Source of the DNA: Gammaproteobacteria bacterium
GTDB taxonomy: Bacteria; Pseudomonadota; Gammaproteobacteria; 21-64-14
DNA: 64,000 nt
Direction of reading: 5' to 3'
NCBI GenBank assembly: GCA_027013145.1
Contig: JALUXX010000016.1
Location: forward strand, 148,983 to 212,982
The notes under the pieces are model-generated. The model did not search any database and was not told the origin of the DNA. It saw nothing but the letters and a program-made list of their open reading frames with translations. Below are positions 1 to 64,000 of this stretch, one piece after another (position 1 is the first letter of the stretch; the number at the start of each line of letters is the position of its first letter). The translations under genes and the position numbers were made by a program.

Positions 1-190
1 GAACATGCCCCAGATCCGCGACCGGCTGGTGATGCTCTTCAGCAGCCAGACGCTCGCCTCGGTGAGCACCCTGAAGGGTAAGGAGAAGCTGCGCAAGGAG
101 GCCCTCGACCAGATCCGGCAGGTGATGCAGAAGGAGATCGGCGAGCCGGGCGTGGACGCCGTCTATTTCACCAGCTTCGTGATGCAGTAG
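1..190 (+). CDS. fliL: Flagellar basal body-associated protein FliL, C-terminal end
   Basis: Only the last 63 codons are in the window; the frame is open to the left edge (first whole codon at base 2). The visible residues form the end of the periplasmic FliL domain: the RDRLVMLFSSQTLASVSTLKG stretch followed by a basic helix, and an ending in YFTSFVMQ as usual for FliL. In the family, FliL is a single-pass inner-membrane protein that sits around the stator and supports motor torque. The stop is two bases before the fliM start, so the two genes are clearly co-transcribed. Confidence 0.9.
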   Translation, partial: NMPQIRDRLVMLFSSQTLASVSTLKGKEKLRKEALDQIRQVMQKEIGEPGVDAVYFTSFVMQ

Positions 191-192
191 CC

Positions 193-1173
193 ATGGCCGC
201 CAACGACCTGCTGTCCCAGGAAGAGATCGATGCCCTGCTGCACGGCGTCTCCAGCGGGGACGTCGATACCGAGGGCGAGGCGCCGCCGCCCGGCGAGGCG
301 CGCCCCTACGACTTCGCCAGCCAGGACCGGATCGTGCGCGGGCGCCTGCCCACGCTGGAGATGATCAACGAGCGCTTCGCGCGCTATTTCCGCACCTCGC
401 TGTTCAACCTCCTGCGCCGCACCGGGGAGATCGGGGTCAACGGCGTGCAGATGCTCAAGTTCGCCGAGTACGTGCACAGCCTGTATGTCCCGACCAGCCT
501 CAACATGGTGCGCATCAAGCCGCTGCACGGCACCGCGCTCCTGGTGCTGGACCCGAAGCTGGTGTTCATCATCGTCGACAACTTCTTCGGCGGCGACGGG
601 CGCTTCCCGACCAAGATCGAGGGGCGCGAGTTCACGCCGACCGAGCGCCGCGTGATCCGCATGATCCTCGATCAGTCGTTCAAGGACCTCAAGCAGGCGT
701 GGGCGGCGGTGTTGCCGGTGGAGTTCGAGTATCTGAGTTCCGAGGTCAATCCGCACTTCGCCAACATCGTCAGCCCCACCGAGGTGGTGGTCGTCAGCTC
801 CTTCCACGTGGAGCTTGAGGGCGGCGGCGGCGACCTGCACGTGACCATGCCCTACGCGATGGTCGAGCCCATCCGTGAGCTGCTCGACGCCGGCGTGCAG
901 AGCGATCGCGGCGAACTCGACGAGCGCTGGCTCAACGCGATGCGCGAGGAAGTGAAGAGCGCCGAACTGGAAGTCTGCAGCCGCCTGGTGGAGACGCAGA
1001 TCACCGTCGGCGAACTGATGCACCTGCGTCCGGGGGATGTGATCCCGGTCGAACTGCCGGAGACGGTGACCCTGACCGCGGAGGACATCCCGCTGTTCCG
1101 GGGGCGATTCGGGGTCTCCCAGGGACACAACGCCATCAAGATCCTCGAGCGCGTCGGGCGCCGGGGGTCCTAG
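193..1173 (+). CDS. fliM: Flagellar motor switch protein FliM
   Basis: FliM, 326 residues, is the middle layer of the C-ring that receives CheY-P and sets rotation direction. The N-terminal EEIDALLHG peptide (residues 10-18) is the classic CheY-P binding segment. The central CheC-like domain follows (about 45-230) and a FliN-homologous SpoA domain lies at the C-terminus (about 250-320). Length matches the family (about 320-335). The start lies 2 nt after the fliL stop, and fliN follows 21 nt later. Confidence 0.97.
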   Translation: MAANDLLSQEEIDALLHGVSSGDVDTEGEAPPPGEARPYDFASQDRIVRGRLPTLEMINERFARYFRTSLFNLLRRTGEIGVNGVQMLKFAEYVHSLYVPTSLNMVRIKPLHGTALLVLDPKLVFIIVDNFFGGDGRFPTKIEGREFTPTERRVIRMILDQSFKDLKQAWAAVLPVEFEYLSSEVNPHFANIVSPTEVVVVSSFHVELEGGGGDLHVTMPYAMVEPIRELLDAGVQSDRGELDERWLNAMREEVKSAELEVCSRLVETQITVGELMHLRPGDVIPVELPETVTLTAEDIPLFRGRFGVSQGHNAIKILERVGRRGS

Positions 1174-1194
1174 CAGCAGCAACGGGGAAACGTC

Positions 1195-1656
1195 ATGACC
1201 GAAACGAGCGAGACGACCGGAACCGAAGACGCCGCCGCGGAAGGCGACTGGGCGGCGGCCCTGGAGGAGCAGGCCGCCGCGGGCGGCGACGGTGCACCCG
1301 CGCAAGGAGCGGCGGAGACGGCCGCGGCGCAACCGGCCGTGGACCGGGCGCAGTTCGAGGAACTCGATCCGGAGCCGGCCGCGCCCCGCGACGGCGACGC
1401 CAATCTCGACGTGGTGCTCGACATCCCGGTGACGATCTCGATGGAGATCGGTCGCACGCGCATCCAGATCCGCAACCTGCTGCAGCTCAACCAGGGCTCC
1501 GTGGTGGAACTCGACCGCATCGCCGGCGAGCCGATGGACGTGCTCGTCAACGGGACGCTGATCGCCCACGGCGAGGTGGTGGTCGTCAACGAGAAGCTCG
1601 GCATCCGGTTGACCGACGTCATCAGCCCCAGCGAACGGATCCGCAAGCTGCGCTAG
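1195..1656 (+). CDS. fliN: Flagellar motor switch protein FliN
   Basis: FliN, 153 residues, forms the bottom of the C-ring and docks export cargo through FliH. The conserved SpoA/FliN domain is the last 80 residues, from [13 protein letters not shown] to the end, and includes [11 protein letters not shown] and the [14 protein letters not shown] segment. The first 65 residues are an acidic, Ala-rich extension that is longer than in E. coli FliN (137 aa). It lies between fliM and fliO in the usual order. Confidence 0.96.
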
Positions 1657-1679
1657 GCGCGGCGGGGCGGAGGTCGACG

Positions 1680-2132
1680 ATGCGTCCGACACGCAAACGA
1701 TGGGAGGCGACCGCACTGGCGGCGGTCTGGGCGGCGCTCCCGCGCCCGGCGCTGGCGGTCGCGGCGCCGACGCCCCGGCCGCTCACCTTCGGGCTCGATG
1801 CGGCCGTGCATGTCCTCCTCGGCCTCGGCGTGGTGCTCGCGCTGATCGTGTTGAGCGCCTGGGCGTACCGGCGCCTGGCACGTGTCCCGCGCGGCGTCGG
1901 CGGCGCGCTGCGCGTGCTCGGCGGCCTCTCCCTCGGGACGCGCGAGCGCGTCGTGCTCATCCAGGTCGGGGACGAACAGCTCCTGCTGGGGGTCGCCCCG
2001 GGGCGGGTCGAGGCACTGCACGTGCTGGCCGCGCCGATTCCGACCTCCGCCCCCGCCGGCCCGACGGCGGGCGCGGGCGACGGGTTCGCCAGGCGGCTCG
2101 CCGCGGCGCTGCAGCAGCGGAGGCGGCCGTGA
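1680..2132 (+). CDS. fliO: Flagellar biosynthesis protein FliO
   Basis: FliO, 150 residues, is a membrane protein that helps assemble the FliP ring of the export gate. An N-terminal hydrophobic segment (about 10-25) and a second one (about 45-62) are visible. The conserved cytoplasmic part follows, with the family pattern [20 protein letters not shown]. FliO is poorly conserved, so the call rests partly on position between fliN and fliP. The stop overlaps the GTG start of fliP in a GTGA. Confidence 0.88.
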
Positions 2133-2878
2133 AGCGCCTGCTGCCGCCGGTACTGCTCCTGGTCCTCGCGCTGCTCCCCACCGGCCTCGCCCTGGCGCAG
2201 CCAGGTGTGGCCGCATTCACCGTGGCGCCGGGCCCCAAGGGTGCGGAGACCTATACGCTGAGCCTGCAGATCCTGGCGCTGATGACGGCGCTCACGCTGC
2301 TCCCCGCGGGGCTGCTGATGATGACCGCCTTCACGCGCATCGTCATCGTGCTCGCGCTGCTGCGCCAGGCCCTGGGCACGATGCAGACGCCGTCGAACCA
2401 GATTCTCATCGGGCTGGCGCTGTTCCTGACCTTCTTCGTCATGGCCCCGGTGTTCGGCAAGGTCTACTCGGGGGCGGTGCAGCCGTACATGAACGACCGC
2501 ATACCGGCGCAGGTCGCGGTGCAACGGGCGGCGGCGCCGTTCCGCACGTTCATGCTGCGCCAGACACGCCGGTCGGACCTGGCGATGTTCATGCGCATCT
2601 CCGGCAACGGCCCGGTGGACTCGACGAGCCAGATCCCCTTCTCCGTGCTCGTTCCGGCCTTCGTGACCAGCGAGCTGAAGACGGCGTTTCAGATCGGATT
2701 TCTGATTTTCATCCCGTTCCTGGTGATCGACATCGTGGTCGCGAGCCTGCTGATGTCGATGGGCATGATCATGCTCTCGCCGATGCTGATCTCACTGCCG
2801 TTCAAGATCCTGCTGTTCGTTCTGGTGGGCGGCTGGTCGTTGATCATGGGAACCCTGGCATCGAGCTTTTACATGTAG
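2129..2878 (+). CDS. fliP: Flagellar type III export gate protein FliP
   Basis: FliP, 249 residues, forms with FliQ and FliR the export gate channel in the inner membrane. I start it at the GTG that overlaps the fliO stop. This gives a cleavable signal peptide ([16 protein letters not shown] to about ALA), which FliP proteins usually have. Conserved family segments include [38 protein letters not shown] and [18 protein letters not shown]. The reading frame is open further upstream across fliO, but that part is not FliP-like. Confidence 0.96.
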
Positions 2879-2900
2879 CGGCACACGGAGGCGGGCGACG

Positions 2901-3173
2901 ATGCAGACGGATGCGATTCTCAATGTGGTTCAGCAGGCGATGCAGCTCACCATCCTGCTCTCCGCACCGATGTTGCTCGCCGCACTGGCGGTGGGGCTGG
3001 TCGTGGCGGTGTTCCAGGCCGCGACCCAGATCAACGAGATGACCCTGACCTTCATCCCGAAGCTCATCGCCGTGGTCGTGGTGCTCACGGTCGCGGGACA
3101 CTGGATGCTCGGGCTGCTGGTCGGGTTCACACGGCAGATGATCCAGGACATTCCGCGGATCGTGGGTTCGTGA
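2901..3173 (+). CDS. fliQ: Flagellar type III export gate protein FliQ
   Basis: FliQ, 90 residues, has two transmembrane helices (about 15-40 and 52-75) and is the normal family length. The pattern VVAVFQAATQINEMTLTFIP is diagnostic. It packs around FliP/FliR in the export gate. It lies between fliP and fliR with short spacers, and AGGCGGGCGACG precedes the ATG. Confidence 0.96.
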   Translation: MQTDAILNVVQQAMQLTILLSAPMLLAALAVGLVVAVFQAATQINEMTLTFIPKLIAVVVVLTVAGHWMLGLLVGFTRQMIQDIPRIVGS

Positions 3174-3204
3174 TGCGGGGCCCCGGGCGGATCGGGCGAG
3201 CGCG

Positions 3205-3987
3205 ATGCTGACGTTTACGAGCGCACAGATCGCGGGATGGGTCGGAAGCGCGCTGTGGCCCTTCGTGCGCATCGGCGCGATGCTCGCGGTGGCGCCGATC
3301 TTCGCCGGACGCATGGTCTCGGCGCGCATCCGGATCATCCTCGCGCTGGCCCTGACCTGGGTCCTGGTCCCGGTCATCCCGCCGGCCCCGGCGGTCGACC
3401 CGCTCTCGGCCGAAGGGCTGCTCATCACCGTACAGCAGGTGGCCATCGGCGTGGCGATGGGCTTCGTCGTGCAACTGGTCTTCGGCGCGGTGGTGATCGC
3501 GGGACAGAGCATCGCCGTCGGCATGGGCCTCGGCTTCTCGGCGGTCGTGGACCCCCAGAGCGGCGTCCAGGTGCCGGTGATCAGCCAGTTCTACTCGATC
3601 ACGGCGACCTTGCTGTTCCTGGCCCTCGACGGTCACCTGCTGCTGATCCAGATCCTCGCCGCGACCTTCCACAGCCTCCCGGTCGGACCGATCGGTCTGA
3701 GCCGCGCCGACCTGTGGCATCTCGCCGGATGGGGCACCCAGATGTTCGCCGGGGCCATCGCCATCGCGCTCCCGGCGCTGCTCTCGCTGATCCTGGTGAA
3801 CCTCGCCTTCGGCATGGTCACCAAGGCCGCGCCGCAGATGAACATCTTCGCGGTCGGCTTTCCGGTCACGATCCTGGTCGGATTCGTGCTGATCCTGGTG
3901 ACCCTGCCGGCGCTCGGCGATCAGTTCCAGGCGCTCGCGGGCGCGGCTTTCGAACTGCTCGCGCGGCTCTTCGGCGTGGGGGGCTGA
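3205..3987 (+). CDS. fliR: Flagellar type III export gate protein FliR
   Basis: FliR, 260 residues, is the multi-pass component of the export gate. About six hydrophobic helices are visible. Conserved segments include RIGAMLAVAPIFAG, the GQSIAVGMGLGFS region and the APQMNIFAVGFP region near residue 215. flhB begins 4 nt after its stop, so the two are probably translationally coupled. Confidence 0.96.
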   Translation: MLTFTSAQIAGWVGSALWPFVRIGAMLAVAPIFAGRMVSARIRIILALALTWVLVPVIPPAPAVDPLSAEGLLITVQQVAIGVAMGFVVQLVFGAVVIAGQSIAVGMGLGFSAVVDPQSGVQVPVISQFYSITATLLFLALDGHLLLIQILAATFHSLPVGPIGLSRADLWHLAGWGTQMFAGAIAIALPALLSLILVNLAFGMVTKAAPQMNIFAVGFPVTILVGFVLILVTLPALGDQFQALAGAAFELLARLFGVGG

Positions 3988-3990
3988 TCC

Positions 3991-5133
3991 GTGGCCGGGA
4001 CCGAGACCGACGGGCAGGAACGCACCGAAAAGGCCACCTCCAAACGCCTGCAGGAGGCGCGCAAGAAGGGGCAGGTCCCGCGCTCGCGCGACCTCAATAC
4101 CACCCTCCTGCTGCTTCTGTCCTCGCTCGCCTTCCTCGTATTGGGACCGGGGATGCTCGAGGGCATGATCGGGATGATTCGCGGCGGATTGGAGATCCCG
4201 CGCGCGCGCCTGTTCGACCCCGAGCAACTGCTCACCGCGCTGGTGCACGATTTCCACTACACGCTGCTGTTGCTGGCGCCGTTTCTCCTGGTCACGTTGA
4301 TCGCCGCACTGCTCGGACCGCTTGCACTGGGCGGCTGGGCCTTCAGCGCCGAGGCGCTGGCCTTCGACCTCACCAAGCTCGATCCGGTGAAGGGTCTCGG
4401 GCGGCTGTTCTCGGCCCAGGGGCTCGTGGAACTGGTGAAATCGATCGCCAAGGTGGTCCTCGTTGGCGGCGTCGCCACGGCCATGCTGTGGCAGTTCCGC
4501 AACCAGATCCTGTCGATGAGCTACGAGCCGCTGTGGTCCGCGGCCGCACACGGGGCGCATCTGATCGGCGTCACGCTCCTGGTGCTGAGCGCGGCGCTGG
4601 TGGTGATCGCCGCCATCGACGTGCCCTTTCAGATCTGGAACCACGGCCGGCAGCTGCGGATGACGCGCCAGGAGGTCAAGGACGAGTTCAAGGAGACCGA
4701 GGGCGACCCGCAGATCCGCGCGCGGGTGCGCCGCCTGCAGCGCGAAATGGCTCAGCGGCGCATGATGGAGGAGGTGCCCAAGGCCGACGTGGTGGTGACC
4801 AACCCCACGCACTTCGCGGTGGCCCTGCGTTATGACCAGGAGCGCATGGGGGCGCCGCGGGTCGTGGCCAAGGGGGTCGACCTGGTGGCGCTCAAGATCC
4901 GCAGTGTCGCGCAGGCCAACGGAGTGCCGGTCTTCAGCGCACCGCCGCTCGCGCGGGCCTTGTACCACCGTACCAAGCTGGAGCAGGAGGTGCCGGCGGC
5001 CCTGTACGTCGCCGTCGCGCAGGTGCTCGCCTACGTCTATCACCTGCGTGCGGCGCGCGAGGGCGGTTTCGAGGAACCGCCGCCGCCGACGGATCTTCCG
5101 GTTCCCGATGAGCCGGGGGCCGGCCCGCGGTGA
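3991..5133 (+). CDS. flhB: Flagellar export switch protein FlhB
   Basis: FlhB, 380 residues, switches the export apparatus from hook-type to filament-type substrates. The N-terminus (GQERTEKATSKRLQEARKKG) is the canonical pre-membrane segment. Four transmembrane helices follow, then the cytoplasmic domain with the autocleavage site NPTH at residues 271-274. The tail beyond residue 355 is Pro-rich. GTG is the start; no better start lies nearby. A second, short FlhB-C-like protein is encoded at 20480-20779. Confidence 0.97.
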   Translation: MAGTETDGQERTEKATSKRLQEARKKGQVPRSRDLNTTLLLLLSSLAFLVLGPGMLEGMIGMIRGGLEIPRARLFDPEQLLTALVHDFHYTLLLLAPFLLVTLIAALLGPLALGGWAFSAEALAFDLTKLDPVKGLGRLFSAQGLVELVKSIAKVVLVGGVATAMLWQFRNQILSMSYEPLWSAAAHGAHLIGVTLLVLSAALVVIAAIDVPFQIWNHGRQLRMTRQEVKDEFKETEGDPQIRARVRRLQREMAQRRMMEEVPKADVVVTNPTHFAVALRYDQERMGAPRVVAKGVDLVALKIRSVAQANGVPVFSAPPLARALYHRTKLEQEVPAALYVAVAQVLAYVYHLRAAREGGFEEPPPPTDLPVPDEPGAGPR

Positions 5134-5179
5134 GCTTCCATGCACGGGCGGCGGGCCCGATTGACGGGGTGAGGCGATC

Positions 5180-7264
5180 ATGAATCCGAGTGCCGTACTG
5201 ACGACGATCCGCGAGATGGCGCGCAACGGTCTGGGAGCGCCGATCCTGCTGATCATGATGCTGGCGATGGTGGTGCTGCCGCTCCCGCCCGTCGGCCTCG
5301 ACCTGCTGTTCACCTTCAACATCTCGCTGTCGCTGATCATCCTGCTGGTGGTCGTCTACAGCCGGCGACCGTTGGATTTTTCGATCTTCCCCTCGGTGCT
5401 CCTGGTCGGCACGCTGCTGCGTCTGGCCCTGAACATCGCCTCCACCCGCGTCGTGCTGCTGCACGGCCACGCCGGCCCGGGCGCCGCGGGGCACGTCATC
5501 GAGGCCTTCGGGGAATTCGTGGTCGGCGGCAACTACGCCGTCGGGCTGGTGGTGTTCATCATCCTGGTGATCATCAACTTCGTCGTCGTCACCAAGGGCG
5601 CGACGCGCGTCTCGGAGGTGACCGCGCGCTTCACCCTCGACGCGATGCCGGGCAAGCAGATGGCGATCGACGCCGACCTCAACGCCGGCATCATCACGCA
5701 CGAGGAGGCGCGCGAGCGGCGCGCGGAGATCAGCCGCGAGGCCGAGTTCTATGGTTCCATGGACGGCGCCAGCAAATTCGTGCGCGGCGACGCCATCGCC
5801 GGGATCCTGATCCTGTTCATCAACATCCTCGGCGGGCTCACCGTCGGCGTACTCCAGCATCACCTGCCGCTGCAGGAGGCCCTGCATACCTATACGCTGT
5901 TGACCATCGGCGACGGACTCGTCGCGCAGATCCCCGCGCTGCTGCTGTCGACCGCGGCGGCGATCATCGTCACGCGCGTGTCCTCGGCGCAGGACATGGG
6001 CGAGCAGGTGCTGGCGCAGCTCTTCGGCAGCCCGCGGGCGCTCGCCGTGACCGCGGCGGTGATCGGGCTGTTGGGGCTGATCCCGGGCATGCCCAACTTC
6101 GCCTTCCTCACGCTCGCCGCGGTCATCGGCGCGGCGGCCTACTGGTTGTACTGGCGCGGCGCCGCGGCCGCCGCCGAGGCCGCCGCCGCGGCCGCCCCGC
6201 AGGCGGAGCCCGCCGAGCCGCGCGATCTGAGCTGGGACGATGTACAGCCGGTCGACCTCATCGGACTCGAAGTCGGCTATCGCCTGATTCCCCTGGTGGA
6301 CAAGAATCAGGGCGGGCAGCTCATGAGCCGCATCAAGGGGGTACGCAAGAAGCTCTCGCAGGAACTCGGATTCCTGGTACAGCCGGTGCACATCCGCGAC
6401 GATCTGGAGCTGGCCCCCAACGCCTACCGGATCAGCCTGCTCGGGGTCCCGGTGGGCGAGTCCGTCGTCTATCCGGAGCGGGAGCTGGCGATCAATCCGG
6501 GGCAGGTGTTCGGGACCTTGCAGGGGATCCCGGCGAAGGACCCGGCGTTCGGCCTGGAGGCGGTCTGGATCGAGCCCGGGCAGCGCGACGAGGCGCAGGC
6601 CATGGGGTACACGGTGGTCGATGCCGGCACCGTCATCGCCACCCACCTCAGCCAGGTCATCCAGGACCACGCCCACGAACTGCTCGGTCACGAGGAGGTC
6701 CAGCAACTCCTCGACCTGCTGGCGCGCACCCAGCCCAAGCTGGTCGAGGACCTGGTGCCGAAGACGCTGCCGCTGGGGGTGGTGCTCAAGGTGCTGCAGA
6801 ACCTGCTCGCCGAGCGCATCCCGATCCGCGACATGCGCACGATTGCCGAAACGCTGGCGGCCCATGCGCCGCAAAGTCAAGACCCCGGCGTGTTGACGAC
6901 CGCCGTACGGACCGCGCTGGGGCGGCTGATTGTCCAGCATATCAATGGGATGAGCGGCGAGCTCCCGGTCATCACGCTGGATCCGGCACTGGAACAGATA
7001 TTGCACCAATCGCTCCAGGCGAGTGGCGAGGGCGGGGGTGGCATGGAACCGGGACTGGCGGAGCGGCTGCACGGCTCCCTGGCGCAGGCGGCGCAACGGC
7101 AGGAGGTCAACGGACAGCCGGCGGTACTGCTGGTGCCGCCGCAACTGCGGCCCTGGCTGGCGCGCTGGCTGCGCCACACCATCCCCGGGCTCAATGTGCT
7201 GGCCTATAACGAGGTGCCGGACAACCGCCGGATCCGGGTGCTGGCCACGGTGGGTCAGGCGTGA
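5180..7264 (+). CDS. flhA: Flagellar export gate component FlhA
   Basis: FlhA, 694 residues, is the nonameric export gate component with a membrane N-half and a cytosolic ring that binds chaperone-substrate complexes. The FHIPEP signature region is seen around residues 130-200 (KGATRVSEVTARFTLDAMPG). An Ala/Glu-rich linker near residues 325-345 joins the halves. The length matches the family (690-700). GGGGTGAGG lies just upstream of the ATG. Confidence 0.97.
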   Translation: MNPSAVLTTIREMARNGLGAPILLIMMLAMVVLPLPPVGLDLLFTFNISLSLIILLVVVYSRRPLDFSIFPSVLLVGTLLRLALNIASTRVVLLHGHAGPGAAGHVIEAFGEFVVGGNYAVGLVVFIILVIINFVVVTKGATRVSEVTARFTLDAMPGKQMAIDADLNAGIITHEEARERRAEISREAEFYGSMDGASKFVRGDAIAGILILFINILGGLTVGVLQHHLPLQEALHTYTLLTIGDGLVAQIPALLLSTAAAIIVTRVSSAQDMGEQVLAQLFGSPRALAVTAAVIGLLGLIPGMPNFAFLTLAAVIGAAAYWLYWRGAAAAAEAAAAAAPQAEPAEPRDLSWDDVQPVDLIGLEVGYRLIPLVDKNQGGQLMSRIKGVRKKLSQELGFLVQPVHIRDDLELAPNAYRISLLGVPVGESVVYPERELAINPGQVFGTLQGIPAKDPAFGLEAVWIEPGQRDEAQAMGYTVVDAGTVIATHLSQVIQDHAHELLGHEEVQQLLDLLARTQPKLVEDLVPKTLPLGVVLKVLQNLLAERIPIRDMRTIAETLAAHAPQSQDPGVLTTAVRTALGRLIVQHINGMSGELPVITLDPALEQILHQSLQASGEGGGGMEPGLAERLHGSLAQAAQRQEVNGQPAVLLVPPQLRPWLARWLRHTIPGLNVLAYNEVPDNRRIRVLATVGQA

Positions 7265-7316
7265 GCCGGCCGGGCCCCGCCCGGGTCCGCGGGTCGGGTG
7301 AGAAGAGGCGTCCACG

Positions 7317-8552
7317 ATGAAGATCAAGCGTTATTTCGCGCCGGAGCTGCGCCAGGCGATCCGTCAGGTGCGCGAGGAGCAGGGGCCGGAGGCGGTGATC
7401 CTCTCCAACCGCCGGGTCTCCGGGGGAGTCGAGATCATCGCCGCGGTGGATTACGACGAAACGCTTCTGGATCAGGCGGTTGGTTCCCCGCCCGGCGGGG
7501 CCGCGGATGGCGGTGCCCGCCCCGCAGGGATGGGCGCCGATGCGGCCGGGGATGCGCCCGAACCGCCGTTGACGGGGGCCGGTTCCGGTGCGCCCGGCGC
7601 GAACATCTGGTCGCAGGAGCCGACGCTGGTCGAGATGCAGCGCGAACTGCGCTTCCTGCGTGACCTCCTCGAAGATCAACTCTCCAGTCTCGCCTGGGGC
7701 GAGATGGCCCGGCGCCAGCCCGTGCGTGCGCGGCTGCTCCGGCGCCTCGGCGACCTCGGACTCGACAGCGACCTGGCGCAGTCCCTGGTCGGCGAGCCGG
7801 GGCTCGACCAGGACTTCCCGCGCGCCTGGCGCGGGGCGCTGGAGCGCCTGTGCCGCCGGGTCCCCGTGGTCAGCGACGATATTTTGACGCGAGGTGGGGT
7901 ACTCGCCCTGGTCGGCCCGACCGGGGTCGGCAAGACCACCATGGTGGCCAAGCTCGCCGCGCGGTTTGTCCTGCGCCACGGGCGCCGGCACCTGGCGCTC
8001 GTGACCACGGACAGCTACCGCATCGGGGCGCAGGAGCAGTTGCGCGCCTACGGGCGTATCCTCGGGGCGCCCGTCTACGCGGCCGCCGACGAGGGCGAGC
8101 TCCGCTCCGTGCTCCATGAACTGCAGGACCGGCGCCTGGTGCTGGTGGACACCGCCGGTATGAGTCAGCGGGATCTGCGCCTCTCGGAGCAGTTCGCCAC
8201 GCTCCACGGCGGGGATCCGCGCATCCAGACCTACCTGGTGCTGTCGGCGACCACGCAGCGCGCGGTCCTCGACGAGGTCGCGCGCGCCTTCCGCGGTGTC
8301 CCGCTGGCCGGCGGGATCCTCACCAAGGTCGATGAGACGGCGAGCCTCGGGGGCGCGCTGTCGGTGGCGATCCGCCAGGGCCTGCCGCTGGCCTTCGTCG
8401 GCGACGGACAACGCGTCCCGGAGGACATCCAGCCGGCGCGTGCGGCGGTGCTCGTGGCGCGCGCGGCCAAGCTCCTCGAGGCGACGGCGCCGCGCGAGGC
8501 GGCCCCGGCGGCCCAGGCCCAGGGAGGGGTACCGGCGCATGCTCATGTCTGA
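7317..8552 (+). CDS. flhF: Flagellar SRP-type GTPase FlhF
   Basis: FlhF, 411 residues, is the GTPase that places the flagellum at the pole. The basic B-domain start (MKIKRYFAPELRQAIRQVRE) is typical. A Gly/Ala/Pro-rich linker covers about residues 60-95, and the NG GTPase domain carries GPTGVGKTT near residue 200, then DSYRIGAQEQL, DTAGM and TKVDE. It directly precedes fleN, the partner that stimulates FlhF GTPase activity, and overlaps its start. Confidence 0.96.
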   Translation: MKIKRYFAPELRQAIRQVREEQGPEAVILSNRRVSGGVEIIAAVDYDETLLDQAVGSPPGGAADGGARPAGMGADAAGDAPEPPLTGAGSGAPGANIWSQEPTLVEMQRELRFLRDLLEDQLSSLAWGEMARRQPVRARLLRRLGDLGLDSDLAQSLVGEPGLDQDFPRAWRGALERLCRRVPVVSDDILTRGGVLALVGPTGVGKTTMVAKLAARFVLRHGRRHLALVTTDSYRIGAQEQLRAYGRILGAPVYAAADEGELRSVLHELQDRRLVLVDTAGMSQRDLRLSEQFATLHGGDPRIQTYLVLSATTQRAVLDEVARAFRGVPLAGGILTKVDETASLGGALSVAIRQGLPLAFVGDGQRVPEDIQPARAAVLVARAAKLLEATAPREAAPAAQAQGGVPAHAHV

Positions 8553-9426
8553 GTGCAGGGTCGACCAGGCCGCGGGCCTGCGGCGCATGGCCGAACCGCG
8601 CCCGGTGCGGGTGGTGGCGGTCACCAGCGGCAAGGGAGGGGTGGGCAAGACCAACGTCTCGGTCAACCTGGCGGTCGCACTGGCGGGCGCCGGGCGCTCG
8701 GTGATGCTGCTCGACGCCGATCTGGGCCTGGCCAACGTGGACGTCCTCCTCGGGCTGCAGCCGAGCGGCAACCTCGCCCACGTCCTCGACGGCCACCGCA
8801 CGCTGGAGGAGGTGATCGTTCCCGGTCCCTGCGGCGTGCGCATCATCCCGGCGACCTCGGGCGTGAAGCACATGACCGAGCTGAGCCCGGCCGAGCACGC
8901 CGGCCTCATCCACGCCTTCAGCGAGCTGAGCGACCGCCTCGACGTGCTTCTGATCGACACGGCGGCCGGAATCTCGGAGAGCGTGGTGAGCTTCACGCGC
9001 GCCGCGCAGGAGGTGATCGTGGTGGTCTGCGACGAGCCCGCCTCGATCACCGACGCCTATGCGCTGATCAAGCTCCTGAGCCGGGAGTACGGCATCCCGC
9101 GCTTTCACGTCCTGGCCAATATGGTCGGCGGGGCGCAGGAGGGGCGCGAGCTGTTCAACAAGATCACCCGGGTCACGAACCGCTTCCTCGACGTGACCCT
9201 GGACTTTCTCGGGGCCGTCCCCCACGACGAGTATCTGCGCCGCGCGGTGCAGAAGCAGCGCGCCGTGGTCGAGGCCTTTCCGCGCAGCCGCGCGGCGCAG
9301 GCATTCAAGAATCTGGCTCAACGGGCCGATAGATGGCCGGTACCGACGGTCGCAGGCGGGCACCTGGAGTTCTTCGTCGAGCGTCTGATCCGTTCCGGCT
9401 GCAATGACAGGGAGTTGCCGCCATGA
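8539..9426 (+). CDS. fleN: Flagellar number regulator FleN/FlhG, MinD-like ATPase
   Basis: A 295-residue MinD/ParA-type ATPase that limits flagellar number together with FlhF. The P-loop SGKGGVGKT is at residues 30-38, and the switch segment is DADLGLANVDVLLG. Residues 9-15 read DQAAGLR, the DQAxxLR activator helix known to stimulate FlhF GTPase activity. I chose the ATG at 8539 because AGGGAGGGG precedes it by about 9 nt; the ATG at 8545 is an alternative. It overlaps both flhF and fliA (ATGA). Confidence 0.95.
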   Translation: MLMSECRVDQAAGLRRMAEPRPVRVVAVTSGKGGVGKTNVSVNLAVALAGAGRSVMLLDADLGLANVDVLLGLQPSGNLAHVLDGHRTLEEVIVPGPCGVRIIPATSGVKHMTELSPAEHAGLIHAFSELSDRLDVLLIDTAAGISESVVSFTRAAQEVIVVVCDEPASITDAYALIKLLSREYGIPRFHVLANMVGGAQEGRELFNKITRVTNRFLDVTLDFLGAVPHDEYLRRAVQKQRAVVEAFPRSRAAQAFKNLAQRADRWPVPTVAGGHLEFFVERLIRSGCNDRELPP

Positions 9427-10151
9427 ACGGACTAGCCATGTACGTCACCGTGAAGGAGAACGGGCAAGAGGAACTGGTCGGCCAGTATGCGCCGCTGGTC
9501 AAGCGCATCGCCTACCACCTGATCAGCCGCCTGCCGCCGAGCGTCCAGGCGGAGGACCTGATCCAGGCGGGGATGATCGGGCTGCTCGAGGCCTCGCGCC
9601 ACTACGACCCGACGCAGGGCGCGAGCTTCGAGACCTACGCGGGCATCCGCATACGCGGCGCGATGCTCGACGAGATCCGCAAGACCGACTGGACGCCGCG
9701 CTCGGTCCACCGCAAGGCGCGCATGGTCGCCGAGGTCGTGCGCGAGATCGAGAACCGCAAGGGTCGTGACGCCCGCGACAAGGAGGTCGCCGAGGCCATG
9801 GACATTTCACTGGAGGAGTATCACCAGATTCTGATGGACGCGACCGGCTGCCGGCTGTTCAGCTTCGACGACCTCGAGGGCGGGGGCGACGAACCCGAAG
9901 GCGGGATCGGTTCGGGATCGACCCCGATGGACTATCTGCAGCAGCAGGACTTCAAACGCGCGCTGGCCGAGGCGATCGCCACGCTGCCGGAGCGCGAGCG
10001 GCTTGTGATGGCGCTCTACTACGACGAGGAGCTCAACCTGCGTGAGATCGGCGAGGTGCTCGGGGTCAGCGAGTCGCGCGTGTGCCAGATCCACGGCCAG
10101 GCGCTGCTGCGCCTGCGGGGGCGCATGAACGGATGGCTCGCGGAGCAATGA
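9423..10151 (+). CDS. fliA: RNA polymerase sigma-28 factor FliA
   Basis: FliA, 242 residues, directs transcription of late flagellar and chemotaxis genes. Region 2 ([38 protein letters not shown]) and region 4 ([23 protein letters not shown], then [17 protein letters not shown]) are intact. Its translation is coupled to fleN through an ATGA overlap, which suits the family pattern of FleN and FliA acting in the same regulatory circuit. Confidence 0.97.
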
Positions 10152-10221
10152 GAGGGAAGACCAGCAGTCGCGGTCGGGGGGCGCGCCGCGCCTGCGGGCC
10201 GCGCGTTCCGGGGTGGCGGCC

Positions 10222-10617
10222 ATGTTGAACAAGGACATGAAGATTCTCATCGTGGACGACTTTTCCACGATGCGCAGGATCATCAAAAACCTCCTGCGAG
10301 ACCTGGGATTCAACAACACCGCCGAGGCCGACGACGGCAAGACCGCGCTGCCGCAACTGCAGACCGGCAAGTTCGATTTTCTGATCACCGACTGGAACAT
10401 GCCCGGCATGACCGGCCTCGACCTGCTCAAGGCGGTGCGCTCCGACGCCAAACTCGCCAAGCTGCCGGTGCTGATGGTGACCGCGGAGGCCAAACGCGAT
10501 CAGATCGTCGAGGCGGCCAACGCGGGCATCAACGGCTATATCGTCAAGCCGTTCAACGCGGTGACCCTGAAGGAGAAGATCGACAAGATCTTCGAGCGGC
10601 TGGAGGCCAACGCCTAA
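10222..10617 (+). CDS. cheY: Chemotaxis response regulator CheY
   Basis: A single-domain receiver of 131 residues that binds FliM when phosphorylated. With the ATG at 10222 the numbering matches E. coli CheY: acidic pair D12/D13, phosphoacceptor D57 (ITDWNMPG), T87 and K109 (VKPF). An in-frame GTG at 10213 would add three residues. It is a close match to Pseudomonas-type CheY, and cheZ follows after 92 nt. Confidence 0.96.
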
Positions 10618-10709
10618 CGCGGCGGACCGGAAATCCGGGCGGCGTCTGCGTGAAGTGCCTGGCGCCCGCGGGCGCGGCGGGGGGTGGCAACGGGCAGGGG
10701 GTATGAACG

Positions 10710-11459
10710 ATGGCGAGACGTTCGCCGCGAAAGAAAACCGAGGAATCACCGCTGCTCCTTGCGGCGCGCGACCTGCTGGCCCGGGTCGAGGCGGGCGACG
10801 AGCCCGGGACCGCCCGGGCGCTCGAGCAGCTCACCCAACTGCGCGGCGACACCCTGTTCGAGGAACTCGGCAAGCTCACGCGCCAGCTCCACGAGGCGCT
10901 GAACAGCTTCCGCAGTGACGCACGCCTGATGGACATCGCCGCGCGCGAGATGCCCGACGCCAAGGACCGGCTCAGCTATGTGATCTCCATGACCGAGGAC
11001 GCCGCGCACCGCACGCTGACCGCGGTGGAGGGGCGCATCCCGGTGGTCGGCGACCTGCAGCGGCGGGCCGCAGACCTGCACGGGCGCTGGACCCATTTCC
11101 GGCAGCGGCGCATGGACCTCGACACCTTCCGCGGTCTGAGCGAGGAGCTCGACGGTTTTCTCCTGCACACCGGCCGGGAGATGGAGCGCACCCATGCGGA
11201 GTTGACCGAGGTGCTGATGGCGCAGGAGTTTCAGGACCTCACCGGGCAGATCCTGCGGCGCGTGATCGCGCTGGTGCAGGAGGTCGAGGCCCACCTCGTC
11301 GACCTGGTGCGCCTCTCCGGCCAGCGTCGCGAGGAGCCTGCGCCGGCGCCGGTCGACCCGACCGCCCCCACGGGTCCCGCCGTCCCCGGGCGCGACGAGG
11401 CCGGGGTGGTTTCGGGGCAGGACGATGTCGATGATCTGCTCTCGAGCCTTGGGTTCTAA
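10710..11459 (+). CDS. cheZ: CheY-P phosphatase CheZ
   Basis: CheZ, 249 residues, dephosphorylates CheY-P. The long helical hairpin carries the catalytic segment AQEFQDLTGQILRRVI (Asp and Gln of the DxxxQ pattern). The extreme C-terminus DDVDDLLSSLGF is the amphipathic helix that grips CheY. An Ala/Pro-rich linker joins the two. CheZ is typical of gamma- and betaproteobacteria, which supports the lineage call. Confidence 0.95.
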   Translation: MARRSPRKKTEESPLLLAARDLLARVEAGDEPGTARALEQLTQLRGDTLFEELGKLTRQLHEALNSFRSDARLMDIAAREMPDAKDRLSYVISMTEDAAHRTLTAVEGRIPVVGDLQRRAADLHGRWTHFRQRRMDLDTFRGLSEELDGFLLHTGREMERTHAELTEVLMAQEFQDLTGQILRRVIALVQEVEAHLVDLVRLSGQRREEPAPAPVDPTAPTGPAVPGRDEAGVVSGQDDVDDLLSSLGF

Positions 11460-11530
11460 GCCGGTGAACGCGGTCGCGCGGATGCGCAGCGGCGGCCGGC
11501 GCCGGTGCGCGTGGCGGCCGTGAGGCGGGC

Positions 11531-13600
11531 ATGTCCGGGGCCGAAGACGACATCCTGCAGGACTTCCTGGTCGAAGCGGGCGAGCTGCTGGAACAGCTCG
11601 GCGAGCAACTCGTCGAACTCGAGCACCGCCCGGACGACCGGGATCTTCTGAACGCGGTCTTCCGCGGATTCCACACGGTCAAGGGCGGTGCCGGTTTCCT
11701 GAATCTCACGCCGCTGGTGGAGGTGTGCCACCGGGCGGAGGATGTCTTCAACCTCCTGCGCCAGGGCGAGCGCACCGTGGACGCAGCGCTGATGGACACC
11801 GTGCTGCGCGTGCTCGACAGCGTCAACGCCATGTTCGCCGAGGTGCGTGCGGGACAGCCGCCCACCCCCGCCGACGAGGGGCTCCTGCGGGCGCTCGAGC
11901 GCTTCGCGGCGAACCCGCCCGGGGAGGAGGGGGGCGCCGCGCAGGGGCCCGATGCGGGGGCGCCGGCGCAGGCGGCGGACCCGCCGGAGACCGCGGACGC
12001 GGCTGTACCGCCGGCGCCCGCCGCCGACGCGGAGTTCGACATGATCCGCGACGCCCTCGGCGGTGCCCCGCCCGCGGTGGCCGCGGGCGGCGGCGATACC
12101 ATGACCGACGCGGAGTTCGAGGCGCTGCTCGACCGCCTGCAGGGGTCGGAACCGCACGCCGAAGGGGAGCCCGCGCCGGGACCGGCCGCGGAAGAGGCGC
12201 CGGCCGGCCCGGGGAGCGCCGATACCATCAGCGACGACGAGTTCGAGTCGCTGCTCGACGACCTCTACGGAGCCGGGCATGCGCCGGGCGCAACGCCCGC
12301 CGCCGCGCCGGCCGCTCCGGCCCCGCCCCCGGCCCCCACGCGACCGGCGGTCCCGGCCGCCCCGGCCGCGGCCGCGTCCGGGAGCCCGACGGCGGCGGGC
12401 GCCCCGAAAGCGACGGCGAGCGCGTCACCGGCCGCGGAGTCCACGATCCGCGTCGACACGCGGCGCCTGGACGACATCATGAACCTGGTCGGCGAGCTGG
12501 TGCTGGTGCGCAACCGGCTCGAGACCCTCAAGGCCACGCTCCCGGACGGGGAGATCGCCAAGGCGGTGGGCAATCTCGGGCTGGTGACCGCCGACCTGCA
12601 GACGGCGGTCATGAAGACGCGGATGCAGCCGGTACGCAAGGTGTTCGGGCGCTTCCCGCGCGTGGTCCGCGACCTGGCGCGCTCGCTCGACAAGGAGGTG
12701 CACCTGGAGATGATGGGCGAGGACACCGACCTCGACAAAAATCTGGTCGAGGCCCTCGCCGATCCGCTGGTGCACCTGGTGCGCAACGCAGTCGATCACG
12801 GCATCGAGCCTCCCGACGCGCGCGAGGCGGCCGGTAAGCCGCGCGCCGGGACGGTCGTCCTGTCCGCCGCGCAGGAGGGCGATCATATCCTGCTGACGAT
12901 CGAGGATGACGGCGCGGGGATGGATCCGCAACGGCTGCGTGCCAAGGCCGTGGAGAAGGGGGTGATGGACGAGGAGGCCGCCGCGCGGCTGAGCGATCGC
13001 GACGCCTTCGACCTGATCTTCGCGCCGGGGTTCTCGACCAAGTCCGAGATCTCCGACATCTCCGGACGCGGCGTCGGCATGGACGTGGTCAAGACGCGTA
13101 TCGCGCAGCTCAACGGCTCGATCGAGGTCGACTCGCGGCCCGGGATGGGGACCACCCTGCGGATCAAGGTGCCGCTGACGCTGGCGATCCTTCCCACGCT
13201 GATGGTGGTGCTGGGGCGGCAGGTGTTCGCCCTGCCGCTGGCGAGCGTGAGCGAGATCTTCGATCTCGACGCCGCGCGCACGAACGTGGTCGACGGGCGC
13301 GAGGTCATCCTGAGCCGCGGCCGGGCCCTGCCGCTGTTCCACCTGCGCCGCTGGCTGGTGCGCGACGGCGCGCCGGACGCCGCGGAGACGCCTTCGGTGG
13401 TGGTCGTGCATGTGGGCAACCAGCGGATCGGGTTCGTGGTCGACCGCCTGGTCGGGCAGGAGGAGGTGGTGATCAAACCGCTCGGTGCCCTGGTCCAGGG
13501 CGTCGCCGGACTGGCCGGCGCGACCATCACCGGCGACGGCAAGATCGCGCTCATACTGGATGTGCCGAGCCTGCTAAAGGCCTACGCCCACCGCCGCTAA
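11531..13600 (+). CDS. cheA: Chemotaxis histidine kinase CheA
   Basis: CheA, 689 residues. The HPt domain has the phosphorylated His at residue 48 (RGFHTVKGGAGF). A long Ala/Pro/Glu-rich linker (about 115-300) carries no clear P2 domain but two copies of an acidic motif: DTMTDAEFEALLDRLQG (189-205) and DTISDDEFESLLDDLYG (231-247). The P3 dimerisation domain, P4 ATPase (HLVRNAVDHGIE, DDGAGMD, GRGVGMD) and P5 CheW-like domain follow. It is encoded between cheZ and cheB. Confidence 0.96.
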   Translation: MSGAEDDILQDFLVEAGELLEQLGEQLVELEHRPDDRDLLNAVFRGFHTVKGGAGFLNLTPLVEVCHRAEDVFNLLRQGERTVDAALMDTVLRVLDSVNAMFAEVRAGQPPTPADEGLLRALERFAANPPGEEGGAAQGPDAGAPAQAADPPETADAAVPPAPAADAEFDMIRDALGGAPPAVAAGGGDTMTDAEFEALLDRLQGSEPHAEGEPAPGPAAEEAPAGPGSADTISDDEFESLLDDLYGAGHAPGATPAAAPAAPAPPPAPTRPAVPAAPAAAASGSPTAAGAPKATASASPAAESTIRVDTRRLDDIMNLVGELVLVRNRLETLKATLPDGEIAKAVGNLGLVTADLQTAVMKTRMQPVRKVFGRFPRVVRDLARSLDKEVHLEMMGEDTDLDKNLVEALADPLVHLVRNAVDHGIEPPDAREAAGKPRAGTVVLSAAQEGDHILLTIEDDGAGMDPQRLRAKAVEKGVMDEEAAARLSDRDAFDLIFAPGFSTKSEISDISGRGVGMDVVKTRIAQLNGSIEVDSRPGMGTTLRIKVPLTLAILPTLMVVLGRQVFALPLASVSEIFDLDAARTNVVDGREVILSRGRALPLFHLRRWLVRDGAPDAAETPSVVVVHVGNQRIGFVVDRLVGQEEVVIKPLGALVQGVAGLAGATITGDGKIALILDVPSLLKAYAHRR

Positions 13601-13627
13601 CAAGTTGACGGCAGGGAACCGAGCGGC

Positions 13628-14728
13628 ATGAGCGAAACCGGCATCAAGGCGGACGACCCGCGCGGCCCCGAGGCGCGGCGGCGCCCGGCGGTGCGTGTGC
13701 TGGTCGTGGACGACTCGGGGTTTTTCCGCCGGCGGGTATGCGAGATCCTCGGCGACGATCCCAACATCGAGGTCGTCGGCAGCGCGCGCAACGGGCTCGA
13801 GGCGATCGAGCAGGTCGAGCGCCTGCGCCCCGATGTGGTCACCATGGACATCGAGATGCCGGTGCTCGACGGGATCAGCGCGGTGCGCCGGATCATGGCC
13901 TCGCATCCGACGCCGGTGTTGATGTTCTCCTCGCTGACCTACGAGGGCGCGCGCGCCACGCTCGACGCCCTCGAGGCGGGTGCCCTCGATTTCCTGCCCA
14001 AGCGTCTGGAGGATATCGCCCGCGACCGCGAGGAGGCCAACCGCGTGCTGCGCGCCCGCGTCCATGCCCTCGGATGCCGCGGCGCGCGGCCGGGCGTCTC
14101 CGCACCGCGCAGCACCGCGCCGATCCCCGCGCCGCCCGCGGCGCCGCGCCCGCGCGCCGTCGCAGCGCGGCATCAGGCGGTGGTGATCGGCACCTCGACC
14201 GGCGGGCCCGCGGCGCTGCAGCGCGTCCTGCCGCAACTGCGGGCGGGATACCCGGTCCCGATCCTGCTGGTCCAGCACATGCCCGCGGCCTTCACCCCGG
14301 CCTTCGCCGAACGCCTCGATCAGCTCTGCGCGATCCGGGTGAAGGAGGCCGAAGACGGGGAGGCGGTGGCGGCGGGGACCGCCTACCTCGCCCCGGGCGG
14401 GCGGCAGATGCTGATGGAGCGGCGCCCCGGCGGGGTGCACCTGCGCATCGCGGACAGCCGCCCGGAGGTCACCTACCGCCCGTCGGTGGACGTGAGCTTC
14501 GCCTCGGCGGCACGCGCCTGGCCCGGGGGGGTGCTCGGGGTCGTTCTCACCGGGATGGGCGCGGACGGGCGCGAGGGCGCACGCCTGCTCAAGGCCGGGG
14601 GCAGCCGGGTCTGGGCCCAGGACGAGCGCAGCAGCGTCGTCTACGGAATGCCGCAGGCGGTCGCCCCCATCGCGGATCGCATCCTGTCGCTGGACGAGAT
14701 CGGGGCGGGCCTCGCCCGCGAGTGCTGA
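13628..14728 (+). CDS. cheB: Chemotaxis receptor methylesterase/deamidase CheB
   Basis: CheB, 366 residues, demethylates and deamidates chemoreceptors during adaptation. The receiver domain has acidic residues DD (28-29) and phosphoacceptor D74 (VTMDIEMPVLDG). The esterase domain carries the catalytic Ser near 190 (GTSTGGP), the His in VQHMP and the Asp in GMGADG. A Pro/Ala/Arg linker joins them. No cheR is seen in this window. Confidence 0.95.
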   Translation: MSETGIKADDPRGPEARRRPAVRVLVVDDSGFFRRRVCEILGDDPNIEVVGSARNGLEAIEQVERLRPDVVTMDIEMPVLDGISAVRRIMASHPTPVLMFSSLTYEGARATLDALEAGALDFLPKRLEDIARDREEANRVLRARVHALGCRGARPGVSAPRSTAPIPAPPAAPRPRAVAARHQAVVIGTSTGGPAALQRVLPQLRAGYPVPILLVQHMPAAFTPAFAERLDQLCAIRVKEAEDGEAVAAGTAYLAPGGRQMLMERRPGGVHLRIADSRPEVTYRPSVDVSFASAARAWPGGVLGVVLTGMGADGREGARLLKAGGSRVWAQDERSSVVYGMPQAVAPIADRILSLDEIGAGLAREC

Positions 14729-14731
14729 CCG

Positions 14732-15472
14732 ATGGATCTGCTCAGCATCATCGGAGTGGTGCTCGCCCTGGGGTCCGTCCTCGGCGGCAACATGATCGAA
14801 GGCGGGCACATCGGCTCGCTGCTGCAGCTCACCGCATTCATCATCGTCATCGGCGGCACCACCGGTGCGGTGATGCTGCAGACCCCGCTGCCGATCTTCG
14901 TGCGCGCGCTCAAGATGGTCGTCTGGGTGGTGCTCCCGCCGCGCCAGAGTCCCGAGCAGTCGATCGAGAAGATCGTCTCCTGGAGCAACATCGCGCGCAA
15001 GGAGGGACTGCTCGGCCTCGAGAGCATGGCCGAGACCGAGGAGGATCTGTTCGCGCGCAAGGGTCTGCAGCTCCTCGTCGACGGCAGTGAGCCCGAGGCC
15101 ATCCGCGGCATTCTCGAGGTCGAGCTGGGTGCGAAGGAGCATACGGCGCTGCAGGCGGCCAAGGTCTTCGAGGCGATGGGCGGCTACAGCCCGACGGTGG
15201 GCATCATCGGCGCGGTGATGGGACTCATCCACGTGATGCAGAACCTGGCCGACCCGAGCAAGCTCGGCGAGGGCATCGCGACCGCGTTCGTGGCGACGAT
15301 CTACGGCGTCGGCTCGGCGAACCTGTTCATGTTGCCCATATCCAACAAGCTCAAGGGTCTGGTCCAGAAGGAGACGCAGTTTCGCGAGATGGTCATCGAG
15401 GGGATCATCGCCATTGCCGAGGGCGAGAATCCGCGCAACATCGAGACCAAGCTGCAGGGCTATCTGCACTGA
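14732..15472 (+). CDS. motC: Flagellar stator subunit MotC (MotA family)
   Basis: A 246-residue MotA/ExbB-type stator protein with four membrane helices. The segments GGYSPTVGIIGAVMGLIHVM and TAFVATIYGVGSANLFMLPI form the pore-lining helices. It starts 4 nt after cheB and is followed by motD. The cheB-motC-motD order is that of the Pseudomonas MotCD stator set, so I use those names rather than MotAB. Confidence 0.93.
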   Translation: MDLLSIIGVVLALGSVLGGNMIEGGHIGSLLQLTAFIIVIGGTTGAVMLQTPLPIFVRALKMVVWVVLPPRQSPEQSIEKIVSWSNIARKEGLLGLESMAETEEDLFARKGLQLLVDGSEPEAIRGILEVELGAKEHTALQAAKVFEAMGGYSPTVGIIGAVMGLIHVMQNLADPSKLGEGIATAFVATIYGVGSANLFMLPISNKLKGLVQKETQFREMVIEGIIAIAEGENPRNIETKLQGYLH

Positions 15473-15496
15473 GCCCGCGGCGGTCCGGAGGCGGCA

Positions 15497-16543
15497 ATGG
15501 CACGCAAGCAGAAACACGAGGAACACGAGAATCTCGAGCGCTGGCTGGTCTCCTACGCGGATTTCATCACCCTGCTGTTCGCATTCTTCGTCGTGATGTA
15601 TTCGATCTCCTCCGTCAACGAGGGCAAGTACCGCGTGCTCTCCGACGCCCTGGTCGCGGCGTTCCGCTCGACGCCGCGCAGCATGGAGCCGATCCAGATC
15701 GGGCGCATCGCCAAGGCGCCGGTGAACGCGCGCAACCAGATGCTGAACAAACCGGCCGTGCTCTCGGCGCCGGTGACGACGCCGATCACGCTGCCGCCGA
15801 CCGGGCCGATCCCGTCGCCGGTACGCCGCCCGCTGCCGGTCGGCGGCGGCGCCCCTGCGCCCGTGCACTCGGGCGAGCAGCCCCAAACGCCCCCCCGAAC
15901 GCATCCCGGTGCCCGGGCACCGGCCGGGCCGGCGGCGGGCAAGTCGGGGCACGGACCCGAGGCGCTGGTCAAGATCGCCGCCGCCCTCGAGCGCAGTCTC
16001 GCACCCCTCGTCAAGGAGGGGCTGATCCGCGTGCGCCGGCACGAACTCTGGGTGGAGGTCGAGATCCGCACCAAGATCCTGTTCCCCAGCGGCAGCGCCG
16101 GGCTCGCCCCGGCGGCGGCCCCGGTGCTTGAGCGCATCGCCCGCATCCTCAAGCCGTTCCCCAATGCGATCCACGTCGAGGGCTTTACCGACAACGTCCC
16201 TATCCACACCGTCGCCTTCCCGTCCAACTGGGAGCTGTCGGCTGCGCGCGCGGCCAGTGTCGTGCACCTGTTCATGAAGGACGGCATCGACCCGCACCGG
16301 ATGGCGGCGATCGGCTATGGCCAGTATCGGCCGGTGGCGAGCAATGCCACCGCCGCGGGCCGCGCGCGCAACCGCCGCGTCGTGCTCGTCGTCCTCGCCG
16401 GCACCGATACGCGCACTCTGCTCGACAGTGCGGCCCTGAGGGAGCTCGCCGGGGTCGGGTCCGGTGCGCAACGGCGCACTCCCGCCGCCGCCCGGTCGCC
16501 AGCGGCGCCGGTCGCGCATCCCCGCGGGGGGACCCCCCGGTGA
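15497..16543 (+). CDS. motD: Flagellar stator subunit MotD (MotB family)
   Basis: A 348-residue MotB-type protein. The single membrane helix with the plug region is at about residues 15-40 (SYADFITLLFAFFVVMYSIS, including the ion-binding Asp). A long Pro-rich periplasmic linker (about 85-150) leads to an OmpA-like peptidoglycan-binding domain (about 180-300; VEGFTDNVPI, NWELSAARAASV). It anchors the stator to the wall. The stop overlaps the GTG start of the parA-like gene. Confidence 0.94.
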   Translation: MARKQKHEEHENLERWLVSYADFITLLFAFFVVMYSISSVNEGKYRVLSDALVAAFRSTPRSMEPIQIGRIAKAPVNARNQMLNKPAVLSAPVTTPITLPPTGPIPSPVRRPLPVGGGAPAPVHSGEQPQTPPRTHPGARAPAGPAAGKSGHGPEALVKIAAALERSLAPLVKEGLIRVRRHELWVEVEIRTKILFPSGSAGLAPAAAPVLERIARILKPFPNAIHVEGFTDNVPIHTVAFPSNWELSAARAASVVHLFMKDGIDPHRMAAIGYGQYRPVASNATAAGRARNRRVVLVVLAGTDTRTLLDSAALRELAGVGSGAQRRTPAAARSPAAPVAHPRGGTPR

Positions 16544-17466
16544 GGGTCTGGGCGTCCGCCAACCAGAAGGGCGGGGTCGGCAAGACCACCACCGTCGCCT
16601 GCCTCGGCGGCCTGCTCGCGGAGTCCGGCCGGCGCACGCTGCTGGTCGACCTCGATCCCCACGGTTCGCTGACCGGTTATCTGGGGCACGACCCGGAGGG
16701 TGGCGAGGGCGGTGTCTATGCGCTCTTCCAGGCCGCTGCCGAGGGACGGGTGGGGGACGCGGCCGCGGGCGTGGTCGCGACCGGGGCCGACGGACTGTGG
16801 CTGCTTCCGGCGCGCACCGCCCTGGCGACCCTGGATCGCCAGTTCGGGACCCGCGAGGGGATGGGGCTGGTGATCGCGCGTGCGCTGGCGGGGCTGACCG
16901 CCCGTTTCGATTTTGTCCTCATCGACTGCCCGCCGATGCTCGGGCTCCTCATGGTCAACGCCCTCGCCGCCTGCGAGCGGGTCCTGGTGCCGGTGCAGAC
17001 CGAATATCTGGCGCTGCAGGGCCTGGACCGGATGATGCGCACCCTGGCGATGGTCACGCGCGCGCGCCCGCAGCCCTTGCCCGCCCTGATCGTGCCGACC
17101 CTCTTCGACCGGCGCACCCGCGCCTCGCCCGAGAGCCTGCGGCGGCTCCGGGCGCGCTATCCGCAGCAGACCTGGCGTTCCGTGATCCCGGTGGACACCC
17201 GCTTCCGGGAGGCCACGCGCGCCGGGCTGCCGCCCTCGGCGGCCTATCCGCAGGCCCGTGGGGTACAGGCCTATCGGGAACTGCTCGCCGACCTGCTCGG
17301 GCCCGGTGAAACGCGGGAACCCGATGCGGCCGGCGCTACTGGCACGGATCCTGCTAATCAATCTTCAGAGTCAAGGGGATGCCCGCCTGCGGGGCCTGTG
17401 CGTCAAGATTCCGGCGCAGCGGCGGCCGCTGCGGGACGGGAACCGAACACCGGGAGACGAGCATGA
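16540..17466 (+). CDS. ParA-family ATPase of the chemotaxis operon (ParC-like)
   Basis: A 308-residue ParA/Soj-type ATPase. The deviant Walker A (KGGVGKTT, near residues 8-15), DLDPHGSLT, and Walker B (VLIDCPPMLG) are present. A ParA-like ATPase (ParC in Vibrio, PA1462 in Pseudomonas) sits at this operon position and places chemosensory arrays at the pole. The last 50 residues after the ATPase fold are low-complexity and poorly conserved in appearance. In related operons a ParP gene follows; here cheW follows directly, with an ATGA overlap. Confidence 0.9.
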   Translation: MRVWASANQKGGVGKTTTVACLGGLLAESGRRTLLVDLDPHGSLTGYLGHDPEGGEGGVYALFQAAAEGRVGDAAAGVVATGADGLWLLPARTALATLDRQFGTREGMGLVIARALAGLTARFDFVLIDCPPMLGLLMVNALAACERVLVPVQTEYLALQGLDRMMRTLAMVTRARPQPLPALIVPTLFDRRTRASPESLRRLRARYPQQTWRSVIPVDTRFREATRAGLPPSAAYPQARGVQAYRELLADLLGPGETREPDAAGATGTDPANQSSESRGCPPAGPVRQDSGAAAAAAGREPNTGRRA

Positions 17467-17951
17467 ACCAGCCGGCCCAGGCCGAAGACGCGGCGATCCG
17501 TTGGGTGACCTTCCATATGGGCGAGGAGACCTACGGGATCAACGTCATGCAGGTCCAGGAGGTGCTCCGATATACGGAGATCGCGCCCGTGCCCGGGGCC
17601 CCCGATTACGTGCTGGGGATCATCAATCTGCGCGGCAACGTCGTGACCGTGATCGATACGCGCGCGCGCTTCGGGCTGCCGCCCCGCGAGGTCGACGACG
17701 CCACGCGCATCGTCATCATCGAGGGCGACGCGGGCGGGGCCAAGGGGCAGGTCGTGGGGATACTGGTCGACCGCGTGTCGGAGGTGATGGATCTGCCGAT
17801 GTCCGCGGTGGAGCCGGCGCCCAACGTCGGCAACGACGAGGGGGCACGGTTCATTCAGGGCGTCGCGAGCCGCGAGGGCCGTCTGCTGATCCTGGTCGAT
17901 CTCAACAAGCTCCTGACCGACGGCGAGTGGAACGAGGTGGGTGCGCTCTGA
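17463..17951 (+). CDS. cheW: Chemotaxis coupling protein CheW
   Basis: CheW, 162 residues, links chemoreceptors to CheA. It is a single CheW domain with the expected strand patterns: WVTFHMGEETYGINVMQVQE, VPGAPDYVLGIINLRGNVV and GRLLILVDLNKLL. I start it at the ATG at 17463, which overlaps the stop of the ParA-like gene; the frame upstream is Arg-rich shadow sequence. Confidence 0.95.
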   Translation: MNQPAQAEDAAIRWVTFHMGEETYGINVMQVQEVLRYTEIAPVPGAPDYVLGIINLRGNVVTVIDTRARFGLPPREVDDATRIVIIEGDAGGAKGQVVGILVDRVSEVMDLPMSAVEPAPNVGNDEGARFIQGVASREGRLLILVDLNKLLTDGEWNEVGAL

Positions 17952-17987
17952 GATCGATCGCGGGGCGTGCACGGCAGTGGTGAGCGT

Positions 17988-18161
17988 ATGGCCGAAACCG
18001 GGGACATCCCTCCGCTCTCGCCGGTCTTTCCGGGCCGCCCGGGCGATCGCCCCGGCGCGCGCCGGCGGCCGCCGCCGCGGCCTGCGCCGCCCAAGCGCCC
18101 GCCGCCGCCGCGCGAGGGCGATGACGAGGAGGACGGACCGCATGTCGACGACTACGCCTGA
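17988..18161 (+). CDS. Small proline/arginine-rich protein of the che operon
   Basis: A 57-residue protein starting MAETGDIPPLSPVFPG and ending in an acidic tail, DGPHVDDYA. The middle is almost entirely Pro and Arg. No domain can be named. It sits between cheW and the DUF2802 gene in the same direction and fills the gap well, and the ordered head and tail around a low-complexity core suggest a real small protein. The function is unknown, and the frame could be fortuitous in DNA this rich in GC. Confidence 0.5.
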   Translation: MAETGDIPPLSPVFPGRPGDRPGARRRPPPRPAPPKRPPPPREGDDEEDGPHVDDYA

Positions 18162-18164
18162 CGG

Positions 18165-18560
18165 GTGGCACCCGTGAATATCGCGATCGGGACCGCGACG
18201 ACGATCGCCGCCGCGGCCGGCGTGGCGCTGGCGGCGCTGGCGCTGTGGGTCGCGCTGCTGGCACGCCGGCTCGCGCGCCTGCGGGGCGTCGTGGCGGCGG
18301 TGCGTGCCGACGCGGAATCCCTCTGCGCCGGCGCCAACGGCATCGACGCGCGGCAGAACCGGCTCGAGGCCGCGCTGCGCGCGCTCAGCGGCAAGCTGGA
18401 GCTGGTCGAGCTGCGCGACCCCGGCGAGCGCCCCTACACCCAGGCCATCCGCATGGTCCATCAGGGCGCCGGTTGTGAGGAACTGGTCCGCAACTGCGGG
18501 CTCGCGCGCGGCGAGGCGGAGCTGATCGTGATGCTGCACCGCGTCGACAAGGCGAGCTGA
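18165..18560 (+). CDS. DUF2802 family protein at the end of the chemotaxis operon
   Basis: A 131-residue protein with one N-terminal membrane helix (about 8-30), a coiled-coil-like stretch (about 40-85) and a C-terminal helix-turn-helix-like segment (ERPYTQAIRMVHQGAGCEELV, then CGLARGEAELIVMLHR). This matches the uncharacterised DUF2802 family, usually found after cheW in gammaproteobacterial flagellar operons (PA1465-like). The start is GTG at 18165 or 18174. It ends 15 nt before the convergent c-di-GMP gene. Confidence 0.8.
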   Translation: MAPVNIAIGTATTIAAAAGVALAALALWVALLARRLARLRGVVAAVRADAESLCAGANGIDARQNRLEAALRALSGKLELVELRDPGERPYTQAIRMVHQGAGCEELVRNCGLARGEAELIVMLHRVDKAS

Positions 18561-18575
18561 CGCCGCGGGCCCGCC

Positions 18576-20390
18576 TCAGCCGTTCGCCACCAGTTCGCGT
18601 GCCGGTGCGCCGATGAAGTAGCCCTGGGCGTAGTCCACGCCCATCCGCCGCAGCAGTTCCAGCGTCTCGCGGTTCTCCACGAATTCGGCCACGGTCTGTT
18701 TCCCCAGCGTGTGCGCCACCGCCACCATCGACTCCACCAGGACGCGGTCGACGGGGTCCCGCGTGAGGTTGCTCACGAAGGTGCCGTCGATCTTGAGCAG
18801 GTCGACGGGAAACTGCTTGAGGTAGCCGTAGGAGTTGAATCCGGAGCCGAAGTCGTCGAGCGCGAAGCGGCAGCCGAGCGCGCGCAGGCGCTGGAGCATC
18901 TCGCGCGTGCGCGGCGGATCGGCGATCGCGGCGGTCTCGGTGATCTCGAAGGTGATGCGCTGTGCGTTGACGCCGGTCTCGCGCAGGCGCTGGCGCACCA
19001 GTCCGAGCAGGCCGGGGTCCTGGAAGGCGTGCCCGGAGAGATTGACGTGCAGCGCGATCTCCTCGGGCAGGGTGCGCAGCAGCTCGGTGGCCTCGCGCAG
19101 CACCCAGCGGTCGATCTCGCGGATCAGGCCCATGCGTTCGGCCACCGCCACGAACTCGGCCGGTTCCAGCAGCTCTCCGCGCTGACCTTCCATGCGCAGC
19201 AGGACCTCGTAGTGATTGATGCGCCCGTCGCGCAGTCCCTGGACCGGTTGGAACAGCAGCTGAAAGCCGCGGTTGGCGAGCGCTTCGCGGATCAGGGGGA
19301 CCCAGTAGGCGTTGCTGCGCAACTGGTGCAGGGTGTGGCGGTCGTCGAGGGCGAACACATGCACCTGGTTGCGGCCGCGGCTCTTGGCGATGAAGCAGGC
19401 TTGATCGGCGCGGCCCAGGATCTCCCCGGTGCTGGTGATGCGCCCGGGCTCGACCATCACGACGCCGATGCTGGCGCTGACGTGGTAGCCGCGGGTGTCC
19501 GATGAAAAGCGCAGCTCGTCGACGGCGCGGCGCAAGGCCTCGGCGCGCGCGCGGGCCTGCGCCGGATCGGTCGCGCGCAGGAGGATTGCGAAGTCGTCCG
19601 AGCCGATGCGCGCCAGCAGATCGGCGGCGTGCAGCTCGGGGCGCAGGGCTTCGGCGACCGCGATCAGCATGCGGTCGCCCACGGCGTGGCCTTCGGTGTC
19701 GTTGACCACCTTGAAGTGGTCCAGGTCGAGGTAGAGCAGGGCGGCGGTCTCGCGCCGGTAGCGGGCGTCGAGGACCGCCTGGTCCAGGGCCTGCTCGAGG
19801 CCGCGGCGGTTGGCGGTCCCGGTGAGGGCGTCGTGATCGAGCAGGTATTCCAGCCGCGCCTCCATGATTTTGCGCCCCGCCAGCTCCTCCATCAGCGCGC
19901 GCTCGCGGCTGTGGCGCAGATCGCGTTCGTGCTTCAGGGACAGTGCCCAGAGAAGGCGCGAGAACAGCTCCGAGGGTCGCAGCGGTGCGAACAGGACGTC
20001 GTCGGCGCCGGCGGCGTCCGCGTCGCCGAGCGTCCGGCGCGGGTCGCCCGCCGCTTCGGCGACCAGGATCACGGGGACCTCGCGCCACGCGCGATGGCTG
20101 CGGATGCCCCGGCACAGTCCGACCCCGTCCTGATCGGACAGGTGGGAGCCGACGATCACCACGTCCACCGAGCCGTTGAGGCTGTGTTCGCGACGGCGCA
20201 GGAACTCGATCGCCGCACCGGCCGTGGTGACGGTGCTCACGTTGACGAAGCCGCCGCGCGTGAGCAGGGTCGAGATCGCCGCCGGTGCCGCATCGGCGAC
20301 CAGGATGCGCATGCGCTTGGTCCGGGTCAGGTCCCGGGTCGACGGTGTCCCGCCGGGTTCTGGTTCTTTAGGATCCGAATCGGGTACCAC
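18576..20390 (-). CDS. Degenerate receiver-GGDEF-EAL protein, likely c-di-GMP phosphodiesterase
   Basis: About 604 residues with a GTG start at 20390, which has GGGGGAAG about 5 nt upstream; an ATG at 20312 would give 578. The order is receiver, GGDEF, EAL. The receiver reads VVIVGSHLSDQDG where the phosphoacceptor Asp is expected, and the conserved Lys is Ala (VLFAPL), so it is a pseudo-receiver. The GGDEF motif is GSDDF and the RxxD inhibitory site reads HAAD. The EAL domain keeps its key residues: EVLLR, HVNLSG, ITETA, DDFGSG, KIDG and AQGY. I infer an active phosphodiesterase with a regulatory GGDEF domain. Confidence 0.9.
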   Translation of the reverse strand: MVPDSDPKEPEPGGTPSTRDLTRTKRMRILVADAAPAAISTLLTRGGFVNVSTVTTAGAAIEFLRRREHSLNGSVDVVIVGSHLSDQDGVGLCRGIRSHRAWREVPVILVAEAAGDPRRTLGDADAAGADDVLFAPLRPSELFSRLLWALSLKHERDLRHSRERALMEELAGRKIMEARLEYLLDHDALTGTANRRGLEQALDQAVLDARYRRETAALLYLDLDHFKVVNDTEGHAVGDRMLIAVAEALRPELHAADLLARIGSDDFAILLRATDPAQARARAEALRRAVDELRFSSDTRGYHVSASIGVVMVEPGRITSTGEILGRADQACFIAKSRGRNQVHVFALDDRHTLHQLRSNAYWVPLIREALANRGFQLLFQPVQGLRDGRINHYEVLLRMEGQRGELLEPAEFVAVAERMGLIREIDRWVLREATELLRTLPEEIALHVNLSGHAFQDPGLLGLVRQRLRETGVNAQRITFEITETAAIADPPRTREMLQRLRALGCRFALDDFGSGFNSYGYLKQFPVDLLKIDGTFVSNLTRDPVDRVLVESMVAVAHTLGKQTVAEFVENRETLELLRRMGVDYAQGYFIGAPARELVANG

Positions 20391-20479
20391 GTGGCTTCCC
20401 CCGGACGGGCCGTTCCGGGCCCGCCCACACCATTTCGCCCGTTCCGACGGATACTTGAGGGCGAAGCCGCGGTCCGGTC

Positions 20480-20779
20480 TCAAGTCCGCCCGGGATCGTG
20501 GCCGGGGGGTGCGCGCCCGGCGAGAAAGTAGGCGAAGGCCAGGACCTCGGCGACCGCGACGTAGAGTTCCGGCGGAACCTCCTCCCCCAGCGGCACCTGA
20601 GCGAGCGCCGCCGCCAGCTCCGGCTCCTCGCGCAACGGGATCCCGCGTTCGCGGGCGATCCGCTCGATCCGTGCGGCGAGGTCCCCGCGCCCGGCCGCGG
20701 TGACCCGGGGGGCGTCGCGGCCGTCGTAGCGCAGCGCGACCGCCAGGTCGGACGGCTCGTTCCGTCTCCCTCCGCTCAT
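20480..20779 (-). CDS. FlhB C-terminal domain-like protein
   Basis: A 99-residue cytosolic protein resembling the C-terminal half of the FlhB cytoplasmic domain. DLAVALRYDGRDAPRVTAAG matches the part of FlhB just after the NPTH site, and the LGEEVPPELYVAVAEVLAFAY segment matches FlhB near its end. It has no membrane helices and no cleavage motif: EPSD stands where NPTH would be. Its start overlaps the stop of the FliK-like gene (ATGA). Such free-standing FlhB-C proteins are known but their role is uncertain. Confidence 0.85.
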   Translation of the reverse strand: MSGGRRNEPSDLAVALRYDGRDAPRVTAAGRGDLAARIERIARERGIPLREEPELAAALAQVPLGEEVPPELYVAVAEVLAFAYFLAGRAPPGHDPGRT

Positions 20780-21861
20780 GCCTCGAGATCCACCAGGGGT
20801 GCCCCGGGCAGGGACGGGGCGGGGCGCGGTCCGTGTCCGCGGTGGCACTCCAGGCGCCCGACCTTGAGGCCCGCCGCGCGCAGCCGGTCCCGGAGCTGCG
20901 GGAGGTGGCGGCAGGCCGCCGCGTGGGTCGGCGCCCGTTCCGACCACAGCGTGGCGTCGATGCCGCCCGCATCGAGGCGGATGCGTGCCTGCAGCGGTCC
21001 GAGCCGGGGCAGATCGAGGTGCAACAGGACCGACCAGGCGCGGGTCGCCGTGCGTTGCGGACGGTCGCCCGCTTCCGCGTCGATCCGCAGCTCCACGACA
21101 TGGGGTTCCGTTCCGAATACGGGGATCAGGACATTCCAGTGCGTGCCGCTCTGGCGCTGGGGCAGCGACGCGATCTGGTGGAGCTGCAAGCGCGCGAGCG
21201 CCGCCTCCGCCGCGCCGCGCAGGAGGCCGCCGGGGGTCGCGGTGTCCGGCGACGGAGAGCCGGCGTCGGGTCGGGCGGAGGGGCCGGCTCTCGACTCCAG
21301 CGCCGCCAGCAGGCGCCAGAGCGCGGCCTTGAGATCGCCCGCGAGCGCGGCCGCATCGGCGCCGGCGAGCAGCCGCGCCTCCAGGAACAGGCCGGAATCG
21401 AGGACGGCCGCGCGCAGGGTGTCGGCTTGGGTGAGTTCGGCGGGGCCGCGCAACGCGCCCAGCAGCGCCGCCGCCTCGGCCGGCGGCGCGGGGGCGGTCC
21501 GGGAGGCGGCGGCGATGAGGCGTTCCAGCAGCGGTTCGAGTGCTCCGGCCTGCGGCAGACTCGCCCGCAGGGCGGCGGCGACGTCCGCGGCGGGTCCTTC
21601 CGCCGCGGGCAGGAGCAGCTTCAGGACCGGCATCAGGCCCAGCGTCTCGACGCGCAACCGCAGCACCGTCCCCGGTACGAGCGGCGGCAGCCCGCGCCCG
21701 GCGGCGCGGATCAGGCGCCCCCCCAGACGCAGCGTCAGGGCATCGGCGCCGTGGGTCTCGACCAGCACCGCGCGGAGAGTGCCGCCGACGCGCCAGCCTC
21801 GTGTCCAGCCGCCGCCGTCGACGCGCAGCGAGAGGGAGGGATCGGCGGAGGGAATGCGCAT
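20776..21861 (-). CDS. FliK-like flagellar hook-length control protein
   Basis: A 361-residue Ala/Leu-rich protein. The C-terminal 150 residues look like the FliK C-domain: HWNVLIPVFG, a VELRIDAEA strand, SVLLHLDLPRLGPLQARIRL, ATLWSERAP and LRAAGLKVGRLECHRG. FliK proteins measure hook length and contact FlhB to switch export specificity. This gene lies in a two-gene operon with the FlhB-C-like protein. The start is uncertain; ATG at 21861 leaves room for a promoter, and 21927 is an alternative. Confidence 0.75.
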   Translation of the reverse strand: MRIPSADPSLSLRVDGGGWTRGWRVGGTLRAVLVETHGADALTLRLGGRLIRAAGRGLPPLVPGTVLRLRVETLGLMPVLKLLLPAAEGPAADVAAALRASLPQAGALEPLLERLIAAASRTAPAPPAEAAALLGALRGPAELTQADTLRAAVLDSGLFLEARLLAGADAAALAGDLKAALWRLLAALESRAGPSARPDAGSPSPDTATPGGLLRGAAEAALARLQLHQIASLPQRQSGTHWNVLIPVFGTEPHVVELRIDAEAGDRPQRTATRAWSVLLHLDLPRLGPLQARIRLDAGGIDATLWSERAPTHAAACRHLPQLRDRLRAAGLKVGRLECHRGHGPRPAPSLPGAPLVDLEA

Positions 21862-21939
21862 CGGACGATCGTGGCCGGGCACCTGAATGCGGGTGCCTTC
21901 GATCGGAAATCGGCACGGTTCCTGCATCCCTTTAGGGCG

Positions 21940-22857
21940 ATGAGCGAACCCGACGACAACGGTCGGTCCCCGCGGCCGCTGTGGTACACCCGTCGCGACG
22001 GGCGCGTGCGGGGCCCGTTTCCCGAATCGCTGCTGCGGCGTTATGTCCTCCTCGGCCGGGTCGGCGAGGCCGACGAAGTCAGCCGCGACCGGCAGTCGTG
22101 GGCGCCCCTGGAGTCGCATCCGGAACTCATTCCCGAACTGGTCACGGCCGCGCGCGACGACGAGGAGGCGCGCGCCCGACTGATGGCGGCCCGGTTGCGG
22201 GAGGATGAGCGTGACGTCTCCGACCGGCGCGCCGGCGGTGCCGCCGGCCCGGGGGGTGCGGAGCGCCGCGGCGGTGAACGCCGCGGGCGCGAGCCCGACT
22301 GGATGCTCCGCTACCGGCGCCTGCGGGCGCGCACGCGCGCGGAGGGCTCGCCGCAGCGCGCCCGGTGGGGTGTGGTGCTGGGCATCCTCGTTCTCGTCGG
22401 CGGACTGTTGTGGTATGCGGCCCTCCGCGGCCCGACGCCCGGGCGGCCGGGGGCACCCGACTGCAGCGCCCCGCCGCGGCCGGGGATCGACTGGAGCTAC
22501 TGCACGCTCGAGGGTCTGCGCCTGGCCGGCGCGGATCTGCGGCGTGCGAATCTGCGCAGCGCCGATCTGCGCGGCGCCGACCTGTCCGGTGCGCGGCTGG
22601 CGGGCGCCGACCTGTCCTATGCCGGTCTGGGGACCGCCGACCTCGCGCGTGCGGACCTCGCGCACGCGCGCCTGGTCGGGACCGGGCTCGGCGGCGCGGA
22701 CCTCCGCGGTGCCGACCTCGCCGGAAGCAATCTCTCCTACGCGAATCTGCGCGGCGCCCGGCTCGCGGGCGCGCGGCTCGCGGGCGCGAACCTTGATCAG
22801 GCCATCTGGACCGACGGGCGCGTCTGTGCGGAAGGCTCGGTTGGCGGGTGTCGCTGA
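21940..22857 (+). CDS. GYF_2-like and pentapeptide-repeat membrane protein
   Basis: A 305-residue protein. The N-terminal 60 residues resemble a GYF_2-type domain (LWYTRRDGRVRGPFP, then EVSRDRQSWAPLESHPEL). An Arg-rich charged region (about 70-135) precedes one membrane helix (about 140-160, GVVLGILVLVGGLLWYAAL). The C-terminal part is a pentapeptide-repeat beta-helix of about 17 units with the A(D/N)Lxx pattern. The topology suggests a cytosolic N-domain and an exported repeat domain. The function is unknown. It is divergent from the fliK-like gene. Confidence 0.8.
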   Translation: MSEPDDNGRSPRPLWYTRRDGRVRGPFPESLLRRYVLLGRVGEADEVSRDRQSWAPLESHPELIPELVTAARDDEEARARLMAARLREDERDVSDRRAGGAAGPGGAERRGGERRGREPDWMLRYRRLRARTRAEGSPQRARWGVVLGILVLVGGLLWYAALRGPTPGRPGAPDCSAPPRPGIDWSYCTLEGLRLAGADLRRANLRSADLRGADLSGARLAGADLSYAGLGTADLARADLAHARLVGTGLGGADLRGADLAGSNLSYANLRGARLAGARLAGANLDQAIWTDGRVCAEGSVGGCR

Positions 22858-22887
22858 GCGCCCCGTGCCGCGCCCGGGCAACCGGGA

Positions 22888-23478
22888 CTATCGGTCCCGT
22901 TCTCCGTGGAAGGACTCGGTCGAGTAACGGTAGACCTTGATCGTGTCGGACCAGTAGTCCGGTGCCAACCCCGCCTTCTGTTTCAGCTCGCGCAGGAACG
23001 TCAGCGGATCGGCGATCTGCTCCCAGACGGCGGGCAGGAAAGTGGCGCGGTGGCGGCCGTCCTCCAGGATCACGCCGTCGATGCCGGGGCGCAGGGCGCG
23101 CGACAGCGCGCGCTCGTCGGCGGCGGGTACGGGTTCCGCCGCCCCCAGAACGGAGATGTGGATGTCGAGTCCGGAGAACTCCTCGGCGAGCAGGGGATGG
23201 AAGCGCGGGTCCTGAAAGGCCGCGGCGTAGGCGTTCTGCGCCACGTCCTGAACCAGCGGCCGCGTCGCCTGCAGCGCACCGATACAACCGCGCAGCTCGC
23301 CGCCGTGATGGAGGGTGACGAAGCTCGCACGCGGCTCCTGCAACGCGGCGGAGAACTGGAACGGGTCCACGGTGAGGGGGTGTCCGTATTCGAGGCCGTG
23401 GGCGATCGATTCGCGCGCCACCCGCAACAGGGCGCGGTGGTCCTCCCGGCTCAGGGTCGCCCCCTCAGCGGAAGGCAT
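22888..23478 (-). CDS. amrA: AmmeMemoRadiSam system protein A (AMMECR1 family)
   Basis: A 196-residue AMMECR1-domain protein. The conserved segment LRGCIGALQATRPLVQDVAQ is at about 65-85, followed by AFQDPRFHPL, and the family ends with a Tyr/Lys-rich strand (TIKVYRYSTESF). The AMMECR1, Memo and radical SAM proteins recur together in bacteria and archaea, and the joint function is not established. The start overlaps the end of the Memo gene by 14 nt. Confidence 0.93.
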   Translation of the reverse strand: MPSAEGATLSREDHRALLRVARESIAHGLEYGHPLTVDPFQFSAALQEPRASFVTLHHGGELRGCIGALQATRPLVQDVAQNAYAAAFQDPRFHPLLAEEFSGLDIHISVLGAAEPVPAADERALSRALRPGIDGVILEDGRHRATFLPAVWEQIADPLTFLRELKQKAGLAPDYWSDTIKVYRYSTESFHGERDR

Positions 23479-24268
23479 AGGACCCGTATCCCACGACGTG
23501 GTCGCGGCCCCCGGCGGTGTCGCCGGAGTTGCGCAGGTCCACGGTCTCGGCGCGCAGGCCGCGCCGCCGCGCCACGGTGAGCAGGCCGTTGATGGGGTCG
23601 CGCCCGCAGGCCTGTTCGTAGCCGATCGCCTCCGGCCGCAGCGCCTCGATCGCGCGCGAAGTGGCCGCGTCCATCGCGCGCGCGGTTTCGTAGTCGTGGT
23701 AGTGGCTGAGGTCCGAGCTGACCACCGGAAGGGTATGCGGGCCGTCCCACAGGGTCTCGATGATCTCCGCGACCTCGTCCGGTCCGGCCTCGCCGACCAC
23801 CAGCGGGACGAGGCGGAAACGCCCGAGCACGGTCTGCAGGAACGGGAGATGGACCTCGAGGCTGTGCTCGGCCGCATGGGCGGCGTCGAGCCGCCGCACC
23901 TGCGGCAGGCGCGCCAGCGCCTCGACGGCCTCGCGGTCGACGGGGATCTCCCCGAGCGGGGTGGCGAAGGCCGCCGCCGTCGGCACCGCCAGACCGCGGA
24001 AGGCGACATGGTGCGAGGGCCCCAGAAGCAGGACGCGCCGCACGTCTCCATGCGCCGGCCCCAGCAGTGCGTAGGCCGAGGCCGCCACCGGTCCGGAGTA
24101 GACGTAACCTGCGTGCGGTGCGATCAACGCCGCCGGCGGATCGCCCGCGGACGCCGCCGCGTCCAGGAAACCGCGCACGGTCGCCTCGAGCCGGTCCGGA
24201 TCCGCCGGATAGAACAGCCCCGCGACTGCGGCAGGTCGCACCCGTGTCTGAACAGCGGCCTCCGTCAT
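23465..24268 (-). CDS. amrB: AmmeMemoRadiSam system protein B (Memo family)
   Basis: A 267-residue Memo-family protein, related in fold to class III extradiol dioxygenases. The characteristic His residues are in PHAGYVYSG, GPSHHVAF and SDLSHYHDY, and a Cys lies in EQACGRDPING. GGAGGTGGG precedes the ATG. It forms an operon with the AMMECR1 gene and is divergent from the radical SAM gene at 24380, with a promoter and a palindrome in the gap. Confidence 0.94.
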   Translation of the reverse strand: MTEAAVQTRVRPAAVAGLFYPADPDRLEATVRGFLDAAASAGDPPAALIAPHAGYVYSGPVAASAYALLGPAHGDVRRVLLLGPSHHVAFRGLAVPTAAAFATPLGEIPVDREAVEALARLPQVRRLDAAHAAEHSLEVHLPFLQTVLGRFRLVPLVVGEAGPDEVAEIIETLWDGPHTLPVVSSDLSHYHDYETARAMDAATSRAIEALRPEAIGYEQACGRDPINGLLTVARRRGLRAETVDLRNSGDTAGGRDHVVGYGSYAFR

Positions 24269-24293
24269 TCCGTCCCACCTCCCCGCCCGTGGC

Positions 24294-24328
24294 TTGAAAA
24301 CGCACCGGGCCCTACCTATACAGTATAG
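24294..24328 (+). promoter_or_regulatory. Promoter with overlapping palindrome, amrB/amrS gap
   Basis: TTGAAA (24294-24299), 17 nt, then TATACA (24317-24322) reads as a strong sigma-70 promoter toward the radical SAM gene. A perfect palindrome CTATAC-A-GTATAG (24316-24328) covers the -10 element and is a candidate operator. On the opposite strand it offers TATACT as a -10 toward amrB, but I see no good -35 there. The region is AT-rich compared with its surroundings. Confidence 0.6.
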
Positions 24329-24379
24329 ACATAAACGCGCCCGGCGCGGCGGCGCGTCGGGCCGGCCGGCGGGGAAGCG

Positions 24380-25492
24380 ATGGCACAAGGAGAGGAAACG
24401 GCGATTCGACCGGGCCCGGACACGGTCCCCACGCGCCATTGGCACGCCCTGGAGGACGGGCGGGTGCAGTGCGACCTCTGTCCGCGGGAGTGCAGGCTTC
24501 ACGAGGGGCAGCGCGGGCTGTGCTTCGTGCGCGCCAATCTCGGGGGGCGGGTGGTGCTGACCACCTACGGGCGCTCGAGCGGTTTCTGCGTGGATCCGAT
24601 CGAAAAGAAGCCGCTCAACCACTTCCTGCCGGGTACCCCGGTGCTCTCGTTCGGTACCGCCGGCTGCAACCTCGCCTGCAAGTTCTGCCAGAACTGGGAT
24701 ATCAGCAAATCACGCGAGATCGACACGCTGGCCGACCGCGCCGAGCCGCACACCCTGGCGCGCGCGGCGCGGGCGCTGGAGTGCCGCAGCGTGGCGTTCA
24801 CCTACAATGATCCGGTCATCTTCATGGAGTATGCGATCGACGTCGCGGACGCCTGTCACGAGGTCGGCGTGCGTACGGTGGCGGTGACCGCCGGCTACAT
24901 CTCGCCCGGGCCCCGCGCCGAGTTCTTCGCGCACATGGACGCCGCCAACGTCGATCTGAAGGGATTCAGCGAGCGTTTCTACTGGAAGCTCACGGGGGGG
25001 CACCTGGAGCCGGTCCTCGATACGCTGCGCTATATCCGGCGCGAGACCCGGGTATGGCTCGAGATCACCACGCTGCTCATTCCGGGCGCGAACGATTCGG
25101 ACGCCGAGCTCGAAGCCATGACCGCCTGGATCGCCGAAAACCTCGGTCCGGACGTGCCGCTGCACTTCACCGCCTTCCATCCCGACTGGAAGATGACCGA
25201 CGTCGCGCCCACCCCGCCGCAGACGCTGACGCGGGCGCGCTGCATCGCGCTGCGCAACGGGCTGCGCTACGTCTATACCGGCAACGTGCACGACGAGGAG
25301 GGCGGCAGCACCTACTGCCACCAGTGCGGCACGCGCCTCATCGCGCGCGACTGGTACGTCATCACCGACTGGAACCTTTCGGCCGAGGGCCGTTGCCCCG
25401 CATGTGGGACGGCGTGCGCGGGCGTGTTCGAACCGCAGCCGGGCGCCTGGGGGGCGCGGCGCCTGCCGGTGCGGCTCGCCGCCTTCGGGTGA
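24380..25492 (+). CDS. amrS: AmmeMemoRadiSam system radical SAM enzyme
   Basis: A 370-residue radical SAM protein. The cluster-binding motif CNLACKFC is at about residues 96-103. An N-terminal Cys set ([10 protein letters not shown], near 34) and a C-terminal pair of CxxC motifs (CHQCG, CPACG) are likely metal sites. It resembles the glycyl-radical-activase-like branch named AmrS in this system. Substrate and product are not known. It converges on glgB with a 28-nt gap. Confidence 0.93.
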
Positions 25493-25520
25493 GACGCGCG
25501 CGGGCCCGCGCCGGCGGCGC

Positions 25521-27731
25521 TCAGGCGCCGGTCGCCGGTTTGAGTACGATGCCGGCGAGCGGGGGCAGGGTCAGGCGGATGGAGTAGGGGCGGCCCATCC
25601 ACGGTACCGCCTCGGCCTCGACGCCGGCGCCGTTGCCGACGTTGCTCCCGCCGTAGTACTCGGAATCGGAATTGTGGATCTCGCGGTAGGCGCCCGGGAC
25701 CGGCACGCCGAGCCGGTAGTCGCGGCGCACCACCGGCGTGAAGTTGACGACGACCACGACGACCTGGTCCTCACTGCGGCGCAGATAGCTCAGCACCGAC
25801 TGCGAGGCGTCGTGGCAGTCGATCCATTCGAAGCCGCGGGGCTCGAAGTCGAAGCGGTGCAGCGCGGGCTCCTCGCGGTACATCCGGTTGAGATCTGCGA
25901 TCAGGCGCTGTACCCCTCCGTGGTTCGGATAATCCAGCAGGTACCAGTCGAGCGGATGTTCGTGGTTCCACTCGCGCCCGTGGGCGAACTCGCTGCCCAT
26001 GAACAGCAGCTTCTTGCCCGGGTAGGTCGACATGTAAGTATAGAGCAGGCGCAGGTTGGCGAATCGCTGCCACTCGTCTCCCGGCATCTTGTCGAGCATC
26101 GAGCGCTTGCCGTGCACCACCTCGTCGTGGGAGAAGGGCAGGACGAAGTTCTCGGTGAAGGCGTAGAGCAGACCGAAGGTGAGCTGGTCGTGGTGGAAAT
26201 GGCGGTGGATCGGGTCCTTGGTCATGTAGACGAGGGTGTCGTGCATCCAGCCCATGTTCCACTTCATACTGAAGCCGAGCCCCCCGAGCCAGGTCGGACG
26301 CGTCACCTGCGGCCAGGCGGTGGATTCCTCAGCGATCATGAGTGTCCCGGGCTGCTGCCCGTGCGTGACCTGGTTGAGCTGGCGCAGGAAATCGATGGCC
26401 TCGAGGTTTTCGTTGCCCCCGTAGATGTTCGGGATCCAGTCGCCGGGCTGGCGCGAGTAGTCGAGGTAGAGCATCGACGCGACCGCATCCACGCGCAGCC
26501 CGTCGATGTGGAACTCCTGCAACCAGTAGAGCGCGCTCGAGAGCAGGAAGTTGCGCACCTCGTTGCGCCCGTAGTTGAAGATCAGGGTCCCCCAGTCGCG
26601 GTGTTCGCCGCGGCGCGGGTCCTCGTGCTCGTAGAGCGCGCTGCCGTCGAAGCGCGCCAGCGCGTAGGCGTCCTTGGGAAAATGCCCCGGGACCCAGTCG
26701 AGGAACACCCCGATCCCCTCGCGGTGGCAGCGGTCGACGAAATAGCGGAAGTCGTCGGGTGTCCCGTGGCGGCTGGTGGGGGCGTAGAAGCCGGTCGTCT
26801 GGTAGCCCCAGGAGGCGTCCAGCGGGTGCTCGGTCACCGGGAGCAGCTCGATGTGCGTGTAGCCGAGGGATTTGACGTAGTCGACCAGTTCGTGGGCCAG
26901 CTCGCGGTAATTGAGAAACCCGCCGTCGTCACGCCGGCGCCACGAACCGAGGTGGGTCTCGTAGACCGACATCGGCGCGTGCAGCCAGTCGCGCTCGCGG
27001 CGCGCCTGCATCCAGTCCCCGTCGCCCCACTCGAAGGCCGGTTCCTCCTCGACGATCGCGGCGGTGGCGGGGCGGCGCTCGAAATACCGGCCGTAGGGGT
27101 CGGTTTTCAGCACGACCGCACCGGTGTGGCGGTTGCGGATCTCGAATTTGTAGAGGGTGCCCGCCGGGAGCCCCGGAACGAACAGCTCCCACACCCCGGT
27201 GGAGCCGCGGATGCGCATCGGGTGGCGGCGTCCGTCCCAGGCGTTGAAGTCGCCCACCACGCTGACGCGCTCGGCGTTCGGAGCCCACACGGCGAAGCGC
27301 ACGCCGGCGATGCCTTCCACCGTGACCGGGTGCGCACCCAGGATACGGTAGGCGTGCCAATGGCGCCCCTCGCCGAAGAGGTGGAGGTCGAAGTCCGGGA
27401 TCAGGGGCGGGAAGCAGTACGGATCGAACTGCTCGTGCTGCCCGCCGCCGTTGCGGTCGCGCCAGCCGATTCGGTAGCGGTCGGGGACCGTGCCGGGCGC
27501 GCCGCGCCACTCGAAGAGGTCCGTCTCCGGGATCCGCTCCAGGGGTGCGCCGGTCTCGACGATCCACGCCGCCTCGGCCTGGGGCAGGAACGCACGGACG
27601 TACTCCGCGCCGTCGCGCTGGTGGCGGCCCAGCACCGCGAAGGGGTCGTGGTGGCGGGCCTGCACGATGCGCCTGAGGTCGTCATCCAGCGGTGCGCTTC
27701 CAGCGGTGGAGAGTCGATTCTGCAAGGGCAT
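25521..27731 (-). CDS. glgB: 1,4-alpha-glucan branching enzyme GlgB
   Basis: GlgB, 736 residues, makes alpha-1,6 branches in glycogen. N-terminal N1 and CBM48 domains (to about 225) precede the GH13 barrel. The catalytic Asp is near 410 ([10 protein letters not shown]), the acid/base Glu near 466 (AEESTAWP) and the transition-state site near 534 (PFSHDEV). The length equals the E. coli type (728). It is divergent from glgC across 159 nt that contain the palindrome ATGGTACCAT at 27766-27775. Confidence 0.97.
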
Positions 27732-27890
27732 CGGTTCGGTTGCCGTGACCGGAATTCGGGGATTGATGGTACCATAGCCCGGAATGCGCCGCGGATCCCG
27801 GCCGGCAGCGGGCATGGGCATGGCGCCCGGCCGCCGGATTCGCGACGCACCTGCGGGCGATCCACAGCAGCCGCCGAGGACAGGTCCAGG

Positions 27891-29159
27891 ATGAACCTCG
27901 CTTCCACCCCGCGTTTCGTCAGCCTTCTGACGCGCGACACCCTCGCGTTGATCCTTGCCGGAGGGCGGGGCTCGCGCCTCAAGCACCTGACGATGTGGCG
28001 GGCGAAGCCGGCGGTGCCCTTCGGCGGCAAGTTCCGCATCGTCGACTTCCCGCTGTCCAACTGCATCAATTCCGGGATCCGGCGCATCGGGGTGCTCTCG
28101 CAGTACAAGGCCCATTCCCTGATCCAGCACATCCAGAAGGGTTGGGGGTTCCTGCGCGGCGAGTTCGGAGAGTTCGTGGAACTGCTGCCCGCGCAGCAGC
28201 GCATCACGACATCCTGGTATGCGGGCACGGCCGATGCGGTCTACCAGAACATCGACATCATCCGCGGACACGATCCGAGCTACGTCCTGATCCTGGCCGG
28301 TGACCACATCTACAAGATGGACTACGGCCCGATGATCGCCCACCACGTCGACCGCGGCGCCGATCTCACCGTGGGCTGCATCGAGGTGCCCCTCGAGCGC
28401 GCGCGCTCCTTCGGCGTGATGACCGTGGACGGGGACGGGGCCGTCGTGCGCTTCGCCGAGAAGCCCGCCGAACCCGAGCCCATTCCTGACAGACCGGATG
28501 TCGCGCTCGCGTCCATGGGGATCTACGTGTTCAACACCGCCTTCCTCTACGAACAGCTCATCCGGGACGCGGATCTGCCCAACTCGACCCATGATTTCGG
28601 CAAGGACATCCTGCCGGCGGTGATCAACCGCTATCGCGTCGTCGCCTACCCCTTCCGCGACGTGCAGAGCGGACGCCAGAGCTACTGGCGCGACGTCGGG
28701 ACGGTCGACGCCTACTGGGAGGCCAACCTGGAGTTGATCGGCGTCACCCCCGAGCTGAACCTCTACGACGAGAACTGGCCGATCTGGACCTACCAGGAGC
28801 AGCTTCCGCCGGCGAAGTTCGTCTTCGACAACGACGACCGCCGCGGGATGGCCGTCGACACGATGGTATCCGGCGGCTGCTTGATCTCGGGGGCGACGGT
28901 GCGTCACTCGCTGCTGTTCTCGAATGTCCAGGTCCACTCCCACGCGCTGGTGCAGGACTCGGTGGTCCTGCCCGATGTCGATATCGGGCGCCGGGCGCGT
29001 GTGCGCCGCGCGGTCATCGACCGCGGTTGCCGGATCCCGGAGGGGATGGTGATCGGCGAGGATCCGGAGGAGGACGCGCGGCGGTTCCATGTCACCGAGC
29101 GCGGAGTGACGCTGGTGATCCCCGAGATGTTGGGGCAGGTCCGTCACTATGTCCGCTGA
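27891..29159 (+). CDS. glgC: Glucose-1-phosphate adenylyltransferase GlgC
   Basis: GlgC, 422 residues, makes ADP-glucose, the committed step of bacterial glycogen synthesis. The nucleotide-binding [15 protein letters not shown] is at about 20-35, then [19 protein letters not shown], the regulatory [10 protein letters not shown], and the catalytic [11 protein letters not shown]. The C-terminal left-handed beta-helix is present. The frame is open far upstream, but only this ATG gives a normal N-terminus. Its stop overlaps the GH57 gene start. Confidence 0.97.
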
Positions 29160-30843
29160 CGGGCGTCTCAAGGTGGTGCTGTGCTGGCACATGCACCAGC
29201 CGCAGTACCGCGATCTGGTGCGCGACTCCTACCAGTTGCCGTGGACCTACCTGCACGCCGTGAAGGACTACGTCGACATGGCGGCCCATCTCGAGGCGGT
29301 CCCGGAGGCGCGCGCAGTCGTCAATTTCGCGCCGATTCTGCTGGAGCAGATCGAGGACTATTCGCGGCGCGTGCGGGCGTTTCTCGACGCGGGCGCGCCG
29401 ATCGGCGATCCGTTGCTGGCGGCCCTCGCGGGGCCGGAGTTGCCGGCGGCGGTCGAGGCGCGCGAGGAGCTGGTCCAGTCCTGCCTGCGCGCCAACCGCA
29501 CCCGGCTCATCGACCGCTTCCCGGCCTACCAGCGGCTCGCCCGGCTCGCCCAATGCATGGGCGGCCTCGAGCGCAGCGTCGAGTATCTGAGTGATCAGTA
29601 TCTCGCCGACCTGCTGGTCTGGTACCACCTGGCGTGGATGGGCGAGACGGTGCGGCGCGGGGATACGCGCATCAAGCGGCTGGAGAACAAGGCCGCCGGG
29701 TTTACGCTTGCCGACCGGCGGTTGCTGATTTCCGTCATCGGCGAGCAACTCGCCGGGGTCATCGGACGCTATCGCTCGCTCGCGGAGCGCGGCCAGGTGG
29801 AGCTGTCGGTGAGCCCCTACGCACACCCCATCGTGCCGTTGATGCTCGACATCGGCTGCGCGCGCGAGGCCATGCCCGACGCTCCGCTGCCCATGCTCGA
29901 GGCCTACCCCGGTGGGAAGGAACGTGCGCGCTGGCACGTACGCGCGGGGATCGAGACCTTCGAGCGCCACTTCGGCCGGCTGCCCGCGGGGTGCTGGCCC
30001 TCCGAGGGCGGCGTGAGCGAGGCGACGCTGCGGCTGCTCGAGGATCACGGTTTCCGCTGGGCCGCCAGCGGTCAGGGCGTGCTCACCAACAGCCTGCAGG
30101 GCGGCGGCGCGATTCCCGGAGTGCACCGCCCGTACCGCCTCAAGGGTTCGCGGCTGGCGGCGTTTTTCCGCGACGACGGCCTATCCGACCTCATCGGTTT
30201 CACCTACTCGGACTGGCACGCCGACGACGCGGTCGCCAACTTGGTGCATCACCTGGAGGGGATCGCCGCCGCCCAGTCGGGACGCCCCGAGGCGGTGGTG
30301 TCGATCATCCTCGACGGCGAGAACGCCTGGGAGTACTACCCGGAGAACGGCTACTATTTCCTGAGTGCCCTCTACCGCCGGCTCGCGGACCATCCGGGCA
30401 TCGAACTCACGACCTTTTCGGCGGCGCTCGACGCATCGCCGCCGCCTGCGGAGCTGCGGCGGCTGGTCGCCGGGAGCTGGGTCTACGGGACCTTTTCGAC
30501 CTGGATCGGGGATCCGGACAAGAACCGCGGGTGGGACATGCTCGGCGCCGCCAAGCGCGCCTACGACGCCGCCCTCGCCTCGGGACGTCTGAGCGAGGAA
30601 CAGCGGGCACTGGCCCTGGAGCAGCTCGCGATCTGCGAGGGCTCGGACTGGTTCTGGTGGTTCGGCGACTACAACCCGGCGGACACCGTAAGCGACTTCG
30701 ACCGGCTCTACCGGCGCCATCTCTCCAATCTTTACCGTTTCCTCGGCAAGGAGCCGCCATCCTATCTGGAGCAACCGTTCACCCACGGCGGCGGAGCGCC
30801 GCGCGCGGGGGGCACCATGCGCCCGGGCCAGGCGCAGTCGTGA
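29149..30843 (+). CDS. Glycoside hydrolase family 57 protein (alpha-glucan-acting)
   Basis: A 564-residue GH57 protein. The N-terminal [10 protein letters not shown], the nucleophile region WPSEGGVS (near 285) and the acid segment [11 protein letters not shown] (near 389) are the family's conserved blocks. GH57 enzymes are alpha-amylases, 4-alpha-glucanotransferases, branching enzymes or amylopullulanases; sequence alone does not settle which. Its place between glgC and malQ, overlapping both, points to glycogen or maltodextrin processing in the cytoplasm. No signal peptide is seen. Confidence 0.9.
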
Positions 30844-32324
30844 CGGCGGGCGGGGAGGTCCTGGACCGGCGCCGCGCCGGGCTGTTGCTGCACCCGACCT
30901 CGCTGCCCGGCCCCGGTCCGTGCGGCCGGCTCGGTCCGGACGCCTACTGGTTCGTCGATTTTCTGCGCGATGCGGGTTTCGGGCTGTGGCAGACCCTGCC
31001 CCTCGGTCCCACCCACGACGGCGGCTCTCCCTATCAGTGCCTCTCGGTCCACGCCGGCAACCCGCGACTGGTCAGCCGCGCCCTGCTGGTGCAGTGGGGC
31101 TGGCTTGCGGGGATCACCCCGGAGGCGGCGGAAACGGGCGGCGACGACGCGCTCGAAGCTGCACGGGAGGGCTTCGAGGCGCACGCCGATGCGGCGGCAC
31201 GCGCGGAGTACGAATCCTTCCGCGCGGAGAACGCCCACTGGCTGGAAGACTACGCGCTGTTCCAGTCGCTGCGCGACGCGCACCATGGTCAGGCCTGGAC
31301 CCAGTGGCCGCGCGGGCAGCGGGACCGCACGCCGAAGGCCCTCGCGCGCGTGCGCCGGGAACTCGCGGACGCCGTCGAGCGCGTGCGGTTCGTGCAGTTC
31401 GTCTTCCGCCGCCAATGGCGCCTGCTGCGTGCCTACGCGAACGAGCGCGGGATCCTGCTGTTGGGCGATCTGCCGATATTCGTCTCGCACGACAGTGCCG
31501 AGGTCTGGGCGCACCGCGAGTATTTCTCGCTCGACGAGCACGGCCGCCCGCTGACCGTCGCCGGCGTGCCTCCCGACTACTTTTCCGCCACCGGCCAGCT
31601 CTGGGGAAACCCACACTACCGTTGGGACGTGATGGAGGCGGACGGATTCCGCTGGTGGGTCGAGCGCGTCGCCGCGCAGCGCGAGCTGTTCGACCTGATC
31701 CGCATCGATCATTTCCGCGGCTTCGAGGCGTATTGGGAGGTCGCAGCGGATGCGCCCAACGCGATGCAGGGGCGATGGGTCAAAGCCCCCGGCGCGGCGC
31801 TGTTCGAGACGCTGCGCGCGCGTCTGGGTACTCACCTGCCGCTGGTGGCGGAGGATCTGGGGCTGATCACCCCCGAGGTCGACGCGCTGCGCGAGCGTTT
31901 CGGCTTCCCCGGGATGAAGGTGCTGCAATTCGCCTTCGACGGCGATCCCGATAATCCCTACCTTCCGCACCGCCACGAGTCCAACGCCGTCGTCTATACC
32001 GGCACACACGACAACAACACCACCTGCGGGTGGTTCGACGAGCTGCCCGAGGACCGCCGGCACGCGGTGCGCGACTACCTGGCCCACCCCTCGGAACCGA
32101 TGCCCTGGCCGCTCATCCGCGCCGCCTTGGCCTCGGTGGCGCGCCTCGCCGTGGTCCCGTTGCAGGATGTCCTGGCGCTGGACGCGACCCACCGCATGAA
32201 TCGGCCCGGCACCGCCGAAGGGAACTGGCGCTGGCGCTTCGGTTGGGACTGGTTCCCCCAGGACATCGCGCAGCGCATGCGCCACCTGATCCACCTCTAC
32301 GGGCGGGCGCCCGCCACGCCGTAG
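30840..32324 (+). CDS. malQ: 4-alpha-glucanotransferase MalQ
   Basis: A 494-residue GH77 amylomaltase that disproportionates maltodextrins. It starts with the GTG that overlaps the GH57 stop. Conserved blocks are LLLHPTSLPG, GGSPYQCLS, LGDLPIFVSHDSAEVW, the nucleophile region RIDHFRG (near 288), AEDLG (near 337) and YTGTHDNNTT (near 389). It is the short, plant/Thermus-like form (about 500 residues) rather than the longer E. coli form. Confidence 0.95.
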   Translation: MTAGGEVLDRRRAGLLLHPTSLPGPGPCGRLGPDAYWFVDFLRDAGFGLWQTLPLGPTHDGGSPYQCLSVHAGNPRLVSRALLVQWGWLAGITPEAAETGGDDALEAAREGFEAHADAAARAEYESFRAENAHWLEDYALFQSLRDAHHGQAWTQWPRGQRDRTPKALARVRRELADAVERVRFVQFVFRRQWRLLRAYANERGILLLGDLPIFVSHDSAEVWAHREYFSLDEHGRPLTVAGVPPDYFSATGQLWGNPHYRWDVMEADGFRWWVERVAAQRELFDLIRIDHFRGFEAYWEVAADAPNAMQGRWVKAPGAALFETLRARLGTHLPLVAEDLGLITPEVDALRERFGFPGMKVLQFAFDGDPDNPYLPHRHESNAVVYTGTHDNNTTCGWFDELPEDRRHAVRDYLAHPSEPMPWPLIRAALASVARLAVVPLQDVLALDATHRMNRPGTAEGNWRWRFGWDWFPQDIAQRMRHLIHLYGRAPATP

Positions 32325-32953
32325 CCGCCCGCGGTCGCGGGGGTCGGTGCCGCATGACAGGGGTCGGAGTCAACGCCCGGTGGCAAGCGCGGCGGGACCC
32401 GGCGCGGTTCGCGGGCGGTGACTCTGACCCCGGCGTCCGCCGCCGCTTGGGTGCCGGGGGGGTCGGAGTCGTCCCGCATCCCGCCGCGTGGTGTCCCTCC
32501 GCTTCCTCCTCCGCGCGACGACTCCGACCCCGGCTCGACTATGACCCCGGCGTCCGCCGGCGCGTCCGTGCCTGGGGGTCGGAGTCGTCCCGCATCGCAC
32601 CGCGTGGTGTTCCTCCGCTTCCTCCTCCGCGCGACGACTCCGACCCCGGCTCGACTATGACAGGGGTCGGAGTCGGCGCCCAGTGGAAAGGGCGGCGGGG
32701 TCCGGCTTGGTTCGGGGGCGCTGACTCCGACCCCGGCGCCCGCGGCCGCGTCCGCGCCGGGGGGTCGGAGTCGTCCCGCATCGCGCCGCGCGGTGCGCCT
32801 ACGCTTCCTCCTCGGCGTGACGACTCCGACCCCGGCTCGACTATGACAGGGGTCGGAGTCGGCGCCCGGCGGAAAGCGCGGCGGGGCCCGGCGCGGTCCG
32901 GGGGCGCTGACTCTGACCCCGGGGCCCGCCGCCGCGTCCGTACCGGCGGCGGT
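32325..32953. other. Intergenic region without genes between malQ and glgP
   Basis: 629 nt between two convergent gene ends. Almost all of it is the inverted-repeat array described separately. Open frames crossing it are by-products of the repeats and continue from neighbouring shadow frames; none looks like a protein. Confidence 0.8.
32354..32922. repeat. Array of alternating inverted repeats (BIME/REP-like)
   Basis: Twelve copies of a 12-bp core alternate in orientation. GGGGTCGGAGTC lies at 32360, 32459, 32575, 32663, 32761 and 32849. Its inverse, GACTCYGACCCC, lies at 32420, 32520, 32636, 32723, 32822 and 32909. Each pair is 60-61 bp apart and forms a hairpin. There are two hairpin types. 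Type I (1st, 4th, 6th) starts ATGACAGGGGTC. Type II (2nd, 3rd, 5th) has longer arms, GGGGTCGGAGTCGTC with GACGACTCCGACCCC, and is followed by GGCTCGACTATGAC. The layout resembles BIMEs mobilised by REP-associated tyrosine transposases; none is encoded here. Confidence 0.9.
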
Positions 32954-35512
32954 CTACAGCCAGACCATGCAGCCGGTCTCGAAGGGGTGGCAGAGCAGTT
33001 CGTGATGGGGATACATGCGCAGCTTGTAGTAGACGAGTCCGGCGAGGTCGGGCCGCAGGTCGAGTGCGAACATCACCTCGCCCTTGACCCGCTCTCCGAC
33101 CGGCTCGAGCAGGACGCGCTGGTGCACCTGGAACTCCCCGTTGATCGATTCCGTGCCGACCAGACACTCCACGACCACGTCGCGGGTGTCGAGGCCGTCG
33201 AGGTTCGCTGCCACGCGGATCGGCAGCGAGTCGCCGGCGGCGATCTCCTGCGGACCCGGATCGGCGCGGCGCAGGCTCACCTTGTGCCAGGAGCGGGCGA
33301 TCCTGCGCTTCCACTCCGCCAGTTCCCGTGCCGGCGCGCCGCCGGCATCCGACAATCGGCGCGAGTGGCGGCGCGCCGGTCCGTAATAGTCCGTCACGTA
33401 GTTCGTGACCATGCGTTCGGCGTTGAAGCGGGGCAGGAGCGACTTCACCGAGGCCTTGGACATGCGCACCCAGCCCTCCGAGTAGCCGTGGCTGTTGCGC
33501 TGGTAGTAGAGCGGCACCACCTGATGCTCGAGGATGTCCATCAGCTCCTGGGCCTCCTCGCGGTTGCGGTAGCCGGCGTCGAACTCGGGGCCGTGCGGGG
33601 CGATCGCCCAGCCGTTCTCGCCGTTGTAGCCCTCGCCCCACCAGCCGTCGAGGACGCTGAGGTTGAGCACGCCGTTGATGCCGGCCTTCTGGCCGGAGGT
33701 CCCGCTCGCCTCCATGGGGTACTCCGGGGTGTTGACCCAGACGTCGACGCCGGTGACCAGCTTGCGCGCGAGCGCCAGGTCATAGCCTTCGAGGACCAGG
33801 ATCCGCCCTTCGAACTCCGGCCGGCGGGAGAAGTCGTGGATGACCTGGATCAGGTGCTGGCCGGGGAGGTCGTTGGGGTGTGCCTTGCCGGCGAAGATCA
33901 GCACCACCGGGCGGTCGGGGTCGTTGAGGATGCGCGCCAGACGCTCCGGGTCGCTGAACAGCAGCGTCGCACGCTTATAGGTCGCAAAGCGCCGCGCGAA
34001 GCCCAGCGTCAGGACGTTGAGTTCTTCCGGCGAGAGGTAGCGGGTGAGCCGCTCGATCTGCAGCGGGCTGCAGCCGTTGCGCCGGTACTGCACCATCGCG
34101 CGCCGGCGGACCTCGGCGAGAAATTCGGATTTGAGCGACTGGCGCAGGCTCCAGAAGCTGTAGTCCGGGATTTCGTCGACGCGCTCCCAATACTCTTCGT
34201 TGCGCAGTTCGCTGCGCCATTCCCCGCCCAGGCGCATGTCCAGCAGGTTGACCCATTCGCGGGCCAGGAACGTCGGGACGTGCACGCCGTTGGTGACGTA
34301 GTGGATCGGGTTCTCGTCGGGCGGTACCTGCGGCCAGATGTAGCCCTCCATGCGCGAGGCGACGCTGCCGTGGATCCGGCTCACGCCGTTGTGGAAGCGC
34401 GAGCTGCGCAGGGCGAAGGCCGTCATGTTGAACCCGCCCTGGTTGTTGGGGGTGGAGCCGAGCGCCAGGAACTGGTCCACGCCGATCCCCAGCTTCGAGA
34501 TGGCCCCCCCCAGGTAGGTGGTGACCAGGCTGTGGTCGAAGATGTCGTGCCCCGCGGGGACCGGCGTGTGAGTGGTGAATACGGTCGCGGCCGCGACCAG
34601 TTCGAGCGCGCCGTCGAAGTCCATCCCGCGTTCGACGTATTCGCGGCAGCGTTCGAGGATCTGGAACGCCGGGTGCCCCTCGTTGATGTGCCAGACGGTG
34701 GGGGTCAATCCCAGGGCGCGCAGCGCACGCACGCCGCCGATACCGAGGACGATCTCCTGCTGGATGCGGGTGTTGTTGTCGCCGCCGTAGAGCTGATAGG
34801 TGATCGAGCGGTCCGCCTCGCTGTTCTCGGCGGTGTCGCTGTCGAGGAGGTACAGATCGATGTGGCCGACCTTGACGCGCCAGACGCGCAGTGCGACCTC
34901 GCGCCCCGGCAGCTCGACGTGGACCTGCAACTCGCGCCCGTCCGCGCCGAGCGCCGGCTGCGCCGGCAGGTCGGCGAAGGCGGTCGGGTGATAGTGCGCG
35001 ACCTGGTTGCCCTGGCCGTCGATGGTCTGGGTGAAATAGCCCTGGCGGTAGAGCATCCCCACCGCCACAAACGGTATGCCGAGATCGCCGGCCGCCTTGC
35101 AGTGATCGCCCGCGAGGATCCCGAGGCCGCCGGAGTAGATCGGAAGGCTCTCGTGCAGCCCGAACTCGGCGCAGAAGTAGGCCACGAGGTCGGCGCTCGG
35201 GTCGAGGTGCGGTTCGATGCCGCTGCGAATCTCCTCGCGCTGGTAGGTGTCGTAGGCGGAGAGCGCGCGATTGTATTCCTCCAGGTAGATCCGGTCTTCG
35301 GCGGCCTCGTCGAGACGTTCCTGCGCGACCCGGCGCAGGAACACCTTCGGATTGTGTCCGCAGCGGTCCCACAGTTCGGGATCGAGCCGGTAGAACAGCC
35401 CGCGTACCTGACGGTTCCAGCTGTAGGCGAGGTCGGTGGCCAGCTCCTGCAGACGGATCAGGCGTTCGGGAAGCCGCGGCTGGACTTCCAGCCGGTAACG
35501 GGTGCCTTTCAT
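32954..35512 (-). CDS. glgP: Alpha-glucan phosphorylase (GlgP family, GT35)
   Basis: An 852-residue phosphorylase that releases glucose-1-phosphate from glycogen or maltodextrin. The N-terminal 120 residues are the DUF3417-type domain of the long non-E. coli subfamily (LATDLAYSWNRQVRGLF). Later come SGGLGILAGDHCKAAGDLG, NEGHPAFQILE, THTPVPAGHDIF, and the pyridoxal phosphate Lys near 607 (EASGTSGQKAGINGV). I start at the ATG at 35512; the frame upstream is Arg-rich shadow. It converges on malQ across the repeat array. Confidence 0.95.
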   Translation of the reverse strand: MKGTRYRLEVQPRLPERLIRLQELATDLAYSWNRQVRGLFYRLDPELWDRCGHNPKVFLRRVAQERLDEAAEDRIYLEEYNRALSAYDTYQREEIRSGIEPHLDPSADLVAYFCAEFGLHESLPIYSGGLGILAGDHCKAAGDLGIPFVAVGMLYRQGYFTQTIDGQGNQVAHYHPTAFADLPAQPALGADGRELQVHVELPGREVALRVWRVKVGHIDLYLLDSDTAENSEADRSITYQLYGGDNNTRIQQEIVLGIGGVRALRALGLTPTVWHINEGHPAFQILERCREYVERGMDFDGALELVAAATVFTTHTPVPAGHDIFDHSLVTTYLGGAISKLGIGVDQFLALGSTPNNQGGFNMTAFALRSSRFHNGVSRIHGSVASRMEGYIWPQVPPDENPIHYVTNGVHVPTFLAREWVNLLDMRLGGEWRSELRNEEYWERVDEIPDYSFWSLRQSLKSEFLAEVRRRAMVQYRRNGCSPLQIERLTRYLSPEELNVLTLGFARRFATYKRATLLFSDPERLARILNDPDRPVVLIFAGKAHPNDLPGQHLIQVIHDFSRRPEFEGRILVLEGYDLALARKLVTGVDVWVNTPEYPMEASGTSGQKAGINGVLNLSVLDGWWGEGYNGENGWAIAPHGPEFDAGYRNREEAQELMDILEHQVVPLYYQRNSHGYSEGWVRMSKASVKSLLPRFNAERMVTNYVTDYYGPARRHSRRLSDAGGAPARELAEWKRRIARSWHKVSLRRADPGPQEIAAGDSLPIRVAANLDGLDTRDVVVECLVGTESINGEFQVHQRVLLEPVGERVKGEVMFALDLRPDLAGLVYYKLRMYPHHELLCHPFETGCMVWL

Positions 35513-35706
35513 TACGGTATCTCTAGCCTCTTCAGGGGGTCGTCCACTCCGGCGCCGCGACGGACGCAGGCTCGCATCGGGGGGCAGACGTCGCGCGGCC
35601 GCGAAGGCGTCGGGGCCGGGCATGGTGCCGGATCCCGGGGCGGTCGCACCGCGGCGCCGTTCGCGGGGGAGGCGGACCCGCCACTCCCCCGTCGGGCCGG
35701 GCCGTC

Positions 35707-35793
35707 TGGTGCCGGGAGAGAGACTCGAACTCTCACGGTGTCGCCACCACCGGATTTTGAGTCCGGCGCGTCTACCGGTTCCGCCATCCCGGC
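35707..35793 (-). tRNA. tRNA-Leu (anticodon CAA)
   Basis: On the minus strand the sequence folds as a class II tRNA of 87 nt including an encoded CCA. The acceptor stem pairs GCCGGGA with TCCCGGC. The D-arm contains GGTAGACGCG. The anticodon stem CCGGA/TCCGG encloses the loop CTCAAAA with anticodon CAA. A long variable arm (GTGGCGACACC) and the T-loop GTTCGAGTC follow. The long variable arm and anticodon together indicate leucine (UUG codon). Confidence 0.96.
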
Positions 35794-35809
35794 TGCTGGA
35801 CGGGCGCCT

Positions 35810-35837
35810 AGTATAAGCGATCCCGCCCCCCGGGCAA
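35810..35837 (-). promoter_or_regulatory. Probable promoter of the tRNA-Leu gene
   Basis: On the minus strand TTGCCC (35837-35832), a 16-nt spacer, then TATACT (35815-35810), 17 nt before the tRNA 5' end at 35793. The GC-rich stretch just after the -10 (GGCGCC) fits a stringent-type discriminator. Confidence 0.6.
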
Positions 35838-35899
35838 GGACCGGTCGGGCGCGGTGCACCATGACGGTGCCGACGGGCGTCATGCTACCATTCCGGCCC

Positions 35900-38067
<2,168 letters not shown>

Positions 38068-38181
38068 TGGCCGCCGTCGCGCCGCCGCCCCCCGGAACGG
38101 GGCGGGACGCGCCGCGCCGCGGGGTGCCCGCGGTTCGCGCTTTTCGGCCCTCGGGCATCCGCAACGAGTCGGGGATACGGC

Positions 38182-38511
38182 ATGAGCTTCTTTATAAACG
38201 ACGCCTGGGCCGCGGGGGCCCCGCAGGCCGGAGGGGATCCGCTGCTCAGCTTCCTGCCGCTGGTCCTGATCTTCGTCGTCTTCTATTTTCTCCTCATCCG
38301 CCCGCAGACCAAGCGGGCCAAGGAGCACCGCGCGATGGTGGCCGCCCTCGCCAAGGGCGACGAGGTCGTGACCAACGGCGGTCTGGCCGGTCAGGTCGCC
38401 GAAGTGGGCGAGAACTTCGTCCTCGTGGAGGTGGCCGGTAACGTCCAGGTGCGGGTTCAGAAGCAGGCGGTCGCGACCGTCCTGCCCAAGGGTACCCTGA
38501 AGAGCCTCTGA
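38182..38511 (+). CDS. yajC: Sec translocon accessory subunit YajC
   Basis: YajC, 109 residues, has one membrane helix (about 22-40, LSFLPLVLIFVVFYFLLIRP) followed by the basic PQTKRAKEHRAMVAAL and a small soluble domain (KGDEVVTNGGLAGQV). It binds SecDF, and secD starts 14 nt after its stop. The 114-nt gap after tgt may hold a promoter, but I see no convincing one. Confidence 0.95.
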   Translation: MSFFINDAWAAGAPQAGGDPLLSFLPLVLIFVVFYFLLIRPQTKRAKEHRAMVAALAKGDEVVTNGGLAGQVAEVGENFVLVEVAGNVQVRVQKQAVATVLPKGTLKSL

Positions 38512-38524
38512 ACGTCCGCCTTCG

Positions 38525-40384
38525 ATGATCAACCGCTACCCCCTGTGGAAGTATCTGCTGATCCTCGGCGTGCTGCTGGTCGGTACGCTCTACGCGCTGC
38601 CCAACCTCTACGGCCAGGATCCCGCAGTGCAGATCTCCTCCACGCGCGGCGAACCGGTCACCGCGCAGATCCGCGACAAGGCGGTGGCAGTGCTCGAGAA
38701 GGCCAACGTCCGCTACAAGTCGGTCACCGAGCACGACGGGCGCCTGCTGATCCGCTTCCATGACTCGGAGGCCCAGCTTCGTGCCCGCGACCTGCTGGAG
38801 GTCGCGCTCGGATCGGACTATGTGGTCGCCCTGAACCTCGCCCCGTCCACCCCGGCGTGGCTGCGGGCCATCAACGCCCGGCCGATGTATCTCGGTCTGG
38901 ACCTGCGCGGCGGGGTCCATTTCCTGATGTCCGTGGACATGCGCACAGCGATCAAGCAGGCCCTCGAGCGTCATGTCGGGGATCTGCGCACCCTGCTGCG
39001 GGACAAGCGGATCCGTTATCTGGACGTCTCCCGGGCGAAAGACGCGATCGAGATGCGCTTCCGCGACGCCCGCGACCTCGATCGGGCGCGCGCGCTCATC
39101 GCGCAGAAGGAACCGAATCTGGTGTTGAGCACGCCCTCGGGGCAGGGCGGCTTCTTTCTGCGCGCGGTCCTGAGTCCCCAGGATTTGACCAAGATACGCG
39201 ATTTTGCGGTGCAGCAGAACATCACGACGCTGCGCAACCGCATCAACGAGCTCGGCGTCACCGAGCCGATCATCCAGCAGCAGGGGCGGGACCGCATCGT
39301 CGTCGAGCTGCCCGGCGTGCAGGACACCGCGCGCGCGAAGGAGATCATCGGCGCGACCGCAACCCTGGAGTTTCATCTCGTCGACGAGGAGCACAGCGTC
39401 GCGGACGCCGTTTCCACCGGCCACGTCCCCCCCGGCGACCGGATCTACTACGATCGCCAGCACCGCCCCATCCTGCTCCTGCGCCGCGTGATCATCACCG
39501 GCGACCAGATCACCGATGCCTCCTCCGGCCTCGACCAGCAGAGCGGTCAGCCGGCGGTGTTCATCACCCTGGACGGTCGCGGCGCGCGGATCATGGAGGA
39601 CACCACGGCCAAGAACATCGGCCGGCGCATGGCGGTGGTGTTCATCGAGAACAAGGTCACCACCCACATGAAGAACGGCAAGCCCGTACGGGTGACGCGT
39701 CGGGTCGAGCAGGTCATTAACGTGGCCGTGATCCGCGACCGCTTCGGCCGCCGTTTCCAGATCACCGGCCTGGACAGCCCCCAGGAGGCGCGCAACCTCG
39801 CCCTCCTGTTGCGCGCGGGGGCGCTGGCCGCGCCGATGCAGATCATCGAGGAGCGCACCATCGGTCCGAGCCTCGGGCAGGCGAACATCCGTCAGGGTTT
39901 CGAGGCCGTCGTGGTCGGATTCGTGGTCGTGCTGGTGTTCATGGCCGTCTACTATCGCGCGTTCGGCCTGATGGCCGACCTCGCCCTGTTCTTCAATCTG
40001 GTGCTGGTGGTCGCATTGCTCTCGCTGCTGCAGGCGACGCTGACGATGCCGGGCATCGCCGGCATCGTGCTCACAGTGGGCATGGCGGTCGACGCCAACG
40101 TGCTCATTTACGAGCGCATACGCGAGGAGTTGCGCAACGGCAACACACCGCAGGCGAGCATCCACGCCGGCTACGAGAAGGCGTTCTCGACCATCGCCGA
40201 CGCCAACATCACCACGCTGATCGCCGCCGTGGTGCTCTTCGGTTTCGGTACCGGGCCGGTGAAGGGCTTCGCCGTCACGCTCTCGCTCGGTATCCTGACC
40301 TCGATGTTCACCGCGATCATGGGCACCCGCGCGATCACCAACCTGCTCTACGGCGGGCGCCGGGTCAAGCGGCTCTCCATCTGA
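38525..40384 (+). CDS. secD: Protein translocase subunit SecD
   Basis: SecD, 619 residues, uses the proton gradient to pull proteins through SecYEG. After an N-terminal helix the periplasmic region contains LGLDLRGGVHFLMSVD (about 120), and the first periplasmic fold ends near residue 440. Five more helices follow, with GFEAVVVGFVVVLVFM, GMAVDANVLIYERIREELRNG and the GTGPVKGFAVTLSLGILTSM region. The length matches E. coli SecD (615). Confidence 0.97.
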   Translation: MINRYPLWKYLLILGVLLVGTLYALPNLYGQDPAVQISSTRGEPVTAQIRDKAVAVLEKANVRYKSVTEHDGRLLIRFHDSEAQLRARDLLEVALGSDYVVALNLAPSTPAWLRAINARPMYLGLDLRGGVHFLMSVDMRTAIKQALERHVGDLRTLLRDKRIRYLDVSRAKDAIEMRFRDARDLDRARALIAQKEPNLVLSTPSGQGGFFLRAVLSPQDLTKIRDFAVQQNITTLRNRINELGVTEPIIQQQGRDRIVVELPGVQDTARAKEIIGATATLEFHLVDEEHSVADAVSTGHVPPGDRIYYDRQHRPILLLRRVIITGDQITDASSGLDQQSGQPAVFITLDGRGARIMEDTTAKNIGRRMAVVFIENKVTTHMKNGKPVRVTRRVEQVINVAVIRDRFGRRFQITGLDSPQEARNLALLLRAGALAAPMQIIEERTIGPSLGQANIRQGFEAVVVGFVVVLVFMAVYYRAFGLMADLALFFNLVLVVALLSLLQATLTMPGIAGIVLTVGMAVDANVLIYERIREELRNGNTPQASIHAGYEKAFSTIADANITTLIAAVVLFGFGTGPVKGFAVTLSLGILTSMFTAIMGTRAITNLLYGGRRVKRLSI

Positions 40385-40395
40385 GGCACGGCATC

Positions 40396-41334
40396 ATGGA
40401 ATTCTTCAAATCCACGCTCAATATCGACTTCATGGGCAAGCGGGTGTGGATGGCCGGGTTCTCGGTCGTCACCATCATCATCAGCCTGGTCTCGCTGTCG
40501 ACGCAGTGGCTGAACCTGGGCCTGGATTTCACCGGCGGTACCCTGATCGAAGTCCGATATCCGCATTCGGTGGAGCTGCCCGGGGTGCGCCGCACGCTCG
40601 CCACGGCGGGTTTTCCGCAGGCCGTCGTGCAGCATCTCGGGAGCGCGCGCGACGTGCTCGTGCGCGTGCCGCCCCACGGCAAGGAGTCGAGCGCCGACCT
40701 GAGCAATCAGGTATTGGCGGCGCTGCAGAAGGAAGCCGGTGCGAAGCTCGATCTCAAGCGGGTCGAATTCGTCGGGCCCCAGGTGGGATCCGAGCTCGCC
40801 GAGAAGGGCGGGCTGGCCATGCTCTACGCCCTGCTCGGGATCCTGGTCTATGTCGCGCTGCGTTTCGAGTGGCGCCTGTCGCTGGGGGCGGTGCTCGCCA
40901 CCGTGCACGATACCATTTTCACGCTCGGCTTCTTCTCGGTGTTCCGTATCCCGTTCAACCTGACGGTGCTGGCGGCCGTGCTGGCGGTGATCGGCTATTC
41001 CCTCAACGACACCATCGTCGTCTTCGACCGGATCCGTGAGAATTTCCGGCGCATGCGCAAGGCGGATACGGTGGAGGTGATGAATTCCGCCATCAACCAG
41101 ACCCTCTCGCGTACGATCATGACCAGCCTGCTGACGATGCTGGTGGTGGTGACGCTGTTCTTCCTCGGCGGGGAGGTCGTGCACGGATTTTCCATCGCGC
41201 TGATCGTTGGCATCTGCATCGGGACCTTCTCCTCGATCTACGTCGCGAGTCCGCTGGCGATGTGGCTCGGCGTGAGCCGGGCGGACCTGATGCCGGTGCG
41301 CAAGGAGATGACCGAGGCCGACCGGCGGCCCTGA
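40396..41334 (+). CDS. secF: Protein translocase subunit SecF
   Basis: SecF, 312 residues, is the partner of SecD. It has GLDFTGGTLIEVRY after the first helix, a periplasmic P4 domain, then helices containing GYSLNDTIVVFDRIRENFR and NQTLSRTIMTSLLTMLVV. It starts 12 nt after secD and ends near the convergent suhB. Confidence 0.97.
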   Translation: MEFFKSTLNIDFMGKRVWMAGFSVVTIIISLVSLSTQWLNLGLDFTGGTLIEVRYPHSVELPGVRRTLATAGFPQAVVQHLGSARDVLVRVPPHGKESSADLSNQVLAALQKEAGAKLDLKRVEFVGPQVGSELAEKGGLAMLYALLGILVYVALRFEWRLSLGAVLATVHDTIFTLGFFSVFRIPFNLTVLAAVLAVIGYSLNDTIVVFDRIRENFRRMRKADTVEVMNSAINQTLSRTIMTSLLTMLVVVTLFFLGGEVVHGFSIALIVGICIGTFSSIYVASPLAMWLGVSRADLMPVRKEMTEADRRP

Positions 41335-41353
41335 CCACGGCCGGGGCGGGCGT

Positions 41354-42154
41354 TCAGCGTTGCAGGGCGGGGCCGCGGTGCGGGGCGATCGCCCCCACCA
41401 GGGCGCGAAAGACCTTGGGCGGTCCGGCGATGACGTTGCCGGTCGTGAGGTAGTCCTCGCCGGCGGAGAAGTCGCCGACAAGCCCGCCGGCCTCGCGGAT
41501 CAGCAGGGTCCCGGCCGCCATGTCCCATTCCTTGAGCCCGATTTCCCAGAATCCGTCGAGTCGACCGGCCGCGACGTAGGCGAGATCCAGCGCCGCGGCG
41601 CCGGCGCGGCGCAGATCGGAGGCCTCGGTGAGCAGCGTACGAAACATCGCGAGATAGGCGTCGAGATGGTTTGGATGCTTGAACGGGAAGCCGGTCCCGA
41701 TCAGTGCGCCGCCCAGGCCCTGACGGCGGCTCACGCGGATGCGGCGATCGTCGAGACGCGCACCCTCGCCGTGGCCGGCGGCGAACAGTTCCTGACGCAG
41801 CGGATCGTAGACGACGCCCTGTTCCACCCGGCCCCGGGATTTGAGGGCGATGGAGACGGCGTACTGCGGGAATCCGTGCAGGAAGTTGGTGGTCCCGTCC
41901 AGGGGGTCGATGACCCACACGTGCTCGTCGCGGCCCGGCTGTTCGCCGGTCTCCTCGGCGAGGATCCCGTGCCCGGGGTAGGCGCGGCGCAGGATGCGGA
42001 TGATCTCCTGCTCGGCCATGCGATCGACCTCGGTGACGAAGTCGTTGCGGGCCTTCGTGGTGACGGCCAGGCCGTCGACGCGCTCGATGTAGCGCACGAT
42101 CAGGTTGCCGGCGCTGCGAGCGGCGCGGATCGCGATGTTCAGTGCCGGGTTCAT
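41354..42154 (-). CDS. suhB: Inositol-1-monophosphatase SuhB
   Basis: A 266-residue inositol monophosphatase family protein. Metal-site segments ILAEETG, WVIDPLDGTTNFLHG and WDMAAGTLLIREAGG are intact. In E. coli SuhB also works in rRNA transcription antitermination complexes. It is divergent from trmJ, as in E. coli, which supports the orthology. Confidence 0.95.
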   Translation of the reverse strand: MNPALNIAIRAARSAGNLIVRYIERVDGLAVTTKARNDFVTEVDRMAEQEIIRILRRAYPGHGILAEETGEQPGRDEHVWVIDPLDGTTNFLHGFPQYAVSIALKSRGRVEQGVVYDPLRQELFAAGHGEGARLDDRRIRVSRRQGLGGALIGTGFPFKHPNHLDAYLAMFRTLLTEASDLRRAGAAALDLAYVAAGRLDGFWEIGLKEWDMAAGTLLIREAGGLVGDFSAGEDYLTTGNVIAGPPKVFRALVGAIAPHRGPALQR

Positions 42155-42282
42155 CGGCGGTCGGTTCCGTGCGAATCGGGTGCGGCGCCGGGAGCGGGCC
42201 CGGGACGCCGCGCCGTCTGTACCGGGGGCGCGCTCAGGATAGCAGAGAATAGGCTCCGGGTGCGCGCGGAGGGCGCCCAGTC

Positions 42283-43020
42283 GTGGAAACCATCCTGAAC
42301 AATCTCCACATCGTGCTCGTCGGCACCAGTCATCCGGGCAACATCGGGGGCGCTGCCCGGGCGATGAAGAACATGGGGCTGAGCGGTCTGCGCCTCGTGC
42401 GCCCGGCGCGCTTCCCGAGCGCCGAGGCCACCGCCCGCGCCTCCGGCGCCGACGACGTGCTCGCCGCCGCGGCCTGCCACGCGACGCTGAGCGCGGCGGT
42501 GGCGGACTGCACCCTGGTGCTGGGCACCAGCGCCCGCAGCCGCAGTCTGCCCTGGCCGACGCTGGATGCGCGGGCGGCCGCGCGGCGTGCCGCGGACGCG
42601 GCGCGCCACGGCCCCGTGGCCATCGTGTTCGGGTGCGAGCAGTCGGGGCTGAGCAACGAGGAACTGGCGCATTGTGCCGCCGTGGTGTCCATTCCCGCCG
42701 ATCCGGTGTACAGTTCCCTGAATCTGGCCGCCGCGGTGCAGATCCTGGCCTATGAACTGCGCCTGGCGGCGGGGGCGCCCGGCGTCGCGGCGTCTGCGCC
42801 GGACGCGGACAGCGCGCCGGCGCCCGCCGCGGACCTCGAACGCCTCTACGAACACCTCGAGGCGGTGCTGGTGCAGGTGGGCTTCCTCGATCCGTCCAAT
42901 CCGCGCCACACGATGCGGCGTCTGCGACGCTTGTTGGGACGCGCGGGTCCGGACCGCAACGAGGTGGCGATCCTGCGCGGAATCCTCACCGCCGTGCAGT
43001 CGCGCTGCGGCCGTGGGTGA
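42283..43020 (+). CDS. trmJ: tRNA (cytidine/uridine-2'-O-)-methyltransferase TrmJ
   Basis: A 245-residue SPOUT methyltransferase that modifies position 32 of certain tRNAs. Family segments are VLVGTSHPGNIGGAARAMKN at the start, IVFGCEQSGLSNEEL near 110-125, and IPADPVYSSLNLAAAVQILAYE. The C-terminal helical extension carries FLDPSNPRHTMRRLRRLLGR. The start is GTG. Confidence 0.95.
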   Translation: METILNNLHIVLVGTSHPGNIGGAARAMKNMGLSGLRLVRPARFPSAEATARASGADDVLAAAACHATLSAAVADCTLVLGTSARSRSLPWPTLDARAAARRAADAARHGPVAIVFGCEQSGLSNEELAHCAAVVSIPADPVYSSLNLAAAVQILAYELRLAAGAPGVAASAPDADSAPAPAADLERLYEHLEAVLVQVGFLDPSNPRHTMRRLRRLLGRAGPDRNEVAILRGILTAVQSRCGRG

Positions 43021-43090
43021 AGGCGCGTCGCTGTGGTGAAGGTCCGCCGCTTTCAAGAACCGTCGATGGCGCCGTTTCGGGAAGCCCGCG

Positions 43091-43918
43091 ATGTTTGAAC
43101 GCCTGCGCGAGGACATTCGCTGCGTATTCGACCGCGATCCCGCGGCGCGTACCGTATTCGAGGTACTCACGACCTATCCGGGGGTGCATGCGGTCCTCTT
43201 TCACCGCGCCGCCCATCGATTGTGGAATGCCGGTCTGCGGTGGCCGGCGCGCTGGCTCTCGGCGCTCTCGCGCTGGTTGACCGGGATCGAGATCCACCCC
43301 GGTGCGCAGATCGGCCGGCGCTTCTTCATCGACCACGGCATGGGGGTGGTCATCGGCGAGACGGCCGAGATCGGCGATGACTGCACGCTCTATCACGGTG
43401 TGACGCTCGGCGGGACGACCTGGGAGAAGGGCAAGCGCCATCCGACGCTCGGGCGCGACGTGGTCGTCGGCGCCGGTGCCAAGGTCCTCGGTCCGATCCG
43501 GGTGGGGGACGGGGCGCGCATCGGCTCCAACGCCGTGGTGGTCAAGGATATCCCCGCCGGTGCGACGGTCGTCGGGGTGCCGGGCCACGTCGTGCGGCGC
43601 GACGATCCGGGGCGCGATGCGGACCGGCGTGCCTTCGCCGAGCGGATCGGATTCGACTCCTACGGGACGACGCGCGACATGCCCGACCCGGTCGCGCATG
43701 CGGTCAACTGCATGCTGGACCACATCCAGGCCATGGACCGGCGCATGGAGGCGATGTGCGCCGCGTTGAAGTCCCTCGGCACGGAGCTGGCCGATGTGCA
43801 CGTCCCCGATCTCGGCCCCTGCGAGATCCGCTCCGGGGCGGGCGAGGCGGACCGGCGGGCGGACGGTTCCGAGGCGCCGGAAGGGGAGGACTGGGCCCGG
43901 CAGGAGCGCCTCGAATAG
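43091..43918 (+). CDS. cysE: Serine O-acetyltransferase CysE
   Basis: CysE, 275 residues, makes O-acetylserine for cysteine synthesis. The short form begins [25 protein letters not shown]. The hexapeptide-repeat helix holds [24 protein letters not shown], the LYHGVTLGG segment and [14 protein letters not shown]. The last 50 residues are charged and variable. It lies directly before iscR, so cysteine supply and Fe-S assembly genes are neighbours. Confidence 0.95.
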
Positions 43919-43972
43919 ACCGCGGCCCCGGCCGCCCCCGCGGGCGTGCCCCGGGGGCGTCGCCCGGGGCCG

Positions 43973-44004
43973 TCCGGGCGGTTTCCGGGCGGTTTCCGGG
44001 CGGG
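43973..44004. repeat. Tandem 11-bp repeat upstream of iscR
   Basis: TCCGGGCGGTT occurs at 43973 and 43984, and a third partial copy (TCCGGGCGG) at 43995. It ends just before the IscR box. GC-rich inverted repeats (CCCCGGGGGC and GCCCGGGGC, 43939-43970) precede it and may end cysE transcription. Confidence 0.7.
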
Positions 44005-44005
44005 A

Positions 44006-44039
44006 ATAGTTGACCATTTTAAATGGTTATGGGTATGCT
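44006..44039 (+). promoter_or_regulatory. iscR promoter with IscR type 1 binding site
   Basis: TTGACC (44010-44015), 18 nt, TATGCT (44034-44039) form the promoter. The 25 bp at 44006-44030 match the geometry of the E. coli IscR type 1 site: it begins ATAGTTGACC, has a 5-bp AT centre and ends AAATGGTTAT. The box covers the -35 element, which fits autorepression by [2Fe-2S]-IscR. The AT content stands out from the GC-rich flanks. Confidence 0.75.
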
Positions 44040-44154
44040 GGAATGGTGAGGCGCCGGCCACAGGCGCCGGAGTGAGGGTCGGAGCGATGGGGGTATCTCG
44101 ACAGGCAGGGGCGGGCGGTGCGGACCGGGCGCGGTGCCGGAGCGGAGTGCGGCG

Positions 44155-44661
44155 ATGCGGCTGACCACCAAGGGTCGCTACGCCGTGACCGCGATGCTGG
44201 ATCTCGCCATCCATTCGCGCGCCGAGCCGGTGACGCTGGCCGACATCTCGCGACGTCAGGGCATCTCGCTGTCCTATCTCGAACAGTTGTTCGCCCGCCT
44301 GCGCCGTGCCGCGCTGGTCGACAGCGTCCGGGGGCCGGGCGGGGGCTACCGTCTGAGCCGCGAACCGGCGCGCATCGCCGTCGCCGAGGTGATCCTCGCC
44401 GTCGACGAGAAGGTGGACAGCACGCGTTGCGGCGGACTGGCCAATTGCCAGGACAACGAGCGATGCCTGACGCACGAGCTGTGGGTCGAACTGAGCTCCC
44501 GCATCGAGGAGTTCCTGAGCGGGGTCACGCTCGGCGAGCTGATGGCGCGGCGTGACGTGCGCGAGGTTGCGGAGCGGCAGGACCGGCGTCACGGCTGCCT
44601 GCGCGAGTCGTCCGAGTTCGCTGAGGCCGGCGCCGCGGTGCGCGTGGCGCCGCGCGGCTGA
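44155..44661 (+). CDS. iscR: Fe-S cluster regulator IscR
   Basis: IscR, 168 residues, is an Rrf2-family regulator that senses Fe-S demand. The winged helix starts [18 protein letters not shown]. The cluster ligands fall at C92, C98, C104 and H107, exactly as in E. coli. An upstream in-frame ATG at 44134 would add seven unusual residues, so I use 44155. iscS follows after 25 nt. Confidence 0.96.
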
Positions 44662-44686
44662 GCCGCGCCGGTTCCCGACCGCCCCC

Positions 44687-45835
44687 GTGGCCGTCTACCT
44701 CGACTTCAACGCCACTACGCCGGTGGATCCGCGGGTGGTGGAGGCGATGCTGCCACATCTCGCGGGCCCCGCGGGCAATCCCTCCAGCGTGCACCGCTTC
44801 GGGCGCGCGGCGCGCGCGGCGCTCGAGCAGGCGCGCGCGCAGGTCGCGGCGCTGGTCGGGGCACAACCGGATCAGGTGATCTTCACGAGCGGCGGGACGG
44901 AGGCCAACAACCTCGCGATCCGCGGCGTTCACCCCGCCGGCGCGCGGGATGCGCCGATCGCCGTGAGTGCGGTGGAACACGCCTCGGTGCTCGCCGCGGC
45001 GCGGCGCCGGCAGCGCCACGGACGCGCGGTGCGCACCCTGGAGGTGGACGCCGGGGGCCGCGTCCGGATCCAGTCCGTGCGCGACGCGCTCGAGGCCGGC
45101 GCCGTGCTGCTGTCGGTGATGTGGGCCAACAACGAGACCGGCGTCTTGCAACCGGTGGCGGAGATCGCCGCGCTGGCCCGCGCCGCGGGGGCGATCCTGC
45201 ACACCGACGCGGTGCAGGCCGCGGGCAAGGTGCCGGTGGACTTTCCCTCCAGCGGCGTGCATTTGATGACGCTCTCCGCGCACAAGATCTACGGCCCCCA
45301 GGGTGTCGGCGCCCTGATCGCGGACGCGGCGGTGGATCTGGCGCCGCTGGTGGAGGGCGGCGGGCAGGAGCGCGGCCGACGGGGCGGCACGGAGAACCTG
45401 GCCGGGATCGTCGGCTTCGGCGCTGCCGCCGAGCTGGCGCGCCGCGAGCGGGAGGCGCGCGCGACGCGCATGCGCGGGTTGCGCGACGCGCTCGAGCGCG
45501 CGCTGGCGCAGCGGCCCGGGACGGTGGTGTTCGCCGCCGACGCCGAGCGGCTGCCGAACACCGTTCAGTTCGCCGTCTCCGGGATCGCGGGCGAGACGCT
45601 GGTGCTGGAACTGGACCGGGCGGGCGTGGCGGTGTCGAGCGGCTCGGCCTGCCACAGCGGACGCGCCGAGCCGAGCCACGTGCTCGCCGCCATGGGCGTG
45701 GCGCGCGAGACCGCCTACGGGGCCGTCCGGGTGAGCTTCGGGGCGGAATCCGGCCCGGCGGATCTGGACGCCCTGCTGCAGGGCCTGGACGCGGCCTGCG
45801 CGCGCCTGGCGGCGGGTGCGCGCGCCGTGCCCTGA
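44687..45835 (+). CDS. iscS: Cysteine desulfurase IscS/NifS type
   Basis: A 382-residue pyridoxal phosphate enzyme that supplies sulfur for clusters. It starts GTG (VAVYLDFNATTPVDP). The Lys is near 199 (LSAHKIYGPQG), and the catalytic Cys near 322 lies in SSGSACHSGRAEPSHVL, a group I loop. The length is slightly below E. coli IscS (404). iscU, hscB, hscA and fdx are not next to it, so the scaffold partner must be elsewhere or be replaced. Confidence 0.92.
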   Translation: MAVYLDFNATTPVDPRVVEAMLPHLAGPAGNPSSVHRFGRAARAALEQARAQVAALVGAQPDQVIFTSGGTEANNLAIRGVHPAGARDAPIAVSAVEHASVLAAARRRQRHGRAVRTLEVDAGGRVRIQSVRDALEAGAVLLSVMWANNETGVLQPVAEIAALARAAGAILHTDAVQAAGKVPVDFPSSGVHLMTLSAHKIYGPQGVGALIADAAVDLAPLVEGGGQERGRRGGTENLAGIVGFGAAAELARREREARATRMRGLRDALERALAQRPGTVVFAADAERLPNTVQFAVSGIAGETLVLELDRAGVAVSSGSACHSGRAEPSHVLAAMGVARETAYGAVRVSFGAESGPADLDALLQGLDAACARLAAGARAVP

Positions 45836-45841
45836 TCGCCC

Positions 45842-45870
45842 TTGTATCTGTTCCCCATAGGCCTTATTTT
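45842..45870 (+). promoter_or_regulatory. Possible promoter before iscA, with flanking inverted repeat
   Basis: TTGTAT (45842-45847), 17 nt, TATTTT (45865-45870). An inverted repeat, TATCTGTT (45845-45852) and AACAGATA (45874-45881), brackets the core. The segment is AT-rich between GC-rich genes. The sequence is suggestive, but no factor can be named. Confidence 0.4.
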
Positions 45871-45969
45871 ATAAACAGATAGCGGACGAAGCCCGGGACC
45901 GTCGCGGGTGCGGCGGCGCGGGCGTGTACGCGACCGGCCGCGGCCGGTGGGAAATTCGAGGTGATGGAC

Positions 45970-46293
45970 ATGGCGATTTCACTGACCGAGGCGGCCGCAG
46001 GGCGCATCCGCCAGATGCTCGAGCGGCGCGGACGCGGTCTGGGGCTGCGTCTGGGGATCCGCAAATCCGGCTGCTCCGGCTTTGCCTACGATCTGGACTA
46101 TGCCGACGAGGTCGGTGCGGACGATACCGTCTTCGAGGAGTTCGGTGTCAAGGTGGTGGTCGATCGCGACAGCCTCGGCGCCCTCGACGGGACGGTGGTC
46201 GACTACGCGCGCGACGGTCTCAACGAGAACTTCCGTTTTCGCAACCCGAACGTCAAGAACGAGTGCGGGTGCGGCGAGAGCTTCAGCGTCTGA
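45970..46293 (+). CDS. iscA: A-type Fe-S carrier protein (IscA/HesB family)
   Basis: A 107-residue A-type carrier. The three cluster Cys are in SGCSGFAY and [25 protein letters not shown] resembles IscA more than ErpA, but the family members are hard to separate. I chose the ATG at 45970 because GAGG at 45958-45961 is 8 nt upstream; GTG 45961 and ATG 45964 lie too close to it. It lies 134 nt after iscS. Confidence 0.9.
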
Positions 46294-46341
46294 AGTCGGC
46301 TCCGACCGCCGCCGGCGGCCCGGTTCGGGGATTCCACCTCT

Positions 46342-46369
46342 TTGAGGGTGTTCCTCGCGGTCCTATAAT
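46342..46369 (+). promoter_or_regulatory. Promoter of the rlmN-pilF-rodZ operon
   Basis: TTGAGG (46342-46347), 16 nt, then a perfect TATAAT (46364-46369), about 60 nt before the rlmN start. It is the best sigma-70 match in this part of the window. Confidence 0.65.
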
Positions 46370-46427
46370 GGTCCGCGTTTCGGCGGGCGTGGACCGCGCC
46401 CCGTACGGCTGCGGAGACGAGGCGGGG

Positions 46428-47567
46428 ATGACTGCGGTGAGCGAAGCTCGGGTTGCGCCGCCGGACGTAGCGGCCGGGCGCATCAATCTGCTCGGTCTGG
46501 ATCGTGCGGGCCTCGAGGCGTTCTTCGCCGCGCGCGGCGAACGCGGATTTCGCGCCGCGCAGCTCCTGCAATGGGTCCACCAGCGCGGCGTGACCGACTT
46601 CGCCGCCATGAGCGATCTGAGTAAGTCGCTGCGCGCGCGCCTCGCCGAGGAGTGCCTCGTACGCGCACCCGAGCCGATGGCGGAACGGGTATCGGCCGAC
46701 GGCACCCACAAGTGGCTGATGCGCCTGGACGACGGCAACGCCGTGGAGACCGTCTTCATCCCCGAACCCGAGCGCGCCACGTTGTGCATCTCCAGCCAGG
46801 TCGGCTGTTCGCTCAACTGCCGCTTCTGCTCCACGGCCCGTCAGGGTTTCAACCGCAACCTGACTGCGGCGGAGATCGTCGGTCAGGTCTGGAGTGCGCG
46901 GCGCCGCCTCGCGCAGCTCGATCCGCCGCGGCGCCTGAGCAACGTCGTGCTCATGGGGATGGGCGAACCGCTCCTCAACTTCGCCAACGTCGTGCCGGCG
47001 CTGCGCCTGCTCGTCGAGGATCTGGCCTACGGGCTGTCGAAGCGGCGCGTCACGCTGAGCACTGCGGGCCTGGTGCCGATGATCGACGCGCTGCGCGACG
47101 CCTGCGACGTGAGCCTCGCGGTATCGCTGCACGCCCCCGACGACGCGTTACGCGACGCGCTCGTGCCGCTGAACCGCAAGTATCCGATCGCAGTCCTGCT
47201 CGACGCCTGTCGGCGTTACGTGGCCGGTCGGCCGCACCGGCGGGTGACCTTCGAGTATGTGATGCTCGACGGGGTGAACGATTCCGCGACCCACGCGCGC
47301 GCCCTGGCGCGTCTGTTGCGCGACATCCCGGCGAAGGTGAATCTGATCCCCTTCAATCCGTTTCCCGACGCCGGGTACCGTTGTTCCCCGCCGCCGGTCA
47401 TCGACGCCTTTCGGGCGATACTGACGGCGGCGGGACTGGTGACGGTGACGCGTACGACACGCGGCGACGACATCGACGCCGCCTGCGGGCAGCTCGTGGG
47501 ACGCGTGCGTGATCGCACGCGCCGCAGCCGCGGCACCGCCATCCCTGTTGCGGAGTACAGCCGATGA
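46428..47567 (+). CDS. rlmN: Dual-specificity 23S rRNA/tRNA adenine-C2 methyltransferase RlmN
   Basis: RlmN, 379 residues, methylates A2503 of 23S rRNA and A37 of some tRNAs. The radical SAM cluster Cys are C127, C131 and C134 (CSLNCRFC). The second catalytic Cys is C353 in [21 protein letters not shown] and [10 protein letters not shown] are family segments. I start at the ATG after GGCGGGG; the frame upstream is shadow. It overlaps pilF by 4 nt. Confidence 0.96.
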
Positions 47568-48361
47568 GTCGCATGCTGCGCCGTTGCGTCGCCGGGTTGG
47601 TGCTGGGGGTGGGGGCGGCCGCCGCGCTCTCCGGGTGCGGGACCACGCAGGACTTCCGCCATGTCAGCGGCCATCAGAGCAAGGCCGCCGTCATCAACAC
47701 CCAGCTCGGTATCGCCTATATGGGGGAGAACCGGCTCCAACTTGCCGAGGAATCCCTGAAGAAGGCGATCGAACAGGATCCCGACCTGGTGCTGGCCCAG
47801 GACGCCATCGCGGTGCTCTACGAGCGCCTCGGGGAGTACGACAAGGCGGGACGCCACTTCCGCCGCGCCGTCGACCTCGATCCGAAGAACTCCAACGCGC
47901 AGAACAACTACGGCGCGTTCCTGTGCCGGCGCGGCCGGGTCAAGGATGCCGAGGCCCACTTCCGCGCGGCGCTCGCCAATCCCCTCTACACGCAGCCCGA
48001 GCAGGCCTGGTACAACTGGGGTTACTGCGCGGCCAGGACCGGCGATGACGCCAAGGCCGAGACCTACCTGCGTCGCGCCCTCCAGTATCAACCGAAGTTC
48101 GCCCCCGCCCTGTTCGCGATGGCGCGCCTGAGCTATCGCCAGAAGCGCTGGTTGCAGGCGCGGGCGTACATGGAGCGTTATCAGGCGGTGGCCCGGAATA
48201 CCCCCGAGAGCCTGTGGCTCGCCCTCCGCATCGAGCGCAAACTGGGGGACCGCGACGCGGTGGCCAGTTACGCCCTGCTGCTGAAGTCGAAGTACCCGGA
48301 CTCCGCGGAGACGCAAAAACTCCTCGAATCCGAAGCGAATGGTCGAGCGTCCGGACAGTAA
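47564..48361 (+). CDS. pilF: Type IV pilus biogenesis lipoprotein PilF
   Basis: PilF, 265 residues, is the pilotin that carries PilQ to the outer membrane. A lipoprotein signal ends at LSGC (Cys 25). Tetratricopeptide repeats follow ([60 protein letters not shown]). It sits between rlmN and rodZ as in most gammaproteobacteria. Confidence 0.94.
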
Positions 48362-49313
48362 CCGCGAAAACGCCGATCCAGTCGCGCCGCCGCCGGGTCC
48401 CGGGGAGCGGTTGCGCCGTGCGCGCGAGGGCGCCGGCCTGGACCTCGATCGACTCGCGGCCGAACTGCATCTGCCCGCGCGGATCCTCGAGGCGCTCGAG
48501 CGCGACGACTTCGGCTCGCTCCCGCCGACCTACACCCAGGGGTATCTGCGCAGCTACGCGAAGCGCCTCGGCCTCGCGGTCGATCCCGTCCTGGCCGAAT
48601 ACCATCGTCGCGCCGGGCCGGTGGAGCCCCCGCCCATGACCGCGCCCGCCCCCTCGCCCGCGCAGGTGGGCCTCGGCCGCACGCGGCACGGCCTCTACGT
48701 CCTGTTCGTCGTACTCGCAGCGGCCGTGTTCCTCGCCTGGTGGTTCCGCGGCGGTTCCGGTCCGCGGCCCGCCGCGTCGCGGTCCTCGCCGCCGCCGGCC
48801 CCTGCGGTCACATCGCCGCAGACCGCGCCCCCGATCCCGCCGGCTCCCACTCCGGTACCCGCGGCCAGGCCGCCGCTCCCGCGGCCGGCGGTGTCGGGAG
48901 CGCCGAAGGCGTCGTCGTCGATTGCCTCCTCCGCGGCGCCCGCGGAGCAACCGGCGCCCGTCCCGAGGGCCGGCGCCACCGCCCCGTCGTCGGCCCCGTC
49001 GCCCGCCCCGGCGCCACCGCCGCCTGCCGACGTGCTGGTCCTGCGATGCGATGCCGATTCCTGGGTCGAGGTGCGCGATGCGCGCGGGCGGCGCCTGGTC
49101 TACGATCTGCTGCACGCCGGCGACGTGCGCCGGGTGGTGGGTACGCCGCCGTTTCGCGTCCTGCTCGGCAACCCGGCGGCGGTCCGGGTCGAGTGGGACG
49201 GGCGCCGCGTGCCGGTGCCGCGCGGCGCGCCCGGCAAGGTCGTGAGATTCAGCGTCGGGACCCCGCGCGCGGCCGCCGCACCGGCGCCGGCCGGCGGCCC
49301 CGGCCCTCGATAA
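48339..49313 (+). CDS. rodZ: RodZ-like cytoskeletal anchor with HTH and DUF4115 domains
   Basis: A 324-residue protein with a Xre-type helix-turn-helix (about 25-95; [35 protein letters not shown]), one membrane helix (about 112-132), an Ala/Pro-rich linker and a C-terminal DUF4115 fold ([30 protein letters not shown]). RodZ links MreB to the envelope. It starts 23 nt inside pilF. ispG normally follows but is absent here; hisS comes next. Confidence 0.9.
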
Positions 49314-49332
49314 CCCGTTACGGAATCCGCCC

Positions 49333-50616
49333 GTGTCCGATTCGATCCAGGCCGTACGCGGCATGCGCGACGTATCCCCCGAGGAGGCCCCGCGTTGGGC
49401 GCGCCTGGAGCGGATCGCGCGGCGCGTCCTCGACGCCTACGGCTACCGCGAAGTGCGCCTGCCGCTGGTGGAGAAGACGGAACTGTTCCGACGTTCGATC
49501 GGCGAGGTCACGGACATCGTCGAGAAGGAGATGTATACCTTCGAAGACCGCAACGGCGAGAGCCTGACGCTGCGCCCGGAGGGTACCGCCGGCTGCGTGC
49601 GCGCCGGCCTGCAGCATGGCTGGTTCCAGCAGCCGGGGCGGCGGCTGTGGTATCTCGGACCGATGTTCCGTCACGAACGACCCCAGCAGGGCCGTTACCG
49701 CCAGTTCCACCAGATCGGGGTCGAGGCCTACGGGATGCCGGGGCCGGACATCGACGCCGAAATCGTGGTCCTGACGGCGCGCTTGTGGCGCGAACTGGGC
49801 ATCGACGACGTGCGCCTGGAGATCAACACGCTCGGCGACGCGGCCGACCGTGCCGCCTACCGCGCGCGTCTGGTCGACTATTTCGAGGCCCACCGTGGGG
49901 ACTTGGACGAGGACAGCCGCCGTCGGCTGTATACCAACCCGTTGCGCATCCTCGACAGCAAGAACCCGGACCTGCAGGCGCTGATCGCGGGCGCACCGCA
50001 GCTCGGTGCGCACGTCGGGGCCGGGTGCCGCGAGCACTTCGAGGGGTTCAAGGCCGCGCTGCAGGATCTCGGCGTGGGCTTCGTCGTCAACCCGCGGCTG
50101 GTGCGCGGCCTCGACTACTACAACCGCACCGTGTTCGAGTGGGTCACCGACCGCCTGGGGGCGCAGGGGACGGTATGCGCGGGCGGGCGCTACGACGGAC
50201 TGGTGGAGCAGCTCGGGGGGCGGTCGACCCCGGCCGTCGGATTCGCGATGGGCCTCGAGCGGCTGCTTGCGCTGCTGGGAGAGTCCTGGGGGGCCGGGTC
50301 GGGCGAGGCCGACGTCTATGTGGTCGCCGTGGGCGCGGCGGCGGAGCGCGCCGCGGCGCGCCTCGCCGAGCGGTTGCGCGACGCCCTGCCGGGCGTACGC
50401 GTCCTCGCGCACTGTGGGGGCGGCAGCTTCAAGTCCCAGTTCAAGCGGGCCGACCGCAGCGGGGCGCGCTTCGCGCTCGTCCTCGGGGAGGAGGAGGTGC
50501 GCGGCGGCCGGGTCGCCGTCAAGCCGCTGCGCGGAGCGCAGAAGCAGGAAACCGTGGCCGACGCCGAGGTGGCCGCCTACCTCGCGCGGGCGCTGCGGGG
50601 CGGCCCCGAGGGCTGA
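49333..50616 (+). CDS. hisS: Histidine-tRNA ligase HisS
   Basis: HisS, 427 residues, is a class II synthetase. Motif 1 region ([16 protein letters not shown]), motif 2 ([21 protein letters not shown]), the histidine-specific [14 protein letters not shown] and AGGRYDGL, and the C-terminal anticodon domain are all present. The length matches E. coli (424). Confidence 0.97.
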
Positions 50617-50748
50617 AGCGCCGGCGCGCGCGGGCCCCCGCGGACCGCGGGCGGCGGCGGTCCTTGGTATACTGCGCGATCGGCGCGCCGGCGGGATCGG
50701 ATCCGTGGGCGCGCCGGGACTCGACGACTGACATGGGAAGGGCCCCTG

Positions 50749-51408
50749 ATGGATCCCTACGCATCGGAAAAGGAGCAGATCGAGGCCATCCGCACCTGGT
50801 GGCGCGAGAACGGCAAGGCGATCGTCGCGGGCGTGGTCCTCGGTCTCGCGGGTCTGCTCGGCTGGCGCTACTGGCAGCACTACGGGCAGGCGCGCGCCGA
50901 CCACGCGGCGATGGAATATGCGCGCATGTCGGCCGCGATCGCGCAAGGGAAGGACGAGGGCGCGCGCCAGTGGGGGCGCCAGATCATCGCCGACTATGCC
51001 TCCACGCCCTACGCGACCCTCGCCGCATTCGCCATCGCGCGCCTCGACATCGATGCCGGGCACACCCAGGCCGCCGAGCGCCGCCTGCAGTGGGCCTTCG
51101 ATCAGGCCGGTGACGAGGACTTGCGCCGTGTCGCCGCCTTGCGGCTGGCTCGGGTACAGCTCTCCGCGGGTCGACTGGAGGCCGCCGGCAAGACGCTGGC
51201 GACCGTCCCGCCGGGCGGTTTCGCCGCTGAATTCTATCAGGTGGAAGGGGATGTCTACGTCGCGCGCGGAGACAAGGCGAAGGCCCGCGCCGCCTACGAG
51301 GCGGCGCTCAAGGCCCTGCCGAAGGACGCACCGGCCGAACAGCGCCGGTGGCTCGAGGTCAAGCTCGACAATCTCGGCGCGGCCCCGTCCGCCAAGGCCG
51401 CATCATGA
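50749..51408 (+). CDS. yfgM: YfgM-like ancillary protein of the SecYEG translocon
   Basis: A 219-residue protein with a short cytosolic N-terminus (KEQIEAIRTWWRENGKAIVAG), one membrane helix (about 25-42) and a periplasmic tetratricopeptide-like domain. It matches the YfgM family, which associates with PpiD and SecYEG. A -10-like TATACT is at 50668 with no good -35. The stop overlaps bamB. Confidence 0.92.
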   Translation: MDPYASEKEQIEAIRTWWRENGKAIVAGVVLGLAGLLGWRYWQHYGQARADHAAMEYARMSAAIAQGKDEGARQWGRQIIADYASTPYATLAAFAIARLDIDAGHTQAAERRLQWAFDQAGDEDLRRVAALRLARVQLSAGRLEAAGKTLATVPPGGFAAEFYQVEGDVYVARGDKAKARAAYEAALKALPKDAPAEQRRWLEVKLDNLGAAPSAKAAS

Positions 51409-52562
51409 GGCGCGCCCTCCCGGCGCTCGCCGCCTGTCTCCTGCTCTCGGCATGCAGCCTGTTCGGCAGCAAGGACAATTCCATCCCCCCGTCTCCGCTC
51501 CCGGAGTTCAAACCCGCGTTCCGTGTCGACCGCGTCTGGTCGCATGACGTCGGCTCGGGGAGCGATCATCTCGGCCTGAAGCTCTTCCCGCTCGTCGAGG
51601 ACGGTCGCGTCTACGCGGCGGGGCGCAAGGGCCGCGTATATGCCTTCGATGCGCGGACCGGAAAGCGCGTGTGGCGCACCGACACCGATGCGCCGATCAC
51701 CGGCGGCGTGGGCGGGGGCGACGGGTTGGTCCTCGTCGGCACGGGCAAGGGCCGGGTGCTGGCGCTCGATGCCGCGACCGGGAAGTTGCGCTGGAAGGCG
51801 ACCGTCACCAGTGAGGTGCTCTCGCGCCCGCGTGCGGCCGACGGTGTCGTGGTGGTCGAGAGCGGGGACGGCAACGTCTTCGGCCTCTCGGTCCGCGACG
51901 GCCATCGTTTGTGGATGGTGACCAATACGATTCCCACCCTCACCCTGCGCGGGACCGCCTCGCCGGTGCTGCTCTCGGGCGTCGCCCTCTGCGGCCTCGC
52001 CAGCGGACAGCTCGAGGTCATCCGCCTGCGCGACGGCACCCTGCTGTGGCAGGCGACGGTGGCCGTCCCGCACGGGAACTCTGCGTTGGCGCGCATGGTG
52101 GACGTCGACAGCGAGCCGCGAGTGCTCGACGACGTCGCCTATGTCGCCGCCTATCAGGGGCGCGTCGCCGCCATCAACCTGGCCTCGGGACAGATGGTGT
52201 GGGAACGCGACATACCCTCCTACGCCGGCCTCGGCGTCGCCGGCGATCAGGTCTTCGTCACCGACGATCACGGAAACGTATGGGCGCTGGCGCGCGCCAC
52301 CGGCGCGACGATGTGGCGCCAGAAGAAGCTCAGCTATCGCGGCGTCACCGCCCCGGTCCCGTTCGGTGCGCGTTACGTCGTCGTCGGCGACCGCGAGGGC
52401 TACCTGTTCTGGCTCGACCGCGCGGACGGGCGGTTTCTCGCGCGCAGGCGACTCGACAGCTCCGGCATCCTCGTGCCTCCGGCGGTCGACGGCGACCTGC
52501 TGTTCGCATTGGCCCGCGACGGGGAACTCGCGGCCTACCGTGTCGGCGCGCCCGGCGAGTGA
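51405..52562 (+). CDS. bamB: Outer membrane assembly lipoprotein BamB
   Basis: BamB, 385 residues, is a beta-propeller lipoprotein of the BAM complex. The lipobox LSAC is at residues 14-17 (Cys 17). PQQ-like blade motifs recur: GRVYAFDARTGKRVWRTD, GRVLALDAATGKLRWKA, GRVAAINLASGQMVWERD, GNVWALARATGATMWRQ. It overlaps yfgM (ATGA) and precedes der, the standard order. Confidence 0.96.
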   Translation: MRRALPALAACLLLSACSLFGSKDNSIPPSPLPEFKPAFRVDRVWSHDVGSGSDHLGLKLFPLVEDGRVYAAGRKGRVYAFDARTGKRVWRTDTDAPITGGVGGGDGLVLVGTGKGRVLALDAATGKLRWKATVTSEVLSRPRAADGVVVVESGDGNVFGLSVRDGHRLWMVTNTIPTLTLRGTASPVLLSGVALCGLASGQLEVIRLRDGTLLWQATVAVPHGNSALARMVDVDSEPRVLDDVAYVAAYQGRVAAINLASGQMVWERDIPSYAGLGVAGDQVFVTDDHGNVWALARATGATMWRQKKLSYRGVTAPVPFGARYVVVGDREGYLFWLDRADGRFLARRRLDSSGILVPPAVDGDLLFALARDGELAAYRVGAPGE

Positions 52563-52589
52563 GCCGAACGTGCCCCTGAGGTCGCGACG

Positions 52590-53939
52590 ATGCTGCCGAC
52601 GCTCGTACTGGTGGGTCGCCCCAACACCGGCAAGTCCACACTCTTCAACCAGCTCACCCGCACGCGTGACGCCCTCGTCGCCGACCGCCCGGGTCTGACG
52701 CGCGACCGCATCTACGGGCGCGGCCGCCTCGGCCCGCGCCCCTATCTCGTCGTCGATACCGGCGGGCTGGCGGGGCCCGAGGCCCCGATCGACGCCCCCG
52801 TTGGGCGCCAGACCCTGCGCGCCGTGGAGGAGGCCGCGGCGGTCGTGTTCCTGGTGGATGCGCGCAGCGGACCGACGGCGGGCGACCGCGAGATCGCCGC
52901 CAGACTGCGCCGTTGCGGACGTCCCGTCGTGGTCGGCGTCAACAAGAGTGAGGATCTCGATCCCGACATCGCCTGCGCCGAGTTCCACGGCCTCGGCTTC
53001 GGTGATCCGCACCCGATCTCCGCGGCGCACGGGCGCGGGCTCGAGGCGCTCATCGACGCGGTCTTCGCGATGTTGCCGGATGCGCCGGAGGAGGCCGTAC
53101 CCGAAGACTCCGACGCGATCCGCGTGGCCGTCGTCGGTCGCCCCAACGCCGGCAAGTCGACCCTGGTCAACCGCCTGCTCGGCGAGGAGCGCGTGGTGAC
53201 CTTCGACGAACCGGGTACCACGCGCGACAGCGTGTTCATCCCTTATGAGCGCGACGGGCGGCGCTACACGCTCATCGACACCGCCGGCCTGCGCCGACGC
53301 GGGCGCGTCACCGACGCGGTGGAGAAGTTCAGCGCCGTGAAGACACTCCAGGCCATCGACCTGGCGCACGTGGTGATTCTGGTGCTCGACGCGCAGACGG
53401 GGATCGGCCACCAGGACGCGGCCCTGCTCGGGTTCGTGGCCGACAGCGGGCGCGCGCTGGTGATCGCGGTGAACAAATGGGATGGGCTCGAGGACGCGCG
53501 ACGCCGGCGCGTGCGCGACGAACTCGAACGCCGCCTGGGCTTCGTCGACTACGCGCCGCTGGAGTTCATCTCCGCGCTGCACGGCACCGGCGTGGGCACC
53601 CTCTTCGACACGATCCCGCGCGTCTATGAGGCCGCCACCCGGCGCCTGTCCACCCCGCTGCTCACGCGCATCCTGGAACAGGCCGTGCGCGCCCACCAGC
53701 CGCCGCTGGTGCACGGGCGCGCGGTGAAGCTGCGCTACGCGCATGCCGGCGGCACCAACCCGCCCACCGTCGTCATCCACGGCAACCGCATCCGCCACGT
53801 ACCGGCGAGCTACCGTCGCTACCTCGCCAACACCTACCGCACCGCACTCGAACTCGTCGGCACCCCGGTGCGCATCGAACTGCGCGAGGGCGAGAACCCC
53901 TACCGTCCGCGCACCCGCGGCCCCGCACGCCGGCGCTGA
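52590..53939 (+). CDS. der: Ribosome biogenesis GTPase Der (EngA)
   Basis: Der, 449 residues, has two tandem GTPase domains with G1 motifs GRPNTGKST (about 8-16) and GRPNAGKST (about 184-192), DTGGL and DTAGL switches, NKSE and NKWD specificity motifs, and a C-terminal KH-like domain with [11 protein letters not shown]. It is needed for 50S maturation. The first NKxD is NKSE, a variation of NKxD. The accessory segment begins after its stop. Confidence 0.96.
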
Positions 53940-54060
53940 CCCCCGTGCAGCCGAAATCCAACGCAGAGCGGATAGGTAGTCCGGATGAAGCCAAGTCCGG
54001 GAGAACGAGGTTTCCCCCGTCGCACCGATCCCCAGATTCCGGCCTACGATTGTGCATTGA

Positions 54061-54104
54061 AAGGGGACAGATTTATTTGGCGTGCCAAATAAATCTGTCC
54101 CCTT
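54061..54104. repeat. Long palindrome, copy 1
   Basis: A 21-bp arm beginning AAGGGGACAGATTTATTTGG is followed after GT by its exact complement, ending at 54104. It shares its core with the copies at 54372 and 55528. Such AT-rich GGGACAGATTTATT elements look like REP-type sequences. Confidence 0.85.
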
Positions 54105-54171
54105 GTCGTCCGGCGCGTCGACGGCCTCTCGCGCGACCGTCACCGAGGAGAGAACATGCGAATCTGAAAGG

Positions 54172-54207
54172 AAACGGGACAGATTTATTTAAGGAAACGG
54201 GACAGAT
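54172..54207. repeat. Two truncated arms of the long palindrome
   Basis: AAACGGGACAGATTTATTT (54172-54190) and AAACGGGACAGATT (54194-54207) are left arms without partners, in tandem. The second runs straight into the presumed IS3-type end at 54208. Confidence 0.75.
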
Positions 54208-54371
54208 TGAACCTCCCCCAGTTTAACGGACACCCGGAAAGGGGCTAGCATGGTCCCTGAGGAGTGTTCGATGATCCGGAAGAAGTATCGGAGTTATTCG
54301 AGGGAATTCAAGCTGGAGGCGATCCGGTTGGCGGAGGAGGCGGACAAGCCGGTCACCCAGGTTGCCAAAGG
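54208..54371 (+). mobile_element. Remnant of an IS3-family insertion sequence
   Basis: A fragment that starts with TGAACCTCCCCCAGTTTAAC, which looks like an IS3-type terminal inverted repeat. It runs through a ribosome-binding site (TGAGGAG) and the first codons of orfA, and stops at the third palindrome. The rest of orfA, all of orfB and the right end are missing. The terminal assignment is an inference from position and the CCC..GGACACC pattern. Confidence 0.6.
54271..54369 (+). pseudogene. Truncated IS3-family orfA (Tnp_1 helix-turn-helix)
   Basis: About 33 codons: MIRKKYRSYSREFKLEAIRL followed by AEEADKPVTQVAK, the start of an OrfA helix-turn-helix. The palindrome at 54372 interrupts the frame, which then reads repeat-derived sequence to a stop at 54525. 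It is too short to be functional. Confidence 0.8.
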
Positions 54372-54417
54372 AAACGGGACAGATTTATTTGGCGTGCCAA
54401 ATAAATCTGTCCCGTTT
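54372..54417. repeat. Long palindrome, copy 2, breaking orfA
   Basis: A 22-bp arm beginning AAACGGGACAGATTTATTTG, spacer GT, then the exact complementary arm ending CCCGTTT. It follows the last recognisable IS3 orfA codon. Variants of CCGTTTGCC trail on its right side to about 54480. Confidence 0.85.
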
Positions 54418-54713
54418 GCCCGTGTCCCGTTTGCCCGCGCCGTTTGCCCGTCCTGTCCCGTTTGCCTCGTTTGCCTGCCAAGGCGTACTCAGAGGCTGTG
54501 CTGGACTGTCGCAGCCCGGAGTTGATGTCGCCTGAGGGTACCGCTTGCGGCCGGGTCGAAGCGCCGGGTTTTTGTCGCCCAGGCGGAGTGATTCTCCTCG
54601 AAGGTAGCAGGATCGTTGTCCAATCCATTGAAGTGAACGGCTACCCCGGTAGAGGACCGGGACGGCGCCCACCGGGTGGAAGCCGGGTTGCCGGTCCCGT
54701 CACTGCAATCCGA

Positions 54714-54742
54714 TTGCATCCTCGGTTTGCCGGGCCTATATT
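54714..54742 (+). promoter_or_regulatory. Promoter of the peroxiredoxin gene
   Basis: TTGCAT (54714-54719), exactly 17 nt, TATATT (54737-54742). A short inverted repeat GCAAT-CCG-ATTGC (54705-54717) overlaps the -35 element and could be an operator. The gene starts 46 nt downstream. Confidence 0.65.
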
Positions 54743-54788
54743 CGGGCGTCTGACGGTGTAGTTACAACCATGACTCCAGGAGGATGCC

Positions 54789-55430
54789 ATGAACATACGA
54801 TTGGGCGACCCCGCTCCGGACTTCACCGCGCAAACGACGGATGGGCCGATCCGCTTCCATGAATGGATGGGCGACGGCTGGGCGGTGTTGTTCTCGCACC
54901 CCAAGGACTTCACGCCGGTGTGCACCACCGAACTCGGAGAGGTGGCGCGACTGAAGTCCGAATTCGACCGGCGCAATGTGAAGGTCATCGGATTGAGTGT
55001 GGATCCGCTCGAGGACCATGAGGCGTGGGCCGACGACATTCGCGAGACCCAGGGCTATGCGCTGAATTTTCCGCTCATCGCCGACGCCGATCGCGCCGTC
55101 TCCGATCTCTACGGGATGATCCATCCCAACGCTGACAACACGCTCACTGTGCGTTCCGTGTTTGTCATCGGCCCGGACAAGCGAGTCAAGCTGATGATCA
55201 CCTATCCGGCCAGTACGGGGCGCAACTTCGATGAGATCCTGCGAGTGATCGATTCGCTGCAGTTGACCGCCGATTTCAGTGTTGCCACCCCGGTGAACTG
55301 GCGCTACGGGGAAGATGTGATCATCGTTCCAGCGGTGTCGGACGAAGAGGCGAAGACCCGCTTCCCACAGGGCTGGAACACGCTTAAGCCCTACCTGCGG
55401 ATGGTCCGCCAGCCACGGGCGGGGCGTTAG
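54789..55430 (+). CDS. 1-Cys peroxiredoxin (Prx6 family)
   Basis: A 213-residue peroxiredoxin that reduces peroxides. The peroxidatic Cys is near residue 45 (FTPVCTTELGEVARL), and the Arg-containing and Prx6-specific segments FPLIADADRAVSDLYGM and TYPASTGRNFDEILRVIDSLQ are present. The tail (EEAKTRFPQGWNTLKPYLR) is typical of the 1-Cys group. AGGAGG sits 4-9 nt before the ATG. Codon use appears less GC-biased than in neighbouring genes. Confidence 0.95.
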   Translation: MNIRLGDPAPDFTAQTTDGPIRFHEWMGDGWAVLFSHPKDFTPVCTTELGEVARLKSEFDRRNVKVIGLSVDPLEDHEAWADDIRETQGYALNFPLIADADRAVSDLYGMIHPNADNTLTVRSVFVIGPDKRVKLMITYPASTGRNFDEILRVIDSLQLTADFSVATPVNWRYGEDVIIVPAVSDEEAKTRFPQGWNTLKPYLRMVRQPRAGR

Positions 55431-55527
55431 CGGATCGGCGGCCTCGGCGACCGGCTCCGAGCGGTTTCCAAGATGGTCCGAATCGCCCGGGCCGCCACGA
55501 CGCAGCCCGGAGAATTGAATCGGAAGG

Positions 55528-55573
55528 AAACGGGACAGATTTATTTGGCATGCCAAATAAATCTGTCCCGTTT
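55528..55573. repeat. Long palindrome, copy 3 (perfect, 46 bp)
   Basis: Two exact 23-bp arms meet without spacer at 55550/55551 (arm begins AAACGGGACAGATTTATTTG; centre GGCATGCC). It lies between the convergent ends of the peroxiredoxin gene and the DUF202 operon and could also act as a bidirectional terminator. Degenerate GTTTGCC units follow on the right. Confidence 0.88.
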
Positions 55574-55631
55574 GCCCGTTTGCCGCCTATTTGCCGTTCG
55601 CCGTTCCATTGGCGTGATTTGGGACCGGCCG

Positions 55632-56816
55632 CTACTCGGCGACGGCCCTGCCGATCCCGTATCGTACCGCGCGTGCCGGCAGGTACCAGAGGGCGCCGTC
55701 GAGGGTCATCAGGAAGCCCGCGCCTACGAGGACATAGTCGAGGTAGCTGTAGGGCCCGGTGCCGAGGACCTGCTTCATGACGAAGCCCAGGGCCATGAAG
55801 GAGATGCCCGTGCGCAGGAAGGCGAGTCCGGTACGCGCCCGCGCGTAGAGGGTGCGGTGGCTGGCGGCGATGGTCCGTTGCGCGGCGAGCATGTTGCGCT
55901 CCCGCGCGAGGTAGGTGCGCTCCTTGCTGGCGGGCACGGGTGGGATGTAGGAGCAGTAGTCTGGGATCGATGCCGCCAGGCGCGCGAGTGCGCTTCTGTC
56001 CTTTGGCTTGGGGGGCGCCTCTTCGAGGTGATAGCGTTCGGTGAAGCGGATCGCCTCCTGAGTGACGTCCACCATGGCGTGGCGCCAGGGGGCACTCATT
56101 CGCCGGCGGCGAATTTTGAGATAGTCGTAGAGCCCGGCGGCGGCGAGGGCGATCCCGACGGCGAGGATGGCGATGTGATGGGGTCTGAGGAGATTCTCGT
56201 GGATGCGCGTGAGGGCGTTCGACAGGGCCACCATCGCCAAGCCCCAGCGCAAGAGCTTCATGGACGTTCGCGCCCGGGCGTGGTCGGTGCGATGGCAGGC
56301 GAGGCGGGTACGCCATAGCGCCATGTTGTTGCGCCATTGGGCGAGCCCGGTGCGCTCGATGCCGATCAGCCGCTTCGCCTCGGCGTGCAGATAGTCCTGA
56401 ATGTACCAGCGCAGGTCCTCGGCCAGGGCGACACGGAACTCGTACCGAGCCGCCGGGACGCACCGCATTACCTGCGCCTTCATCGTCTCGCTGTGCGGGT
56501 CGGCGGCCGCGATGACCGCCGTCTCGCCGAGCATCATCACCGGAAACCATTTTTCGGCCCGGAGCTTGGCGCCGTCGAGACCGGAGAACAGGCGCGTCGG
56601 AACCGGTATGCGCTCGTCGTACTGGATGAAGCGGCAGCCGAAGTGCCGGGCGAGTGCCGCCAGGAGTGTGCAGCGCGGGACGCCGAGGTCCTTCAGGAGT
56701 ACCCTTTCCAGCTCGACGCCGCGGGCGTCGGCGCCCTCCCGGGCGGCGGCGAGCTGCTCCGGCGTGAGGACGCCGTCCTCCACCAAGGTAACGTAGGGAG
56801 TCGGTTCAGTTGTCAT
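55632..56816 (-). CDS. GspE/MshE N-domain protein with two DUF202-like modules
   Basis: A 394-residue protein. Residues 8-143 resemble the N-terminal domain of type II secretion/pilus ATPases (T2SSE_N or MshEN): LVEDGVLTPEQLAAA, VLLKDLGVPRCTLLAALARH, FPVMMLGETAVIAAADPHSE. No ATPase follows. Two DUF202-like modules do (about 153-245 and 300-390). Each has a helix with R-T pairs every seven residues (ERTYLARERNMLAAQRTIAA) followed by two hydrophobic helices (GISFMALGFVMK; YVLVGAGFLMTLDGALWYLP). It overlaps the upstream gene by 11 nt. The function is unknown; I infer a membrane protein that may sense a nucleotide through its N-domain. Confidence 0.75.
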   Translation of the reverse strand: MTTEPTPYVTLVEDGVLTPEQLAAAREGADARGVELERVLLKDLGVPRCTLLAALARHFGCRFIQYDERIPVPTRLFSGLDGAKLRAEKWFPVMMLGETAVIAAADPHSETMKAQVMRCVPAARYEFRVALAEDLRWYIQDYLHAEAKRLIGIERTGLAQWRNNMALWRTRLACHRTDHARARTSMKLLRWGLAMVALSNALTRIHENLLRPHHIAILAVGIALAAAGLYDYLKIRRRRMSAPWRHAMVDVTQEAIRFTERYHLEEAPPKPKDRSALARLAASIPDYCSYIPPVPASKERTYLARERNMLAAQRTIAASHRTLYARARTGLAFLRTGISFMALGFVMKQVLGTGPYSYLDYVLVGAGFLMTLDGALWYLPARAVRYGIGRAVAE

Positions 56817-58404
56817 GGTGGAAGGAGAGCCGCTCCCAGGAGACGGTCGGCTCGCTGTAGTCGGGGTGGACGATCTCGAAGTCGCCGGTGCAGAAGGGCG
56901 AGCGCCGCTTGAGCCGTTCCGCCGGCAGGGCCCAGCGCAGGCCGTCACCGATGAGGTACAGACCGACGACGACGAGCAGGACGTCGAACGCCGCCCAGGG
57001 TGCGTTCCCCCCGCCGAAATAGACGAACAGGCCGGCGCCCACTGCCATGATGCTGAAGCCTGTCCGGATGAAGGCGGCCCCGGTGCGCGAGCGCGCCAGC
57101 AGGGTGCGCAACATCGACATCGCGTTGCGCCGGTCGGCGAGTACGGTGCGCTCCAGTGCCAGGCCGGTGGTGGCCCACACCCCGGGTTGTGCGGGAGGGG
57201 ACGAGGCTTCGGCCGCCTGATCGCGGTTCAGGGTCGTGTACAGGCACAGGGAGGGGAAGATGAGATCCCAGGGGCCCTTCTTCCCGCTTGCCCTGGCGAT
57301 GGTCTCGCGTCCGATGTCGGCCGCCTTCCTGCCCGGGAAATACCAATAGAACCCTTCCGCCAGCATGAGCGTGCCCGCGACGATCAGGGCCCAGTCGAAC
57401 ACCGTCCACAGTCCCGGATCGAACTGGCGCAGGAAGCCGATACCGATGCCGACGAAGCTGACTCCGGTGCGGCCGAAGGCGAGGCCGGTCCGCGCCTTGG
57501 CCATCATCGTCCGCAGGTAGGCCTGCACCGTCCGCTCTTCGGCGATGTTGAGGCGGTCGTTGGCCAGAAATCGCCGTCGTTCGACCGGCGCGAGCGAGTC
57601 CCAGTCCTGCCGCAACGCGGCCGCGCCCTCCACCACGGCGCTGCGGCCGAAATGCATCTCCCCGCCGGGATCGGAGACCTCGAGTGAGGAAAAGCCCTCC
57701 GGCACTTCGTAGAGCGGGTAGGGTTTGATCTCCCGCGTTTCGCCGCGCACCGGCAGGTACCAGAACAGACCATCGGCGATGGCCGCGGCTCCCAGGATCA
57801 GCAGCGGAATCTCCACCGCGAGCAGGTCGCCGGCACCGAACAGCCTCAGGAGCACGACGGCGATACTCACGCAGGCGAGCCCGGTACGGGTGAGGGCGAG
57901 CCCGGTGCGGCTGCGCGCAAACTGCGTCCGTTGGACGCTGTAGCGGGTGCGGACGATGGCGAGATAGGCCCGCGCCTTGGCCAGCGGCGTCCTCCCCGCC
58001 GACGCGGGGCAACCGGGATTCACATCCCAACTGTTTTCGATGAGCCGCACGAGGTCGGGTCGCGTGGCGACCCGGAAATCGATCGCGTCGACCCCGAGGA
58101 CCTCGCGGATGCGCCGGTTCAGCCCGGGGTCGGCGGGGTCGCAGGCGACGACCTCTGCGCGGTCGCCGCCAACCGACAGCGGCATCCACAGTTCGGATCT
58201 CAGTGTATCGAGGTCCAGGTGTCGCAGGAGGTCCCGTGGTACGGTCAGATCCTCGTCGTATTCGACGGCCGGACAGCCGTAGCGCCCGGAGAGGCGGGCG
58301 AGGATTTCATGTTTTGGCGGGTCCGGCTGACGGGTCGGTTCTTCCGGGCGGGGGCCCCCGGGGGCGGCGGCCTGCCGAGTGTGCTGTTCGCGCTCGCGGG
58401 TCAT
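56806..58404 (-). CDS. GspE/MshE N-domain-like protein with three DUF202-like modules
   Basis: A 532-residue protein, paralogous to the downstream gene. Residues about 30-130 look like the second half of a T2SSE_N domain (LSGRYGCPAVEYDEDLTVP, LWMPLSVGG, EVVACDPADPGLNRRIREVL). Three DUF202-like modules start near 141, 281 and 415. Each has a basic R-T heptad helix (ERTVQAYLRTMMAKARTGLA) and two hydrophobic helices ending in FYWYFP- or LFWYLP-type motifs. The start codon has no clear ribosome-binding site. No catalytic motif is seen. Confidence 0.75.
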   Translation of the reverse strand: MTREREQHTRQAAAPGGPRPEEPTRQPDPPKHEILARLSGRYGCPAVEYDEDLTVPRDLLRHLDLDTLRSELWMPLSVGGDRAEVVACDPADPGLNRRIREVLGVDAIDFRVATRPDLVRLIENSWDVNPGCPASAGRTPLAKARAYLAIVRTRYSVQRTQFARSRTGLALTRTGLACVSIAVVLLRLFGAGDLLAVEIPLLILGAAAIADGLFWYLPVRGETREIKPYPLYEVPEGFSSLEVSDPGGEMHFGRSAVVEGAAALRQDWDSLAPVERRRFLANDRLNIAEERTVQAYLRTMMAKARTGLAFGRTGVSFVGIGIGFLRQFDPGLWTVFDWALIVAGTLMLAEGFYWYFPGRKAADIGRETIARASGKKGPWDLIFPSLCLYTTLNRDQAAEASSPPAQPGVWATTGLALERTVLADRRNAMSMLRTLLARSRTGAAFIRTGFSIMAVGAGLFVYFGGGNAPWAAFDVLLVVVGLYLIGDGLRWALPAERLKRRSPFCTGDFEIVHPDYSEPTVSWERLSFHHDN

Positions 58405-58592
58405 GAAAACCAGGAATCAAATGAATGAAAGAGGGTCAGTCACTGTCCTTACCATCCGCCTCTCGGCGAACGATTCGACCGATGCGCTGCACCCGGAATT
58501 CCGAAGCGTCGTCGATCTCCATGCGGGCCGGCGGCCCCGTCTCCCTGATGGCGCTCATGGGGCGCGGTCGGCCGGCGGTGGATGTTATCAGC

Positions 58593-59501
58593 TTACGGGG
58601 CCACCGGCGAGTTTCGGGTCGGCGTCGATACGGATCTTGCGCTCCGGTCGCGATCGCGCAGCGCCGCGACGGCCGGCTTGGGCAGAAAGAGGAGCGGGTT
58701 AACCAGGGCACCGTCGAGGCTGACGCCCCAGTGGAGGTTGGGGCCGGTGACGCGCCCGGTACGTCCGACCCGGCCGATGATCTGGCCGCCCTTGACGCGC
58801 TGATCCCGATGGACATCGATGCGGCTGAGGTGGCAGTACATGGTGACCAGCCCGCGGCCGTGGTCGATGAACACGGTCTTGCCGTTGAAGTAGTAGTCGC
58901 CCGTGTCGAGTACGGTCCCGCCGGCGGGGGCGCGGATCGGGGTGCCTGCGGGGGCGGCGATATCGATGCCGCTGTGGGGCTTGCGCGGCTTGCCGTTGAG
59001 GATGCGGCGCGCGCCGAAGGGACTGGTGAGCGCGCCTGCGAGCGGCGTGCGGAACGCCACGTCGACGTGCAGTGCCGGGCTCCAGTGGCGCAGGTCGCTG
59101 TGGATGCGGGTCAGTTCGCGGTTGATGCGCTGCAGTTGCTCCGGGGTAGGCGTCACCATCCGGCGGTTCTTCAGGGTGATGCGCTGGGTCGGGTAATGGT
59201 GCGGGCGGATGCGAAAGCGCACGGTGTGGGCACGGCCGGGTTCATAGACGACGAGAGTCGCCTTGCCGGGGCGGGCGTCGAGTGGGATGCCGACCACGGC
59301 GTACCAGTTCCTCTCGTTGCCGACGACCAGTACACGGCGCCCGTTGTAGGTCACGCGCGGCGGGATCGGGGCGGCGTGCAGCGCAGCGACGAAGACGCCG
59401 CCCGGGACCGGTTCGGAGCGCGGCAGACGCCCTTCGGCGCGCACGCCCGCGGCGGCGAGTATCGCCACGGCGGAGAGGAGAAGGCGCAGGAGCGGCGGCA
59501 T
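58593..59501 (-). CDS. M23-family peptidoglycan peptidase, exported
   Basis: A 302-residue protein with a signal peptide (MPPLLRLLLSAVAILAAAGVRA) and a C-terminal LytM/M23 domain. The metal site HSGIDIAAP is intact, but the HxH motif reads TGPNLHWGV, with Asn in place of the first His. An N-terminal beta-domain (about 25-110) precedes it. A GTG at 59510 overlaps the xseA stop and is an alternative start. It is co-directional with xseA. Confidence 0.88.
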   Translation of the reverse strand: MPPLLRLLLSAVAILAAAGVRAEGRLPRSEPVPGGVFVAALHAAPIPPRVTYNGRRVLVVGNERNWYAVVGIPLDARPGKATLVVYEPGRAHTVRFRIRPHHYPTQRITLKNRRMVTPTPEQLQRINRELTRIHSDLRHWSPALHVDVAFRTPLAGALTSPFGARRILNGKPRKPHSGIDIAAPAGTPIRAPAGGTVLDTGDYYFNGKTVFIDHGRGLVTMYCHLSRIDVHRDQRVKGGQIIGRVGRTGRVTGPNLHWGVSLDGALVNPLLFLPKPAVAALRDRDRSARSVSTPTRNSPVAP

Positions 59502-59506
59502 CCGGC

Positions 59507-62560
<3,054 letters not shown>

Positions 62561-62619
62561 CGGCGGTCCGACCGGACCGCCGGACGCTACATCCGGGACC
62601 GGGCCCGCAGCCCTCAGCC

Positions 62620-64000
62620 ATGTCCGATATTCACGCCGAACGCATCCTGATCCTCGACTTCGGGTCCCAGTACACCCAGCTCATCGCGCGCCGCGTGCGC
62701 GAGGCGGGGGTGTACTGTGAGATCATGCCCTACGACGTCGATGCCGCGCGCGTGCGCGAGTTCCAGCCGCGCGGCATCGTGCTCTCGGGCGGTCCCGAGT
62801 CGGTCACGCAGGCGCAGACCCCGCGCGTGCCGCAGCTCGTCTTCGAACTCGGCGTGCCGGTGCTCGGCATCTGCTACGGCATGCAGGCGATGGCCGCCCA
62901 GCTCGGCGGCGCGGTCGAGCCCTCGGGAAAACGCGAATACGGCTACGCCCAGGTGCGCGCGCGCGGTCACTCGCGTCTCCTGCGCGACATCGAGGACCAC
63001 ACCAGCCCCGAGGGCTACGGGCTGCTCGACGTGTGGATGAGCCACGGCGACCGCGTCGCGGCTCTGCCGCCGGGGTTCAAGGTCATCGCCGCCACCGACA
63101 GCGCCCCGCTCGCCGGCATGGCCGACGACGAGCGCGGATACTACGGCCTGCAGTTCCATCCCGAGGTGACGCATACGCGCCAGGGCGCGCGCATCCTCGA
63201 ACGCTTCGTGCACGAGATCTGCGGCTGCGGCGCGCTGTGGACGGCGGCCAACATCATCGACGACGCCATCGCGCGGGTGCGCGCGGAGGTCGGCGAGGAG
63301 GAGGTGCTGCTGGCGCTCTCCGGCGGAGTCGACTCCTCGGTGGTGGCGGCGTTGCTGCACCGGGCGATCGGCGAGCGGCTCACCTGCGTGTTCGTCGACA
63401 ACGGCCTGCTGCGCCTGCACGAAGGCGATCAGGTGATGTCGACCTTCGCCGAGCACATGGGCGTGCGCGTCCTGCGCGTCGACGCCGAGGCGCGCTTCCT
63501 CAAGGCACTGGAAGGCGTCTCCGACCCCGAGCGCAAGCGCAAGATCATCGGCGGCCTGTTCATCGAGATCTTCGAGGAGGAGGCCGCACGGCTGAAGGGC
63601 GTGCGCTGGCTGGCCCAGGGCACGATCTACCCGGACGTGATCGAATCGGCGGGCGCGGCCACCGGCAAGGCGCACGTCATCAAGTCGCACCACAACGTCG
63701 GCGGCCTGCCCGAGCGCATGAAGCTCAAGCTCGTCGAACCGCTGCGCGAGCTGTTCAAGGACGAGGTGCGTCGGATCGGTGTCGAACTCGGCCTGCCCTC
63801 GGAGATGGTCTACCGCCACCCATTCCCCGGCCCCGGCCTGGGGGTGCGCATCCTCGGCGAGGTGCGCAAGGACTACGCCGACACCCTGCGCCTGGCCGAC
63901 GCCATCTTCATCGAGGAGCTGCGCGCGGCGGGGCTCTACGAGAAGGTCAGCCAGGCCTTTGCGGTGTTCCTCCCGGTACGCTCCGTGGGCGTCGTCGGCG
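62620..64000 (+). CDS. guaA: GMP synthase (glutamine-hydrolysing) GuaA, 3' end outside the window
   Basis: The first 460 codons of GuaA (about 525 in the family); the frame is open to the window end. The glutamine amidotransferase domain has its nucleophile Cys near 85 ([10 protein letters not shown]) and the His/Glu in [10 protein letters not shown]. The ATP pyrophosphatase domain has SGGVDSS near 234, then YPDVIESAG and [10 protein letters not shown]. The dimerisation domain begins near [16 protein letters not shown]. It forms an operon with guaB. Confidence 0.97.

Follow-up and report, generated by a model that had tools for sequence, protein, structure and literature searches.

A conserved gene pair of a FliK paralogue and a free-standing FlhB C-terminal homologue beside a gammaproteobacterial flagellar cluster

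The flhX-fliK2 locus

The window, by which is meant the whole 64,000-nt stretch of gammaproteobacterial DNA that was analysed, carries two overlapping genes, fliK2 and flhX (Table 1). From the sequence alone, an earlier note on this DNA had read positions 20480-21861 as a FliK-like protein paired with a soluble FlhB C-terminal fragment, and profile searches agree with it on both counts (PF02120, E 1.1e-16; PF01312, E 1.3e-21).

Table 1. Genes and sites at and around the flhX-fliK2 pair, with positions in the window.
Feature	Position	Strand	Description
canonical flhB	3991..5133	+	380 aa, NPTH present; PF01312 at 1-335, E 1.3e-131
DUF2802 gene	18165..18560	+	PF10975, E 3.7e-23; terminal gene of the flagellar/chemotaxis run
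response regulator-GGDEF-EAL gene	18576..20402	-	3' of flhX; PF00072, PF00990, PF00563
flhX	20480..20779	-	99 aa; stand-alone homologue of FlhB-CC, the C-terminal domain of FlhB after cleavage
fliK2/flhX start/stop overlap	20776..20779	-	4 nt; flhX begins within the final fliK2 codons
fliK2	20776..21861	-	361-aa FliK paralogue; PF02120, E 1.1e-16
candidate sigma-28-like promoter of the pair	21907..21934	-	TAAA-N16-GCCGATTT, 2 mismatches
pentapeptide-repeat protein gene	21940..22857	+	divergent from fliK2; PF00805, PF14237

The same note had placed the pair away from flagellar structural genes, which is not the case: it lies 2 kb beyond the end of a flagellar and chemotaxis cluster that holds the canonical flhB and fliK. 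The plus-strand run up to 18560 comprises fliM, fliN, the fliOPQR region, flhB, flhA, flhF, fliA, cheY, cheZ, cheA, cheB, motCD, parA, cheW and the DUF2802 gene, where flhB and the DUF2802 gene are named by family search and the other names are read from sequence and gene order. As the cluster ends with the DUF2802 gene, the pair stands at the cluster end and convergent to it, with the response regulator-GGDEF-EAL gene lying between that end and flhX. Canonical flhB is ~15.5 kb from flhX. It is the one full FlhB of this genome, in which no second full-length FlhB/SctU was found. A second, canonical fliK, which the note had proposed to look for, does exist; it encodes the one further Flg_hook (PF02120) protein of the genome, just before the window. 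On the other side of the pair, the GYF_2 (PF14237) match of the pentapeptide-repeat protein is just under the Pfam cut-off, and the candidate sigma-28-like box lies 46-73 nt 5' of the fliK2 start.

FlhX

FlhX aligns with PF01312 at profile positions 257-334/335 (77.6 bits, cut-off 24.4), and its homology is to FlhB-CC only, the membrane part and the CN part being absent from the 99 residues. In the alignment, the cleaved FlhB chains 3b0z_B and 3b1s_B start opposite residue 9 of FlhX, which leaves it an 8-residue leader, so that the protein does not begin just after the cleavage site as first supposed. N-E-P-S-D stands at the place of the FlhB N-P-T-H, and the NPxH motif is found in 0/28 fetched FlhX sequences vs 20/20 FlhB. 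The gene thus lacks both the membrane domain and the cleavage motif by which FlhB is recognised, and has the features of FlhX-type proteins, namely homology to FlhB-CC only and no autocleavage NPTH. It scores 71.6 bits with the NCBIfam model TIGR00789 (flhB_rel), under the curated cut-off of 117.35, and is therefore no member of that model.

The suggestion that the short protein equals the fragment released from FlhB holds approximately, but many FlhB-conserved positions differ, the LARA-[IL]-Y stretch of FlhB is replaced, and three single-residue deletions relative to FlhB are present in 28, 28 and 29 of 29 sequences. The early-substrate pocket is kept, with A at A286 in 27/29, P at P287 in 29/29 and A at A341 in 29/29, while L344 is I in 19 and L in 10 of the 29. 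According to a passage of PMC9307174, early substrates make use of these four FlhB residues, and position 344 also functions with I or V. An AlphaFold2 model of FlhX (pLDDT 83) superposes on Salmonella FlhB-CC (3b0z_B) with an rmsd of 1.5 over 80 columns at 44% identity, and also resembles PscU-C (5cul). FlhX thus has the fold and pocket of FlhB-CC/FlhB-CCD, but differs in its lack of NPxH, its three deletions and its encoding by a gene of its own.

In a tree of 29 FlhX and 20 FlhB C-domains the two fall into separate groups (100/100, rough bootstrap). The broken pair at L070 was excluded from the trees and from residue counts, and L078, where FlhX has no adjoining FliK2, was used in FlhX counts only.

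FliK2

The Flg_hook match of FliK2 covers residues 271-345 (60.9 bits, cut-off 29.8); the FliK C-domain signal, without which the earlier note would have given up its reading, is therefore clear. No NCBIfam match was found for FliK2 at E 0.01. The AlphaFold2 model (pLDDT 83, loose tail) has a predicted N-terminal barrel (~9-83), a helical domain (~90-231) and a FliK-type switch domain (~241-341), followed by an LVDxxA tail. In a Foldseek search with this model, FliK-C (2rrl) ranks first (probability 1.00, E 0.018) and the switch domain of PscP (5cuk) fifth (probability 1.00, E 0.087). The FliK2 profile matches 2rrl with E 0.00016, and VIA aligns the switch domain with that of PscP 5cuk over 79 residues (Z 5.6, rmsd 3.7).

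Canonical FliK (Salmonella; PF02120) has the switch domain and an LVDxxA-like tail in common with FliK2, but combines them with a ruler and an aromatic residue in the tail. In FliK2, the ruler region appears from the model to be replaced by the folded barrel and helical domain. The second-last tail residue is aromatic in 24/25 FliK and in 0/28 FliK2. The position aligned with Salmonella FliK I304 (a numbering inferred from the 2rrl alignment and a passage of PMC6972891) is A in 22, S in 3 and I in 3 of 28 FliK2, vs I in 11, V in 11, A in 2 and L in 1 of 25 canonical FliK, and W-A-E is often close to it in FliK2. When the switch domains of 28 FliK2 and 25 FliK are placed in one tree, the two separate with a split of 99/92 (rough bootstrap, few columns). 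FliK2 accordingly has neither the clade nor the tail of canonical FliK. Six canonical-type matches away from FlhX were listed with the FliK2 profile (G015, G037, G089, G215, G255 and G275), and these span only ~324-399 of its 408 positions.

The kinship of the FliK2 barrel was also sought. The top VIA matches are eIF5A, S1 and OB-type chains with Z of 6.0 or less, which perhaps reflect merely a common arrangement, and no family was assigned. By eye, the barrel-like N-terminal motif seems two- or threefold in the FliK2 of L059, L064 and L065.

Distribution of the pair

FlhX is found in 18 of 55 related genomes, the window's own included, and has a Flg_hook match alongside in all 18. Among the FlhB-bearing genomes of these 55 relatives, a second Flg_hook protein is present in 17/17 with FlhX and 0/8 without it. 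In the whole class, 164 of 280 genomes have a PF01312 match, and at least 106 of the 280 have FlhX, chosen among the matches listed for the length of the frame and a location different from FlhB's. Again among the matches listed, 99 of these genomes have FliK2 no more than 400 bp from FlhX and on its strand, and three more (G101, G244, G165) have it upstream on that strand at 413-1829 bp, leaving 4/106 with no nearby FliK2 (G149, G227, G251, and G207 with a match ~350 kb off). FlhB is on the FlhX contig in 62 cases and within 30 kb in 55; in 52 of those 55, FlhX lies 3' of flhB and is read from the other strand, which is also the arrangement of the window. The exact 4-nt fliK2/flhX overlap recurs in 23/28 fetched loci, and no fusion of FliK2 with FlhX was noticed among the loci that were read. 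The arrangement is different in G149 (C53) and G227 (C1), where an FlhX-like gene precedes flhB by 11-13 kb on one and the same strand and no nearby FliK2 is listed.

When one genome per species was scanned with FlhX, 24 loci were recovered, of which 18 are FlhB with the cleavage motif and six are short FlhX-type genes from beyond the class: Natronospirillum (L083), Calditrichota (L091), Acididesulfobacter (L103), and L100, L104 and L106. The last ends at a contig edge and is classed as FlhX by its short frame. The other five have upstream DNA, and each carries there an ORF that matches Flg_hook, over the cut-off in L083 and L091 and under it in L100, L103 and L104. No FlhX relative was found in viral contigs in a single-protein scan. 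The one plasmid match proved to be not FlhX but an FlhB-type gene of 1098 nt, flanked by fliR and flhA in the flagellar cluster of an actinobacterium.

The pair occurs in genomes with flagellar genes, with one weak exception: G233 has a weak FlhX-type match (E 1.9e-10 with the FlhX profile, 3.6e-4 with PF01312) and no FlhA or rod matches. Four genomes that were candidates for FlhX without a flagellum (G035, G055, G260, G267) all have Flg_bb_rod matches, and G055 has FlhA as well. G055, G260 and G267, with FlhX and rod genes but no FlhB found, are probably incomplete assemblies.

Co-divergence and loss

Pairwise distances of FlhX and FliK2 are correlated across 14 genomes (r 0.56, Mantel p 0.0005; 0.40 without G027). 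The other pairs give 0.03 for FlhX-FlhB, 0.20 for FlhX-FliK, 0.01 for FlhB-FliK2, 0.26 for FliK-FliK2 and 0.06 for FlhB-FliK; since the last two proteins are known partners and yet uncorrelated, the distance test is no proof of binding. G008, G014, G049 and G035, which have no FlhB or complete FliK locus, are left out of this test. The co-divergence speaks for a common history of the pair, and gene linkage and joint transfer may explain the correlation.

The pair has been lost at this locus from a sister species (G001), in which 368 bp lie between syntenic flanks that are 73-84% identical, vs 1622 bp with the pair. The gap holds an FlhX remnant (L107, 2278-2433; tblastn E 8e-7), and no FliK2 match was found in it. 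G001 retains rod genes, the Flg_hook protein FliK and an FlhA that sits where a contig ends; FlhB was not found, and its place would fall past the contig end. In G035, which has no FlhA or FlhB and keeps some rod-type genes, both pair genes are broken. By eye, a similar repeat-like stretch interrupts both of them (L070, ~5482-6860).

In the class as a whole, 58/164 genomes with a PF01312 match are outside the FlhX list (G035 and G233 among the 58). A flagellar genome without the pair and these 58 together indicate that its role is not essential. The pair is thus a conserved, overlapping unit of two separate clades, with mostly joint presence, one joint loss and one joint breakage. The two-gene arrangement put forward in the earlier note is upheld by the 4-nt overlap, the conserved pairing, the joint loss and the co-divergence.

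Promoter and neighbouring genes

A sigma-28-like box with at most two mismatches is found 5' of fliK2 in 6/26 loci, vs 3/26 on the opposite strand and a mean of 0.6 and maximum of 3 in 60 rounds of shuffling; L066 and L081, with too little DNA 5' of fliK2, are outside this count. The box hints that the pair might be made after the export switch in some lineages. Sigma-54 boxes with at most one mismatch are found 5' of fliK2 in 3/27 loci (L060, L062, L079).

A homologue of the response regulator-GGDEF-EAL gene lies 3' of flhX on the same strand, within ~0.6 kb, in 6/29 fetched loci (L062, L064, L065, L075, L076, L077). GYF_2-pentapeptide homologues are divergent from fliK2 in 16/29. Across the class, a GYF_2-pentapeptide gene is present in 65/106 FlhX genomes vs 14/58 others with a PF01312 match (odds ratio 5), and in 6/116 genomes without a PF01312 match.

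Relation to known systems

FlhX-type proteins of H. pylori (HP1575), Campylobacterota and Actinobacteria are likewise free-standing and FlhB-CC-like. In contrast to these, the FlhX described here is coupled to a FliK paralogue, usually in a fixed place after the che genes. The ylqG-ylqH genes of B. subtilis may be a pair of the FlhX/FliK2 type. In H. pylori, the FlhB C-terminal homologue is reportedly a 'spare part', going by the title of Wand et al. 2006. The flhX-fliK2 pair is also reminiscent of the injectisome proteins PscP and PscU, as the FliK2 switch domain resembles PscP 5cuk and FlhX resembles PscU-C 5cul, but it differs from them in its flagellar context, its apparent lack of a ruler and its soluble partner.

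FlhX is named among flagellar proteins in passages of PMC9321776 and PMC10746217, and a passage of the former lists flhX and fliK together outside the main cluster of Nitratiruptor. No paper devoted to a FliK paralogue and FlhX as a unit was found in the open-licence PMC literature. FlhX-type proteins themselves are thus already known, and what is new is the evidence for the pair as one conserved, dispensable flagellar module.

Proposed function of the pair

The two genes are very likely to be functionally linked. As FlhX and FliK2 are found together in many flagellated bacteria, they probably act jointly on the export switch of the flagellum. The best explanation, which we put forward tentatively and at a little short of an even chance, is a dedicated, dispensable flagellar accessory module that would adjust the early-secretion mode.

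In Salmonella, according to PMC13344023, cleaved FlhB-CC keeps the apparatus in early secretion and is required for early export, and it disappears in a FliK-dependent manner once the hook-basal body is complete. The proposal made there is that FliK removes FlhB-CCD and that its last five residues are what acts on this domain. By analogy, FlhB-CC and FliK of that scheme seem to have soluble counterparts in FlhX and FliK2. FlhX would be a soluble stand-in for FlhB-CC, one not produced by cleavage and never membrane-tethered, that docks early (rod and hook) substrates. FliK2 is a FliK paralogue in which a folded N-terminal part is predicted to replace the exported ruler and in which switch domain and tail have diverged. 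Its switch domain may grip FlhX as that of FliK grips FlhB-CC, in a complex that would remain cytoplasmic. FlhX could then take the position of FlhB-CC or bind leftover early substrates, with FliK2 setting when it becomes free. The net effect would be that the pair adjusts how firmly the apparatus keeps, or goes back to, the early-secretion mode. The most likely reading is therefore a cytoplasmic FliK2-FlhX complex that would control the supply of an FlhB-CC-like protein to the apparatus or to early substrates. Given the lost tail aromatic and the mostly A residue at the I304-equivalent position, FliK2 could also be inactive on anything like FlhB-CC.

Several other explanations were weighed against this. 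Free FlhX might act as a decoy or tuner, delaying the switch by competition with the FlhB-CC of the apparatus for early substrates or canonical FliK; the part of FliK2 would then be just to set how much FlhX is free. Both the FlhB-CC fold and the early-substrate pocket are kept, and FliK-FlhBC binding is weak (8 uM, in a passage of PMC4526367), so competition by FlhX is plausible. However, residues conserved in FlhB are lost from FlhX, for example in the LARA-[IL]-Y stretch, and FlhX divergence tracks FliK2 more than canonical FliK, which leaves the decoy fairly unlikely. It is improbable that FlhX is a plain spare part backing up FlhB-CC, in the manner of HP1575 of H. pylori, with FliK2 having no role in the switch and being a linked chaperone or hitch-hiker: the kept fold and pocket and the precedent in the title of Wand et al. 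2006 favour it, but the switch domain and tail that FliK2 retains belong to a clade of their own, and its loss in G001 was joint with that of FlhX.

The neighbouring genes raise a different prospect, in which the pair signals together with the response regulator-GGDEF-EAL and GYF_2-pentapeptide proteins, for instance from c-di-GMP to flagellar export, rather than acting on the hook-length switch itself. The divergent GYF_2-pentapeptide gene of 16/29 loci, and its enrichment in genomes with FlhX (65/106 vs 14/58), point that way. Against it, the neighbours were not found at many pair loci (some of the loci being short) and the GYF_2 gene also occurs in 6/116 genomes without PF01312, and we consider a signalling role quite improbable. 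Lastly, the loss of the pair in G001 and the breakage of both genes in G035 would suit a decaying duplicate without function, but the class and other lineages alike conserve the reading frames, clades, pocket residues and overlap, so that such decay is hardly credible for the pair as a whole.

The preferred reading, a module that adjusts early secretion, can be taken further, to FlhX as an exchangeable soluble plug of the early mode, released by FliK2 and re-docking after FliK has ejected the cleaved domain of FlhB; this is a speculative extension and improbable in its full form. If true, the switch, which is described as irreversible in Salmonella, would be adjustable or resettable here, for example for repair, and the sigma-28-like box would put FlhX synthesis after the switch. 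PMC13344023 argues for Salmonella that export switches when FliK drives the removal of the cleaved FlhB domain. In many bacteria the pair encodes a soluble protein related to this domain, together with a dedicated partner of FliK type. It offers a natural test of whether the cleaved domain of FlhB can be removed or replaced, and of whether tuning or resetting of the switch is possible.

Other genes of the window

Beyond the pentapeptide-repeat protein gene, at 22888-25492 of the window, AMMECR1 and Memo genes adjoin a radical-SAM-looking gene. These are probably the usual AMMECR1-Memo-AmrS group.

Follow-up and report, generated by a model that had tools for sequence, protein, structure and literature searches.

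What might be the function of two overlapping genes that each join an N-terminal domain of the MshEN type to several copies of the membrane module DUF202, a widespread family for which we know of no established bacterial function? We addressed this question for a gene pair, A and B, in a 64,000-nucleotide stretch of gammaproteobacterial DNA (the whole of which we call the window). Our tentative answer, which we rate at somewhat short of an even chance, is that A and B together make up a ring of five VTC-like units, with an Arg-lined bundle that binds or passes a phosphate-type anion, under the control of the N-domains and, in Desulfobacterota, of a two-component system.

Both genes lie on the minus strand, gene A at 56806..58404 (532 aa) and gene B at 55632..56816 (394 aa); they overlap by 11 bp, with the ATG at 56816 being the best placement for the start of B. 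The two proteins are 34% identical across the N-domain and first two modules, i.e. they are the overlapping paralogues that the original prediction described. Each is 84% identical to the corresponding protein of a congener, and the substitutions relative to that congener fall mostly at third codon positions (67/39/139 by codon position in A, 43/27/110 in B), indicating that A and B are maintained coding genes. No sigma-70-like promoter was found 5' of the pair. Beyond the genes themselves, three perfect 38-base palindromes, GGGACAGATTTATTTGGC-NN-GCCAAATAAATCTGTCCC, occur at 54064-54101, 54376-54413 and 55532-55569, where they flank a peroxiredoxin-like gene, the last copy lying about 60 bases beyond gene B; when the whole genome was searched for exact matches, these three copies were the only ones.

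The original prediction had proposed an HMM search, structure prediction of each protein alone and a survey of genomes as checks, and the first two agree with its reading of the domain content. Pfam matched MshEN in A (2.4e-10, 40.7 bits) and B (4.3e-7, 30.3 bits) above the curated cut-off of 23.1, and DUF202 in A (3.8e-14, 53.3 bits, three stretches) and B (1.5e-6, 29.0 bits, two stretches) above the cut-off of 23.4, while both predicted models contain the N-domain fold of MshE, XpsE and PilB. No secretion ATPase domain was matched in A or B by Pfam or NCBIfam, the NCBIfam matches being limited to the N-domain shared with PilB. The idea of a membrane assembly whose N-domain has parted from its ATPase is supported. 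A has exactly three of the DUF202 units, first counted as "two or three", and B exactly two.

Each module comprises an Arg array, TM1 and TM2, and all are encoded on the minus strand. In A, module 1 spans residues 138-220 (57745..57993; array R138-R173, 6 Arg), module 2 residues 277-372 (57289..57576; array from R277, 6 Arg), which includes the top DUF202 stretch of A (298-356), and module 3 residues 419-501 (56902..57150; array from R419, 5 Arg). In B, module 1 spans residues 155-239 (56100..56354; array from R155, 6 Arg) and module 2 residues 300-393 (55638..55919; array from R300, 6 Arg; Pfam DUF202 322-369). Every module opens with a helix in which Arg recurs with a period of exactly seven residues, mostly as R-T-x-L-A-x-x, and this pattern continues into TM1. 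These arrays are far beyond chance: A contains 17 pairs of Arg seven residues apart compared with a mean of 5.5 in 2000 shuffles (maximum 13), and B contains 13 compared with a mean of 4.8 (maximum 12). The arrays and the Arg stripe that they form are the strongest feature of the pair; the original prediction mentioned neither them nor the kinase and receiver partners that we describe below for other genomes.

When the heptads were pooled, the conserved helix face was found to be L-R-A-T with Arg central, and the remaining three positions varied freely, which suggests that this face is a packed or lumen-facing side. In AlphaFold models built from alignments of 3 and 2 rows, whose confidence is low to middling (mean pLDDT 61-63), the array and TM1 of each module form a single continuous helix of 50-56 residues that is followed by TM2. 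The hydropathy profile and these low-confidence models give two membrane helices per module, in which case every linker would lie on the cytoplasmic side.

The position of the arrays connects the pair to yeast VTC, a pentamer of three Vtc1, Vtc3 and Vtc4 with a channel lined by five TM1 helices (PMC9911596). The basic pore residues of VTC (Vtc1 K24/R31, Vtc4 K622/R629 and Vtc3 K694/K698/R705/R709) are required for vacuolar polyphosphate, and the channel is narrowest at R31, R709 and R629 (PMC9911596). The pairs K24/R31, K622/R629 and K698/R705 are each separated by seven residues. The start of TM1 in the modules, ..RTGLAF.RTG.., aligns with NERTYLAWIRTA of canonical DUF202 members (an ERT..L.W.RT-type motif). 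A profile of the modules and canonical DUF202 members ranked the four VTC1 sequences top of 177,635 PDB sequences, at weak E values of 0.04-0.08, and aligned VTC1 R31 with the Arg of the module's first RTG. All of the A/B modules thus carry the spacing and register of the VTC pore residues, with further heptads upstream. The weak E values, and the low to middling confidence of the models, count against a five-unit ring. A phmmer search of the whole of B against the PDB gave nothing useful, and Foldseek and VIA-align searches with the helical part listed generic bundles only (syntaxin, ABC transporters, gustatory receptors) and no VTC chain, a result that excludes nothing.

The same arrays could be read without a pore, as coiled coils whose Arg stripe touches acidic phospholipids or an acidic partner, in a complex that shapes or anchors membranes or proteins. 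This reading would account for the helices of single-module relatives of the pair, whose 12-22 heptads make them longer than a channel needs, and for the acidic residues at other heptad positions; the arrays of those relatives, which also contain such acidic residues, may be ordinary charged coiled coils. However, the arrays of A and B enter TM1 in register where VTC has its pore residues, and contact with lipid requires neither perfect seven-residue spacing nor Arg in preference to Lys. The preference for Arg is maintained even in a Lys-rich relative (L117), in which all 22 array positions are Arg (22/22) and the K:R ratio elsewhere in the protein is 28:7. We therefore consider a non-pore coiled coil improbable, though deserving of some weight.

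The genome survey recovered 15 homologous pairs (in Gammaproteobacteria and Desulfobacterota), all of which have kept the 3+2 count, A always carrying three arrays and B two, of 5-7 Arg each (15/15). Homologs of A occur in 14 other genomes, and B always adjoins A except at contig breaks. In a tree of the modules, each of the five positions was monophyletic across both phyla (support 0.82-0.998), which implies that the units are old and separate, as expected if they occupy fixed places in a complex. Modules A2, A3 and B2 grouped together (0.988), apart from A1 and B1, as would be expected if a two-module ancestor had been duplicated and A had then gained module 3. The pair was present in every genome searched of three groups, namely the order of the window (2/2), one other small gammaproteobacterial order (5/5) and one Desulfobacterota family (2/2), and is rare outside them: of 369 genomes of the class 6 carry it, in a phylum sample of 398 the source genome of the window was the sole match at E 1e-10, and 9 of 395 Desulfobacterota gave a long match to A. 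No relatives of the pair were found on plasmids or viral contigs.

The N-domains raise the question of how such a complex might be controlled. The MshEN-like region that had been predicted for each gene is present in both, although in A of the window only its C-terminal half remains (residues 31-128, 58021..58314, minus strand; Pfam 43-123 and Foldseek), the N1 helical bundle being missing. B has both halves, i.e. the N1 four-helix subdomain at residues 4-61 (56634..56807, minus strand; VIA-align) and the C-terminal half at residues 62-146 (56379..56633, minus strand; Pfam MshEN 68-146). Foldseek matched the predicted N-domain of A to XpsE (2d27), MshE (5htl) and PilB (7lko) with a probability of 1.00 in each case, and VIA-align matched N1 of B to PilF GSPIIB (Z 8.9) and MshE 5htl (Z 8.5) with an rmsd of 1.7-1.8 over 57-58 residues.

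In MshE, c-di-GMP is contacted by R9, L10, G11, L29 and Q32 and by their repeats in a second motif (PMC5013675). Binding of this kind lies behind one of the two options in the original prediction, namely that a nucleotide on the MshEN domains, be it c-di-GMP or another, would gate a membrane assembly, and the MshEN matches in both proteins, together with the N1 four-helix fold that B shares with MshE and PilF GSPIIB, speak for it. However, when B was numbered by structural match (B residue equals MshE residue minus 3), the contact positions R9, L10, G11, L29, Q32, R38, G40 and Q61 were all found to be replaced in B of the window: R9-L10-G11 read T, P and Y, L29 is R and Q32 is A, and the second motif lacks both RLG and Q. 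The L29R change is also present in XpsE, which does not bind c-di-GMP. Moreover, A of the window lacks the N1 bundle, none of the pairs has RLG where the motif lies in the N-domain alignment, and an MshE-type ATPase of the same genome, which serves as a positive control, retains RIG...Q and KLG...Q. The nucleotide-binding part of the original prediction is thus not supported; on the motif residues we reject c-di-GMP gating of A-B, and we regard gating by any nucleotide on these domains as very unlikely. A putative role in protein docking is the better reading of the N-domains, and the PilB N-domain in complex with PilZ (7lko) provides a solved precedent for docking by such a domain.

A second candidate for control came from the genome survey, in which the pair had two further neighbors at 9/9 Desulfobacterota loci: a membrane histidine kinase, orthologous throughout, and a lone receiver. 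The kinases are 44-73% identical to P0008 over nearly their full length, including the sensor region, and the stand-alone receivers are 60-90% identical to P0009. At 8/9 loci the two genes are directly downstream of B and co-directional, and at the remaining locus (L012) they are divergent from A. The occurrence of an orthologous kinase at all nine loci seems hard to attribute to chance. Six gammaproteobacterial pairs, that of the window among them, were inspected, and neither this kinase nor this receiver was found nearby; a genome-wide search for the Desulfobacterota kinase in the gammaproteobacterial carriers gave generic kinase-core matches only, and by eye no conserved flanking genes were seen around the gammaproteobacterial pairs.

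Two-component genes are also linked to the single-module relatives of the pair in Desulfobacterota. These resemble A and B in that R-T-x-L-A-x-x heptads run into DUF202 and in their two-component gene linkage, but they differ in having one module, mostly 12-22 consecutive Arg heptads and no MshEN domain; the exception in heptad number is L071, with two runs of four. Proteins with 12-22 perfect heptads are encoded at L117 6257-7069, L116 6040-6846, L118 5280-6083 and L113 5866-6645, and the 22 heptads of L117 are followed by a kinase and receiver of the kind found at A-B. In four others the Arg-heptad DUF202 protein is fused to a C-terminal receiver, and these fusions are always followed by a PPDK_N/PEP-utiliser protein of about 855 residues (L112 67-3697, L114 6436-10050, L115 5726-9353 and L071 6761-10482). 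PPDK_N-type proteins also occur near four A-B pairs (L104, L106, L107 and L111), and in three Desulfobacterota loci (L104, L106 and L111) such a gene is found near A-B-kinase-receiver together with a gene for a membrane protein that by eye is TauE-like. In the Desulfobacterales locus L012 (1-3499) there is what by eye resembles a pst operon for an ABC transporter of phosphate, with the kinase and receiver lying between it and the pair; nothing of the kind was seen at the other loci. Perfect Arg heptads, up to 22 of them in succession, are an unusual helix design in themselves.

Long helices are a usual feature of proteins that transmit signals, and the main rival to an anion-handling complex is a signaling co-sensor or scaffold without transport: the complex would detect an anion or the condition of the membrane, and its long helices would relay the signal toward the kinase and receiver or in the opposite direction. 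The kinase and receiver at 9/9 Desulfobacterota pairs fit this reading, as do the receiver domains fused to single-module relatives. Against it, the gammaproteobacterial A-B is strongly conserved without that kinase, and the strict mid-face Arg, which the modules have in common with the VTC pore residues, points to contact with an anion. We regard the co-sensor as a serious possibility, but hardly a probable one.

For the anion-binding ring, we propose the following mechanism. A and B would be two subunits of one inner-membrane complex, in which the 3+2 modules would close into one ring of five units, as in VTC. Each module's first helix, of about 50-56 residues with Arg at every seventh, would run from the cytoplasm into the membrane as TM1, and the five array helices, lying abreast, would form an Arg-lined bundle or lumen that may bind or conduct a phosphate-type anion, whether phosphate itself or a polyanion such as polyphosphate. 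The MshEN-like N-domains, which would no longer bind c-di-GMP, would be used for docking or gating. In Desulfobacterota the dedicated membrane histidine kinase would phosphorylate the lone CheY-like receiver, which would then control the complex, while in Gammaproteobacteria, including the window, with no such pair nearby, control would come from elsewhere. That the whole amounts to a conduit of five Arg-lined helices under two-component control, equivalent in prokaryotes to a VTC channel that lacks the polymerase, built from a fixed 3+2 tandem pair with a cytoplasmic Arg-heptad extension and set in a wider family with up to 22 heptads, is a possibility that we put forward with some doubt. The pair gives DUF202 a constant count (3+2 = 5), a VTC-channel signature and a genetic link to two-component signaling, and together these make a role for DUF202 in anion handling or sensing directly testable.

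Comparison with VTC (Vtc1/Vtc3/Vtc4; PDB 7ytj, 8i6v and 9umg) shows likenesses in the total of five DUF202 units, in the basic residues spaced by seven where TM1 begins and in the alignment of R31 with the RTG Arg of the modules. The heptad register of the pore Arg and the five-unit total make the link to VTC stronger than first claimed, although the match in unit number could be a coincidence. The differences are that A and B carry their units on two chains as 3+2 rather than on five chains, have two membrane helices per unit (in low-confidence models) rather than three, add two to four Arg heptads, and have MshEN-like N-domains where VTC has SPX and a polymerase domain. A bacterial VTC, in which polyphosphate synthesis is coupled to translocation, would explain the five units and the pore register, but the polymerase domain PF09359 was found in 0/15 carrier genomes while control genomes matched in 3, and neither protein matched SPX in a Pfam scan to E 1. 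We therefore withhold the VTC label from A-B: VTC-like polyphosphate synthesis is contradicted by the missing polymerase domain, and a bacterial VTC in this sense has little left to recommend it. A-B may still translocate polyphosphate made by another kinase.

The single-domain YidH/DUF202 proteins of bacteria, of which the source genome has one copy (G000:C16:292467), share the DUF202 core ..R.......ERT.LAW.RT.., with three Arg seven apart, but have one module with three membrane helices and neither array extension nor N-domain. The MshEN/T2SSE_N/GSPII domains of MshE, XpsE (GspE), PilB and PilF have the same fold as the N-domains of A and B, as judged by HMM and predicted structure, and the c-di-GMP motif is degenerate in A and B as it is in XpsE; the differences are that A and B have no attached ATPase and that A lacks half of the domain. 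In agreement with the original prediction, which knew of no described system with this architecture, a literature search, mostly beyond the reach of subscription papers, found no paper naming DUF202 and MshEN together, and papers with PF02656, DUF202 or "YidH family" do not treat the architecture in their titles and abstract openings. Taken singly, DUF202 and MshEN are known families.
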